From an uncultured Brachyspira sp. (lineage in GTDB: Bacteria; Spirochaetota; Brachyspiria; Brachyspirales; Brachyspiraceae): a DNA stretch of 37,925 bases. The stretch is from contig NZ_CALXRM010000028.1 of the NCBI RefSeq assembly GCF_944390845.1, positions 1-37,925 on the forward strand. The letters run 5' to 3'. The stretch's first letter is position 1, and every line of letters begins with the position of its first letter. The position numbers and the translations under genes are program-made. This document shows positions 1-37,925 of this stretch, piece after piece. The notes under the pieces were generated by a model. The model worked only from the letters and a program-made list of their open reading frames with translations. It searched no databases and was not told where the DNA came from.

Positions 1-76
1 TGAAATGCGTAAAAAACAATATGAATATTATAGAGATAAATTACTAACTTTTGAGGAGAAGAAAATTAAAGAGTAA
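1..76 (+). CDS. hsdS: 3' end of a type I restriction specificity subunit gene (partial)
   Basis: The window opens inside an open frame that reads [17 protein letters not shown] and then an EEKKIKE tail before the TAA at 74-76. The [15 protein letters not shown] motif is the usual C-terminal end of HsdS, the subunit that gives type I restriction-modification complexes their DNA target. Only about 24 residues lie in the window, so target domains and completeness cannot be judged. The same tail is repeated downstream at 240-323, which supports the identification and shows that this locus has undergone duplication. The assignment comes from the motif alone. Confidence 0.7.
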
Positions 77-424
77 TAAACCGCATACTTACAGTACTTC
101 CTTCAGTCGCTTACAGTTGGCGTTTGATAATTTTGAGCATTACCGTGCGGGAAGCCGATACGGCGAGTATCAAGAACGCATTGTTAAAATACTTGACCGT
201 TTTGAGGCATTATGTAATGACATTATTTCAGGTTTGCCTGCAGAAATAGAGTTAAGAAAAAAGCAATACGAATACTACAGAGATAAATTATTAACGTTTA
301 AGGAGAAGAAAATTAAAGAGTAATAAACCGCATACTTACAGTACTTCCTTCGGTCGCTTACAGTGGGCGTTTGATAATGTTGAGCGTTACCGTGGGCGAA
401 TACTTTAAGGAGAAGAAAATTTAA
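74..424 (+). repeat. tandem hsdS-tail repeat, period about 247 bp
   Basis: A block beginning taataaaccgcatacttac starts at 74 and again at 321. Each is followed by gtacttccttc, ggcgtttgataat and taccgtg. Each block lies just after an hsdS tail ending gagaagaaaatt (56-67, 303-314), and a third tail remnant occurs at about 402-424. The non-coding part of the unit also resembles the minus strand of the element at 34640-34944 (shared gtacttccttcggtcgc and taccgtgcgggaag), so the unit may have been built by recombination with that repeat family. Confidence 0.7.
77..323 (+). pseudogene. duplicated HsdS C-terminal fragment
   Basis: This open frame has no convincing start: the longest version begins at a TTG inside the previous gene. 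Its last 55 residues or so (from about 153) read [15 protein letters not shown], then [20 protein letters not shown], then [15 protein letters not shown]. That is the conserved C-terminal helix and tail of HsdS. The first 25 residues look like translated non-coding repeat. It is therefore best read as a promoterless remnant of an hsdS 3' end left by recombination, not as a functional small protein. Such leftovers can act as silent donors for HsdS switching in other bacteria, but no complete target domain is present here. Confidence 0.65.
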
Positions 425-560
425 TTATTTTTAGATTTTTTTAAATTTGTTGGCTCATTTTGTTAAAAATGTTTGTTTAACAATAAGGGCGGGTTTGGGT
501 GGGTTATATAATGTAATTTTTTGAAAATGAAAAATATTTATATAATTGGTTTGTAATTGA

Positions 561-915
561 TAATATGCTAAAAATTTTTAAGTTTGTCAGCCGATGCACT
601 TTATGTAAATTTTATCTACTTTTTTTCCGCACACGCTCTGCGGGCTTTGCCAAAGTAGCTATATCCTCAACAAGCTCGGATACGCTTTGCGAAAACGCAA
701 TTGCTAGAACTTTATATTTTAAAAATACTTATTAAATATAGGATATATCCTATATTTATACTAAAATGCAGTTCTTTTGGTTCTTTTATACCAATAAAAG
801 AACTGGGGTATTGCGTAAGCACGCAGAGCGGTGGGCAAAGCCCCATATATTAAAAAGAAAATATAATTTTAATTTTAATTTTAATTTTGACAAAATATAG
901 TTGTTTATGTATATA
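561..915. mobile_element. Dispersed promoter-ended intergenic element, copy 1
   Basis: The 355-bp segment is bounded by inverted ends. The left end (561-590), read on the minus strand, is CTGACA-17-CATATT. The right end (887-915), read on the plus strand, is TTGACA-17-TATATA. The interior is much richer in G+C than the flanks. Its minus strand shares a core with copies 2 and 3, including ggggctttgccca and ccccagttctttt. It carries no open frame of note. Similar ends recur at four other intergenic sites in this window. The ends resemble short non-autonomous transposable elements, but no transposase or clear target duplication is visible. The stretch 424-560 before it is A+T-rich with nothing recognised apart from a gggcgggtttgggtgggtt tract at 487-505. 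Confidence 0.55.
865..915 (+). promoter_or_regulatory. Promoter for 937-1992 with (AATTTT)4 tract upstream
   Basis: TTGACA (887-892), a 17-nt spacer and TATATA (910-915) form a near-consensus sigma-70 promoter. Transcription would start near 922, about 15 nt before the ATG at 937, with no ribosome-binding site visible in between. Four exact AATTTT copies (865-888) run directly into the -35 box. The promoter is the right end of the dispersed element at 561-915. Confidence 0.6.
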
Positions 916-936
916 TTAAGTTGATAATTGTGATTT

Positions 937-1992
937 ATGAAAAGGTATTTTTTATTTTTTATATTTGCTGTATCCTCTATAGCATTCGCCGATATCACTC
1001 CTAAATTCGGTATAAAGAACAGTTTTAATTATATAGATTTAAAAGAAAGCCAATATATACCAAATTCAATATTAAGTAATGATACTTATTTTTATTTAGG
1101 TTTTGAATATCTTAATAATAATTTTTATTTTTCATTCAAGCCTGCAATTAGAATATACACAAAAGACAATAGAGAACTTATTTATGATAACGGTAATCTA
1201 ATAAAACAAAATGATAATAAGGCATATTTCGCTTTTACATTTGATGAAATACAATTTAATTATATCAATGGAATTTTAGGTTTTTATATAGGAAAGAGAA
1301 AATTCCATTTCGGCGAAGGTTTTAACAGGCAGTATATGTTTGTTGGTGAAAGCGTGCTTTATAATGATTATGAGGCTTTATATAATACCGAGCTTAATTT
1401 TTATCAGGGAAATATTACTCATTCAATAGGTTTTATTACGGACACTAAATCAATAGATTTATTGAAAGAACCTCAGTATTATACTTCTTGGTATTATTTG
1501 AAATATTCTTCATCTCATTTGGGATTAATGGGAATAACAAAATATACTTATGACTTACAAAAGAAAAATAATTTAATGCTTGGTTTTGAGGCTTCATATA
1601 TATTTGATATAGGCTTTAAACTTTATGGAAATGTTACTTATAATATTTTAAGCAGCAATAATTTAGGAAAAAGTCTTAATGATATAAAAAGTTTATTAGG
1701 TATCAGTTATACTTTTCTTTATAATTATGATTTTATACTTAGTCCTTATGTAGAATATTTTTATGAAGATAGTCATTCATTTTACTCTGTAGGACTTTAT
1801 TTATCTTTCCTTAACAATTTATTTAATATAATAACTTATTTTTCTCATTCGCCTAATTATAAAATGGATTTAAATGCAAAACTTCTTATCAATTATAATA
1901 ATTTTAGTTTTACTTTTAATTATTATACGCCTTTTAAAAGTAATGAAATTTTGGAACATACATTTGAAATAGCATTGGAATATAATTATTGA
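937..1992 (+). CDS. predicted outer-membrane beta-barrel protein
   Basis: The 351-residue product starts with a clear signal peptide (MKRYFLFFIFAVSSIAFA, cleavage after about residue 18). The remainder is aromatic-rich alternating strands with no cysteine, and it ends in Tyr (EYNY), as outer-membrane barrel proteins often do. Repeated strand-like stretches such as YFYLGFEYL and LGFYIGKRKFHFG, and a string of Tyr/Phe-rich hairpins, support a barrel. No family could be named. It is a single gene, driven by the promoter at 887-915. The next gene begins 117 bp later with its own strong ribosome-binding site. The mRNA leader would be only about 15 nt and lacks an SD sequence, which is unusual beside its neighbours. 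A periplasmic role is the main alternative. Confidence 0.6.
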   Translation: MKRYFLFFIFAVSSIAFADITPKFGIKNSFNYIDLKESQYIPNSILSNDTYFYLGFEYLNNNFYFSFKPAIRIYTKDNRELIYDNGNLIKQNDNKAYFAFTFDEIQFNYINGILGFYIGKRKFHFGEGFNRQYMFVGESVLYNDYEALYNTELNFYQGNITHSIGFITDTKSIDLLKEPQYYTSWYYLKYSSSHLGLMGITKYTYDLQKKNNLMLGFEASYIFDIGFKLYGNVTYNILSSNNLGKSLNDIKSLLGISYTFLYNYDFILSPYVEYFYEDSHSFYSVGLYLSFLNNLFNIITYFSHSPNYKMDLNAKLLINYNNFSFTFNYYTPFKSNEILEHTFEIALEYNY

Positions 1993-2109
1993 TAATTAAA
2001 AATATCAGGTATTTTGATTTAATTTTTTTAGTAATAATATTATATTTATATTGACTAATTTATAAAAATATATATCTTTTATTAAGAATGCTGATAAGGA
2101 GAAATCTGT

Positions 2110-2901
2110 ATGATGAAAAAATTATTTTTATTTACTTTGTTAATTTCTAGTTTGTTAATTGTCGGCTGCGGCAATAATGTTTCAGATCCTACAAATGATG
2201 GCGGTACAGTTGTAGAATCTTCTTATAAAGCTAATGGAATATCTTCTGTGTATGAAGGTAAAGACTATAAATTTTTTAGTATGGACGGTAATACTTATCA
2301 AATAACCATTAAAGATGGAGGTATTAGCGGATTAGGAACTTACTCTTTTGATAAAAGCAGTATTTACAGTAAAAATGCAGATGGAGATGATGATTATACA
2401 GGAACTTATAAAGAGTATATAGTATATAATAATAGTTATAACGGAATTATTATGTTTTCTAAAACCGATGATAATGTAGGGACTATTTATTTGAAAAATA
2501 CTGATGGTACAATAATAGAAGGATTTATTGATATTGATAGAACAGATAGAGTTATACCAACAGAGTATAAAGGTACTTGGCAAAGACAAAATATATCGGG
2601 TTCAACTGTAAGTGTAACTATTGATGATACATTTGTTACAATTTCAAATACAAAAATTATAAAAATACCTGTTTCATTCTTCATAAATGATGCTTCTACT
2701 GGAAAGCTTGTTGTGAAAGAAAATTTTTATAAAGGTACTGAGATGTCTTTGAATGATACTAAGGATACTTTAACTATATCTTTGAAAAGATCATCTATTA
2801 ACTGGGATTTTCAAATAGATGCTAACAATAAAATAACTATTGCCTCCATTGGTTTTACTTATTCTAGCATGTCATTAGGAAGTTTTAAAAAAATAAACTA
2901 G
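2110..2901 (+). CDS. predicted lipoprotein of unknown function
   Basis: The 263-residue protein has a lipoprotein signal: a Lys-rich start, a hydrophobic stretch and the lipobox LIVGC, with the lipidated Cys at about residue 20. The mature part starts with an Asn/Asp/Gly-rich linker and then two strand-rich halves. Each half contains a Tyr-Lys/Gly-Thr motif (TGTYKEY near residue 97, YKGTWQRQ near 156), reminiscent of the lipocalin-like domains common in Bacteroidetes and Spirochaete lipoproteins. The start at 2110 is preferred because AAGGAG (2096-2101) lies 8 nt upstream. A start at 2113 would leave 11 nt. A terminator follows at 2931. Ligand and function are unknown. Confidence 0.65.
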   Translation: MMKKLFLFTLLISSLLIVGCGNNVSDPTNDGGTVVESSYKANGISSVYEGKDYKFFSMDGNTYQITIKDGGISGLGTYSFDKSSIYSKNADGDDDYTGTYKEYIVYNNSYNGIIMFSKTDDNVGTIYLKNTDGTIIEGFIDIDRTDRVIPTEYKGTWQRQNISGSTVSVTIDDTFVTISNTKIIKIPVSFFINDASTGKLVVKENFYKGTEMSLNDTKDTLTISLKRSSINWDFQIDANNKITIASIGFTYSSMSLGSFKKIN

Positions 2902-2930
2902 CATATAATTTTTTTATATACGAAACAATG

Positions 2931-2960
2931 AATGGAGGATTAAAAAATCCTCCATTTTTT
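2931..2960 (+). terminator. Rho-independent terminator after the lipoprotein gene
   Basis: A perfect 10-bp stem AATGGAGGAT/ATCCTCCATT with a 6-nt loop is followed by a T run. Confidence 0.85.
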
Positions 2961-3027
2961 ATTTGTAGTTAAAAATTATGATTATGTAAAACATTTAAAA
3001 AATGAATAAAAAAATCTATTTATAGTA

Positions 3028-3055
3028 TTGACATTATTTGTATTTGTATTATATT
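3028..3055 (+). promoter_or_regulatory. promoter of the pot operon
   Basis: TTGACA (3028-3033), a 16-nt spacer and TATATT (3050-3055) make a near-consensus sigma-70 promoter. A start near 3062 leaves a transcribed leader of about 218 nt before the potA ATG. Confidence 0.65.
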
Positions 3056-3061
3056 GAATCC

Positions 3062-3279
3062 AATTAAAAAAATAATTATGCAATAGCTCGAGTAATGGAT
3101 ATTCTTTGCAGGTGTATCTGTTGACTAAGAAAGGCTTATTATAGTTTATTAATCTATAAATAGCTAGAACGAAAAAAACCCTATGCGGGTAAGCGACGAG
3201 TAAACTGCGTTTTATACGTTAATATGTATATACGTAATTTTACGGAGGCTATTGTAAATATACGCATAGGGGGTCGTTT
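3062..3279 (+). promoter_or_regulatory. long structured 5' leader of potABCD (candidate riboswitch)
   Basis: The leader contains a hairpin at 3133-3165 (GGCT..TTATAG paired with CTATAA..AGCT) and a perfect 9-bp long-range stem, CCCTATGCG (3179-3187) with CGCATAGGG (3263-3271). The second strand of that stem overlaps the ribosome-binding site AGGGGG (3268-3273), 6 nt before the ATG, so folding would block translation initiation. The enclosed 75 nt include a small hairpin (TACGT at 3215-3219, ACGTA at 3232-3236) and islands richer in G+C than the surroundings, for example gcgggtaagcgacgag (3185-3200). I could not match it to TPP, lysine, purine, cobalamin, SAM, glycine, guanidine-I or T-box consensus patterns. 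The ligand, if any, is unknown; polyamine is an obvious guess from the operon. Confidence 0.5.
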
Positions 3280-4338
3280 ATGGTCGATAATATTATCGTG
3301 TCTTTAAAAAACATCAATGTTTCGTATGAAGAAAATACTATACTAGAAAATCTTAATCTTGATATCAAAGACAAAGAATTTTTAACTCTTTTAGGACCAT
3401 CAGGCTGCGGAAAAACAACTATATTAAGAACAATAGCTGGTTTCATAAAGCCGGATTCTGGAGAAGTGCTTTTTGACGGAAAAGTTATAAATGATACTCC
3501 AGCTTATAAAAGAGAAGTAAATACTGTTTTCCAAAGATATGCATTATTTCCTCATCTTAATGTTTTTGAAAATATTGCATTCGGTCTTAATTTAAAAAAA
3601 GTTCCTAAATCAGAAATTAAAGAAAGAGTTAATCAAATGCTAAAAATGGTTAACTTAGAAAATTACGGAAACAGAAATATTGCAAGACTTTCAGGCGGTC
3701 AGCAGCAAAGAGTTGCAATTGCAAGGGCATTAATTAATAAACCTAGAGTTTTGCTTCTTGATGAGCCTTTGGGAGCATTGGATTTAAAACTCAGAAAAGA
3801 GATGCAAATAGAATTAAAGAAAATTCAGCAGTCATTAGAAATTACTTTTGTATATGTTACTCATGACCAAGAGGAAGCATTAACAATGAGTGATACTGTT
3901 GCAGTTATGAAAGACGGAGAGATACTTCAAATAGGTACTCCTGAAGATATATACAATGAACCAAAGAATGCATTTATAGCAGACTTTATAGGAGAGAGCA
4001 ACATCATAGACGGTATTATGCATGATGATTATGTTGTAGAGTTTGCAGGATATGTGTTTGATTGTGTTGATAAGGGATTTGAAAAATTAGAAAAAGTTGA
4101 TGTAGTTATACGTCCGGAAGATATAATAGTTGTGCCTCCTGAAAATGCTAATATATCTGGTTTGGTAGAATCAGCTATATTTAAAGGCGTTCATTTTGAA
4201 ATGATACTTGATGCCCATGGATATAAATGGATAATACATTCAACAGAAAAATGGGAAGCAGGCACAGAAATAGGAATAGATGTTTCCAAAGAAAATATTC
4301 ATATTATGAAAAAAACTGTAGAAGAGGTGATAATATGA
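3280..4338 (+). CDS. potA: spermidine/putrescine ABC transporter ATP-binding protein PotA
   Basis: This is the cytoplasmic ATPase that powers polyamine import. The 352-residue protein has Walker [10 protein letters not shown] (39-47), the Q-loop [10 protein letters not shown] (84-93), signature LSGGQQQ (137-143), Walker B LLLDEP (158-163) and the H-loop THD. The C-terminal part after residue 240 is the TOBE-type regulatory domain, with VVIRPEDI. Length agrees with PotA (about 350-380). The start at 3280 follows AGGGGG by 6 nt. The stop overlaps the potB start (ATGA at 4335-4338), so the two are translationally coupled. Order and spacing with potB, potC and potD confirm the system. Substrate choice between putrescine and spermidine cannot be read from this subunit. 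Confidence 0.9.
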
Positions 4339-5153
4339 AATCAAAAATTCCAGCAGTACCTTATTTAATTTGGACATTAGTTTTTGTATTAGTTCCGCTT
4401 TTTTTGGTAATATATTTTGCTTTTACCAATCAGAGGGGAGATTTCACTTTAGATAATTTTTCAAGTGTTACAGCATTTACTCCGGTTATAATGCGTTCTG
4501 TTATACTTGCTACTATTGCCACTATAATATGTTTAATATTGGCTTATCCTTTATCATATTATATATCAAGACAGGAGAAAACTATTCAGCATGCACTTAT
4601 AATGTTAGTTATGCTTCCTATGTGGATGAATTTTCTTCTTAGAACTTATGCTTGGATGAGTATATTAGAAAATAATGGCTTAATAAATAAAGCATTACTT
4701 TTTATGGGACTTTCTCCAGTTAAATTAATAAATACTCAAGCGGCTGTTTTAATTGGTATGGTATATAACTATTTGCCTTTTATGATACTTCCGCTTTATT
4801 CAGTTATGACAAAAATACATCAAAGTTTAATAGAGGCTTCTCAAGATTTAGGAGCAAATTCATTTAATGTATTCAGTAAAGTAATATTTCCATTAAGTTT
4901 GCCTGGCATGGCTGCAGGTGTTACTATGGTATTTGTGGCTGCGGTCAGTACTTTTGTAATTTCACGTATGCTTGGAGGCGGATCTAATATACTTATAGGC
5001 GATTTAATAGAGATGCAGTTTTTAGGTATGTCTTATAATCCTAATTTGGGTTCGGCTATAAGTTTGGTTCTTATTGTAATATCTTTATGTGCTATTATGC
5101 TTATGCAGCAAATAGATGAAGAAGATGAAGATGTTAAGGGTATGTTTTTATAA
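4335..5153 (+). CDS. potB: spermidine/putrescine ABC transporter permease PotB
   Basis: This 272-residue inner-membrane permease has six hydrophobic segments and the EAA-type coupling loop [20 protein letters not shown], followed by LSLPG. That loop contacts the PotA ATPase. The ATG at 4335 overlaps the potA stop and follows GAGGTG (4324-4329). The longer frame opening at 4227 would lie inside potA and adds a hydrophilic tail of no permease character, so it is rejected. The N-terminal sequence after the true start ([20 protein letters not shown]) is typical of the first membrane helix of PotB. It pairs with PotC, 12 bp downstream, to form the heterodimeric channel. Confidence 0.9.
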
Positions 5154-5165
5154 GGATATGCCGTT

Positions 5166-5972
5166 ATGATAAAGAAAATACTATCAAGAAGTTATATTGC
5201 TTTTATATTTTTATTTTTGTATGCTCCTATAGCTATACTTATATTCTTTTCATTTAACAGAGCCAGAGGAAGAGGCGTATTTACAGGTTTTACTTTACAT
5301 TGGTATAAAGAATTATTTTCTAATGATTTAATACTTCATTCATTTTTAAATACCATAATAGTAGCTGCTGTTTCTTCCATATTTGCTACAGTGCTTGGTA
5401 CTATGGCAGCTATTGGTATTAATAGTTTCAATAAAAAAATGAAAAGTGCTATTATGGGAGTAACTTATATATCTATAATAAATCCGGAGATTGTAACAGG
5501 TATATCATTAATGCTTTTATTCGTTATAATGAAATTGAAATTCGGATTTACAACTTTGATTTTAGCACATATTACTTTCAATGTTCCTTATGTTATTCTT
5601 AATGTTTTGCCAAAATTAAGACAGCAGGATAATAGTTTATATGAGGCAGCATTAGATTTGGGTTGTACTCCTTCTATGGCTTTTTGGAAGGTTGTAATTC
5701 CAGATATACTTCCCGGAATACTTGCTGGATTTTTAATGGCATTAACTTATTCTCTTGATGACTTTGTAGTAAGCTATTTTACTACAGGTATCACTTCTCA
5801 GACTTTGCCTATAACTATTTATTCTATGACTAGAAAACGTGTTAGTCCGGAGATTAATGCTATATCTACAGTTATATTTATAGTTGTACTTATTAGTCTT
5901 GTCATTATGAATTTAAAAGAGATAAAGAAAGAAAAATATTTACTTCAGCTAAAAAGAAAAAGAAATAAATAA
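5166..5972 (+). CDS. potC: spermidine/putrescine ABC transporter permease PotC
   Basis: This second permease of the importer is 268 residues long, with about six membrane segments. It starts with a hydrophobic helix containing FLFLYAPIAILIFFSFN, a hallmark of PotC. The coupling loop is EAALDLGCTPSMAFWKVVIP, followed by DILPG. The conserved YSLDDFVVSYFTTG segment near residue 198 is also typical of PotC. AAGGA at 5152-5156 lies 9 nt upstream of the start. It ends with a Lys/Arg-rich cytoplasmic tail (LKRKRNK). It sits between potB and potD in one operon. Confidence 0.9.
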   Translation: MIKKILSRSYIAFIFLFLYAPIAILIFFSFNRARGRGVFTGFTLHWYKELFSNDLILHSFLNTIIVAAVSSIFATVLGTMAAIGINSFNKKMKSAIMGVTYISIINPEIVTGISLMLLFVIMKLKFGFTTLILAHITFNVPYVILNVLPKLRQQDNSLYEAALDLGCTPSMAFWKVVIPDILPGILAGFLMALTYSLDDFVVSYFTTGITSQTLPITIYSMTRKRVSPEINAISTVIFIVVLISLVIMNLKEIKKEKYLLQLKRKRNK

Positions 5973-6025
5973 AATAATCTAATTTTTATAAAAAAAAAAT
6001 TTATTTAAAAAGGAGAAATGTAAAA

Positions 6026-7228
6026 ATGAAAAAAAAAGTTTTTGCCATTTTAATGTCTATTGCAGTAATGGCAAGCGGACAAACTGTTAATTTTGGTAAT
6101 TTTAATACCAATTATTATCACAAGTTTAAAGGGCAAAATTTGTCAGTAAATGTTTATAACTGGGGAGAATATATTTCTGACGGTTCAGACGGTTCATTAG
6201 ATGTAAATAAAGCATTTGAAGAACTTACAGGCGTAAAAGTTAATTATTCAACTTTTGCTTCTAATGAGGAGCTTTATGTTAAATTAAAAGTTGGAGGTAT
6301 TCAATACGATGTAATCATACCTTCAGATTATATGATAGAAAAATTAATAAAAGAAAATTTGGTAAGAAAATTAAATTACAACAATATTCCAGCTCATACT
6401 AATATAGCTAATAGATTTAAAAATCTTCCTTTTGACCCTACAGGCGAATATTCTTTGGCTTATACTTGGGGTGTAACAGGAATTGTATATAATAGAAAAT
6501 TAGTAACAGAAGCTGAAAATGAAATAGATTGGAAAATACTTTTTGATAAAAAATATAAAGGTCAAATACTTATGTATTATAACCCTAGAGATGCTTTTGG
6601 TATAGCTCAGGCATATTTAGGATATTCTTTAAATACTACTAATGAAACAGAATTAAGAGAATGTGCAAGAATATTAAAAGAACAAAAAACTTTAGTACAG
6701 TCTTATGTAATGGACGAAATATACGATAAAATGGAAGCTGGAGAGGCTGCTTTAGGTGTTTATTATGCTGGTGATTCTTTATCTATGATAGACAGCAATC
6801 CTGATTTGAATTTTGTTATTCCTAGAAAAGGTGCTAACTTATTTGTAGATTCTATATGTATACCTGCTGCTTCTGGTTCTCCTGAATTGGCAGAAATGTA
6901 TATTAACTTCCTTTGTGAGCCTGAAATTGCTTTAGCTAATATAGAGTATATTAATTATGCTTCTCCAAATGACGGAGCTATTGCAATAATGAGCGATAAT
7001 ACTAAAAATAATAAAATAATATATCCGGATAAAGAAACTTTAGATAATTGTGAAGTATATATCACTTTGCCAGATGATACTAATATTTTAATGGAAAATT
7101 TATGGAATGAAATACTTTCTAATGATTCTACATATAAAGGCTGGGTAATACCTGTTTCTTTAGGTGTTATAATTGTACTTTGTGCTGTAATTATAGTATT
7201 ACGCAAAATGAAAAAAAGAGAAAATTAA
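6026..7228 (+). CDS. potD: polyamine-binding protein PotD with a C-terminal membrane anchor
   Basis: This 400-residue extracytoplasmic binding protein delivers polyamine to PotABC. It begins with a signal-peptide-like segment (MKKKVFAILMSIAVMASGQT) lacking a lipobox cysteine. Family motifs include VNVYNWGEYI (41-50), YDVIIPSDYMIEKL, and LAYTWGVTGIVYNRK. AGGAG at 6011-6015 precedes the start. Unusually, the last 30 residues are a transmembrane helix (VIPVSLGVIIVLCAVIIVL) followed by a positive tail RKMKKREN. The protein would therefore be held in the inner membrane from its C terminus instead of being lipidated or soluble. No terminator follows directly; the next feature is a dispersed element. 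Confidence 0.88.
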   Translation: MKKKVFAILMSIAVMASGQTVNFGNFNTNYYHKFKGQNLSVNVYNWGEYISDGSDGSLDVNKAFEELTGVKVNYSTFASNEELYVKLKVGGIQYDVIIPSDYMIEKLIKENLVRKLNYNNIPAHTNIANRFKNLPFDPTGEYSLAYTWGVTGIVYNRKLVTEAENEIDWKILFDKKYKGQILMYYNPRDAFGIAQAYLGYSLNTTNETELRECARILKEQKTLVQSYVMDEIYDKMEAGEAALGVYYAGDSLSMIDSNPDLNFVIPRKGANLFVDSICIPAASGSPELAEMYINFLCEPEIALANIEYINYASPNDGAIAIMSDNTKNNKIIYPDKETLDNCEVYITLPDDTNILMENLWNEILSNDSTYKGWVIPVSLGVIIVLCAVIIVLRKMKKREN

Positions 7229-7234
7229 TTATTG

Positions 7235-7562
7235 TATACTGAAAATTTTTAAGTTTGTTAAAATTAGTTTTTATATTGTTATTATTTTCGGTGGCTAGCC
7301 CCCGAACCCCCAGTTCTTTTGCGATCGAAGGGAGTGCCTGCGGTATTGGCACAAAGAACCAAAAAGACTGCATTTTTGACATGAAATATGGTATTACACT
7401 ACATTTTGATACATATCCTTAAGTATTAGCTGTAATATGTGAGTTTTTTGTTATTCTTTTGGTGGAAAAAGAAAGTGTGGGATTATGTAGCATATAAATC
7501 CTTATATATCAAAATAAAATATTAACTTTATTTTTGACAAAATGTAATTATTTAAGTATCTT
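7235..7562. mobile_element. Dispersed promoter-ended intergenic element, copy 2
   Basis: The left end (about 7235-7261), read on the minus strand, is TTAACA-17-TATACA. The right end (7534-7562), read on the plus strand, is TTGACA-17-TATCTT. The interior contains a G+C-rich core (cccccagttcttttgcgatc, gaagggagtgcctg, aaagaaccaaaaagactgca). That core matches copy 3 on the same strand and copy 1 on the opposite strand. No gene is seen in 7229-7645 apart from this element and the terminator that follows. Both ends point into the 3' ends of flanking genes. Confidence 0.55.
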
Positions 7563-7585
7563 TAATTATTAAAGAATAAAAAAGG

Positions 7586-7621
7586 AAAGCCAAATATATA
7601 AAAATATATTTGGCTTTTTTT
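7586..7621. terminator. bidirectional Rho-independent terminator
   Basis: A perfect 14-bp stem, AAAGCCAAATATAT with ATATATTTGGCTTT, has A/T tracts on both sides. It lies between the plus-strand pot region and the converging minus-strand ABC operon, whose last stop is at 7646. Confidence 0.85.
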
Positions 7622-7645
7622 GATATTATTTTGGTTATATGAATT

Positions 7646-9304
7646 TTAACTTACTCTGTCAGCTTTCATTTGATAAACTTTATCAGCTATATTTAAAGTT
7701 GAAAGTCTATGAGAAACAAGTACTACAGTTTGATTTGCAGTATTCTCTTTTATAGACTTCAATATAACAGCTTCATTCAAACTATCAAGATTGCTTGTAG
7801 GTTCGTCAAGAAGTATGAAAGGTGCTTTATGTAAGAAACTTCTTGCTATTCCTATACGCTGTTTTTCTCCGCCTGATAAAGTATCCCCAAGTTCTCCAAC
7901 ATTAGTATCGTATCCATTAGGCAAAGTCATTACAAAGTCATGCAAAGATGCTTTTTTACATGCTTCAATAACTTCTTCTCTTGTGGCATTACTATTTGCT
8001 ATTTTTATATTATTTTCTATAGTGTCTTTAAATATTGAAGTTTCCTGAGTAACATAACTTTCCATATCTCTAAGCTTATTTGTATTTATATCTTTTATAT
8101 TTGTATCAGATATTTTTAAACTTCCTTCTTTAATATCCCAGAAACGCATAAATAATTTTAGTAGGGTAGATTTACCGCTTCCGCTTTTTCCGCTTATACC
8201 TATTATTTTATTAGGTTCTATTTCTAAATTATAATCATTTAATATCTCTTCGCCCTCATAATCAAAACTTACATTTTGACATTCAAGACCATTAAATTCT
8301 AAATCTTCTTTTCCATTGTATACTTCTTCTATAATAGGTTTTTCAGCAAGTAAATTTAATACTCTCTCTCCGCTTGCTAATGTCATAAACAAATTATTTG
8401 ATAAATTGCTTAATGCTATTACAGGGCCGAATGAGCTTGCCATTGCTATAGTAGGTATTAATATATTAACAAAATTATTTTTTACATCTTTTGTTATTAT
8501 AATACTTGCAATTAATACTGCCAATGTAAATATTGATACTGCAGAAGTTGTAACTCCTGAGATGAATCCTTCATATTGTTTTAGTTTTTCATTAAGATGC
8601 ATTAAATTATCAGTTTTAGTTTCTATATTTTTACTTCTTTTTTCACCGTATCCGAATTGAAGTATTTCTTTTATTCCCCATAAGCTGTCAAGAAAATAAC
8701 TGTTTAATTTTCCAAAATCATTTCTATAAGACATACCTGTATTTTTACCCAATTTTGATGAGAAATAAGGTATTATAAAACCTATAGTGAAATATCCTAA
8801 TAAAGCAATAGCACCTAATATAATATTAAAACTTCCTATAAATATTGTCATTATAAGAGAAGTTAATACACCTATAGCTATTGGTGAAATAGTATGTGCA
8901 TAAAATACTTCAAGCAATTCTATATCGCTTGTTATTAATGCTATTAAATTACCTTTATCTCTGCCTTCAAGTTTTGCAGGAGATAATTTTCTTAATGCTT
9001 TAAAAACTTTATCTCTTATCAATGCAAGTAATTTGAATGCTATGAAATGGTTGCTTAATTGTTCTGCATAATGTAATAATCCTCTTGAAACAGCGAGTAT
9101 TAAAACAGTAATAAATATTGTCTTTATTGTAAATATAGAACTTAACCCCAAATATGTTAATATGGCATATCCTCCAAATATAGTTATAGATATAGCACAT
9201 AAAAATCCTAATACTCCTGTGGTTATTGCCAATATCATAACATGCATAAGCGGAGCAATTAAACCAATAAGTTCCGCCATAATTCTTATACCGCTTCTAC
9301 GCAT
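7646..9304 (-). CDS. ABC exporter half-transporter, CydC-like
   Basis: The 552-residue fusion joins an N-terminal six-helix export domain (about 1-310) to a nucleotide-binding domain. That domain has Walker A GKSGSGKST (372-380), signature LSGGEKQRIGIARS, Walker B FILLDEPTSNLD and the H-loop SHR. The opening IAPLMHVMILAITTGVLGFL resembles CydC-like subunits of heterodimeric thiol or amino-acid exporters. It starts 25 bp after the stop of the partner ABC gene, with AGGAG before the start, and is the last gene of the operon. The substrate is not readable. No cytochrome bd genes are nearby, so a drug, peptide or thiol exporter under TetR control is equally possible. Confidence 0.75.
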   Translation of the reverse strand: MRRSGIRIMAELIGLIAPLMHVMILAITTGVLGFLCAISITIFGGYAILTYLGLSSIFTIKTIFITVLILAVSRGLLHYAEQLSNHFIAFKLLALIRDKVFKALRKLSPAKLEGRDKGNLIALITSDIELLEVFYAHTISPIAIGVLTSLIMTIFIGSFNIILGAIALLGYFTIGFIIPYFSSKLGKNTGMSYRNDFGKLNSYFLDSLWGIKEILQFGYGEKRSKNIETKTDNLMHLNEKLKQYEGFISGVTTSAVSIFTLAVLIASIIITKDVKNNFVNILIPTIAMASSFGPVIALSNLSNNLFMTLASGERVLNLLAEKPIIEEVYNGKEDLEFNGLECQNVSFDYEGEEILNDYNLEIEPNKIIGISGKSGSGKSTLLKLFMRFWDIKEGSLKISDTNIKDINTNKLRDMESYVTQETSIFKDTIENNIKIANSNATREEVIEACKKASLHDFVMTLPNGYDTNVGELGDTLSGGEKQRIGIARSFLHKAPFILLDEPTSNLDSLNEAVILKSIKENTANQTVVLVSHRLSTLNIADKVYQMKADRVS

Positions 9305-9329
9305 TGTAAACTCCTATTTTTTAAATTTA

Positions 9330-11078
9330 TCAAATAGCTATTCTTAAGCTTTCGCCTTTTGTAATGCTTTCTAAATTGCTTTGTTCATTATAGATTTTTG
9401 CATACTCTCCATTTATATTCATTAAATGAGTATGAGTACCTTCTTCTTTTATTACTCCGTCTTTTAAGAAATATATATGATCTGATAATATGCAGTTATA
9501 AAGTCTATGAGATATTAATATAACTGTTTTTTCTTTTGCAATATCTCTTATAACTTCCATAATGCTTTCTTCGCTCTCAATATCAACATTTGAAGTAGCT
9601 TCATCAAAAATATATATGTCTCCATTTAAAAGTATTGCTCTTGCTAAAGCTAATCTCTGTCTTTGTCCGCCTGATAAATTTGCAGCTTTTTCCATTATAT
9701 TAGTTTGTAATCCATTCTCAGATTGTAGGAAGTCATAAAGCTCAACTTGTTTTAATACATCATTCATCTGTTTTTCTGTAATATGATCTCCTGCCATTTT
9801 TAAATTATCATATACAGTGCCTTCAAATAAATAACTATTATGATCAACAACAACTATTCTTTTGTATAAATCATCTTTATCTATTGTAGAAAGCTCTATA
9901 TCACCGATTTTTATAGAACCTTTATAATTTTCATTCTTTAAAGATATTAATCCGGAAATAGTACTTTTTCCAGAACCTGAAACTCCTACTATAGAAACAA
10001 ATGATTTTTCTTTTATAGTGAGATTTATATTTTTTAATATAGTTTTATCTTCATTGTATGCGAAACTTACATCTTTAAAAGTTATTTCCTCGTTTTCTCT
10101 GTTTATATTATTTACTCTTTTATCATCTTCTTTCATATCCAATATTTCAAACATTTTATCGCTTGCAGAAATTCCATTCATAGCTATATGGAAGAATGAA
10201 CCTAAAAGTCTTAAAGGAATAAAGAATTCAGCAGAAAGCATTATTATAGTGAATGTTCCTGCCAAATTTATATTTCCTTTCATATATTCAAGTACTGAAA
10301 TTATTACTCCTAAAGCAGCTCCGCCGTAAGCTATTATATCCATTATAGTTGTAGAGTTTAATTGCATGAATAATAAATTCATTGTGGCAATTCTAAACTT
10401 TTCAGCTTCTATATTCATTTCCTCATTTTTCTTTTCATCAGCTTTATATATTTTTAAAGTTGTAAGTCCCTGTACATCTTCTAAAAATATTTCACCTAAA
10501 TCGCTGTAGCTTCCCCAATATTTTTTTAATATTCTTTTAGCAATTTTTACTATAGCAACAATAGATATTGGTATTAGAGGAACACATATTAAAAGTATAA
10601 CAGCTGATTTTAAACTTATAGTAGAAAGTACACAAAAAAGTATAATAGGAGCTATCATACTATAAAAGAATTGAGGCAAATATCTTCCAAAATATACTTC
10701 TAATTGATCAACGCCTTCCATAGATATTTGTACAATTTCGCTTGTAGAAAATTTTTCTTTATATCTGCTTCCCAATGTTAAAAGTTTATTATATATTTTT
10801 TCTCTTAAAGTTTGTTTTACTCTGCCTGAAGCCTTATATGACATTTTAGCCATTAAAATATTAAGTATAAATCTTAATATTACTATAACAAAAATAGCAG
10901 CGGATACTTTTATTATATCATCTTTTACTACATTTCCTTGAGCTGCTTTTTGTATAATGTCAGCCATAAAAAATACTGCTGTTATATTAAGTGCAAGATT
11001 AATAAGCTGTATTACAACATGCCAAGCTATATATTTTTTGGCACTGCCCATTAAAGATATAAGTCTTTTACTTATCAT
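9330..11078 (-). CDS. ABC exporter half-transporter, CydD-like
   Basis: The 582-residue protein has an export-type membrane domain (about 1-310) and an ATPase domain with Walker A GVSGSGKS (365-372), signature LSGGQRQ (468-474), Walker B IYIFDE (488-493) and H-loop ISHR. Two adjacent half-transporters of unequal sequence strongly suggest a heterodimer with the product of 7646-9304. The start at 11078 follows AAGGA and lies 30 bp after the TetR stop. A regulator directly upstream of an exporter pair is the usual layout of inducible efflux or envelope-homeostasis systems. The CydD resemblance is by general sequence pattern only. Confidence 0.75.
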   Translation of the reverse strand: MISKRLISLMGSAKKYIAWHVVIQLINLALNITAVFFMADIIQKAAQGNVVKDDIIKVSAAIFVIVILRFILNILMAKMSYKASGRVKQTLREKIYNKLLTLGSRYKEKFSTSEIVQISMEGVDQLEVYFGRYLPQFFYSMIAPIILFCVLSTISLKSAVILLICVPLIPISIVAIVKIAKRILKKYWGSYSDLGEIFLEDVQGLTTLKIYKADEKKNEEMNIEAEKFRIATMNLLFMQLNSTTIMDIIAYGGAALGVIISVLEYMKGNINLAGTFTIIMLSAEFFIPLRLLGSFFHIAMNGISASDKMFEILDMKEDDKRVNNINRENEEITFKDVSFAYNEDKTILKNINLTIKEKSFVSIVGVSGSGKSTISGLISLKNENYKGSIKIGDIELSTIDKDDLYKRIVVVDHNSYLFEGTVYDNLKMAGDHITEKQMNDVLKQVELYDFLQSENGLQTNIMEKAANLSGGQRQRLALARAILLNGDIYIFDEATSNVDIESEESIMEVIRDIAKEKTVILISHRLYNCILSDHIYFLKDGVIKEEGTHTHLMNINGEYAKIYNEQSNLESITKGESLRIAI

Positions 11079-11108
11079 AAATTTTCCTTATATTAATTAT
11101 TATATATA

Positions 11109-11666
11109 TTAATAAATAGTTCTTTTTATTATCTCTTTTATTGCAGAACTATCATAATTGCCGCTCATCATAGAGCTTATAATAAATGAAAATACTATAT
11201 TGATGAATGTTTCAGGAGTTAAATTTTCATCAAATGCATTTTCTCTTACATTTTTATCATTCATAAGAGTTTTACACAGTCCGTCTTTCATATGCTGAAT
11301 AATAGTATTCATCATGTTTATACCTTTATTTTTACTTTTTCCGAATACCATTGTAGGGTGGGTTGAAAAGAACTTTGGATATTTTTTACTTCCTTTTTCT
11401 AAACTCTTAAAAATTAAATCAATGCTTTCTATAAAATTCTCAGATTCTAAACATACCTTTGTTGGGTGAAATATATCAAACCAAACACTTCCTATTACAG
11501 CAATTGTAAGTTCTTCTTTAGATTTAAAATAATTATAAATAGAACCTACAGCTATATTGGCAGCTTCAGCAACTGAACGCATATTTATAGCATTAAGTCC
11601 TTTTATTTTTATTAATTCCCTGCTTGCTTTTAATATATCTTCTTTTGAAGTTACTATATTGTTCAT
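11109..11666 (-). CDS. TetR/AcrR-family transcriptional regulator
   Basis: The 185-residue protein has the TetR-type helix-turn-helix at residues 9-55 (ILKASRELIKIKGLNAINMR, SVAEAANIAVGSIYNYFKSK), ending in the family's conserved Y-x-Y-F-x-x-K-E-E-L signature. The C-terminal half is the variable ligand-binding and dimer domain. It lies inside the operon between a small outer-membrane protein (37 bp upstream) and the exporter pair (30 bp downstream), so it probably regulates its own transcription unit. The likely operator is the 13-bp palindrome TGAACAATGTTCA on the operon promoter (12757-12769) and again before 13481. The inducer is unknown, perhaps an exporter substrate. Confidence 0.85.
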   Translation of the reverse strand: MNNIVTSKEDILKASRELIKIKGLNAINMRSVAEAANIAVGSIYNYFKSKEELTIAVIGSVWFDIFHPTKVCLESENFIESIDLIFKSLEKGSKKYPKFFSTHPTMVFGKSKNKGINMMNTIIQHMKDGLCKTLMNDKNVRENAFDENLTPETFINIVFSFIISSMMSGNYDSSAIKEIIKRTIY

Positions 11667-11703
11667 AATAAAATTGTCCTATAATTAATATTTTTAGTAT
11701 TTT

Positions 11704-12312
11704 TCAAAATATATAGTATCTCACTCCCATACTCCTTCTTCCAAAACCTACCATATCAAGTTTTTTTGGATATCCTAAATCCTTTCCGCTAAATATGTCA
11801 TGAAGTCCTCCTCCAAATTCTAATACTATTGCAACATGTTTGCTTACATTAATATTAAAACCAGCACCGCCTCCAACTTCCCAATAAAGCGGTTTGCTAA
11901 ATAAAAATTTTCCGCTTTTATCAGGATCAAATGATAAGAATCCAAAACTTACAAATGCAAAAGCATATCTTCCTATACTAATATCACCTGTATATACGTC
12001 TTTTCCTCCAAATGTTATTTTTTGCATAAATCCTAATTGGTATAAATCAGGATTATCATCATATATTTTTGAACCAATTACAGAAGTGTAGCTTTTCATT
12101 TCAAAATTATTATACTTAAATAATTTGAAGCCCAATTCTATATTGACACTTGTTTTTATTGTATCAGCACTGCTGTAAATTCCTATTGAAAAAAATCTAT
12201 TATCCAAACCTGATACAAGTCTGTTTTTTTTATCATCTTCCTCGCTATAAGCAATATCAAAAAAACTTAAAGAAATTATATTGATTATAACGATGCACTT
12301 AATTATATTCAT
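11704..12312 (-). CDS. small outer-membrane-type protein, paralogue of 17135-17761
   Basis: The 202-residue protein has a signal peptide (hydrophobic residues 4-20) followed by a strand-rich body with many Gly and aromatic residues, ending YYIF. Distinctive segments are DNRFFSIGIYSSADTIKTSV, IGSKIYDDNP, and the near C-terminal GGGAGFNINVSKHVAIVLEF, then GGG. It closely resembles the 208-residue product at 17135-17761 over its whole length, including the position of the gene just after a DUF454 gene. No named family was recognised. A small barrel or periplasmic envelope protein is likely. A GGGGA ribosome-binding site precedes the start; the gap to the DUF454 gene is 23 bp. Confidence 0.6.
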   Translation of the reverse strand: MNIIKCIVIINIISLSFFDIAYSEEDDKKNRLVSGLDNRFFSIGIYSSADTIKTSVNIELGFKLFKYNNFEMKSYTSVIGSKIYDDNPDLYQLGFMQKITFGGKDVYTGDISIGRYAFAFVSFGFLSFDPDKSGKFLFSKPLYWEVGGGAGFNINVSKHVAIVLEFGGGLHDIFSGKDLGYPKKLDMVGFGRRSMGVRYYIF

Positions 12313-12335
12313 AAATATCCCCGTTATTTTTATAT

Positions 12336-12734
12336 CTATTCATCTAATTCTATATTTGTTTTTATATTATCATATTCTTTTATTGTTTTTATACATATAA
12401 AGAAATATAAGTATTTAGCTATAAGAAGCACTACTAATGCTATTCTCGCATGCAAATTATTTACAAATATGAATGCTATTATAAGCATAATGCTTACAGG
12501 TATTAGTATGCTTAATTTAGATTTTAATGTCATAGATTTAGATTGAACAAAACTTTCTAAATGTTTTTTGTATAGTTTTGTAGACATAAACCAGTTATGG
12601 AATTTCTCTGAGCCTTTAGCAAAGAAAAAAGCTGCTACCAAAAGAAATGGGGCAGTAGGCAATATAGGAATTACCACTCCAACTATACCTATTGCCATAA
12701 AAATAAATGCTAAACATAAAAATATTATTCTCAT
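12336..12734 (-). CDS. DUF454 (YbaN-like) inner-membrane protein
   Basis: The 132-residue protein shows the DUF454 pattern: a first membrane helix ending VGVVIPILPTAPFLLVAAFF, then FAKGSEKFHNWF and LYKKHLESF, followed by two further membrane helices. The family is widespread, small and of unknown biochemical role. The gene is first in a five-gene operon with a small outer-membrane protein, TetR and the exporter pair. An AGGG motif lies before the ATG. A paralogue at 17815-18246 is about as long and has the same neighbour downstream. Confidence 0.8.
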   Translation of the reverse strand: MRIIFLCLAFIFMAIGIVGVVIPILPTAPFLLVAAFFFAKGSEKFHNWFMSTKLYKKHLESFVQSKSMTLKSKLSILIPVSIMLIIAFIFVNNLHARIALVVLLIAKYLYFFICIKTIKEYDNIKTNIELDE

Positions 12735-12756
12735 AAAAATTACCCTAATATCAAAG

Positions 12757-12796
12757 TGAACAATGTTCAGTATAAACTATTAATATATTTTGTCAA
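12757..12796 (-). promoter_or_regulatory. promoter and candidate TetR operator for the DUF454-OMP-TetR-ABC operon
   Basis: On the minus strand, TTGACA (12796-12791), a 16-nt spacer and TATACT (12774-12769) form a near-consensus promoter. The palindrome TGAACATTGTTCA (12769-12757) begins at the last base of the -10 box, a position where a bound repressor would block transcription. The same 13 bp occur at 13532-13544. Confidence 0.65.
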
Positions 12797-12812
12797 CATA
12801 TAAAAAATTATT

Positions 12813-13481
12813 TTACAAAGTTTTTTGTTCGGTATTATTTCTTTCTATAGCTTCTTTTAATAATTCTCCATTTGGATATATATTTTTGCTCATCTCTATA
12901 TATTTATTGTAGTTATCTTTATCTTTTACTTTAAAATAGTATTGAGATAACCAAACATAAGATAAATATTTTTGATATTTTTCATTAGCATTGTTTAAAG
13001 CTTTGTTAAAATATTCAAAGGCTTTTTTATTACTTCCGCCTGCTATAGCTGGTGCATGCATATATGCTATTGCTGTGCCTATAAGAGCAAAAAAGTTTGA
13101 TTCATCTTTCTTTAATATTTTTTGATATATTTCTTTGCTTTTTGAACCATAAGAAATTTTTTCTGAAAGTCCTGTGAAATAAACAATATAATTCATTAAT
13201 TCTGATACGCTTATTAGATAATCTGTATAATCTGATTTTTCATAACCTGCATTTTCATTTATAATATTTTTTAAATAATTATATTTTTCTTTTTTATCTG
13301 AAATCTTTTTTGATTCTATTAAATGATATATATTTTTATATGTTTGTGAAGAATTATTTTTTATGGTGTTTATATCATAATTTGAAGAATAATAGCTATT
13401 ATAAAAATTATTAATATCTTTAGAATCATATGAATATAAAATTCCATTTAATATAATTGACAGAATGATAATGTATTTCAT
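12813..13481 (-). CDS. secreted TPR-like protein, paralogue of 20188-20856
   Basis: The 222-residue protein has a signal peptide (MKYIIILSIILNGILYSYDS) and a helical body. The body has TPR-like helix pairs, for example NFFALIGTAIAYMHAPAIAG, then GGSNKKAFEYFNKAL, and YLSYVWLSQYYFKVKDKDNY. The central HAPAIAGG loop is strongly conserved with the paralogue at 20188-20856; by eye about three quarters of positions agree. Such modules usually mediate protein contacts in the periplasm. The gene sits upstream of the DUF454 operon on the same strand. It has its own palindrome at 13532-13544, suggesting shared control by the TetR protein. A CGGAG site precedes the start. Confidence 0.6.
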   Translation of the reverse strand: MKYIIILSIILNGILYSYDSKDINNFYNSYYSSNYDINTIKNNSSQTYKNIYHLIESKKISDKKEKYNYLKNIINENAGYEKSDYTDYLISVSELMNYIVYFTGLSEKISYGSKSKEIYQKILKKDESNFFALIGTAIAYMHAPAIAGGSNKKAFEYFNKALNNANEKYQKYLSYVWLSQYYFKVKDKDNYNKYIEMSKNIYPNGELLKEAIERNNTEQKTL

Positions 13482-13531
13482 GATAATACTCCGTTTATAA
13501 AAATTGTGTTAAAGTTTTTATAAATACAAAC

Positions 13532-13544
13532 TGAACAATGTTCA
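13532..13544. promoter_or_regulatory. second copy of the TGAACAATGTTCA palindrome
   Basis: This 13-bp palindrome (mismatch only at the central base) is identical to the one on the operon promoter at 12757-12769. It lies 51 bp upstream of the TPR-like gene starting at 13481. The local -35/-10 boxes are not clear; a minus-strand promoter is also offered by the left end of the element at 13654. Confidence 0.55.
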
Positions 13545-13653
13545 TTTTGTATTCAAAATAAAAGCCTGAACTTTATCAGACTTTATTAAAGTGCCTACAT
13601 TCTAAACAATAATTATTTTTTGTCAATACAAAGAAAAATTATAGTATATTTAG

Positions 13654-13892
13654 TATATACCTAAACAAATATACTTTGTCAAAAATAAATTTACATTTTT
13701 GCTTTTATATCTGGGGCTTTGCCCACTGCTAAGCACACAGAGTGCAGCTCTGCGTACTTCGTAGCACCCCACTTCTTTTGCGACTGAAAGGACTGCCTGA
13801 GACTGTATGGAGTACTTTTTAACTATGGTGTGCGGTGGGCTTCCCAAAAGAACAATATAAAAATTGACAAAATATAGTTGATTAAGTATATA
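13654..13892. mobile_element. Dispersed promoter-ended intergenic element, copy 3
   Basis: This is the cleanest copy, at 239 bp. The left end on the minus strand is TTGACA-17-TATATA (13682-13654) and the right end on the plus strand is TTGACA-17-TATATA (13864-13892). The two ends are inverted repeats of each other: 26 of 29 positions are shared by eye. The core carries ggggctttgccca, ctctgcgtacttcg and ccacttcttttgcgactgaa, which match copies 1 and 2. The left promoter points toward the TPR-like gene at 13481. The right one points into the terminator and 3' end of the leucine dehydrogenase gene. The rest of 13482-13956 is A+T-rich, with only the palindrome and terminator noted separately. Confidence 0.6.
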
Positions 13893-13929
13893 ATAAAAAA
13901 GAAGGGGCTTTAATTTTTAAAGTCCCTTC
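13893..13929 (-). terminator. terminator of the leucine dehydrogenase gene
   Basis: On the minus strand the stem GAAGGGACTTTA / TAAAGCCCCTTC (one G-T pair) is followed by a run of T (13900-13895). Confidence 0.85.
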
Positions 13930-13956
13930 CTTAAATAAAAAGAAATAATTTTTAAA

Positions 13957-15021
13957 TTAATTTCTCATATATCTTGAATGTATTTCACTTATAGAATCTA
14001 TTCTCTGCATAGCCAATTTGTCTGCAGCTTCATTTGTTGATATATTATGTTCATCAGAAATTTCAAATATTTCTAATATTCTGTTATATATTTTTTCTGT
14101 AGCACTTTTAGCAGCTTCATAATTATAAGTAGGGTTTTCCATAGCCACATTAATAACACCTCCGGCATTAGCAACATAATCCGGAGCATATACAATACCT
14201 TTGTCTTTTAAGATTTTTCCATGATGAGATTCTTTAAGAACATTATTAGCTGAACCTGCTACAACTTTACATTTTAATTTAGGTATAGTGTCATCATTAA
14301 TAATAGCACCTAATCCGCAAGGAGCAAATATATCAACATCTTGTTCATATATAGCATTAACATCAACTTCTTTAGCATTGTATAATTCTACAACTTTTTT
14401 TACTTTTTCTTTATCTATGTCTGATACTATTAATTCTGCTTTATCTTTTGCCAAATAATCGCATAATACCAAACCTACATGACCTAAGCCCTGAACTGAT
14501 ATTTTTTTACCTGATAAATTATCGCTTCCAAAAGCTTTTAAAGCACTTGCTTTGATAGCCATATAAACACCGTAAGCAGTCATAGGAGAAGGGTCACCTG
14601 ATTTGCTTCTAAGTCCTGCTACAAAGCTTGTTTCTTTAGCTATATATTCCATTTCTTCTGTACTTGTATTAACATCTTCAGCAGTGATGTATCTTCCGTT
14701 TAATGAATTAATGAATCTTCCGTAAGATCTCCAGAATATTTCATTACCTTTAACTTTTTTAGGATCAGCTATTATTACTGTTTTACCTCCGCCTAAATCA
14801 AGTCCTGCACATGCAGATTTTAATGACATACCTTTAGCAAGTCTTAAAACATCTTCTATGGCTTCACTTTCTGACTTATAATTCCAAAGTCTTGTTCCGC
14901 CTAAAGATGGTCCTAATTTTGTAGAGTGAATACATGTAATAGCTTTAAGACCTGTTTTGCTGTCATTGAAAAATACTAATTCTTCATAATTATATTTTTC
15001 CATATAACTGAAAATTTCCAT
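13957..15021 (-). CDS. leucine (branched-chain amino acid) dehydrogenase
   Basis: The 354-residue enzyme would oxidatively deaminate leucine, valine or isoleucine with NAD+ to the 2-oxo acids. It has the Glu/Leu/Phe/Val dehydrogenase fold. Visible marks are the substrate motif GPSLGGTRLW (38-47), LGGGKTVI with the catalytic lysine at residue 80 exactly where leucine dehydrogenases have it, and the Rossmann motif GLGHVG near 176. YVANAGGVINVAMEN lies near 279-293. Length matches the family (about 350-365). A GGAGG site precedes the start. It is a single-gene unit with its own promoter at 15065-15092 and terminator at 13893. Phenylalanine or valine dehydrogenase activity cannot be excluded. Confidence 0.85.
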   Translation of the reverse strand: MEIFSYMEKYNYEELVFFNDSKTGLKAITCIHSTKLGPSLGGTRLWNYKSESEAIEDVLRLAKGMSLKSACAGLDLGGGKTVIIADPKKVKGNEIFWRSYGRFINSLNGRYITAEDVNTSTEEMEYIAKETSFVAGLRSKSGDPSPMTAYGVYMAIKASALKAFGSDNLSGKKISVQGLGHVGLVLCDYLAKDKAELIVSDIDKEKVKKVVELYNAKEVDVNAIYEQDVDIFAPCGLGAIINDDTIPKLKCKVVAGSANNVLKESHHGKILKDKGIVYAPDYVANAGGVINVAMENPTYNYEAAKSATEKIYNRILEIFEISDEHNISTNEAADKLAMQRIDSISEIHSRYMRN

Positions 15022-15064
15022 AATATATACCTCCGATATTATATAAAATTACCATCTGCATTCA

Positions 15065-15092
15065 AGTATATTAAGGCTTTTGTCATTGTCAA
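15065..15092 (-). promoter_or_regulatory. promoter of the leucine dehydrogenase gene
   Basis: On the minus strand, TTGACA (15092-15087), a 16-nt spacer and TATACT (15070-15065) precede the start codon by about 44 nt. The rest of 15022-15344 is A+T-rich; only a cccaccc tract (15230-15236) and a distant CGCACG/CGTGCG pair (15264-15310) stand out. Confidence 0.65.
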
Positions 15093-15344
15093 GTTTTTGT
15101 ACAATAATTATATTTTTTTAATTTTTATATATAAATGCTTTTTTTACATAGCCCTCCCTTTAATACTTGTTGTTTAAATTATCAATGTTATTTTTTTATC
15201 TATAAAGAGTAATATAAAAATAGAAATCCCACCCAAATTTTATTTGTTTAAGAATTCATTAAACGCACGTTACAATTTATTTTATATTATTTAGTTTTGT
15301 TTACCGTGCGATAGTTGATATTATTTTTTAATTATTGGTTAATA

Positions 15345-15380
15345 TAAAAAGCACGGCTTTAAAAAATATTTAAAGCCGTG
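15345..15380 (-). terminator. likely terminator of the deaminase transcript
   Basis: A perfect 12-bp stem, CACGGCTTTAAA with TTTAAAGCCGTG, is followed on the minus strand by CTTTTTAT. It lies about 170 bp after the deaminase stop at 15552, a distance increased by the insertion described at 15425-15583. Confidence 0.75.
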
Positions 15381-15424
15381 AAGGGATATTTTTATGAAAT
15401 TTATTATTATTTTTTTATTTATTT

Positions 15425-15583
15425 GTTTTTATTATTTAGCTTTATCCAAATATTTATTTATTATTATTGCTAATAAAAATTGTTCGCTAATAAAATCTAG
15501 CAAATGACTCTGTCCGCCTTCGGCGAATTTGCTAGATGCTCACAATTTTTATTATTTAGCTTTATCTAAATATTTATTTTCTG
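15425..15583. repeat. nested hairpin element flanked by a direct repeat of the gene's 3' end
   Basis: A stretch of about 34 bp covering the last codons and stop of the deaminase gene (KYLDKAK-stop; around 15547-15581) is repeated at about 15425-15459 with one central change. Between the copies lies a large palindrome: outer 12-bp arms AATAAAAATTGT (15472-15483) and ACAATTTTTATT (15542-15553), inner 10-bp arms TCTAGCAAAT (15496-15505) and ATTTGCTAGA (15527-15536), and a G+C-rich tip at 15515-15525. The layout resembles insertion of a small palindromic element with duplication of the target. Confidence 0.6.
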
Positions 15584-16913
15584 TATCATTTGCAAGTCTG
15601 TACATCTTTTCTTCATCTATAGTTATTAGTTTTCCTTTTTCTACTACTACTTTTCCATTAACTATAGTGTAATCAACAGATCCTTTCCAGCCTATAGTAC
15701 CGAATAATGATTTAGGATCGAAATTAGCACCAACCATTTCTAATTTTCTCATATCTATCATAAATAAGTCGGCAGCTTTTCCAACTTCCAAGCTTCCTAT
15801 ATCATCACGGCCTAAAACTCTAGCTCCGCCGTTAGTTGCTATTTTTAGTATATCGTATCCAGTAGGGGCTTTATTACTTGAATTGAGTCTATGGAGCAAA
15901 TAACAAACTCTCATTTCTTCAAGTAGGCTAGATCCGTCATTACTTGCACTTCCGTCAACAGCAAGTCCAACAGGAACATTCAATTCAAGCATTTCAGGTA
16001 TTCTGCATATACCGGAACTTAATTTCATGTTAGATATAGGACAATGAGCTACACCAGTTTGAGTATCAGCTAGGAATTTTAATTCTTTTTCATTAAAGTG
16101 TATACCATGAGCATACCAAACATCATTACCAACCCAGCCTAAAGATTCCATGTATTCCAAAGGACGCATATTGAATTTTTCTTTAACGAATACTTCTTCA
16201 TCTTTAGTTTCGCATAAATGAGTATGAAGTCTTACTTTTAAATCCCTAGCCAATACTGCAGATTGTTTGAGTAATTCACCAGTTACATTGAAAGGAGCAC
16301 AAGGAGCCAATGCAACCATATTCATAGAGTAGCGGGAAGGATCATGATACTTTTCTACTACTCTTTGACAATCTTTTAAAATATCATCTAATGACTGAAC
16401 AACAGAATCAGGAGGAAGTCCGCCGTCTTTTTTACTTAAATCCATACTTCCTCTTGAAGCATACATTCTTATTCCTAAATCTTTAGCAGCTGCAAATTGT
16501 GAATCCAACAACATTTCTGAATTTTTTTGAGGGAATAAATAATGATGATCAAAACAAGTAGTACAGCCGGTTTTTAATAATTCACCCATTGCAGTGATAG
16601 AACTATAATAAACAACGTCATTATTTATATTTTTCCAGATTTCATATAAAGTTGTAAGCCATTCAAATAATTCCATGTTTTGTACTTGAGGCAAATTTCT
16701 GCTGAATATTTGATACAAATGATGATGTGTATTGATAAGTCCTGGATACATAAAGCAGCCGGAAGCATCAATAACTTTATCAGCTTTTTTTTCTTCTTTT
16801 CCTATGTAAGTAATAACTCCATTTTCTATTAATAGATTGCTGGAATTATGAACTGTATCATTGTTGTCGCATGTAATTATAGAAGAAACGTTTTTGATAA
16901 AAATACTTGACAT
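15552..16913 (-). CDS. amidohydrolase, probable 8-oxoguanine deaminase
   Basis: The 453-residue enzyme belongs to the metal-dependent amidohydrolases of the AtzB/TrzN/guanine-deaminase branch. Metal ligands are seen in NTHHHLYQ (61-68) and HTHLCE, then AHCPISNMKLSSG and the catalytic Asp in VDGSASND. The stretches MELFEWLTTLYEIW and GCTTCFDHHYLFP closely recall the 8-oxoguanine deaminase group, which turns 8-oxoguanine into urate. The start at 16913 is chosen because GGAGG (16923-16927) lies 9 nt upstream. The longer frame from 16991 would run through the riboswitch and adds no family sequence. A purine riboswitch in the leader agrees with a purine substrate. Guanine or another aminopurine is the main alternative. 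Confidence 0.75.
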   Translation of the reverse strand: MSSIFIKNVSSIITCDNNDTVHNSSNLLIENGVITYIGKEEKKADKVIDASGCFMYPGLINTHHHLYQIFSRNLPQVQNMELFEWLTTLYEIWKNINNDVVYYSSITAMGELLKTGCTTCFDHHYLFPQKNSEMLLDSQFAAAKDLGIRMYASRGSMDLSKKDGGLPPDSVVQSLDDILKDCQRVVEKYHDPSRYSMNMVALAPCAPFNVTGELLKQSAVLARDLKVRLHTHLCETKDEEVFVKEKFNMRPLEYMESLGWVGNDVWYAHGIHFNEKELKFLADTQTGVAHCPISNMKLSSGICRIPEMLELNVPVGLAVDGSASNDGSSLLEEMRVCYLLHRLNSSNKAPTGYDILKIATNGGARVLGRDDIGSLEVGKAADLFMIDMRKLEMVGANFDPKSLFGTIGWKGSVDYTIVNGKVVVEKGKLITIDEEKMYRLANDTENKYLDKAK

Positions 16914-16948
16914 ATTTTTATTCCTCCATTTTTTATGATGATATAAAA

Positions 16949-17014
16949 ACTTATAGTCAATTATTTTTTGGTAATTGGTAGAAACGTTCAACCGTATTAT
17001 GAACTTATATAAGT
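16949..17014 (-). ncRNA. Purine riboswitch aptamer (guanine type, C at position 74)
   Basis: Read on the minus strand from 17014 to 16949, the 66 nt fold as a purine aptamer. P1 is ACTTATA/TATAAGT, J1/2 is TAA and P2 is GTTCA/TGAAC. Loop 2 is AATACGG, J2/3 is GTTTCTACC (16985-16977) and P3 is AATTA/TAATT. Loop 3 starts CCAAAA, and J3/1 is GACTAT. Loop 2 GG and loop 3 CC can make the kissing contact. The specificity base is C (16956), as in guanine rather than adenine switches. Differences from the usual sequence are C for U in loop 2 and a loop 3 one base longer. It begins about 7 nt after the predicted transcription start and ends 22 nt before the GGAGG of the deaminase gene. Confidence 0.85.
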
Positions 17015-17027
17015 GTATGATATTTGA

Positions 17028-17055
17028 ATTATAAGAGATTTTAATTTTATGTCAA
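17028..17055 (-). promoter_or_regulatory. consensus promoter of the riboswitch-deaminase transcript
   Basis: On the minus strand TTGACA (17055-17050), a 16-nt spacer and TATAAT (17033-17028) match the sigma-70 consensus exactly. The start near 17021 leaves a leader of about 108 nt that is almost filled by the aptamer. Confidence 0.8.
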
Positions 17056-17091
17056 TTATTTTATTATTGTTTTCGTCTACACATTATAATA

Positions 17092-17115
17092 AGCTAGTGA
17101 GTTTACTCACTAGCT
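17092..17115 (-). terminator. hairpin after the small OMP gene
   Basis: AGCTAGTGAG and CTCACTAGCT form a perfect 10-bp stem with a TTTA loop, 20 bp after the stop of 17135-17761. The T run after it on the minus strand is weak, so efficiency is uncertain. Confidence 0.6.
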
Positions 17116-17134
17116 GGCTTCAACTTACTTTTTA

Positions 17135-17761
17135 TTAGAAATAATATCTTCCGCCTATACTCATTCTTCCAAATCCTGCCTTATTAATTTTTTCAGGATA
17201 TCCAAGTTCTTTTCCATTATGTACCATATGAATTCCTCCGCCAAATTCCAATACTATTGATACATGCTTGCTTACATTTATATTGAAACCAGCACCGCCG
17301 CCTATTTCCCAATAAAATGGAGGTGAAAATAAAAATTTCCCGCTTTTATCTGCATCAAATGATAATACTCCAAAACTTCCAAAAGCAAAACCGTATCTTG
17401 CAATGCTTATTTTTCCAGTATATTCATCATTGCCTCCGAATGTAAATTTTTGCATGATTCCTAATTGATACATTCTAGGGCTGTCATCATATATTTTTGA
17501 ACCAGTGATTGCTGTATAGCTTTTTATTTGAAAATTATTATATTTCATTATTTTAAATCCAAATTCTATATTAACAGTTGTCTTTATAGAATCTGCACTG
17601 CTGAATAAACCTATAGAAAAAAATCTATTATCTAATACTGATTGAAATCCTTTCTTTTCATTAATATTTTCATTAGTTTCAGTATTTTCATTAGAATAGG
17701 CAAAACTAAATAAAGATAAAAATACAATTATCCCTATAAAAATATATTTAAATATTTTCAT
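17135..17761 (-). CDS. small outer-membrane-type protein, paralogue of 11704-12312
   Basis: The 208-residue protein has a signal peptide (hydrophobic to about residue 23, FSFAYS), then an Asn/Glu-rich linker and a Gly/aromatic strand-rich body ending RYYF. Segments LDNRFFSIGLFSSADSIKTT, TGSKIYDDSP and GGGAGFNINVSKHVSIVLEF match the protein at 11704-12312 almost throughout; the linker after the signal is the main difference. The ribosome-binding site is AGGAG. It lies 53 bp after the DUF454 gene at 17815 and probably ends that transcription unit. The conserved pairing of the two genes in both copies suggests that they act together in the envelope. Confidence 0.6.
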   Translation of the reverse strand: MKIFKYIFIGIIVFLSLFSFAYSNENTETNENINEKKGFQSVLDNRFFSIGLFSSADSIKTTVNIEFGFKIMKYNNFQIKSYTAITGSKIYDDSPRMYQLGIMQKFTFGGNDEYTGKISIARYGFAFGSFGVLSFDADKSGKFLFSPPFYWEIGGGAGFNINVSKHVSIVLEFGGGIHMVHNGKELGYPEKINKAGFGRMSIGGRYYF

Positions 17762-17814
17762 TATTATCTCCTAAAAATATAACTAAAGAGCGTTATTTAT
17801 TATTTTTTATATTA

Positions 17815-18246
17815 TTATAATTTTTGTTTATTATTTAGGTTCATTTCATTATTTTCTTCTAATACAGCATTGTTTATATATTCTTCATTCTTTATAGTTT
17901 TTATTTGTGTGAAGAAGTATAAATATTTTGCAATGAATAATATTACAAGAACTATTCTGGCATGCAGATTATTTACAAATATGAATGTAATTATAAGCAT
18001 GGCACTTACTGGTAAAAGTATGCTTAATTTTGATTTTAAAGTCATAGCCTTTGATTTCACAAAACTTTCTAAATGTTTTTTGTATAATTTTGTGCTTATA
18101 AACCAATCATGAAATCTTTTAGATCCTTTTGCAAAAAAGAAGGAAGCTAATAATAGAAATGGGGTAGTAGGAAGTATTGGAACTGCTATTCCTACAGCAC
18201 CTATTGCTACAAATATAAAACCTAAAATTATAAATAATATTCTCAT
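17815..18246 (-). CDS. DUF454 (YbaN-like) inner-membrane protein
   Basis: The 143-residue protein has the DUF454 signature in its first half (VGIAVPILPTTPFLLLASFF, FAKGSKRFHDWF, LYKKHLESF) and two further membrane helices. It resembles the product of 12336-12734 over nearly its full length, with a longer polar C-terminal tail (EENNEMNLNNKQKL). Its ATG overlaps the stop of the preceding Cys-rich gene as ATGA (18243-18246), so the two are translationally coupled. Function of the family is unknown. Confidence 0.8.
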   Translation of the reverse strand: MRILFIILGFIFVAIGAVGIAVPILPTTPFLLLASFFFAKGSKRFHDWFISTKLYKKHLESFVKSKAMTLKSKLSILLPVSAMLIITFIFVNNLHARIVLVILFIAKYLYFFTQIKTIKNEEYINNAVLEENNEMNLNNKQKL

Positions 18247-18677
18247 ATCGCTCCTTTAAAATCTAATTTTTTATTTTTATTAAAATTATGTTTTATCATT
18301 ACAAATATATGTTTTAATGCTGTTATTGGGCGGTAAAATAACATTCTTTTTCCAGAGAAGGACATTATTTTTTTTATTTTTTCTTTCATATCTTTTTTAT
18401 AACAATGAGAAGTACAAGCACTGCAAAATGTTTTAGTTTCCATAAATCTGCATCTGTCAGTTCTTTCACATGCATAATGATATATTTCTTCGCATTCTCT
18501 GCAAATATTTTTGCTTCCAAATGTTTTGTTATAGTTTTTATGATATTCTTTATGATTATGTTTGCAGTAAATTTCTATCATACATAAAATAGATTCTTTT
18601 TCCTTTTCTCTTTTTTTATTTATTTTATATTCTTTGTTATTGCAAAATATTGTTATATTATTTTGTATTACATTCAT
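18243..18677 (-). CDS. Cys-rich protein of the nitrous oxide-stimulated promoter family
   Basis: The 144-residue protein contains the pattern CMIEIYCKHNH, NICRECEEIYHYACERTDRC, TFCSACTSHCY, then MSFSGKRMLFYRPITALKH. I recognise this as the family labelled nitrous oxide-stimulated promoter, a small Cys/His-rich protein of unknown role. The four pairs of cysteines look suited to metal binding. The family's conserved part begins near residue 31, so the first 30 residues are an extension. The start at 18677 is supported by AAAAAGG 7 nt upstream. It overlaps the DUF454 gene by 4 nt. No NO- or N2O-metabolism gene is visible nearby, so the family name should not be read as a function. Confidence 0.65.
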   Translation of the reverse strand: MNVIQNNITIFCNNKEYKINKKREKEKESILCMIEIYCKHNHKEYHKNYNKTFGSKNICRECEEIYHYACERTDRCRFMETKTFCSACTSHCYKKDMKEKIKKIMSFSGKRMLFYRPITALKHIFVMIKHNFNKNKKLDFKGAI

Positions 18678-18764
18678 TTTTTTACCTTTTTAATTTATAT
18701 TGGGCATCTTGTATTTTAAGACACCCAATAAATATATTTCCCAATATCAATAATTTAGCTAATT

Positions 18765-20081
18765 TTAAAATTTCCAAGTAATACCAGTACTTCCATTAAA
18801 TGCTAAACTGCTGTTGGCACTATTACCTATACCATCAACGGTTGTAGCACCTCCAATTTGAGCTTCAAAATACCATTCCAAATTAGGTTTAGGAGTTATA
18901 TATAATTCTCCATATACCAAATATCCAAGAGAGTAAAACATTGGAGGTATTCTTACAGGCTTTGAACTGCTGGCATAAGCATTAATTCCGCCGGTTATCA
19001 TGGAGAATGATACAGCAGGTTCTAAGTATAAAGTTATAAATTCACTTTCAGCTGTAAAACCTACAGGAACAGATATACCTATAAATTGAGGCTTTGTGAA
19101 ATAATATTCTGTTCCTCCTATTTCTATTGAAGCTCCTTCACCTGTAAACATTATATTATGTGCTGTAAAATCATAATATGGTGCTGATGCTATTGTTCCA
19201 GAATTTCCTAATTCAAAAGCACCTATAGGATTTGAAGCATCTATATTATATAATCCGAATTTTGCTCCTCCTTCTTTTGGATCCATACCAGGAGGAGTTA
19301 CTCTATAGGAAGTACCTTCAAAATCTGATATAGAGCCTTGATAAACAATTCTTATTTGAGGTTCTATTAATATAGGATCTGTTGCAGCTATGAAATATCC
19401 TCTCACATCTACACCTATAGATTGACCTATTGTATCTTTAATAAAACCATATTTTCCATTTTCTCCAACTGTTCCTAAATTCATAGGACCCATACTTAGA
19501 TTTCCGCCATTGGCTAAATCTCCGCTTCTGCTTTCATTAGCTTTTAATTTATACATACCATATTTAAGATTTACTCTTATTCTGCTGAAAATATTATTTC
19601 CAGTATAATATTCAATTCTAGTATCTGTTGAAACTGCTATATCTCCGTCATTAACATTTCCGCTTCCTACTCCTATTGTAACAGGGACATTGATTCTCAA
19701 ATTATCATTCAAAGCTGTTGCTGTTATTATAGGTGTATGTGCCTGCCAGCTTCCGCTTACATATTTGAATTGATAACCTAAACCTATACCAAAACTGTCT
19801 GTTTTATATCCGAATCCGGCTATAGCAGCAGGTCTGAAAGTACTTATTCCTCCTTCAGTACCGCTGTCTAAGTTATCAAGCAATACTCCTGCAGTTTCAC
19901 CTGATACTCCAACCATAAATCTTAAATTCTCAGTTCCTGCCAATACTCCTAATCTATCAAGCCTTATTCTTAATTGATTTTCATCAACTAAAAAGTCATT
20001 AAAATCTTCTACAACAGTATAAGCAAATACATTGTACATGCTTATTATTAAAGCTGCTAAAATGAAATATAAACGTTTCAT
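18765..20081 (-). CDS. Outer-membrane beta-barrel resembling Brachyspira Vsp surface proteins
   Basis: The 438-residue protein has a signal peptide (to about residue 20, YNVFA) and a Gly/Thr/Ser-rich body of alternating strands, ending in Phe (GITWKF) like many outer-membrane proteins. The early segment ENQLRIRLDRLGVLAGTENL, then FGIGLGYQFKYVSGSWQAHT and TDTRIEYYTGNN recall from memory the Brachyspira variable surface protein (Vsp) family. This is suggestive and not verified. The ribosome-binding site AAGGA is 8 nt from the start. A weak hairpin with ATTGGG/CCCAAT arms follows at about 18697-18728. The gene lies between the TPR-like and Cys-rich genes on the same strand. Confidence 0.6.
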   Translation of the reverse strand: MKRLYFILAALIISMYNVFAYTVVEDFNDFLVDENQLRIRLDRLGVLAGTENLRFMVGVSGETAGVLLDNLDSGTEGGISTFRPAAIAGFGYKTDSFGIGLGYQFKYVSGSWQAHTPIITATALNDNLRINVPVTIGVGSGNVNDGDIAVSTDTRIEYYTGNNIFSRIRVNLKYGMYKLKANESRSGDLANGGNLSMGPMNLGTVGENGKYGFIKDTIGQSIGVDVRGYFIAATDPILIEPQIRIVYQGSISDFEGTSYRVTPPGMDPKEGGAKFGLYNIDASNPIGAFELGNSGTIASAPYYDFTAHNIMFTGEGASIEIGGTEYYFTKPQFIGISVPVGFTAESEFITLYLEPAVSFSMITGGINAYASSSKPVRIPPMFYSLGYLVYGELYITPKPNLEWYFEAQIGGATTVDGIGNSANSSLAFNGSTGITWKF

Positions 20082-20187
20082 ATTATTATCCTTATTTTTG
20101 TTTATAATTTTTTTAACAACTTTGTATTTTTTATTAATACTATATTATTATGAAACCCACACTATTAAATCTGTTTTATTTTTGAAG

Positions 20188-20856
20188 TTATAATGGCTTA
20201 TTTTTAGTGTTATTTATCTCTATAGCCTCCTTTAATAATTGTCCGTCTGAATATATGCTTTTACTCATTTCAATGTATTTATTATAATTTTCTTTATCTT
20301 TTACTTTGAAATAGTATTGAGACAGCCAAATATAAGATAAATATTTTTGATACTTTTCTTTTGCATTAATTAACGCTTTATTAAAATATTCAAAAGCTTT
20401 TTTATTGCTTCCCCCTCCTATGGCTGGAGCATGCATATAGCCTATAGCAGTACCAAGAAGTGCAAAAAAGTTTGAGTCATCTGTTTCTAAAATCTTTCTA
20501 TATATTTCTTTACTTTTTGTTCCAAATGAAATTTTTTCAGAAAGTCCAGAATAATAAACTATATAGCCCATCAATTCAGATACGCTTATTAGATAATCAA
20601 TATCATTAGATTCTATATAATTTTCATTGTTATTTATTGCTTCTTTTAGATAATTGTATTTTTCTTTTTCGTTTTGTATATTTTTTGATTTTATTAGATG
20701 ATATATATTTTTATATGTTTTTGAATTATTGTTTTCAATATCTTTTATATTATAATTTGAAGAATAGTAATTATTATAAAAGTTATTTATTTCTTTTGAA
20801 TTGTATGAATATAAAAAATTTGTAATTATAATTGAGAAGATGATTATATATTTCAT
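20188..20856 (-). CDS. secreted TPR-like protein, paralogue of 12813-13481
   Basis: The 222-residue protein has the same length as its paralogue at 12813-13481 and agrees with it at roughly three quarters of positions by eye. It has a signal peptide (MKYIIIFSIIITNFLYSYNS) and TPR-like helices, including SNFFALLGTAIGYMHAPAIG, GGSNKKAFEYFNKA and YLSYIWLSQYYFKVKDKENY. It sits at the upstream edge of the second copy of the envelope gene set. Its promoter region lacks the TGAACA palindrome but has a different inverted repeat at 20900-20917, so the two copies probably differ in regulation. Confidence 0.6.
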   Translation of the reverse strand: MKYIIIFSIIITNFLYSYNSKEINNFYNNYYSSNYNIKDIENNNSKTYKNIYHLIKSKNIQNEKEKYNYLKEAINNNENYIESNDIDYLISVSELMGYIVYYSGLSEKISFGTKSKEIYRKILETDDSNFFALLGTAIGYMHAPAIGGGSNKKAFEYFNKALINAKEKYQKYLSYIWLSQYYFKVKDKENYNKYIEMSKSIYSDGQLLKEAIEINNTKNKPL

Positions 20857-20899
20857 TTATAATCCTTTAAGGTGAAAATGTTTAGTTTGTTTTTTAATT

Positions 20900-20917
20900 T
20901 GTTAGTATATTCTAACA
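20900..20917 (-). promoter_or_regulatory. inverted repeat TGTTAG-N6-CTAACA over a weak promoter
   Basis: The perfect 6-bp arms overlap a possible minus-strand -10 (TAGAAT, preceded at 16 nt by TTGATT) for the TPR-like gene at 20856. It may be a repressor site. The evidence is position only. Confidence 0.35.
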
Positions 20918-20977
20918 TTTAAAATAAAAAAATCAATACCTATATGGTGTTTTTGTTAAAATAAATTTTTTAAGTTA

Positions 20978-21005
20978 TTGAATTATAAAGTTAAAAAAAT
21001 ATACT
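20978..21005 (+). promoter_or_regulatory. promoter of glyA
   Basis: TTGAAT (20978-20983), a 16-nt spacer and TATACT (21000-21005) lie about 78 bp before the glyA start. Confidence 0.5.
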
Positions 21006-21082
21006 TCATATATGTATAATAATTGAAAAAAAAACTATATTAGTATATCATTAAATACAAGTAAAATTTCATTGGAGGAAAT

Positions 21083-22492
21083 ATGGCTGTGTCTAAAAAA
21101 AAGGCAGCAGATAAAAGTTCATCAAAATCTGCTAAGAAAACAGTTGCTGTTAAAAAAGCCGCATCAAAAAAAACTGATAAAAAGGCTGTGAAAACAGTGG
21201 AAAAGAAAGTAGCTGCTCCTAAATATTATGTATCTGAAGTTCCATTAAAAACTGCTGATAGAGAAATATTTGCAGCAATGAAAAACGAGTATAAAAGGGA
21301 AGTTAGTGGTTTTGAACTTATAGCTAGTGAGAATATAGTATCACGTGCTGTTATGGAAGCACAAGGTTCTATATTTACAAACAAATATGCTGAAGGCTAT
21401 CCATCTAAAAGATATTACGGCGGATGCAGTGAGGTTGATGTTGTAGAGAATTTAGCTAGAGAAAGAGGAAAGAAATTGTTTAAAGCACCATTTATTAATG
21501 TGCAGCCTCATTCTGGTTCACAAGCTAATATGGGTGTTTATATGGCAGTGTTGCAGCCTGGCGATACTTGTTTAGGTTTATCATTGGATGCAGGCGGACA
21601 TTTAACCCATGGTAAAAATGTAAATTTCTCTGGTAAAATATATAATTTTGAGCATTATAGTGTTAGAAAAGACACTATGCAAATAGATTATAATGAAGTT
21701 AGAGATATAGCTAAAAAAGTTAAGCCTAAATTAATAGTTGCAGGCGGAAGTGCTTATCCTAGATTTATTGATTTCAAAAAATTTAGAGAGATAGCAGATG
21801 AAGTGGATGCTATGTTAATGGTTGATATGGCTCATATTTCTGGATTAGTAGCTGCAGGACTTCACCCTAATCCTGTTGAGTATGCACATTTTGTTACTGG
21901 TACTACTCATAAAACTTTAAGAGGACCTCGCGGCGGATATATTATATCTACTGAAGAAGAATTAGCTAAAAAAATAGATAAAACTATATTCCCTGGCATA
22001 CAAGGCGGACCTTTAATGCATGTTATAGCTGCTAAAGCAGTATGTTTTAAAGAGGCATTGGATCCTAAATTTGTTAAGTATCAGGAACAAGTTTTAAAGA
22101 ATGCTGAAGCTATGGCCAATATATTCCTTGCTAAAGGTTATGAATTGGTTGCCGGCGGAACAGATACTCATTTGATATTAGTAGATGTTAAAGCTTCTAA
22201 AGGCATCACAGGACAGGTTGCTGAGACTATATTGGATAGAGCTCATATCACTACTAATAAAAACGGCATACCTTATGATACAGAATCTCCAATGGTTACT
22301 AGCGGTATAAGACTTGGTACTCCAGCTATTACTACTAGAGGTCTAAAAGAAAAAGATGTTATGGAATTAACTCAATACATTGATGAAGTATTAAGCAATA
22401 GCAATGATGAAAAAATTATTAATGCTGTTGCTAAAAAAGTTGCTGCTTTATGCAAAAAATTCCCAATGTATAAATTCATAGCTGATATGTAA
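21083..22492 (+). CDS. glyA: serine hydroxymethyltransferase with a lysine-rich N-terminal tail
   Basis: The cytoplasmic PLP enzyme converts serine and tetrahydrofolate to glycine and methylene-THF. Motifs include [24 protein letters not shown], and [13 protein letters not shown] with the PLP lysine at residue 277. E. coli GlyA has that lysine at 229, so this protein has about 48 extra residues at its start. The extra part is a Lys/Ala/Ser tail ([20 protein letters not shown] and onward) resembling histone H1-like tails. The start at 21083 is well supported by GGAGG at 21074-21078, and no alternative start with a ribosome-binding site lies nearer the catalytic domain. It is a single-gene unit with promoter and terminator. 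It feeds one-carbon units shared with formate-THF ligase at 34945. Confidence 0.93.
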
Positions 22493-22517
22493 TAAATATA
22501 TATTAAATTAATATAAA

Positions 22518-22555
22518 AAAGGGAGAGCATATTTTTTATGCCTCCCTTTATTTTT
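22518..22555 (+). terminator. terminator of glyA
   Basis: The hairpin AAAGGGAGAGCATA / TATGCCTCCCTTT, with one small bulge, is followed by a T run. Confidence 0.85.
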
Positions 22556-22581
22556 GTATATTTTATTTAAATTAATTATTA

Positions 22582-23244
22582 TCAAATTATTTCTATATAA
22601 TCAAGTGCTTTATCTATTCTATCAACAACAATATCAGCACCATTTTCAAGTAGTTTTTCTTTATTATAAGTGTTTGTAATAGCTATAGTAGTTATTCCTG
22701 TTTTTTTAGCTCCTAAAATACCAGCTATACTGTCTTCAAATATTATAACATTTTCTTTTTGTATATCAGGATTTAATTTTTTTAATAATTCAAAAGCATT
22801 TAAAAATAAATCTGGTTCAGGTTTTGCTTTTAATTTTTCATTGTGGCAGGAATAGCCTTTCATATATTTAGATATTTCTTTTTTGTCAGACATTCTTGTT
22901 ACATAATCAATATTACTGTTAGATGCTATAACGATATCAATATTTTTTAATTTCTCTAATATTTCGTATACGCCTTCAAAAGTTTCTAAATCAGTTTCTA
23001 TAATTTTTCTAAAATATATTTCAGCTTCTTTGAAAAAATTATCAGGTATATTATGTCCTTCTTTTTTTAATATATTGTCTATATCTTGAGTTTGATAACC
23101 GGCAAAAGATTTGAAATCAACATCTTTTAAAACATTCATTTCATTAGAAACATGAATTAAAGCTTTTGTGTATAAACTTTCACTATCAACTAAGGTACCG
23201 TCAAAATCAAATATTGCAGCTTTTACTTTTATATGATTGCTCAT
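22582..23244 (-). CDS. HAD-superfamily phosphatase / beta-phosphoglucomutase-like hydrolase
   Basis: The 220-residue cytoplasmic protein has HAD motif I DFDGTLVDSE near residue 13, motif II IVIASNSN, the conserved Lys in LKAKPEPDLF, and motif III/IV VIIFEDSIAGILGAKKTGI. The helical cap between motifs I and II marks the beta-phosphoglucomutase/phosphatase subclass. The substrate is probably a small sugar phosphate and cannot be chosen more closely. AAGGA precedes the start. It is transcribed divergently from nagB, with its own promoter at 23276-23303, and converges on glyA. Confidence 0.8.
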   Translation of the reverse strand: MSNHIKVKAAIFDFDGTLVDSESLYTKALIHVSNEMNVLKDVDFKSFAGYQTQDIDNILKKEGHNIPDNFFKEAEIYFRKIIETDLETFEGVYEILEKLKNIDIVIASNSNIDYVTRMSDKKEISKYMKGYSCHNEKLKAKPEPDLFLNAFELLKKLNPDIQKENVIIFEDSIAGILGAKKTGITTIAITNTYNKEKLLENGADIVVDRIDKALDYIEII

Positions 23245-23275
23245 TATTTTTTCCTTACAAATTTTATTATTAAGA

Positions 23276-23303
23276 ATTGTATATTTAATTATATCAAAAT
23301 CAA
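23276..23303 (-). promoter_or_regulatory. promoter of the HAD gene
   Basis: On the minus strand TTGATT (23303-23298), a 16-nt spacer and TACAAT (23281-23276) lie about 30 bp before the start. Confidence 0.5.
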
Positions 23304-23333
23304 TAGAAAAAATTAATAAAAAAATCGTTATAT

Positions 23334-23362
23334 TTGATAATAAATAATATATGTGTTATAAT
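23334..23362 (+). promoter_or_regulatory. promoter of nagB
   Basis: TTGATA (23334-23339), a 17-nt spacer and TATAAT (23357-23362) would give a leader of about 55 nt that contains a short upstream frame at 23381-23449. Confidence 0.6.
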
Positions 23363-23423
23363 TTTGTAGAAGGCGAATTTATGAAAAATATAATAATCCA
23401 AATTAATAAAGGAGAATATAATT

Positions 23424-24182
23424 ATGGGGTTAAAAGTAATTGTTGCTAAAGACGCTAATGGAGTTGGTAAAAAAACAGCAGCAGAAATTATTAATTTACT
23501 TAAAGTTAAAAAAGATGCGGTTTTAGGACTTGCTACAGGAGGTACTGCTGAGGCTGTATATCCTCATTTAATTAAAGCTTATGAGAAAAAAGAAATAGAT
23601 TTTAAAGAAGTTAAATCTGTAAACCTAGATGAATATAAAGGACTTGATCCTAAAAATGAGCAGAGCTATAGATATTTTATGAATAAAAATCTATTTGATC
23701 ATGTTAATATCGATAAAAAAAATACTTTCGTTCCAAGCGGTATAGGCGATAAAGAAAAAATATTAGATGAATTCAATAAAAAAATAGATAAATTACCTAG
23801 AGATATACAATTATTAGGTGTAGGCCCTAATGGTCATATTGCTTTCAATGAGCCTGATGAAGCTTTACATGCTAATGCTTTATGTGTTAAACTTGATGAA
23901 AAAACAATTAAAGCAAATGCAAGATTCTTTGAATCAGAAAAAGATGTTCCTAGAGAAGCATTCAGTATGGGTATGGGCGGAATATTAAAAGCTAAAAAAA
24001 TAGTTATAGCTGCTATTGGTAAAGGCAAAGCTGCTGCTATGAAAGAACTTTTGACTAATGATAAAGTTACAACAAAATGTCCAGTTACTTTCCTTAAACT
24101 TCATAATGATGTTGTTGTTGTTATAGACCAAGAATTGGCTGATGCAATTGGTTATGAAAAACCTAAAGGATGCAAAAAATAA
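23424..24182 (+). CDS. nagB: glucosamine-6-phosphate deaminase
   Basis: The 252-residue cytoplasmic enzyme converts glucosamine-6-phosphate to fructose-6-phosphate and ammonia, the entry of amino sugars into glycolysis. Family motifs are LATGGTAEAVYPHL (36-49, phosphate loop), SVNLDEYKGL with the catalytic Asp/Glu near 69-70, and GVGPNGHIAFNEPDE with the ring-opening His at 138. Length is near the usual 240-266. AAAGGAG (23408-23414) lies 9 nt before the ATG. The gene stands alone with its own promoter and terminator. No nagA or PTS gene is in the window, so the source of amino sugar (perhaps mucin) is inferred. Confidence 0.93.
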   Translation: MGLKVIVAKDANGVGKKTAAEIINLLKVKKDAVLGLATGGTAEAVYPHLIKAYEKKEIDFKEVKSVNLDEYKGLDPKNEQSYRYFMNKNLFDHVNIDKKNTFVPSGIGDKEKILDEFNKKIDKLPRDIQLLGVGPNGHIAFNEPDEALHANALCVKLDEKTIKANARFFESEKDVPREAFSMGMGGILKAKKIVIAAIGKGKAAAMKELLTNDKVTTKCPVTFLKLHNDVVVVIDQELADAIGYEKPKGCKK

Positions 24183-24206
24183 TATTTATAATATTTTTAT
24201 ATTTTT

Positions 24207-24239
24207 AAGAGGGTAGTGTAATGCTATCCTCTTTTTTTA
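24207..24239 (+). terminator. terminator of nagB
   Basis: AAGAGGGTAG / CTATCCTCTT forms a perfect 10-bp stem, with a 7-T run after it. Confidence 0.88.
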
Positions 24240-24310
24240 TGCTTATAGTTTTTATGTTATTATTTTATAATGGTTATATTAAATTGAATGCAATTTCAAA
24301 GGATTTAAAT

Positions 24311-25471
24311 ATGAGTAAAAAGAAAGCCGTTTTAATAGTAGTAGACAGCTGCGGTGTTGGTGCTTTACCAGATGCAGCTGATTTTGGTGATGAAGGTGTA
24401 AATACTCTTGCTCATTTAGCTAAAGCTGAAGGCGGAGTTAGTCTTCCTAATATGGAGAAAATAGGACTTGGTAATATAATAGATATAGAAGGGGTTTCTA
24501 AAAATAGTAATGCTGCTGGGTATTATGGAAAAGCAATGGAAACTTCAAAAGCAAAAGATACAACAACAGGTCATTGGGAAATAGCCGGACTTGTTTCAAC
24601 AAAACCTTTTAATACATATCCAAATGGTTTTCCAGAAATTACCATAAAAAAGATAGAAGAATTTTCAGGAAGAAGGGTAGTATGCAATAAACCTTATTCC
24701 GGAACAGAAGTAATAGATGATTATGCAGATGAACAATTCAAAGACGGTGCTTTAATAGTGTATACTTCAGCTGATTCAGTACTTCAAATAGCGGCACATG
24801 AAGAATTAATACCGATAGATGAGCTTTATAAAATATGTGAAAAAGCTCTTGAAATATGTAATGAATATTCTCCTATAGCTAGAGTTATAGCAAGGCCTTA
24901 TATAGGAACCAAAGGTAATTATAAAAGAACAGAAAGAAGACATGATTATTCCGTACCTCCAAGCGGTGAGACTATGCTTGACAGATTGAAAAATCATAAT
25001 TTACCAGTTATTGGTATTGGAAAAACAAGCGATATATTTGCAGGTGTCGGAATAACAGAAAACAGAAAAACAAATAAAAACAATCTTGATGGCATAGAAA
25101 AAACAATTAAAGCTATTAAGGAAGTTAATGAAGGATTAATATTTACCAATTTGGTTGATTTTGATATGCTTTATGGTCATAGGAGAGACCCTAAAGGATA
25201 TAAAAATGCTTTGGAAGAATTTGATAAATATATTCCAGAAATGATTGAAAATTTAAATGATGATGATTTGTTTATTATAACAGCAGATCATGGATGCGAT
25301 CCAACTTACAAAGGAAGCGATCATACTAGGGAATATATACCTATATTGGCTTATGGAAAAAAATTAAAAAATAATGTTGATATAGGTGTTAGAGATTCTT
25401 TTGTTTCAATAGCTGCATCTATAGAAAAACATCTATTAGGTGATACTAAATTAGAAGGCTCTTTCCTATAA
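24311..25471 (+). CDS. deoB: phosphopentomutase
   Basis: The 386-residue enzyme interconverts ribose-1-phosphate (or deoxyribose-1-phosphate) and the 5-phosphate in nucleoside breakdown. It belongs to the alkaline-phosphatase-like metalloenzymes. Motifs include IVVDSCGVGALPDA near the start, the phosphorylated Thr in KAKDTTTGHWEIAG, NLVDFDMLYGHRRD, and the metal-binding TADHGCDPTYKGSDHTREYI. Length agrees with the family (about 390-400). The start at 24311 has AAAGGA 6 nt upstream. An in-frame ATG at 24221 lies inside the nagB terminator and would add a hydrophobic segment foreign to a cytoplasmic mutase, so it is rejected. A terminator follows at 25487. Confidence 0.92.
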   Translation: MSKKKAVLIVVDSCGVGALPDAADFGDEGVNTLAHLAKAEGGVSLPNMEKIGLGNIIDIEGVSKNSNAAGYYGKAMETSKAKDTTTGHWEIAGLVSTKPFNTYPNGFPEITIKKIEEFSGRRVVCNKPYSGTEVIDDYADEQFKDGALIVYTSADSVLQIAAHEELIPIDELYKICEKALEICNEYSPIARVIARPYIGTKGNYKRTERRHDYSVPPSGETMLDRLKNHNLPVIGIGKTSDIFAGVGITENRKTNKNNLDGIEKTIKAIKEVNEGLIFTNLVDFDMLYGHRRDPKGYKNALEEFDKYIPEMIENLNDDDLFIITADHGCDPTYKGSDHTREYIPILAYGKKLKNNVDIGVRDSFVSIAASIEKHLLGDTKLEGSFL

Positions 25472-25486
25472 CTCTTAAAATTTATA

Positions 25487-25535
25487 AAATTAGTCGTTTT
25501 TAGTATTTTTATACTTTAAACGGCTAATTTTTATT
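25487..25535 (+). terminator. terminator of deoB
   Basis: An imperfect 20-bp hairpin (AAATTAGTCG.. paired with ..CGGCTAATTT, loop TTTT) is followed by TTTTTATT. The stretch 25536-25787 beyond it is A+T-rich with nothing recognised. Confidence 0.75.
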
Positions 25536-25787
25536 AATCAATTTTTAAATTTTTTATTATTGATGTCATAAATTTTCTTCATAATATCTAATAATTTTTT
25601 ACCAGTTATTAAATAATCTTTTATTGCTTTAGTAAATTAATAATATTTTTTCATAATTAAGTGTTATATATGTGATGTTTTTATCTATTATTAACAACTA
25701 TACGTCTAATAAATGATGAAATGGTATAATTATTTATATACTAATATATTTTTTTGTATTAATTTATGTTATATACTATTTTAGCTA

Positions 25788-25834
25788 TTGACTTTATGTT
25801 AGTATGTGATACAATATTTGATAATTTTATCACA
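25788..25834 (+). promoter_or_regulatory. adhE promoter with candidate operator
   Basis: TTGACT (25788-25793), a 16-nt spacer and TACAAT (25810-25815) form the promoter. TGTGATA (25805-25811) and TATCACA (25828-25834) are exact inverted arms that bracket the -10 box and start site. Inside them TGATAA-TT-TTATCA (25819-25832) is a perfect palindrome. The half-sites recall Rex-type (TTGTGA/TCACAA) sites, but the spacing is not the standard one. Confidence 0.5.
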
Positions 25835-25855
25835 ATTAAAAAATAGGAGATATAG

Positions 25856-28459
25856 ATGAGCAAAGAGACTAATGTAAAAAGCGGAAATTCTGTACTCGAC
25901 GAATTAATAGCAAAAGCAAAAAAAGCACAAGAAATATATGCTACTTTTACACAAGAGCAAGTAGATGCTATATTCAAAGCATGTGCCATTGCAATTAATA
26001 GCAGAAGAATACCTTTAGCAAAAATGGCTTGCGAAGAAACAGGAATGGGCGTTGTTGAAGACAAAGTTATAAAAAATCACTTCGCTTCAGAGTATATTTA
26101 CAATAAATATAAAGATATGAAAACTTGCGGCATCATTAGTGAAGATGTAGCAATGGGAATGAAAAAAGTTGCTGAGCCTATAGGTGTAATAGCTGGCGTT
26201 GTACCTACTACAAACCCAACATCTACAGCAGCATTTAAAGCATTAATAACTTTAAAAACAAGAAATGCTATAGTATTTTCTCCTCACCCAAGAGCAAAAA
26301 AATGTACTTATGAAGTATGTAAAATCATCAATGAAGTTGCTGTTGCAAACGGAGCTCCAGACGGACTTATAGGCTGTATACAGGAACCTACAGTTGAACT
26401 TTCAGCTGCTTTAATGAGTCACCCTCAAATAGATTTAATACTTGCTACAGGCGGACCTGGTATGGTTAAAGCTGCTTATTCTAGCGGTAAACCTGCTTTA
26501 GGTGTAGGTGCTGGTAATACTCCTGCTATTATAGATGAAACAGCTGATATAAAAATGGCTGTTAGCTCAGTTTTAATGAGTAAAACATTTGATAATGGTA
26601 TGATATGTGCTAGTGAACAAACTGTTGTAGTTGTAAAAGATGTTTATGAAGAAGTTAAAAAAGAATTCCTTTACAGAGGTGCTTATCTTTTAAATGAAGA
26701 AGAAAAAGCTAAACTTAGTAAAGTAATGATTATAGATGGAGCTTTAAATGCTAAAATAGTAGGTCAGCCTGCTTATGTTATAGCTCAAATGGCTGGTGTT
26801 ACAGTTCCAGAAGAAACAAAAGTTCTTATAGGTGAAGCTAGTGCTATTAGCAAAGAAGAAGCATTCTCTTATGAAAAATTATCACCAGTACTTGGTATGT
26901 ACAAAGCTGAAGACTATGAAGATGCTTTAAATAAAGCTCATAGTTTAATAGTATTCGGCGGACTTGGACACACTTCAGTATTATACACAGATGAAGACAA
27001 TCAAAAAGAAAGAATAGCAAAATTCTATGAGAAAATGCCTACAGGAAGAATACTTGTAAATATGCCATCTTCTCAAGGAGCTATAGGAGATGTTTATAAC
27101 TTTAGATTAGAGCCGTCTTTGACATTAGGTTGCGGAAGCTGGGGTAATAACTCTACAAGTGAAAACGTTGGTGTTAAACATCTATTAAATATTAAATCAG
27201 TAGCTTCAAGGAGAGAAAATATGTTATGGTATAAAGTACCAAGAAAAATATATTTAAAAAGAGGTTCTTTAGATGTTGCTTTAAGAGAGTATGCTGATAA
27301 AAAAAGAGCTCTTATCATTACAGACGGACCTTTATTTAAATTAGGTATCACTGATAATGTTACTAAAGTATTAGATGATATAGGAGTACAATATTCTATA
27401 TTCTCTGATGTTAAACCAGATCCAACTATTGGAACTGTAATGGATATATTAAAAGTTGCTAAATCTTTTGAACCAGATGTAATTATAGCTTTAGGAGGCG
27501 GTTCTCCAATAGACGCTGGTAAAATAGCTTGGTTATTATATGAAAACCCACAAGTTAAATTTGAAGATATAGCTATGGTATTTATGGATATAAGAAAAAG
27601 AATATGCGATGCCGGCGAATTAGGTAAAAAAGCAGAATTTGTTGCTATACCTACTACATCAGGTACAGGTTCTGAAACTACTCCATTTGCTGTTATTACA
27701 GATGATGCTACACATATTAAATACCCAATAACTGATTATGCTTTAACTCCTAATATGGCTATATTAGATGCTAATTTAGTTATGAGTATGCCAAAAAGTC
27801 TTTGTGCTGCAAGCGGTATAGACTCTTTAACACATGCTCTTGAGGCTTATGCTTCTATATGTGCTACAGAATTCTCTAACTGTAATGCTGAAAAAGCTAT
27901 AAAACTTATATTCAAATATTTACCTGCTTCATATAAAGAAGGTGCAAGCAACCCAGTAGCTCGTGAAAATATGCATTATGCTGCTTCTCTTGCTGGTATG
28001 GCTTTTGCTAACGCTTTCTTAGGTGTTTGTCACTCTATGGCTCACAAATTAGGTGCTGCTTTCAATATACCTCACGGTTTTGCTAATGCTTTACTTATAT
28101 GTCAGGTTGTTAAATATAATGCTAATGAAAAACCTTTAAAACAAGGTTTATTCCCTCAATATAAATATCCTCATGGTCAGGAAAGATATGCTGCAGTTGC
28201 TGATTTATTAAATCTTGGCGGTAAAGATAATGCAGAAAAAGTTACTAATTTGATAAATGCTATCAATAATCTTAAAAAAGAATTGGATATACCTTTGTCT
28301 ATAAGAGAATATGGTGTTAAAGAAGAAGACTTTATGGCTAAACTTGACACTATAGTTGAACAAGCATTTAATGACCAATGTACTGGTGCTAACCCTGTTT
28401 ATCCTTTAATGAAAGAGATCAAACAGATGTATTTAGATGCTTATAATGGTGTATATTGA
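25856..28459 (+). CDS. adhE: bifunctional acetaldehyde/alcohol dehydrogenase
   Basis: The 867-residue fusion makes ethanol from acetyl-CoA in two NADH-dependent steps. The N-terminal aldehyde dehydrogenase half (about 1-440) has VVPTTNPTSTAAFKALI and the catalytic Cys 251 in NGMICASEQT (E. coli Cys 246). The C-terminal iron alcohol dehydrogenase half (about 455-867) has the NAD-binding GGGSPIDAGK, TTSGTGSET, and the iron-ligand segment CHSMAHKLGAAFNIPHGFAN. Length is slightly less than E. coli AdhE (891). AGGAG (25845-25849) precedes the start. It stands alone with a strong promoter, possible operator and terminator, as expected for the main NADH sink of a fermenter. Spirosome assembly is known for the family. 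Confidence 0.95.
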   Translation: MSKETNVKSGNSVLDELIAKAKKAQEIYATFTQEQVDAIFKACAIAINSRRIPLAKMACEETGMGVVEDKVIKNHFASEYIYNKYKDMKTCGIISEDVAMGMKKVAEPIGVIAGVVPTTNPTSTAAFKALITLKTRNAIVFSPHPRAKKCTYEVCKIINEVAVANGAPDGLIGCIQEPTVELSAALMSHPQIDLILATGGPGMVKAAYSSGKPALGVGAGNTPAIIDETADIKMAVSSVLMSKTFDNGMICASEQTVVVVKDVYEEVKKEFLYRGAYLLNEEEKAKLSKVMIIDGALNAKIVGQPAYVIAQMAGVTVPEETKVLIGEASAISKEEAFSYEKLSPVLGMYKAEDYEDALNKAHSLIVFGGLGHTSVLYTDEDNQKERIAKFYEKMPTGRILVNMPSSQGAIGDVYNFRLEPSLTLGCGSWGNNSTSENVGVKHLLNIKSVASRRENMLWYKVPRKIYLKRGSLDVALREYADKKRALIITDGPLFKLGITDNVTKVLDDIGVQYSIFSDVKPDPTIGTVMDILKVAKSFEPDVIIALGGGSPIDAGKIAWLLYENPQVKFEDIAMVFMDIRKRICDAGELGKKAEFVAIPTTSGTGSETTPFAVITDDATHIKYPITDYALTPNMAILDANLVMSMPKSLCAASGIDSLTHALEAYASICATEFSNCNAEKAIKLIFKYLPASYKEGASNPVARENMHYAASLAGMAFANAFLGVCHSMAHKLGAAFNIPHGFANALLICQVVKYNANEKPLKQGLFPQYKYPHGQERYAAVADLLNLGGKDNAEKVTNLINAINNLKKELDIPLSIREYGVKEEDFMAKLDTIVEQAFNDQCTGANPVYPLMKEIKQMYLDAYNGVY

Positions 28460-28491
28460 TTTATAAACATATAAATAGTTAAAAATTTTGT

Positions 28492-28526
28492 GGCTATCAT
28501 TATTTATTTAATGGTAGCCTTTTTTA
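28492..28526 (+). terminator. terminator of adhE
   Basis: GGCTATCATT / AATGGTAGCC (one G-T pair) with an 8-nt A/T loop is followed by a T run. Confidence 0.87.
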
Positions 28527-28550
28527 TTATAAAAAAATATAAAAAAATTT

Positions 28551-28634
28551 TATAAATAGTAATTAGTGAAAAACTATTTATAATTACATATATGTAATTA
28601 CTGTATACAATATTGATTATACTTTGTAGTATAA
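28551..28634. repeat. cluster of three inverted repeats between adhE and the next gene
   Basis: TATAAATAG (28551-28559) pairs with CTATTTATA (28574-28582). A perfect 20-bp palindrome, TAATTACATATATGTAATTA, lies at 28581-28600. TTATACT (28617-28623) pairs with AGTATAA (28628-28634) around TTGT. No gene is seen in 28460-28826. The rest of that gap is A+T-rich until the promoter at 28778. Confidence 0.5.
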
Positions 28635-28777
28635 AAATAAGTTTTTTGTTTTATAAGTGATAATTTAATATTATTATATGATTATTTATATTTTTAATAT
28701 GTAAAATACATGAAAATTTGAGGTTTTCAATATATAGTACTAAATAATAATTAATACTAATTGATATGTATAGAAAC

Positions 28778-28805
28778 TTGACAATGTATAAAAACTTTAT
28801 ATAAT
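28778..28805 (+). promoter_or_regulatory. consensus promoter for 28827 and cstA
   Basis: TTGACA (28778-28783), a 16-nt spacer and TATAAT (28800-28805) match the consensus fully. GGAGA (28815-28819) follows just before the start codon. Confidence 0.8.
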
Positions 28806-28826
28806 ATATAGCATGGAGAAAAAGAT

Positions 28827-29351
28827 ATGGCAAAACTTCACATTGAAAATGAAAATGTAAAAAAATACATATTCAATGTTTCAGAAAAACTTATGAGACA
28901 TTTTGATTTAGAATATGAAATTACGAAAGAAGATGAATATTTTGATCTTTATGCTTTCCACAGAAATGATTTTTTCAAATCATTCATAACAAAATCAACA
29001 GTTTATGAGGGTTATTCAGTATTTGAACATATGCTTTTAAGATTCATAAAAGAATTGAAGAAGGAAGATATAGAAAAATTCCAAGATATGTTAGTTAGAT
29101 TAACTCCTATATTAGCAAATCCTAACAAATTTCATAAAAGAAGTGTAATAACAGGAATAATAGTAACAGAAAGCCCATTAGATAAGGAATGGGAGAAAAT
29201 GGCTAGGAAATTTTTTTATAAAGTTAATTACAAACTATTATTTCATGGCTGGTCAGAAACACAATATGCTATAGTGTCTATGACAGATAAAAATGTATAC
29301 TTACCTAAAATGCGTAAGAAAGAGTTAAAACTTCTTCTTTCGGATTTTTAG
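28827..29351 (+). CDS. conserved-looking cytoplasmic protein of unknown function upstream of cstA
   Basis: The 174-residue protein has no signal peptide or membrane segment and was not recognised. Its N-terminal half is charged and helical (KYIFNVSEKLMRHFDLEYEI, HMLLRFIKELKKEDIEKFQD). The C-terminal half alternates strands and helices (SVITGIIVTESPLDKEWEKM, NYKLLFHGWSETQYAIVSMT) and ends in a basic stretch KMRKKELKLL. It is the first gene of a two-gene unit: cstA follows after 33 bp with its own AAGGAG, and no terminator lies between. A partner or regulator of the transporter is possible but unproven. Confidence 0.6.
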   Translation: MAKLHIENENVKKYIFNVSEKLMRHFDLEYEITKEDEYFDLYAFHRNDFFKSFITKSTVYEGYSVFEHMLLRFIKELKKEDIEKFQDMLVRLTPILANPNKFHKRSVITGIIVTESPLDKEWEKMARKFFYKVNYKLLFHGWSETQYAIVSMTDKNVYLPKMRKKELKLLLSDF

Positions 29352-29384
29352 GAGGTTATAAAACAAATAAAAAAGGAGATAAAA

Positions 29385-31085
29385 ATGAATGCTTTCATTC
29401 TTCTATTGTTAGGTATGATTATATTTTTCATAGCCTATATAACTTACGGTTCATATCTAGCGAAAAAATGGGGTGTAGATCCGGGCAGAAAGACTCCTGC
29501 TCATACTAGACCTGATGGCAGAGACTATGTTCCTACAGATGCTAAAGTATTATTAGGACACCATTTTTCTTCAATAGCTGGAGCCGGTCCTATTACAGGT
29601 CCTATTATTGCTACTATGTTCGGCTGGCTGCCTGTGTATTTATGGATTATATTCGGATGCGTATTCTTCGGAGGTGTGCATGATTACGGTTCATTACTTG
29701 CTTCTTTAAGACATGAAGGTAAATCTATCGGAGAAGTTATAAGAAGTAATGTTAGCCAAAAAGGTAAGATAATGTTCACTCTTTATGCTTTCATTACCAT
29801 TTGTTTAGTTGTTGCTGCATTTTTGGATATTACAGCAGGTACTTTCGCAGTAAACGTTCAGACAGTTGGAAATATTGACGCTATAGATTTAGCGGAAAAA
29901 CAGAAAGCTGCTGCAGGCACTGCGAGTATGCTTTTTATAGTTTTGGCATTGTTATTCGGTTTTTTGGTTTATAGAAGAGGCGTAAACGTAACTGTTTCAA
30001 CTGTAATAGGAGTTGTGCTATTAGCGGCTGTAGTTTTTTTATCTGATAAATTTCCGTTCTTAGCTTTAACTAAAGTTCATTGGCAAATAATATTGGTAAT
30101 ATATATAATATGTGCTTCTCTTCTGCCTGTGTGGATACTTCTGCAGCCTAGAGACTATTTGTCTTCTTTTTTATTATATGCTATGGTAGCAGGAGGAGTA
30201 GTTGGTTTGATAATTATGAGACCTTCTGTACAAATGTCCGCTTTCAATGGCTTTTTGCCTAGTGCTGGCAATTATTTGTTTCCTATACTATTTATTACCG
30301 TTGCCTGCGGAGCTATATCAGGTTTTCACTCTTTAGTAAGTTCTGGAACTAGTGCTAAACAGCTTAATAGCGAAAAAGATGCTAAACTTGTAGGTTACGG
30401 AGCTATGCTTATAGAAGGTATAGTTGCAATAGTTGCTTTAATGAGCGTTGCTGCAATTGCAGGAAATACTGAAGGAACTCCAGCTGCTAGATTTGCTTTA
30501 GGCGTTGCAACATTTATGAATTCTTTTGGAATACCTATGGGATTAGGTCAAACTTTTGTTACTTTAGCATTCGCTTCTTTTACTTTAACTTCTTTAGACA
30601 GTGCCACTCGTATAGGAAGATACTTGGTTCAAGAATTGGGTGAATACTATACTGAAGATGGAAGAACAGTAAAAACCGTATTTACAAATCCTTATCTTGC
30701 TACAGGTATTACTGTTGCCATATCTTTAGGATTTACTCTTTACGGCTATGAAAGAATATGGCCTATATTTGGAAGTGCTAACCAATTATTAGCAGGTTTA
30801 GCATTACTTGCTGTTGCTGCTTGGATAAAAAATACTCAAAAAAGAAACTCTTGGGAAACTATTATTCCTTTAGTATTCATGTTTGCTGTTACTCTTTCCG
30901 CTTTATGCTTAGTAGTATATACTAATGTTATGAAAGCTACTTTTGACGGTTATGTATTAGCTGCAATAGCTGCTATTATGATAATATTAGCAGTTATAGA
31001 ATTATTCATTACAGGTCAATGGGCTCGCGGATTATCTAAAAAAGAAGCTGCTTCAAACCCTAATGATCCTATTAAAAACAAATAA
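29385..31085 (+). CDS. cstA: CstA-family peptide/pyruvate transporter
   Basis: The 566-residue inner-membrane protein has about 15 hydrophobic segments and the CstA N-terminal signature: YGSYLAKKWGVDPGRKTPA, RPDGRDYVPTDAKVLLGHHF, SSIAGAGPITGPIIA. It also has FHSLVSSGTSAKQLNSEKDA near residue 313. E. coli CstA and BtsT are about 700 residues, so this is the shorter form found in many anaerobes. Members import pyruvate or peptides when carbon is scarce. AAGGAG lies 8 nt from the start and a terminator follows at 31113. No two-component sensor of the BtsSR type is nearby. Which substrate applies cannot be read from the sequence. Confidence 0.88.
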   Translation: MNAFILLLLGMIIFFIAYITYGSYLAKKWGVDPGRKTPAHTRPDGRDYVPTDAKVLLGHHFSSIAGAGPITGPIIATMFGWLPVYLWIIFGCVFFGGVHDYGSLLASLRHEGKSIGEVIRSNVSQKGKIMFTLYAFITICLVVAAFLDITAGTFAVNVQTVGNIDAIDLAEKQKAAAGTASMLFIVLALLFGFLVYRRGVNVTVSTVIGVVLLAAVVFLSDKFPFLALTKVHWQIILVIYIICASLLPVWILLQPRDYLSSFLLYAMVAGGVVGLIIMRPSVQMSAFNGFLPSAGNYLFPILFITVACGAISGFHSLVSSGTSAKQLNSEKDAKLVGYGAMLIEGIVAIVALMSVAAIAGNTEGTPAARFALGVATFMNSFGIPMGLGQTFVTLAFASFTLTSLDSATRIGRYLVQELGEYYTEDGRTVKTVFTNPYLATGITVAISLGFTLYGYERIWPIFGSANQLLAGLALLAVAAWIKNTQKRNSWETIIPLVFMFAVTLSALCLVVYTNVMKATFDGYVLAAIAAIMIILAVIELFITGQWARGLSKKEAASNPNDPIKNK

Positions 31086-31112
31086 TTATTTAATATACTG
31101 TAAATAATTTTA

Positions 31113-31149
31113 CCCCTTTCATAAATAACTTATGGAAGGGGATTTTTTT
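31113..31149 (+). terminator. terminator of the cstA unit
   Basis: CCCCTTTCATAA / TTATGGAAGGGG (one mismatch) is followed by a T run. Confidence 0.87.
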
Positions 31150-31226
31150 AGTCTAATTAAAATTTTTACTTTGTCGATATAATATTTTGTATTATATTTT
31201 AAATAAAGGTAAAATTTTCTAGTATT

Positions 31227-31649
31227 ATGTCTAATAAAAAATTTAAACTAAAAGAAGAAAAAGCAGTATTCGCTGACATAAGATCTGCTATATCTATAGC
31301 TATATTTGACAGCGAAATTAGTAATTATGACGGCAGTGTTGATACAGATGTAAGACGTGCTGTAATGTATAACAAAATAGTGTTTGAAAATTTAGTTAAA
31401 CGCTTATTTTCGTATCAGGCTAGCAGAGAAGATAAAAAGGATAAATTAAAAGAACTTTCTATTATTAAAATGATAAAGAATGAGAGTTTATCTTTATCTA
31501 AAGAAAGACTGTATTATATAGAAAATCCTAATGAAAAAACATTTGAATTTTTAAATGATGTTTTAGATAAAAATAAAAAAGTAAGAGGATATAGTGAGTA
31601 TATACTTTTCTCACTATTTAATCATTATTTTGACTATATAAAAAACTGA
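31227..31649 (+). CDS. small charged protein of unknown function
   Basis: The 140-residue product is cytoplasmic, mostly helical and rich in Lys/Glu (KKFKLKEEKAVFADIRSAIS, REDKKDKLKELSIIKMIKNE), and ends in an aromatic segment YSEYILFSLFNHYFDYIKN. No family was recognised. A possible promoter is TTGTCG-16-TATATT (31171-31198). AAAGGT (31206-31211) is the only weak ribosome-binding site and is 15 nt from the ATG, so the start is less certain than most. It is followed after 45 bp by the large surface protein gene, with a hairpin between them. Confidence 0.55.
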   Translation: MSNKKFKLKEEKAVFADIRSAISIAIFDSEISNYDGSVDTDVRRAVMYNKIVFENLVKRLFSYQASREDKKDKLKELSIIKMIKNESLSLSKERLYYIENPNEKTFEFLNDVLDKNKKVRGYSEYILFSLFNHYFDYIKN

Positions 31650-31657
31650 TAGTTTTA

Positions 31658-31691
31658 AATATTATCCTTCAAAATAAAAAAGGATTATATT
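31658..31691 (+). promoter_or_regulatory. hairpin enclosing the ribosome-binding site of 31695-34577
   Basis: AATATTATCCTT (31658-31669) pairs with AAGGATTATATT (31680-31691) at 11 of 12 positions around a 10-nt loop. The right arm contains the SD sequence AAGGA, which ends 11 nt before the ATG. Folding would hide the SD. There is no T run, so it is not a normal terminator. Confidence 0.5.
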
Positions 31692-31694
31692 ATT

Positions 31695-34577
31695 ATGAAA
31701 AAAATTATTATAATATTTAGTATTTTTATATCATTATCATCATTATTTGCTCAGAATGCAGCACCGAATGATGAAAGAAATATAGACAGAGAATTTTATA
31801 ATGCTGAAAAACTTTTCTTCCAAAAAAAATATAATTTTGCAAGAGAAGCTTTTCTTTTATATTTGAAAAGAAGACCATTATCTACAAATGACATGCTTTA
31901 TTATTATATAGGAGCATGTTATTTCCAAGATAAACAGTATCAAAATGCAATAGATTATTATAAATTGGCATTTGATATAAATGATTCATATTCTTATTGT
32001 AATAATATAGCAAACTCATACTATCAATTAAAAAATTATGAAGATGCTTTGCTTTGGTATAACAGATCAATAGAGCGTTTGCATTCTCCTTATACAACTA
32101 AATTAAATCATGAAGTATTAACTAATTATACAGTTTCTCAAAATGTTGTAACTAATACAGTATTTGTTTTTGATGTTGATGAAATATCTTCAAATGAATC
32201 TATTACAAATCTTTCACTTACAAATGGATTTGCAGCTGACACAATAAGTACAAATCTATTAAGTACAAATACATTAACTACACCAACAACAAATATAATA
32301 TCAACTAATAATACTATGATGACAAATGCATCTGATACTAATTATATATCTGATGCTATAAATAATCTTAATCAAGCCAATGAAAATATAAAAACTACAT
32401 TGGATAGTACATTTACAAAATTGCCATTATTTACAAATGTAGTTATAACAAATACATATACAAATGATTATGAGTTTACAAATACAACAGTTATATTTGA
32501 GGCTAATACTAACTTTAATCTTGAAGTTGTAGATCCTGCTGCTTCAGAAACAGCTTTACCTCCAAGTATTGATACAAATCAAAATGCCGGAGATTCAAAT
32601 AATGTAGTTATGAATACAAATTCTACAACTACAGGATCAACTTATGTAATAACTGAAGAAAAACCTTTCACAGTTACAAACATAGTTATAATGACTAATG
32701 TTATGGATACTAACGGCAATATGGTAGAAATAAAAACTAATATTGCTTCAGTAGATGCATATAATACTTGGGCATTATATTATAGTGCTTATTTAAATAT
32801 GGGACATACTTTCTTAGCACTTGGTGAAATAACTAATGCTGCTATATCTTATGAAATATTTTTGACAAATGTCGGAGGCGACTATTATCAAAAAGAATCG
32901 TTAGAAAGAGTTATAGCTTTGATAAGAAGCAATGATACTTCTATAAGATTTATGCCTTTCACAAATAATTATAGGGTAAATACTAATAATGACGGAAGCA
33001 TAACAACAGAAAATATATTCCCTAATTTTGATTATGAAAGAGAAACTATATATCCTAATGGTGTTAGAATAGTTTATGAAAATGGAAAGATAGAAAAAAC
33101 TAAAATGTATTCAAATAATTATGAAGTTTCAGATACTATATATCCTTATGGAAAAAGAGAAATAGAAACAGTATTTGAAAATGGGGATACAAGAGTTGAA
33201 ACATATATGATAGATAATTCAAAATCTATCAATACAAAAACAGCTTCAGGAGATACTTTTGAATATACTTTATATCCTGACGGTTCTTTCATAAACAGAA
33301 AAACATTAGACAGTAATAAAGCATTTGTAGTAGAAAGATCCGATGGTTCTATAACTACAAATTATAAAGATGATAACGGAGCATTCTTCTATACTAGAAG
33401 TTTAGACGGAACAGAAGTAAAAAGAACTGAGGATAATTTAGGAAATATAAAAACAGAAACAAAACGTGTTGATGGGGCAGTTATAGTAAAAACTGAAAAT
33501 CCAGACGGAAGTTATGTTGTGGTTGCTAATTATATAGACGGAAGTATAGGAACTACAACTGTTGATACAAATGGAATAAGTAATTTAAAAATAGTTTATC
33601 CTGACGGCAGAGTGGAAGAAAGAAATTCATCTGGAGCAGGTGCAGGAACATTCTCATACAATGTTAAAGCTGATGACGGAAGCATTATTACTAAAACATA
33701 TAATGAAGATGGTTCTTTCACAGTTGTAACTAAAAAGGTTGACGGAACTGTTATAACTGATACTGTTGCTAATGATACTATAAGCGAAATAAAAATGCCT
33801 GACGGAACTACTATAAAGAGAATAATAAGACAGGACGGTTCAAGAGAAACTACTACTTTGAATAAAGATTCAAGTACTGTAACAGAAATAGTATCTGCAG
33901 ATTCAAGCAGCATAACAACTACAGTAAAACCTAATGGTTCTAGTATAGTAGTTATAAGAGATGTAGCAGGCAATACAGAAACTACAGCAACAGAAGCTGA
34001 CGGAAGTACTTCAACTTCAAAAACTTATGTGGACGGAAGAAGCACTGTTAATGAAGTTAGAGCTGATGGAGTTACTATTGATATAGAAAATGACGGAAGA
34101 AATAAAACTACTGTTGCTAGAGATGCTGAAGGTTATGTACTTGAAATGAAGCAATATAAGAATGAGGATCCTGAAATAACATTGCTTGATGCATTAGGAG
34201 AAGCAGTTGAAATAGAAGTTGCAAAAACAGTAATTAGAAGAATGGATTTAAATATCAAAGCAGAAGATATTGATAATCTTAAAGTTCCGCCTCCTCCTGT
34301 TACAGAGGAACCTGCTGATACAACAGTAACAGATGGTACTGCTACTGATGAAACAGCAGCAGATGGTACTACTACAACTACTGATGATACTACTGCTACA
34401 GACGGAACGACAACTACCGATGATGCAGCTGCAACAGATGGTACAACTACTACTGATGATACTACTGCAACAGATGGTACAACTACTACTGATGATGCGA
34501 CAGCAACAGATGGTACTACTACAACTACCGATGATACAGCTTCAGCAGGCAGTACTACAACTACTACTGCAAATTAA
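31695..34577 (+). CDS. large secreted protein: TPR domain, Asn/Thr-rich linker, DG-repeat region, Thr/Asp-rich tandem tail
   Basis: The 960-residue product has a signal peptide (MKKIIIIFSIFISLSSLFAQ). Residues about 30-135 are three TPR helix pairs (AEKLFFQKKYNFAREAFLLY, YYIGACYFQDKQYQNAIDYY, NIANSYYQLKNYEDALLWYN). Residues 140-370 are rich in TN dipeptides; a fourth TPR-like helix pair lies near 365-395. From about 440 to 830 a short strand motif of the type YPDGxxx-TT recurs roughly every 14-20 residues (YPNGVRIVYENG, YPDGSFINRK, NPDGSYVVVA, YPDGRVEERN). It is similar in style to RHS/YD or MORN-type repeats but unassigned. The last 85 residues hold the TDGTTTTDD tandem repeat. No membrane anchor is seen at the end. 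The build suggests a periplasmic or surface scaffold; function is unknown. Confidence 0.65.
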   Translation: MKKIIIIFSIFISLSSLFAQNAAPNDERNIDREFYNAEKLFFQKKYNFAREAFLLYLKRRPLSTNDMLYYYIGACYFQDKQYQNAIDYYKLAFDINDSYSYCNNIANSYYQLKNYEDALLWYNRSIERLHSPYTTKLNHEVLTNYTVSQNVVTNTVFVFDVDEISSNESITNLSLTNGFAADTISTNLLSTNTLTTPTTNIISTNNTMMTNASDTNYISDAINNLNQANENIKTTLDSTFTKLPLFTNVVITNTYTNDYEFTNTTVIFEANTNFNLEVVDPAASETALPPSIDTNQNAGDSNNVVMNTNSTTTGSTYVITEEKPFTVTNIVIMTNVMDTNGNMVEIKTNIASVDAYNTWALYYSAYLNMGHTFLALGEITNAAISYEIFLTNVGGDYYQKESLERVIALIRSNDTSIRFMPFTNNYRVNTNNDGSITTENIFPNFDYERETIYPNGVRIVYENGKIEKTKMYSNNYEVSDTIYPYGKREIETVFENGDTRVETYMIDNSKSINTKTASGDTFEYTLYPDGSFINRKTLDSNKAFVVERSDGSITTNYKDDNGAFFYTRSLDGTEVKRTEDNLGNIKTETKRVDGAVIVKTENPDGSYVVVANYIDGSIGTTTVDTNGISNLKIVYPDGRVEERNSSGAGAGTFSYNVKADDGSIITKTYNEDGSFTVVTKKVDGTVITDTVANDTISEIKMPDGTTIKRIIRQDGSRETTTLNKDSSTVTEIVSADSSSITTTVKPNGSSIVVIRDVAGNTETTATEADGSTSTSKTYVDGRSTVNEVRADGVTIDIENDGRNKTTVARDAEGYVLEMKQYKNEDPEITLLDALGEAVEIEVAKTVIRRMDLNIKAEDIDNLKVPPPPVTEEPADTTVTDGTATDETAADGTTTTTDDTTATDGTTTTDDAAATDGTTTTDDTTATDGTTTTDDATATDGTTTTTDDTASAGSTTTTTAN
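34356..34541 (+). repeat. in-frame 36/39-bp tandem repeat encoding ATDGTTTTDDxx
   Basis: Five units lie head to tail (34356-34394, 34395-34430, 34431-34466, 34467-34502, 34503-34541). Three are 36 bp; the first and last have one extra Thr codon. All lengths are multiples of three, so copy-number change would keep the frame of the 960-residue protein. Confidence 0.85.
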
Positions 34578-34603
34578 AAATTATTATTAAATTAAAAATA
34601 AAA

Positions 34604-34638
34604 AAAGATCTATGATATTTTATTCATAGCTCTTTTTA
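34604..34638 (+). terminator. terminator of the large surface protein gene
   Basis: AAAGATCTATGA / TCATAGCTCTTT (one mismatch) is followed by TTTTATT. Confidence 0.78.
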
Positions 34639-34639
34639 T

Positions 34640-34944
34640 TATATACCTAAACAACTATATTTTGTCAACCGCGAGCTCTACCTCAACAAGCTCGGTACGC
34701 TTCGCGGGCACCTTCCCGCACGGTACTATTTCATCTTATCAAATGTCCACTATACGCGACCGAAGGAAGTACTGCAAAGTATGCGGCTGATTACTCATTA
34801 TTGTGCAAAATTAACAATATATCTTACATGTAATACAATTTTAGTATGATTTAGTACTAATTCCATCCTTGCACTTTTTGCAACTTTTTGCGGCGGGAAA
34901 AAGTTGACTAAAAAAATGACAAAGTTAAAAATTTTCAGTATATA
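34640..34944. mobile_element. Dispersed promoter-ended intergenic element, copy 4
   Basis: The left end on the minus strand is TTGACA-17-TATATA (34668-34640). The right end on the plus strand is ATGACA-17-TATATA (34916-34944). The element fills the whole gap between the terminator at 34638 and the fhs stop at 34945. Its G+C-rich interior contains cctcaacaagctcgg (also in copy 1) and, on the minus strand, gtacttccttcggtcgc and taccgtgcgggaag (also beside the hsdS tail at 74-170). Its right 72 bp are repeated inverted at 37854-37925. Confidence 0.55.
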
Positions 34945-36606
34945 TTAAAATAATCCGCTTATCTTACCATTTTCATCTATATCTATATTGCATGCAGCTG
35001 GTACTTTTGGAAGGCCAGGCATATCTATTATACCGCCAGCCATAGCAATTATAAATCCTGCACCTGAAGCTAGTTTAACTTCATCAATATTTAAAGTGTA
35101 TCCTTTAGGAGCATTCAATAGGGTAGGGTTATCGGATATTGATTTTTGTGTTTTTGACATACATATAGGAAGATTACCGTATCCGATACTTTCTATTTTT
35201 TTCATCATTTTATTAGCTTTATTAGAGAATTTTATTTCTCCTGCTCCGTATATTTCTTTACATATACATTCTATTTTTTCTTTTATACTTTTTTCTAAAT
35301 CATATAAAGGTTTATAATTAGATTCTTGAGAAGCTGCTTTTACAACTTTTTCAGCTAAATCTTTTCCACCTTCTCCGCCATGCTCCCAAACCTCACATAA
35401 TGAAATATCAACGCCCATATCTTCGCAATGTTTTTTTATTAATTCTACTTCTTTATCAGTATCAGAAACAAATTTATTAATAGCAACAACAACAGGAACA
35501 TTATATTTTTTCATGTTTTCAATATGCTTATCTAAATTATCAAAACCTTTATTCAAAGCATTTAAATCTTCTTTATTAAGTTCCAAAGCTCCGCCATGAT
35601 GTTTCAATGCTCTTATAGTAGCTACCAATACTATACAATTAGGTTTTAATTCAGCAACACGGCATTTAATATCAAGGAATTTTTCAGCACCTAAATCAGC
35701 AGCAAAACCAGCTTCAGTAATAGTATAGTCAGAAAGTTTCAAAGCTAATTTTGTAGCAAGTATTGAGTTACATCCATGAGCTATATTGGCAAAAGGGCCT
35801 CCATGTACTATAGCAGGAGTATTCTCAAGTGTTTGAACTAGATTTGGTTTTATTGCATCTTTAAGCAATGCACATGCAGCTCCTTCAACTTTTAAATCTT
35901 TTACTTTTAAAGGATTATCATTAACATCATAAGCAAATACTATATTTCCTATTCTCTCTTTTAAATCCATTAAAGAATTAGATAAACAAAGTATAGCCAT
36001 TATTTCTGAAGCAACAGTTATTTGGAAAGATGATTGTCTTGTAACTCCATTTTCACTTCCTCCGAGTCCTATGACAATATCTCTCAATGCTCTGTCATTC
36101 ATATCAACAACTCTTTTGAATATTATTTTATTAGTATCAATCTTTAATTCATTGCCTTGTTTGATATGATTATCTATACAAGCAGATATTAAATTATGTG
36201 CACTTCCTATAGCATGAAAATCTCCATTGAAATGCAAGTTAATATCTTCCATTGGAACTATTTGAGCATATCCTCCTCCGCAAGCTCCGCCTTTGATTCC
36301 GAATACCGGTCCAAGTGAAGGTTCTCTCAAAGCAGCAACAGCATTCTTACCTATTTTATTTAAACCTTGAGTAAGTCCTATAGTAACTGTTGATTTTCCT
36401 TCTCCTGCAGGTGTTGGTGTTATTGCTGTTACTAATACTAATTTTCCATTAGGTTTATCTTTTAATTTTTTTAAAACAGATAATTCTATTTTTGCTTTAT
36501 ATTTACCGTATACTTCATAATCATCATCTGTTAGATTAAGCATTTTAGCAATATTATCTATTCTTTCTAATTTGCATTCTTGTGCTATTTCTATGTCTGT
36601 TTTCAT
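34945..36606 (-). CDS. fhs: formate-tetrahydrofolate ligase
   Basis: The 553-residue cytoplasmic enzyme joins formate to tetrahydrofolate using ATP, giving 10-formyl-THF. It has the P-loop-like [15 protein letters not shown] (63-77), [51 protein letters not shown], and near the end [20 protein letters not shown]. Length matches the family (about 555). GGAGG precedes the start. It is a single minus-strand gene, divergent from the oxidoreductase at 36794. With GlyA it forms the one-carbon supply. No other acetogenesis-pathway gene is in the window, so a purely biosynthetic role is the simpler reading. Confidence 0.95.
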
Positions 36607-36793
36607 ATACCCTCCATAATTATGATAAATTTATATAGAGAATATACAATACTTTTTAATTATTTGATAGTATTTAAAATCAAAAAATCTTATTGAATTT
36701 TGTAAAATTATTATTATAATTTGTAAAGAGGGCTTAGATTTTTTATAGCCTATATTAGTACGTTAATAAATTTTGAATAAAAGGAAATTTTTT

Positions 36794-37756
36794 ATGGATA
36801 AAGTAAATATAAGTCTTATAGGTGTTGGAAGAATGGGTCAATTCCATTTGAATGTTATAAATCAAATAAATCAAATAAATTTAGCAGGTATATACGATGC
36901 TAATGAAGATCATCTAAATGAATTGTCTCAAAAATATAATATAAATAAGTTTAATAGTATAGATGAAGCTATAGACAATGCAGATGCTGTAATAATCGCA
37001 TCACCTACAATATACCATTTTGAAATAGCTAAAAAAGCTGTAGAGAAAGGAAAACATGTATTAGTAGAAAAACCAATGACAGAAACTTATGAACAAGCTT
37101 TGGAATTGGAAGCTTTAGTAAAACAAAAAAATGTTATACTTCAAGTAGGACACGTTGAAAGATTCAATGGTGCTGTTCAAGAACTTCATCATATAATAGA
37201 GAAACCTTATTTAATAGAAGCTAGAAGATTAGCTCCATTTACTCCTCGTATTACTGATGTTGGAGTTGTTTTTGATATTATGATTCATGATCTTGATATT
37301 GTAACTTCTTTGGTGAAAAAGCCTATTGTAAGATTTTCTGCAAGCGGTAAAAGAATAAGAACAAATAATGAAGATATAGCAAGTGCATTATTAGAATTTG
37401 AAGATGAAACTATAGCTACAATTAGTGCAAGCAGAGTGACTCAGGAAAAAATTAGAACTTTAGCCATAAGTACAGAAGAAGCATATTTTATACTAGATTA
37501 TGCTACTCAGGATATTACAATACATAGACAAGCTACAAGCCAAAGTAATATAAAAACTTCTGTAGGAATAAATTATAAACAAGAATCTATTATTGAAAGA
37601 GTTTTCATTCACAGGGATAATCCATTGAAATTAGAAGATGAACATTTTGCTAATTGTATATTAGGAAAGGATAAAAGATTCGTTTCTATAGAAGATGATG
37701 TTAATACTATAAAATTGACAGAAGCTATTTTGAAAGAAATAAAAAAGACTTGGTAA
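36794..37756 (+). CDS. Gfo/Idh/MocA-family NAD(P)-dependent oxidoreductase
   Basis: The 320-residue protein has the N-terminal Rossmann motif GVGRMG (10-15), the family's EKP motif in LVEKPMT (90-96), and HDLDIVTSLV with the catalytic-site His/Asp near 170. The C-terminal part is the strand-rich substrate domain. The start at 36794 is chosen because AAGGAAA (36781-36787) lies 6 nt upstream; a TTG at 36773 has no such site. Substrates of this family are sugars or sugar nucleotides. The sequence style is compatible with UDP-GlcNAc 3-dehydrogenase (GnnA) types, but the substrate is not established and lipid A genes, if present, would lie outside the window. Confidence 0.8.
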   Translation: MDKVNISLIGVGRMGQFHLNVINQINQINLAGIYDANEDHLNELSQKYNINKFNSIDEAIDNADAVIIASPTIYHFEIAKKAVEKGKHVLVEKPMTETYEQALELEALVKQKNVILQVGHVERFNGAVQELHHIIEKPYLIEARRLAPFTPRITDVGVVFDIMIHDLDIVTSLVKKPIVRFSASGKRIRTNNEDIASALLEFEDETIATISASRVTQEKIRTLAISTEEAYFILDYATQDITIHRQATSQSNIKTSVGINYKQESIIERVFIHRDNPLKLEDEHFANCILGKDKRFVSIEDDVNTIKLTEAILKEIKKTW

Positions 37757-37830
37757 TATAATTATATATTTTTATATTAAGATACTTTTTAGTAAAAGAG
37801 TTGTATATTTTTTTAAATATAATATTATTT

Positions 37831-37859
37831 TTGATAAAATATATTTGCTTCAGTATATA
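37831..37859 (+). promoter_or_regulatory. promoter-like single end of the dispersed element family
   Basis: TTGATA-17-TATATA reads rightward and has the typical family spacer (aaatatatttgcttcag). Its -10 hexamer is shared with the leftward end of the next element at 37854, so two ends overlap back to back. Confidence 0.45.
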
Positions 37860-37925
37860 CCAAAAATTTTTAACTTTGTCATTTTTTTAGTCAACTTTTT
37901 CCCGCCGCAAAAAGTTGCAAAAAGT
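37854..37925. mobile_element. Dispersed promoter-ended intergenic element, copy 5 (cut by the window end)
   Basis: Read on the minus strand, the end is ATGACA-17-TATACA/TATATA, and the 72 bp match 34873-34944 inverted, at 70 of 72 positions by eye. The remainder of the element lies beyond the window. Confidence 0.55.

Follow-up and report, generated by a model that had tools for sequence, protein, structure and literature searches.

The pbuE adenine riboswitch of B. subtilis is an ON switch whose terminator overlaps the aptamer. 8-Oxoguanine riboswitches, a Paenibacillaceae variant of the guanine class, reportedly precede the gene family that concerns us here and act in the ON direction, as Hamal Dhakal et al. 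are said to have described in 2023. Most guanine-class riboswitches described to date switch OFF, as do all four of C. difficile (PMC11477304). Guanine is contacted by U22, U51 and C74, and the same scaffold has given rise to variants: xanthine-II and guanine-II riboswitches, which are predicted to be ON switches and are tied to purine degradation or salvage, carry insertions in J2/3, and xanthine-II carries U51G and an insertion in J3/1 as well; the existence of an 8-oxoguanine class has also been reported (PMC9295807). In the latter, key ligand-recognition bases are mutated (PMC11625349).

Here we describe a purine aptamer in a 37,925-nt stretch of DNA from an uncultured Brachyspira sp., a gut spirochaete (the window, by which we mean the whole stretch that was analysed). 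It belongs to a known riboswitch class, with an atypical gene context and an atypical predicted direction. We consider it probable that a guanine-class riboswitch turns on a deaminase that feeds purine catabolism, a reading for which the analysis shows the aptamer, the identity of its pocket, the gene family, the linkage across the genus and the catabolic setting, and for which we infer the ligand, the ON direction and the substrate. If this is right, a guanine riboswitch would act as an ON switch at the entry step of anaerobic purine degradation, both in Brachyspira, to which swine pathogens also belong, and in certain Lachnospiraceae, and its direction would be opposite to that of the textbook guanine switch.

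The aptamer and its ligand pocket

The Rfam Purine model (RF00167) matches the minus strand of the window at 17032-16934 over its full length (54.4 bits, gathering score 37; model positions 1-102 complete; E 9.7e-7 for the whole window). This is the sole RNA-family match in the window and the sole RF00167 match in the 3.43 Mb Brachyspira genome; other Rfam families match the site at chance level only. A sequence-only reading of this DNA had proposed a fully consensus promoter, a complete purine aptamer and an 8-oxoguanine-deaminase-type gene, the whole forming a purine riboswitch that controls the gene, and our analysis supports this arrangement in all its parts. The promoter (17028..17055, minus strand) is of the sigma-70 type, TTGACA-16-TATAAT, agrees with the consensus at 12/12 positions and is expected to start the transcript at ~17021. 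Because shuffled sequence yields 2.6 sites of at least 9/12 per region, we give weight only to the perfect match and to its conservation in relatives: TTGACA and TATAAT lie upstream of the aptamer in 13 of 16 other Brachyspira leaders, and the -10 box is TATACT in the remaining three (G011, G012 and the first leader of G014). The gene (15552..16913, minus strand; ATG at 16913, stop at 15552) encodes an amidohydrolase of 453 aa that belongs to the 8-oxoguanine deaminase family (NCBI model NF006055, 579.8 bits, curated cut-off 532). A listed TTG start at 16991, which overlaps the aptamer, is unlikely to be the start of this gene. Between P1 and the start codon lies the putative expression-platform region (16914..16948, minus strand), for which folds with and without the aptamer constraint give a local hairpin over the Shine-Dalgarno (SD) sequence GGAGG (16923..16927, minus strand).

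In the cmscan alignment the aptamer core (16949..17014, minus strand) consists of P1 (17014-17008/16955-16949), P2 (17004-17000/16990-16986) and P3 (16977-16972/16963-16958), joined by J1/2 (UAA), J2/3 (GUUUCUACC, 16985-16978) and J3/1 (AC). The three helices are real: in a set of 13 aptamers, drawn from Brachyspira and Clostridia, pairing holds in 94.8% of cells and two-sided changes occur at 16 of 18 pairs, a level matched by 0 of 500 shuffles. The pocket bases C74 (the specificity position, 16956), U22 (17007), U47 (16984) and U51 (16980) all match those of common guanine aptamers, and the bases of the kissing-loop contact (span 16970..16993), L2 GG (16993-16992) and L3 CC (16971-16970), are both kept when aligned to the consensus. 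The three-way junction, the four pocket bases, the sequence of J2/3 and the two loop motifs are shared with the guanine-I riboswitch (RF00167; B. subtilis xpt-pbuX type). As the earlier reading had noticed, C74 and J2/3 are retained, loop 2 has C for U and loop 3 is longer, all of which is true in the alignment. In L2 (AAUACGG) the C replaces the usual U at a position outside the pocket; L3 (CCAAAAAA) has 8 nt, one base more than the consensus, and a longer loop 3 occurs in only one other copy, the first of the tandem pair in G014.

Judged by its letters, the aptamer is of the guanine class with a guanine-I pocket; every feature that could be examined is that of the class. Guanine or hypoxanthine would be the simplest prediction for the ligand, given this pocket. 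An adenine riboswitch needs U at position 74, where C is found here (16956). Xanthine-II needs U51G with insertions in J2/3 and J3/1 (PMC9295807); the window aptamer keeps U51 and has no such insertions, nor does it have the J2/3 insertion of guanine-II. It likewise shows none of the pocket changes described for 8-oxoguanine riboswitches, a comparison made with the published description of that class (PMC11625349). The suggestion of an altered ligand such as 8-oxoguanine, raised from the loop differences, does not agree with a pocket that is letter for letter guanine-class and a loop 2 C that lies outside it; these pocket letters do not fit the 8-oxoguanine variant, and on present evidence the element does not appear to be an 8-oxoguanine riboswitch.

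Distribution of the switch

We surveyed 26 Brachyspira genomes, counting a deaminase if it was intact and at least 85% identical. The aptamer is found in 16 of the 17 genomes with the deaminase and in 0 of the 9 without it (Fisher 3e-6), and at the Brachyspira loci read it lies directly upstream of the gene; in G012 the aptamer and the main body of the gene are on different contigs. G017 has a decayed deaminase gene and no aptamer. In G021 (L031, G021:C75) the deaminase stands without an aptamer; here the switch has apparently been lost in nature. G014 has two tandem deaminases, each with its own aptamer. The aptamer of the second copy is canonical; that of the first (L017, G014:C1:1103289-1103386; 43.9 bits) has a shortened and changed J2/3, GCUCUACC instead of GUUUCUACC, and is a candidate for either a ligand variant or a decaying switch. 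The first G014 leader resembles that of the window. In other spirochaetes purine aptamers precede genes that by sequence are purE-, purC- and xpt-like, and a permease gene.

Among the deaminase loci of Bacillota and Actinomycetota that were scanned, the aptamer is present only at L056 (Blautia caecimuris), L079 (G408), L101 (G682) and L059 (an unrelated Clostridia MAG). No further aptamers were found near the ~100 other deaminase loci scanned, a few of which are cut off upstream. We reject a broad association of riboswitch and deaminase in the Bacillota, as no aptamer was found at the scanned loci beyond the Brachyspira/Lachnospiraceae group and L059. In the deaminase tree the Brachyspira proteins form one group with those of L056, L079 and L101 (SH-aLRT 91), which also includes L080, where the upstream DNA is missing. 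The grouping agrees with the gene and its switch having been transferred, or inherited from a common ancestor, as a pair. In G682 one aptamer precedes the deaminase and a second one the adjacent gene for a guanine deaminase (TIGR02967 354.8, slightly below the cut-off of 375.4), after which comes a permease-like gene; in G408 a pbuX-type permease lies 3' of the deaminase; and Blautia caecimuris has extra aptamers before a guanine-deaminase gene and before a permease-like gene.

Two further loci stand apart. In the GC-rich Clostridia MAG a purine aptamer (L059:188-286) precedes a deaminase of the same family that falls outside the aptamer-bearing tree group; gene and switch apparently came together independently here, and no clear ON terminator accompanies this pair. 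In a Clostridium MAG (G028) an adenine-type aptamer with U at the specificity position (L074:1501-1600) precedes an adenosine-deaminase-like gene, and its leader has a strong free-state terminator, probably making it an adenine ON switch for a catabolic deaminase.

Direction of switching

In the three Lachnospiraceae leaders (L056, L079 and L101) the free-state MFE fold forms a long hairpin with a U-run behind it; the 5' arm of this hairpin is made of L3 and the 3' strands of P3 and P1. The MFE values are -38.2, -40.4 and -46.4 kcal/mol in the free state versus -28.6, -24.2 and -23.7 kcal/mol when the aptamer is imposed; imposing it breaks up the long stem at a cost of ~10-23 kcal/mol in secondary structure. 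Since the free-state terminator takes strands of the aptamer, ligand binding should prevent termination, as expected of an ON switch, and this direction is well supported by the folding models for the Lachnospiraceae. The arrangement is like that of pbuE, where the ligand-free terminator or, in our case, masking hairpin takes strands from the aptamer. Unlike pbuE, the present aptamers have C74 and hence belong to the guanine class, and in Brachyspira it is the SD that is masked, with no terminator involved.

Most Brachyspira leaders, which we call type B, have no terminator. Instead L3 (UACCUC) pairs with the SD (GAGGUA) in a masking hairpin that, in the predicted folds, is extended by the 3' strands of P3 and P1, and the predicted free-state pairing between the SD and the P3/L3 strand is 0.71-0.90. 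In G011 and G012, where the SD is GGGGUGA and L3 is UUACCUA, 7 bp can still form in a shifted register (duplex -7.1 kcal/mol). An additional helix, P1b (AGGCA/UGCCU), closes the aptamer in type-B leaders, and its pairing is kept where AGGCA has become AGGCG or GGGCA (read from the alignment). The energy gap of SD masking was rejected as evidence of design, because linker shuffles of type-B leaders give a gap about equal to the observed one. SD-to-aptamer pairing exceeds that of linker shuffles clearly in L009 and L013 (leader-only folds) and modestly in others; when stretches of coding sequence are added, the model often pairs the SD again in the bound state. Taken with these results, the models make the ON direction likely in type-B Brachyspira.

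The window leader and the first leader of G014 are of another kind (type A) and have neither P1b nor the L3-SD pairing. The window L3:SD duplex amounts to only -2.7 kcal/mol. Its SD sits in a local hairpin, with a pairing of 0.74 both with and without the aptamer in leader-only folds; it opens on aptamer folding (0.73 to 0.35) only in folds extended by 30 nt of coding sequence. No terminator was found in the window leader, and P1 followed by U5, considered as a weak terminator, gave no terminator-like site. For this leader ON would be the default by kinship. The sequence-only reading had suggested ligand-dependent release of translation through pairing of J2/3 with the SD. Activation remains the probable direction, but folding does not predict that route: the J2/3-SD duplex is worth -6.1 kcal/mol on paper, yet its summed predicted pairing in the window leader is 0.005-0.07, and in relatives J2/3 is not among the main SD pairing partners in the folds, L3, P3 and P1 being recruited instead.

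Of the other explanations, an OFF switch of the guanine class, in which binding represses the deaminase, fares best, although we regard it as unlikely. It would agree with the mostly OFF behaviour of known guanine-I riboswitches, including the four of C. difficile (PMC11477304), and the predicted SD hairpin in the window leader does form beside the folded aptamer. However, the window leader has no terminator, the aptamer excludes the terminator in the three Lachnospiraceae homologues and the L3-SD pairing in type-B Brachyspira, and it would make little sense to repress a guanine-consuming enzyme when guanine is high. Still less favoured is a relic or degenerating switch in the window genome, whose aptamer would bind guanine after loss of a working platform, much as the first G014 copy begins to lose its aptamer. 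The type-A leaders, with neither P1b nor L3-SD pairing, the shortened and changed J2/3 (GCUCUACC) of the first G014 copy and the G021 gene that was kept when the aptamer was not are all consistent with such decay; the intact pocket and helices of the window aptamer and its perfect promoter argue against it.

We therefore return to the guanine-class ON switch, which would work as follows. Plentiful guanine (or hypoxanthine) would bind the aptamer, and as P1, P3 and the L2-L3 contact form, the strands that mask expression would be withdrawn, so that deaminase is made. In the OFF state those strands would form a transcription terminator in the Lachnospiraceae relatives and, in most Brachyspira, an SD-masking hairpin drawn from L3 (UACCUC with GAGGUA), P3 and P1. 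Compared with guanine-I riboswitches, the Brachyspira copy controls a catabolic deaminase and not salvage, uptake or synthesis, is predicted to be ON rather than OFF, and has leaders without a terminator. If so, the homologues form a natural set: strands of one and the same aptamer would serve a terminator in the one phylum and the ribosome-binding site in the other.

The deaminase and purine catabolism

The GuaD model TIGR02967 scores 158.9 bits against the window deaminase, below its cut-off of 375.4. No GuaD-type guanine deaminase above the cut-off was found in any of the Brachyspira genomes, where the best match is the window type of deaminase itself (158.5 bits). Two enzymes of the family have been characterised and deaminate both guanine, giving xanthine, and 8-oxoguanine, giving urate (PMC6186785). 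Among solved structures, PDB 3hpa and 7ww2 are the closest. Several motif residues differ from these (CPCS is CPIS here, HLAEN is HLCET here), so the sequence does not fix the substrate; we propose that the enzyme is probably a guanine/8-oxoguanine deaminase.

A cluster elsewhere in the same genome (G000:C49:1517-21600; L191, L192) encodes YgfK, SsnA, homologues of XDH including a selenium-dependent one, YqeB, YgeX, YgeY, YgeW, carbamate kinase and xanthine permeases. These genes belong to the anaerobic pathway that degrades urate reductively (PMC12507026). YgfK, the uricolytic marker, is present in 19 of the 26 Brachyspira genomes, namely in every one of the 17 deaminase genomes and also in G013 and G017, and the 7 genomes without YgfK are also without the deaminase. 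The deaminase gene tracks the anaerobic xanthine/urate degradation cluster across the genus. In the proposed scheme the enzyme would supply this cluster with xanthine made from guanine, with urate made from 8-oxoguanine, or with both. The earlier statement that the gene destroys an oxidised purine rests on the family name: tested family members also act on guanine (PMC6186785), and the genome has no other detectable guanine deaminase but does have the xanthine/urate cluster. If our reading is right, the name '8-oxoguanine deaminase' should not be equated with a function in oxidative stress.

These data also bear on the weakest alternative, an 8-oxoguanine sensor in which an aptamer with a guanine-class pocket binds 8-oxoguanine and induces its detoxification, as reported for the 8-oxoguanine riboswitches. 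The downstream gene family, reportedly the same in that class, and the likely ON direction would fit, but the phylum is different and an anaerobic host with a purine-degradation cluster supplies a nutritional rationale; the same aptamer also stands before a guanine-deaminase gene in G682 and Blautia caecimuris, and we find the sensor very improbable. The key recognition bases that are mutated in that class (PMC11625349) are all unchanged here. A plasmid search for a Paenibacillus deaminase gave none among the best matches listed. We would give equally little credence to an unchanged guanine-class pocket that responds in vivo to 8-oxoguanine, or to guanine and 8-oxoguanine, by way of differences outside the pocket; were it true, pocket letters alone would not reveal the ligand class.

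The neighbourhood of the deaminase gene shows two further features. An amino acid dehydrogenase of the Glu/Leu/Phe/Trp type (13957-15021, minus strand) adjoins it, as in G012; its score with the tryptophan dehydrogenase ScyB model is 400.7, below the cut-off of 600. Flanking the dehydrogenase-deaminase pair, three similar genes occur twice in the same order (11704-13481 and 17135-20856, minus strand), encoding an outer-membrane-like protein, a small DUF454-like membrane protein and a TPR-like protein, which looks like a segmental duplication.
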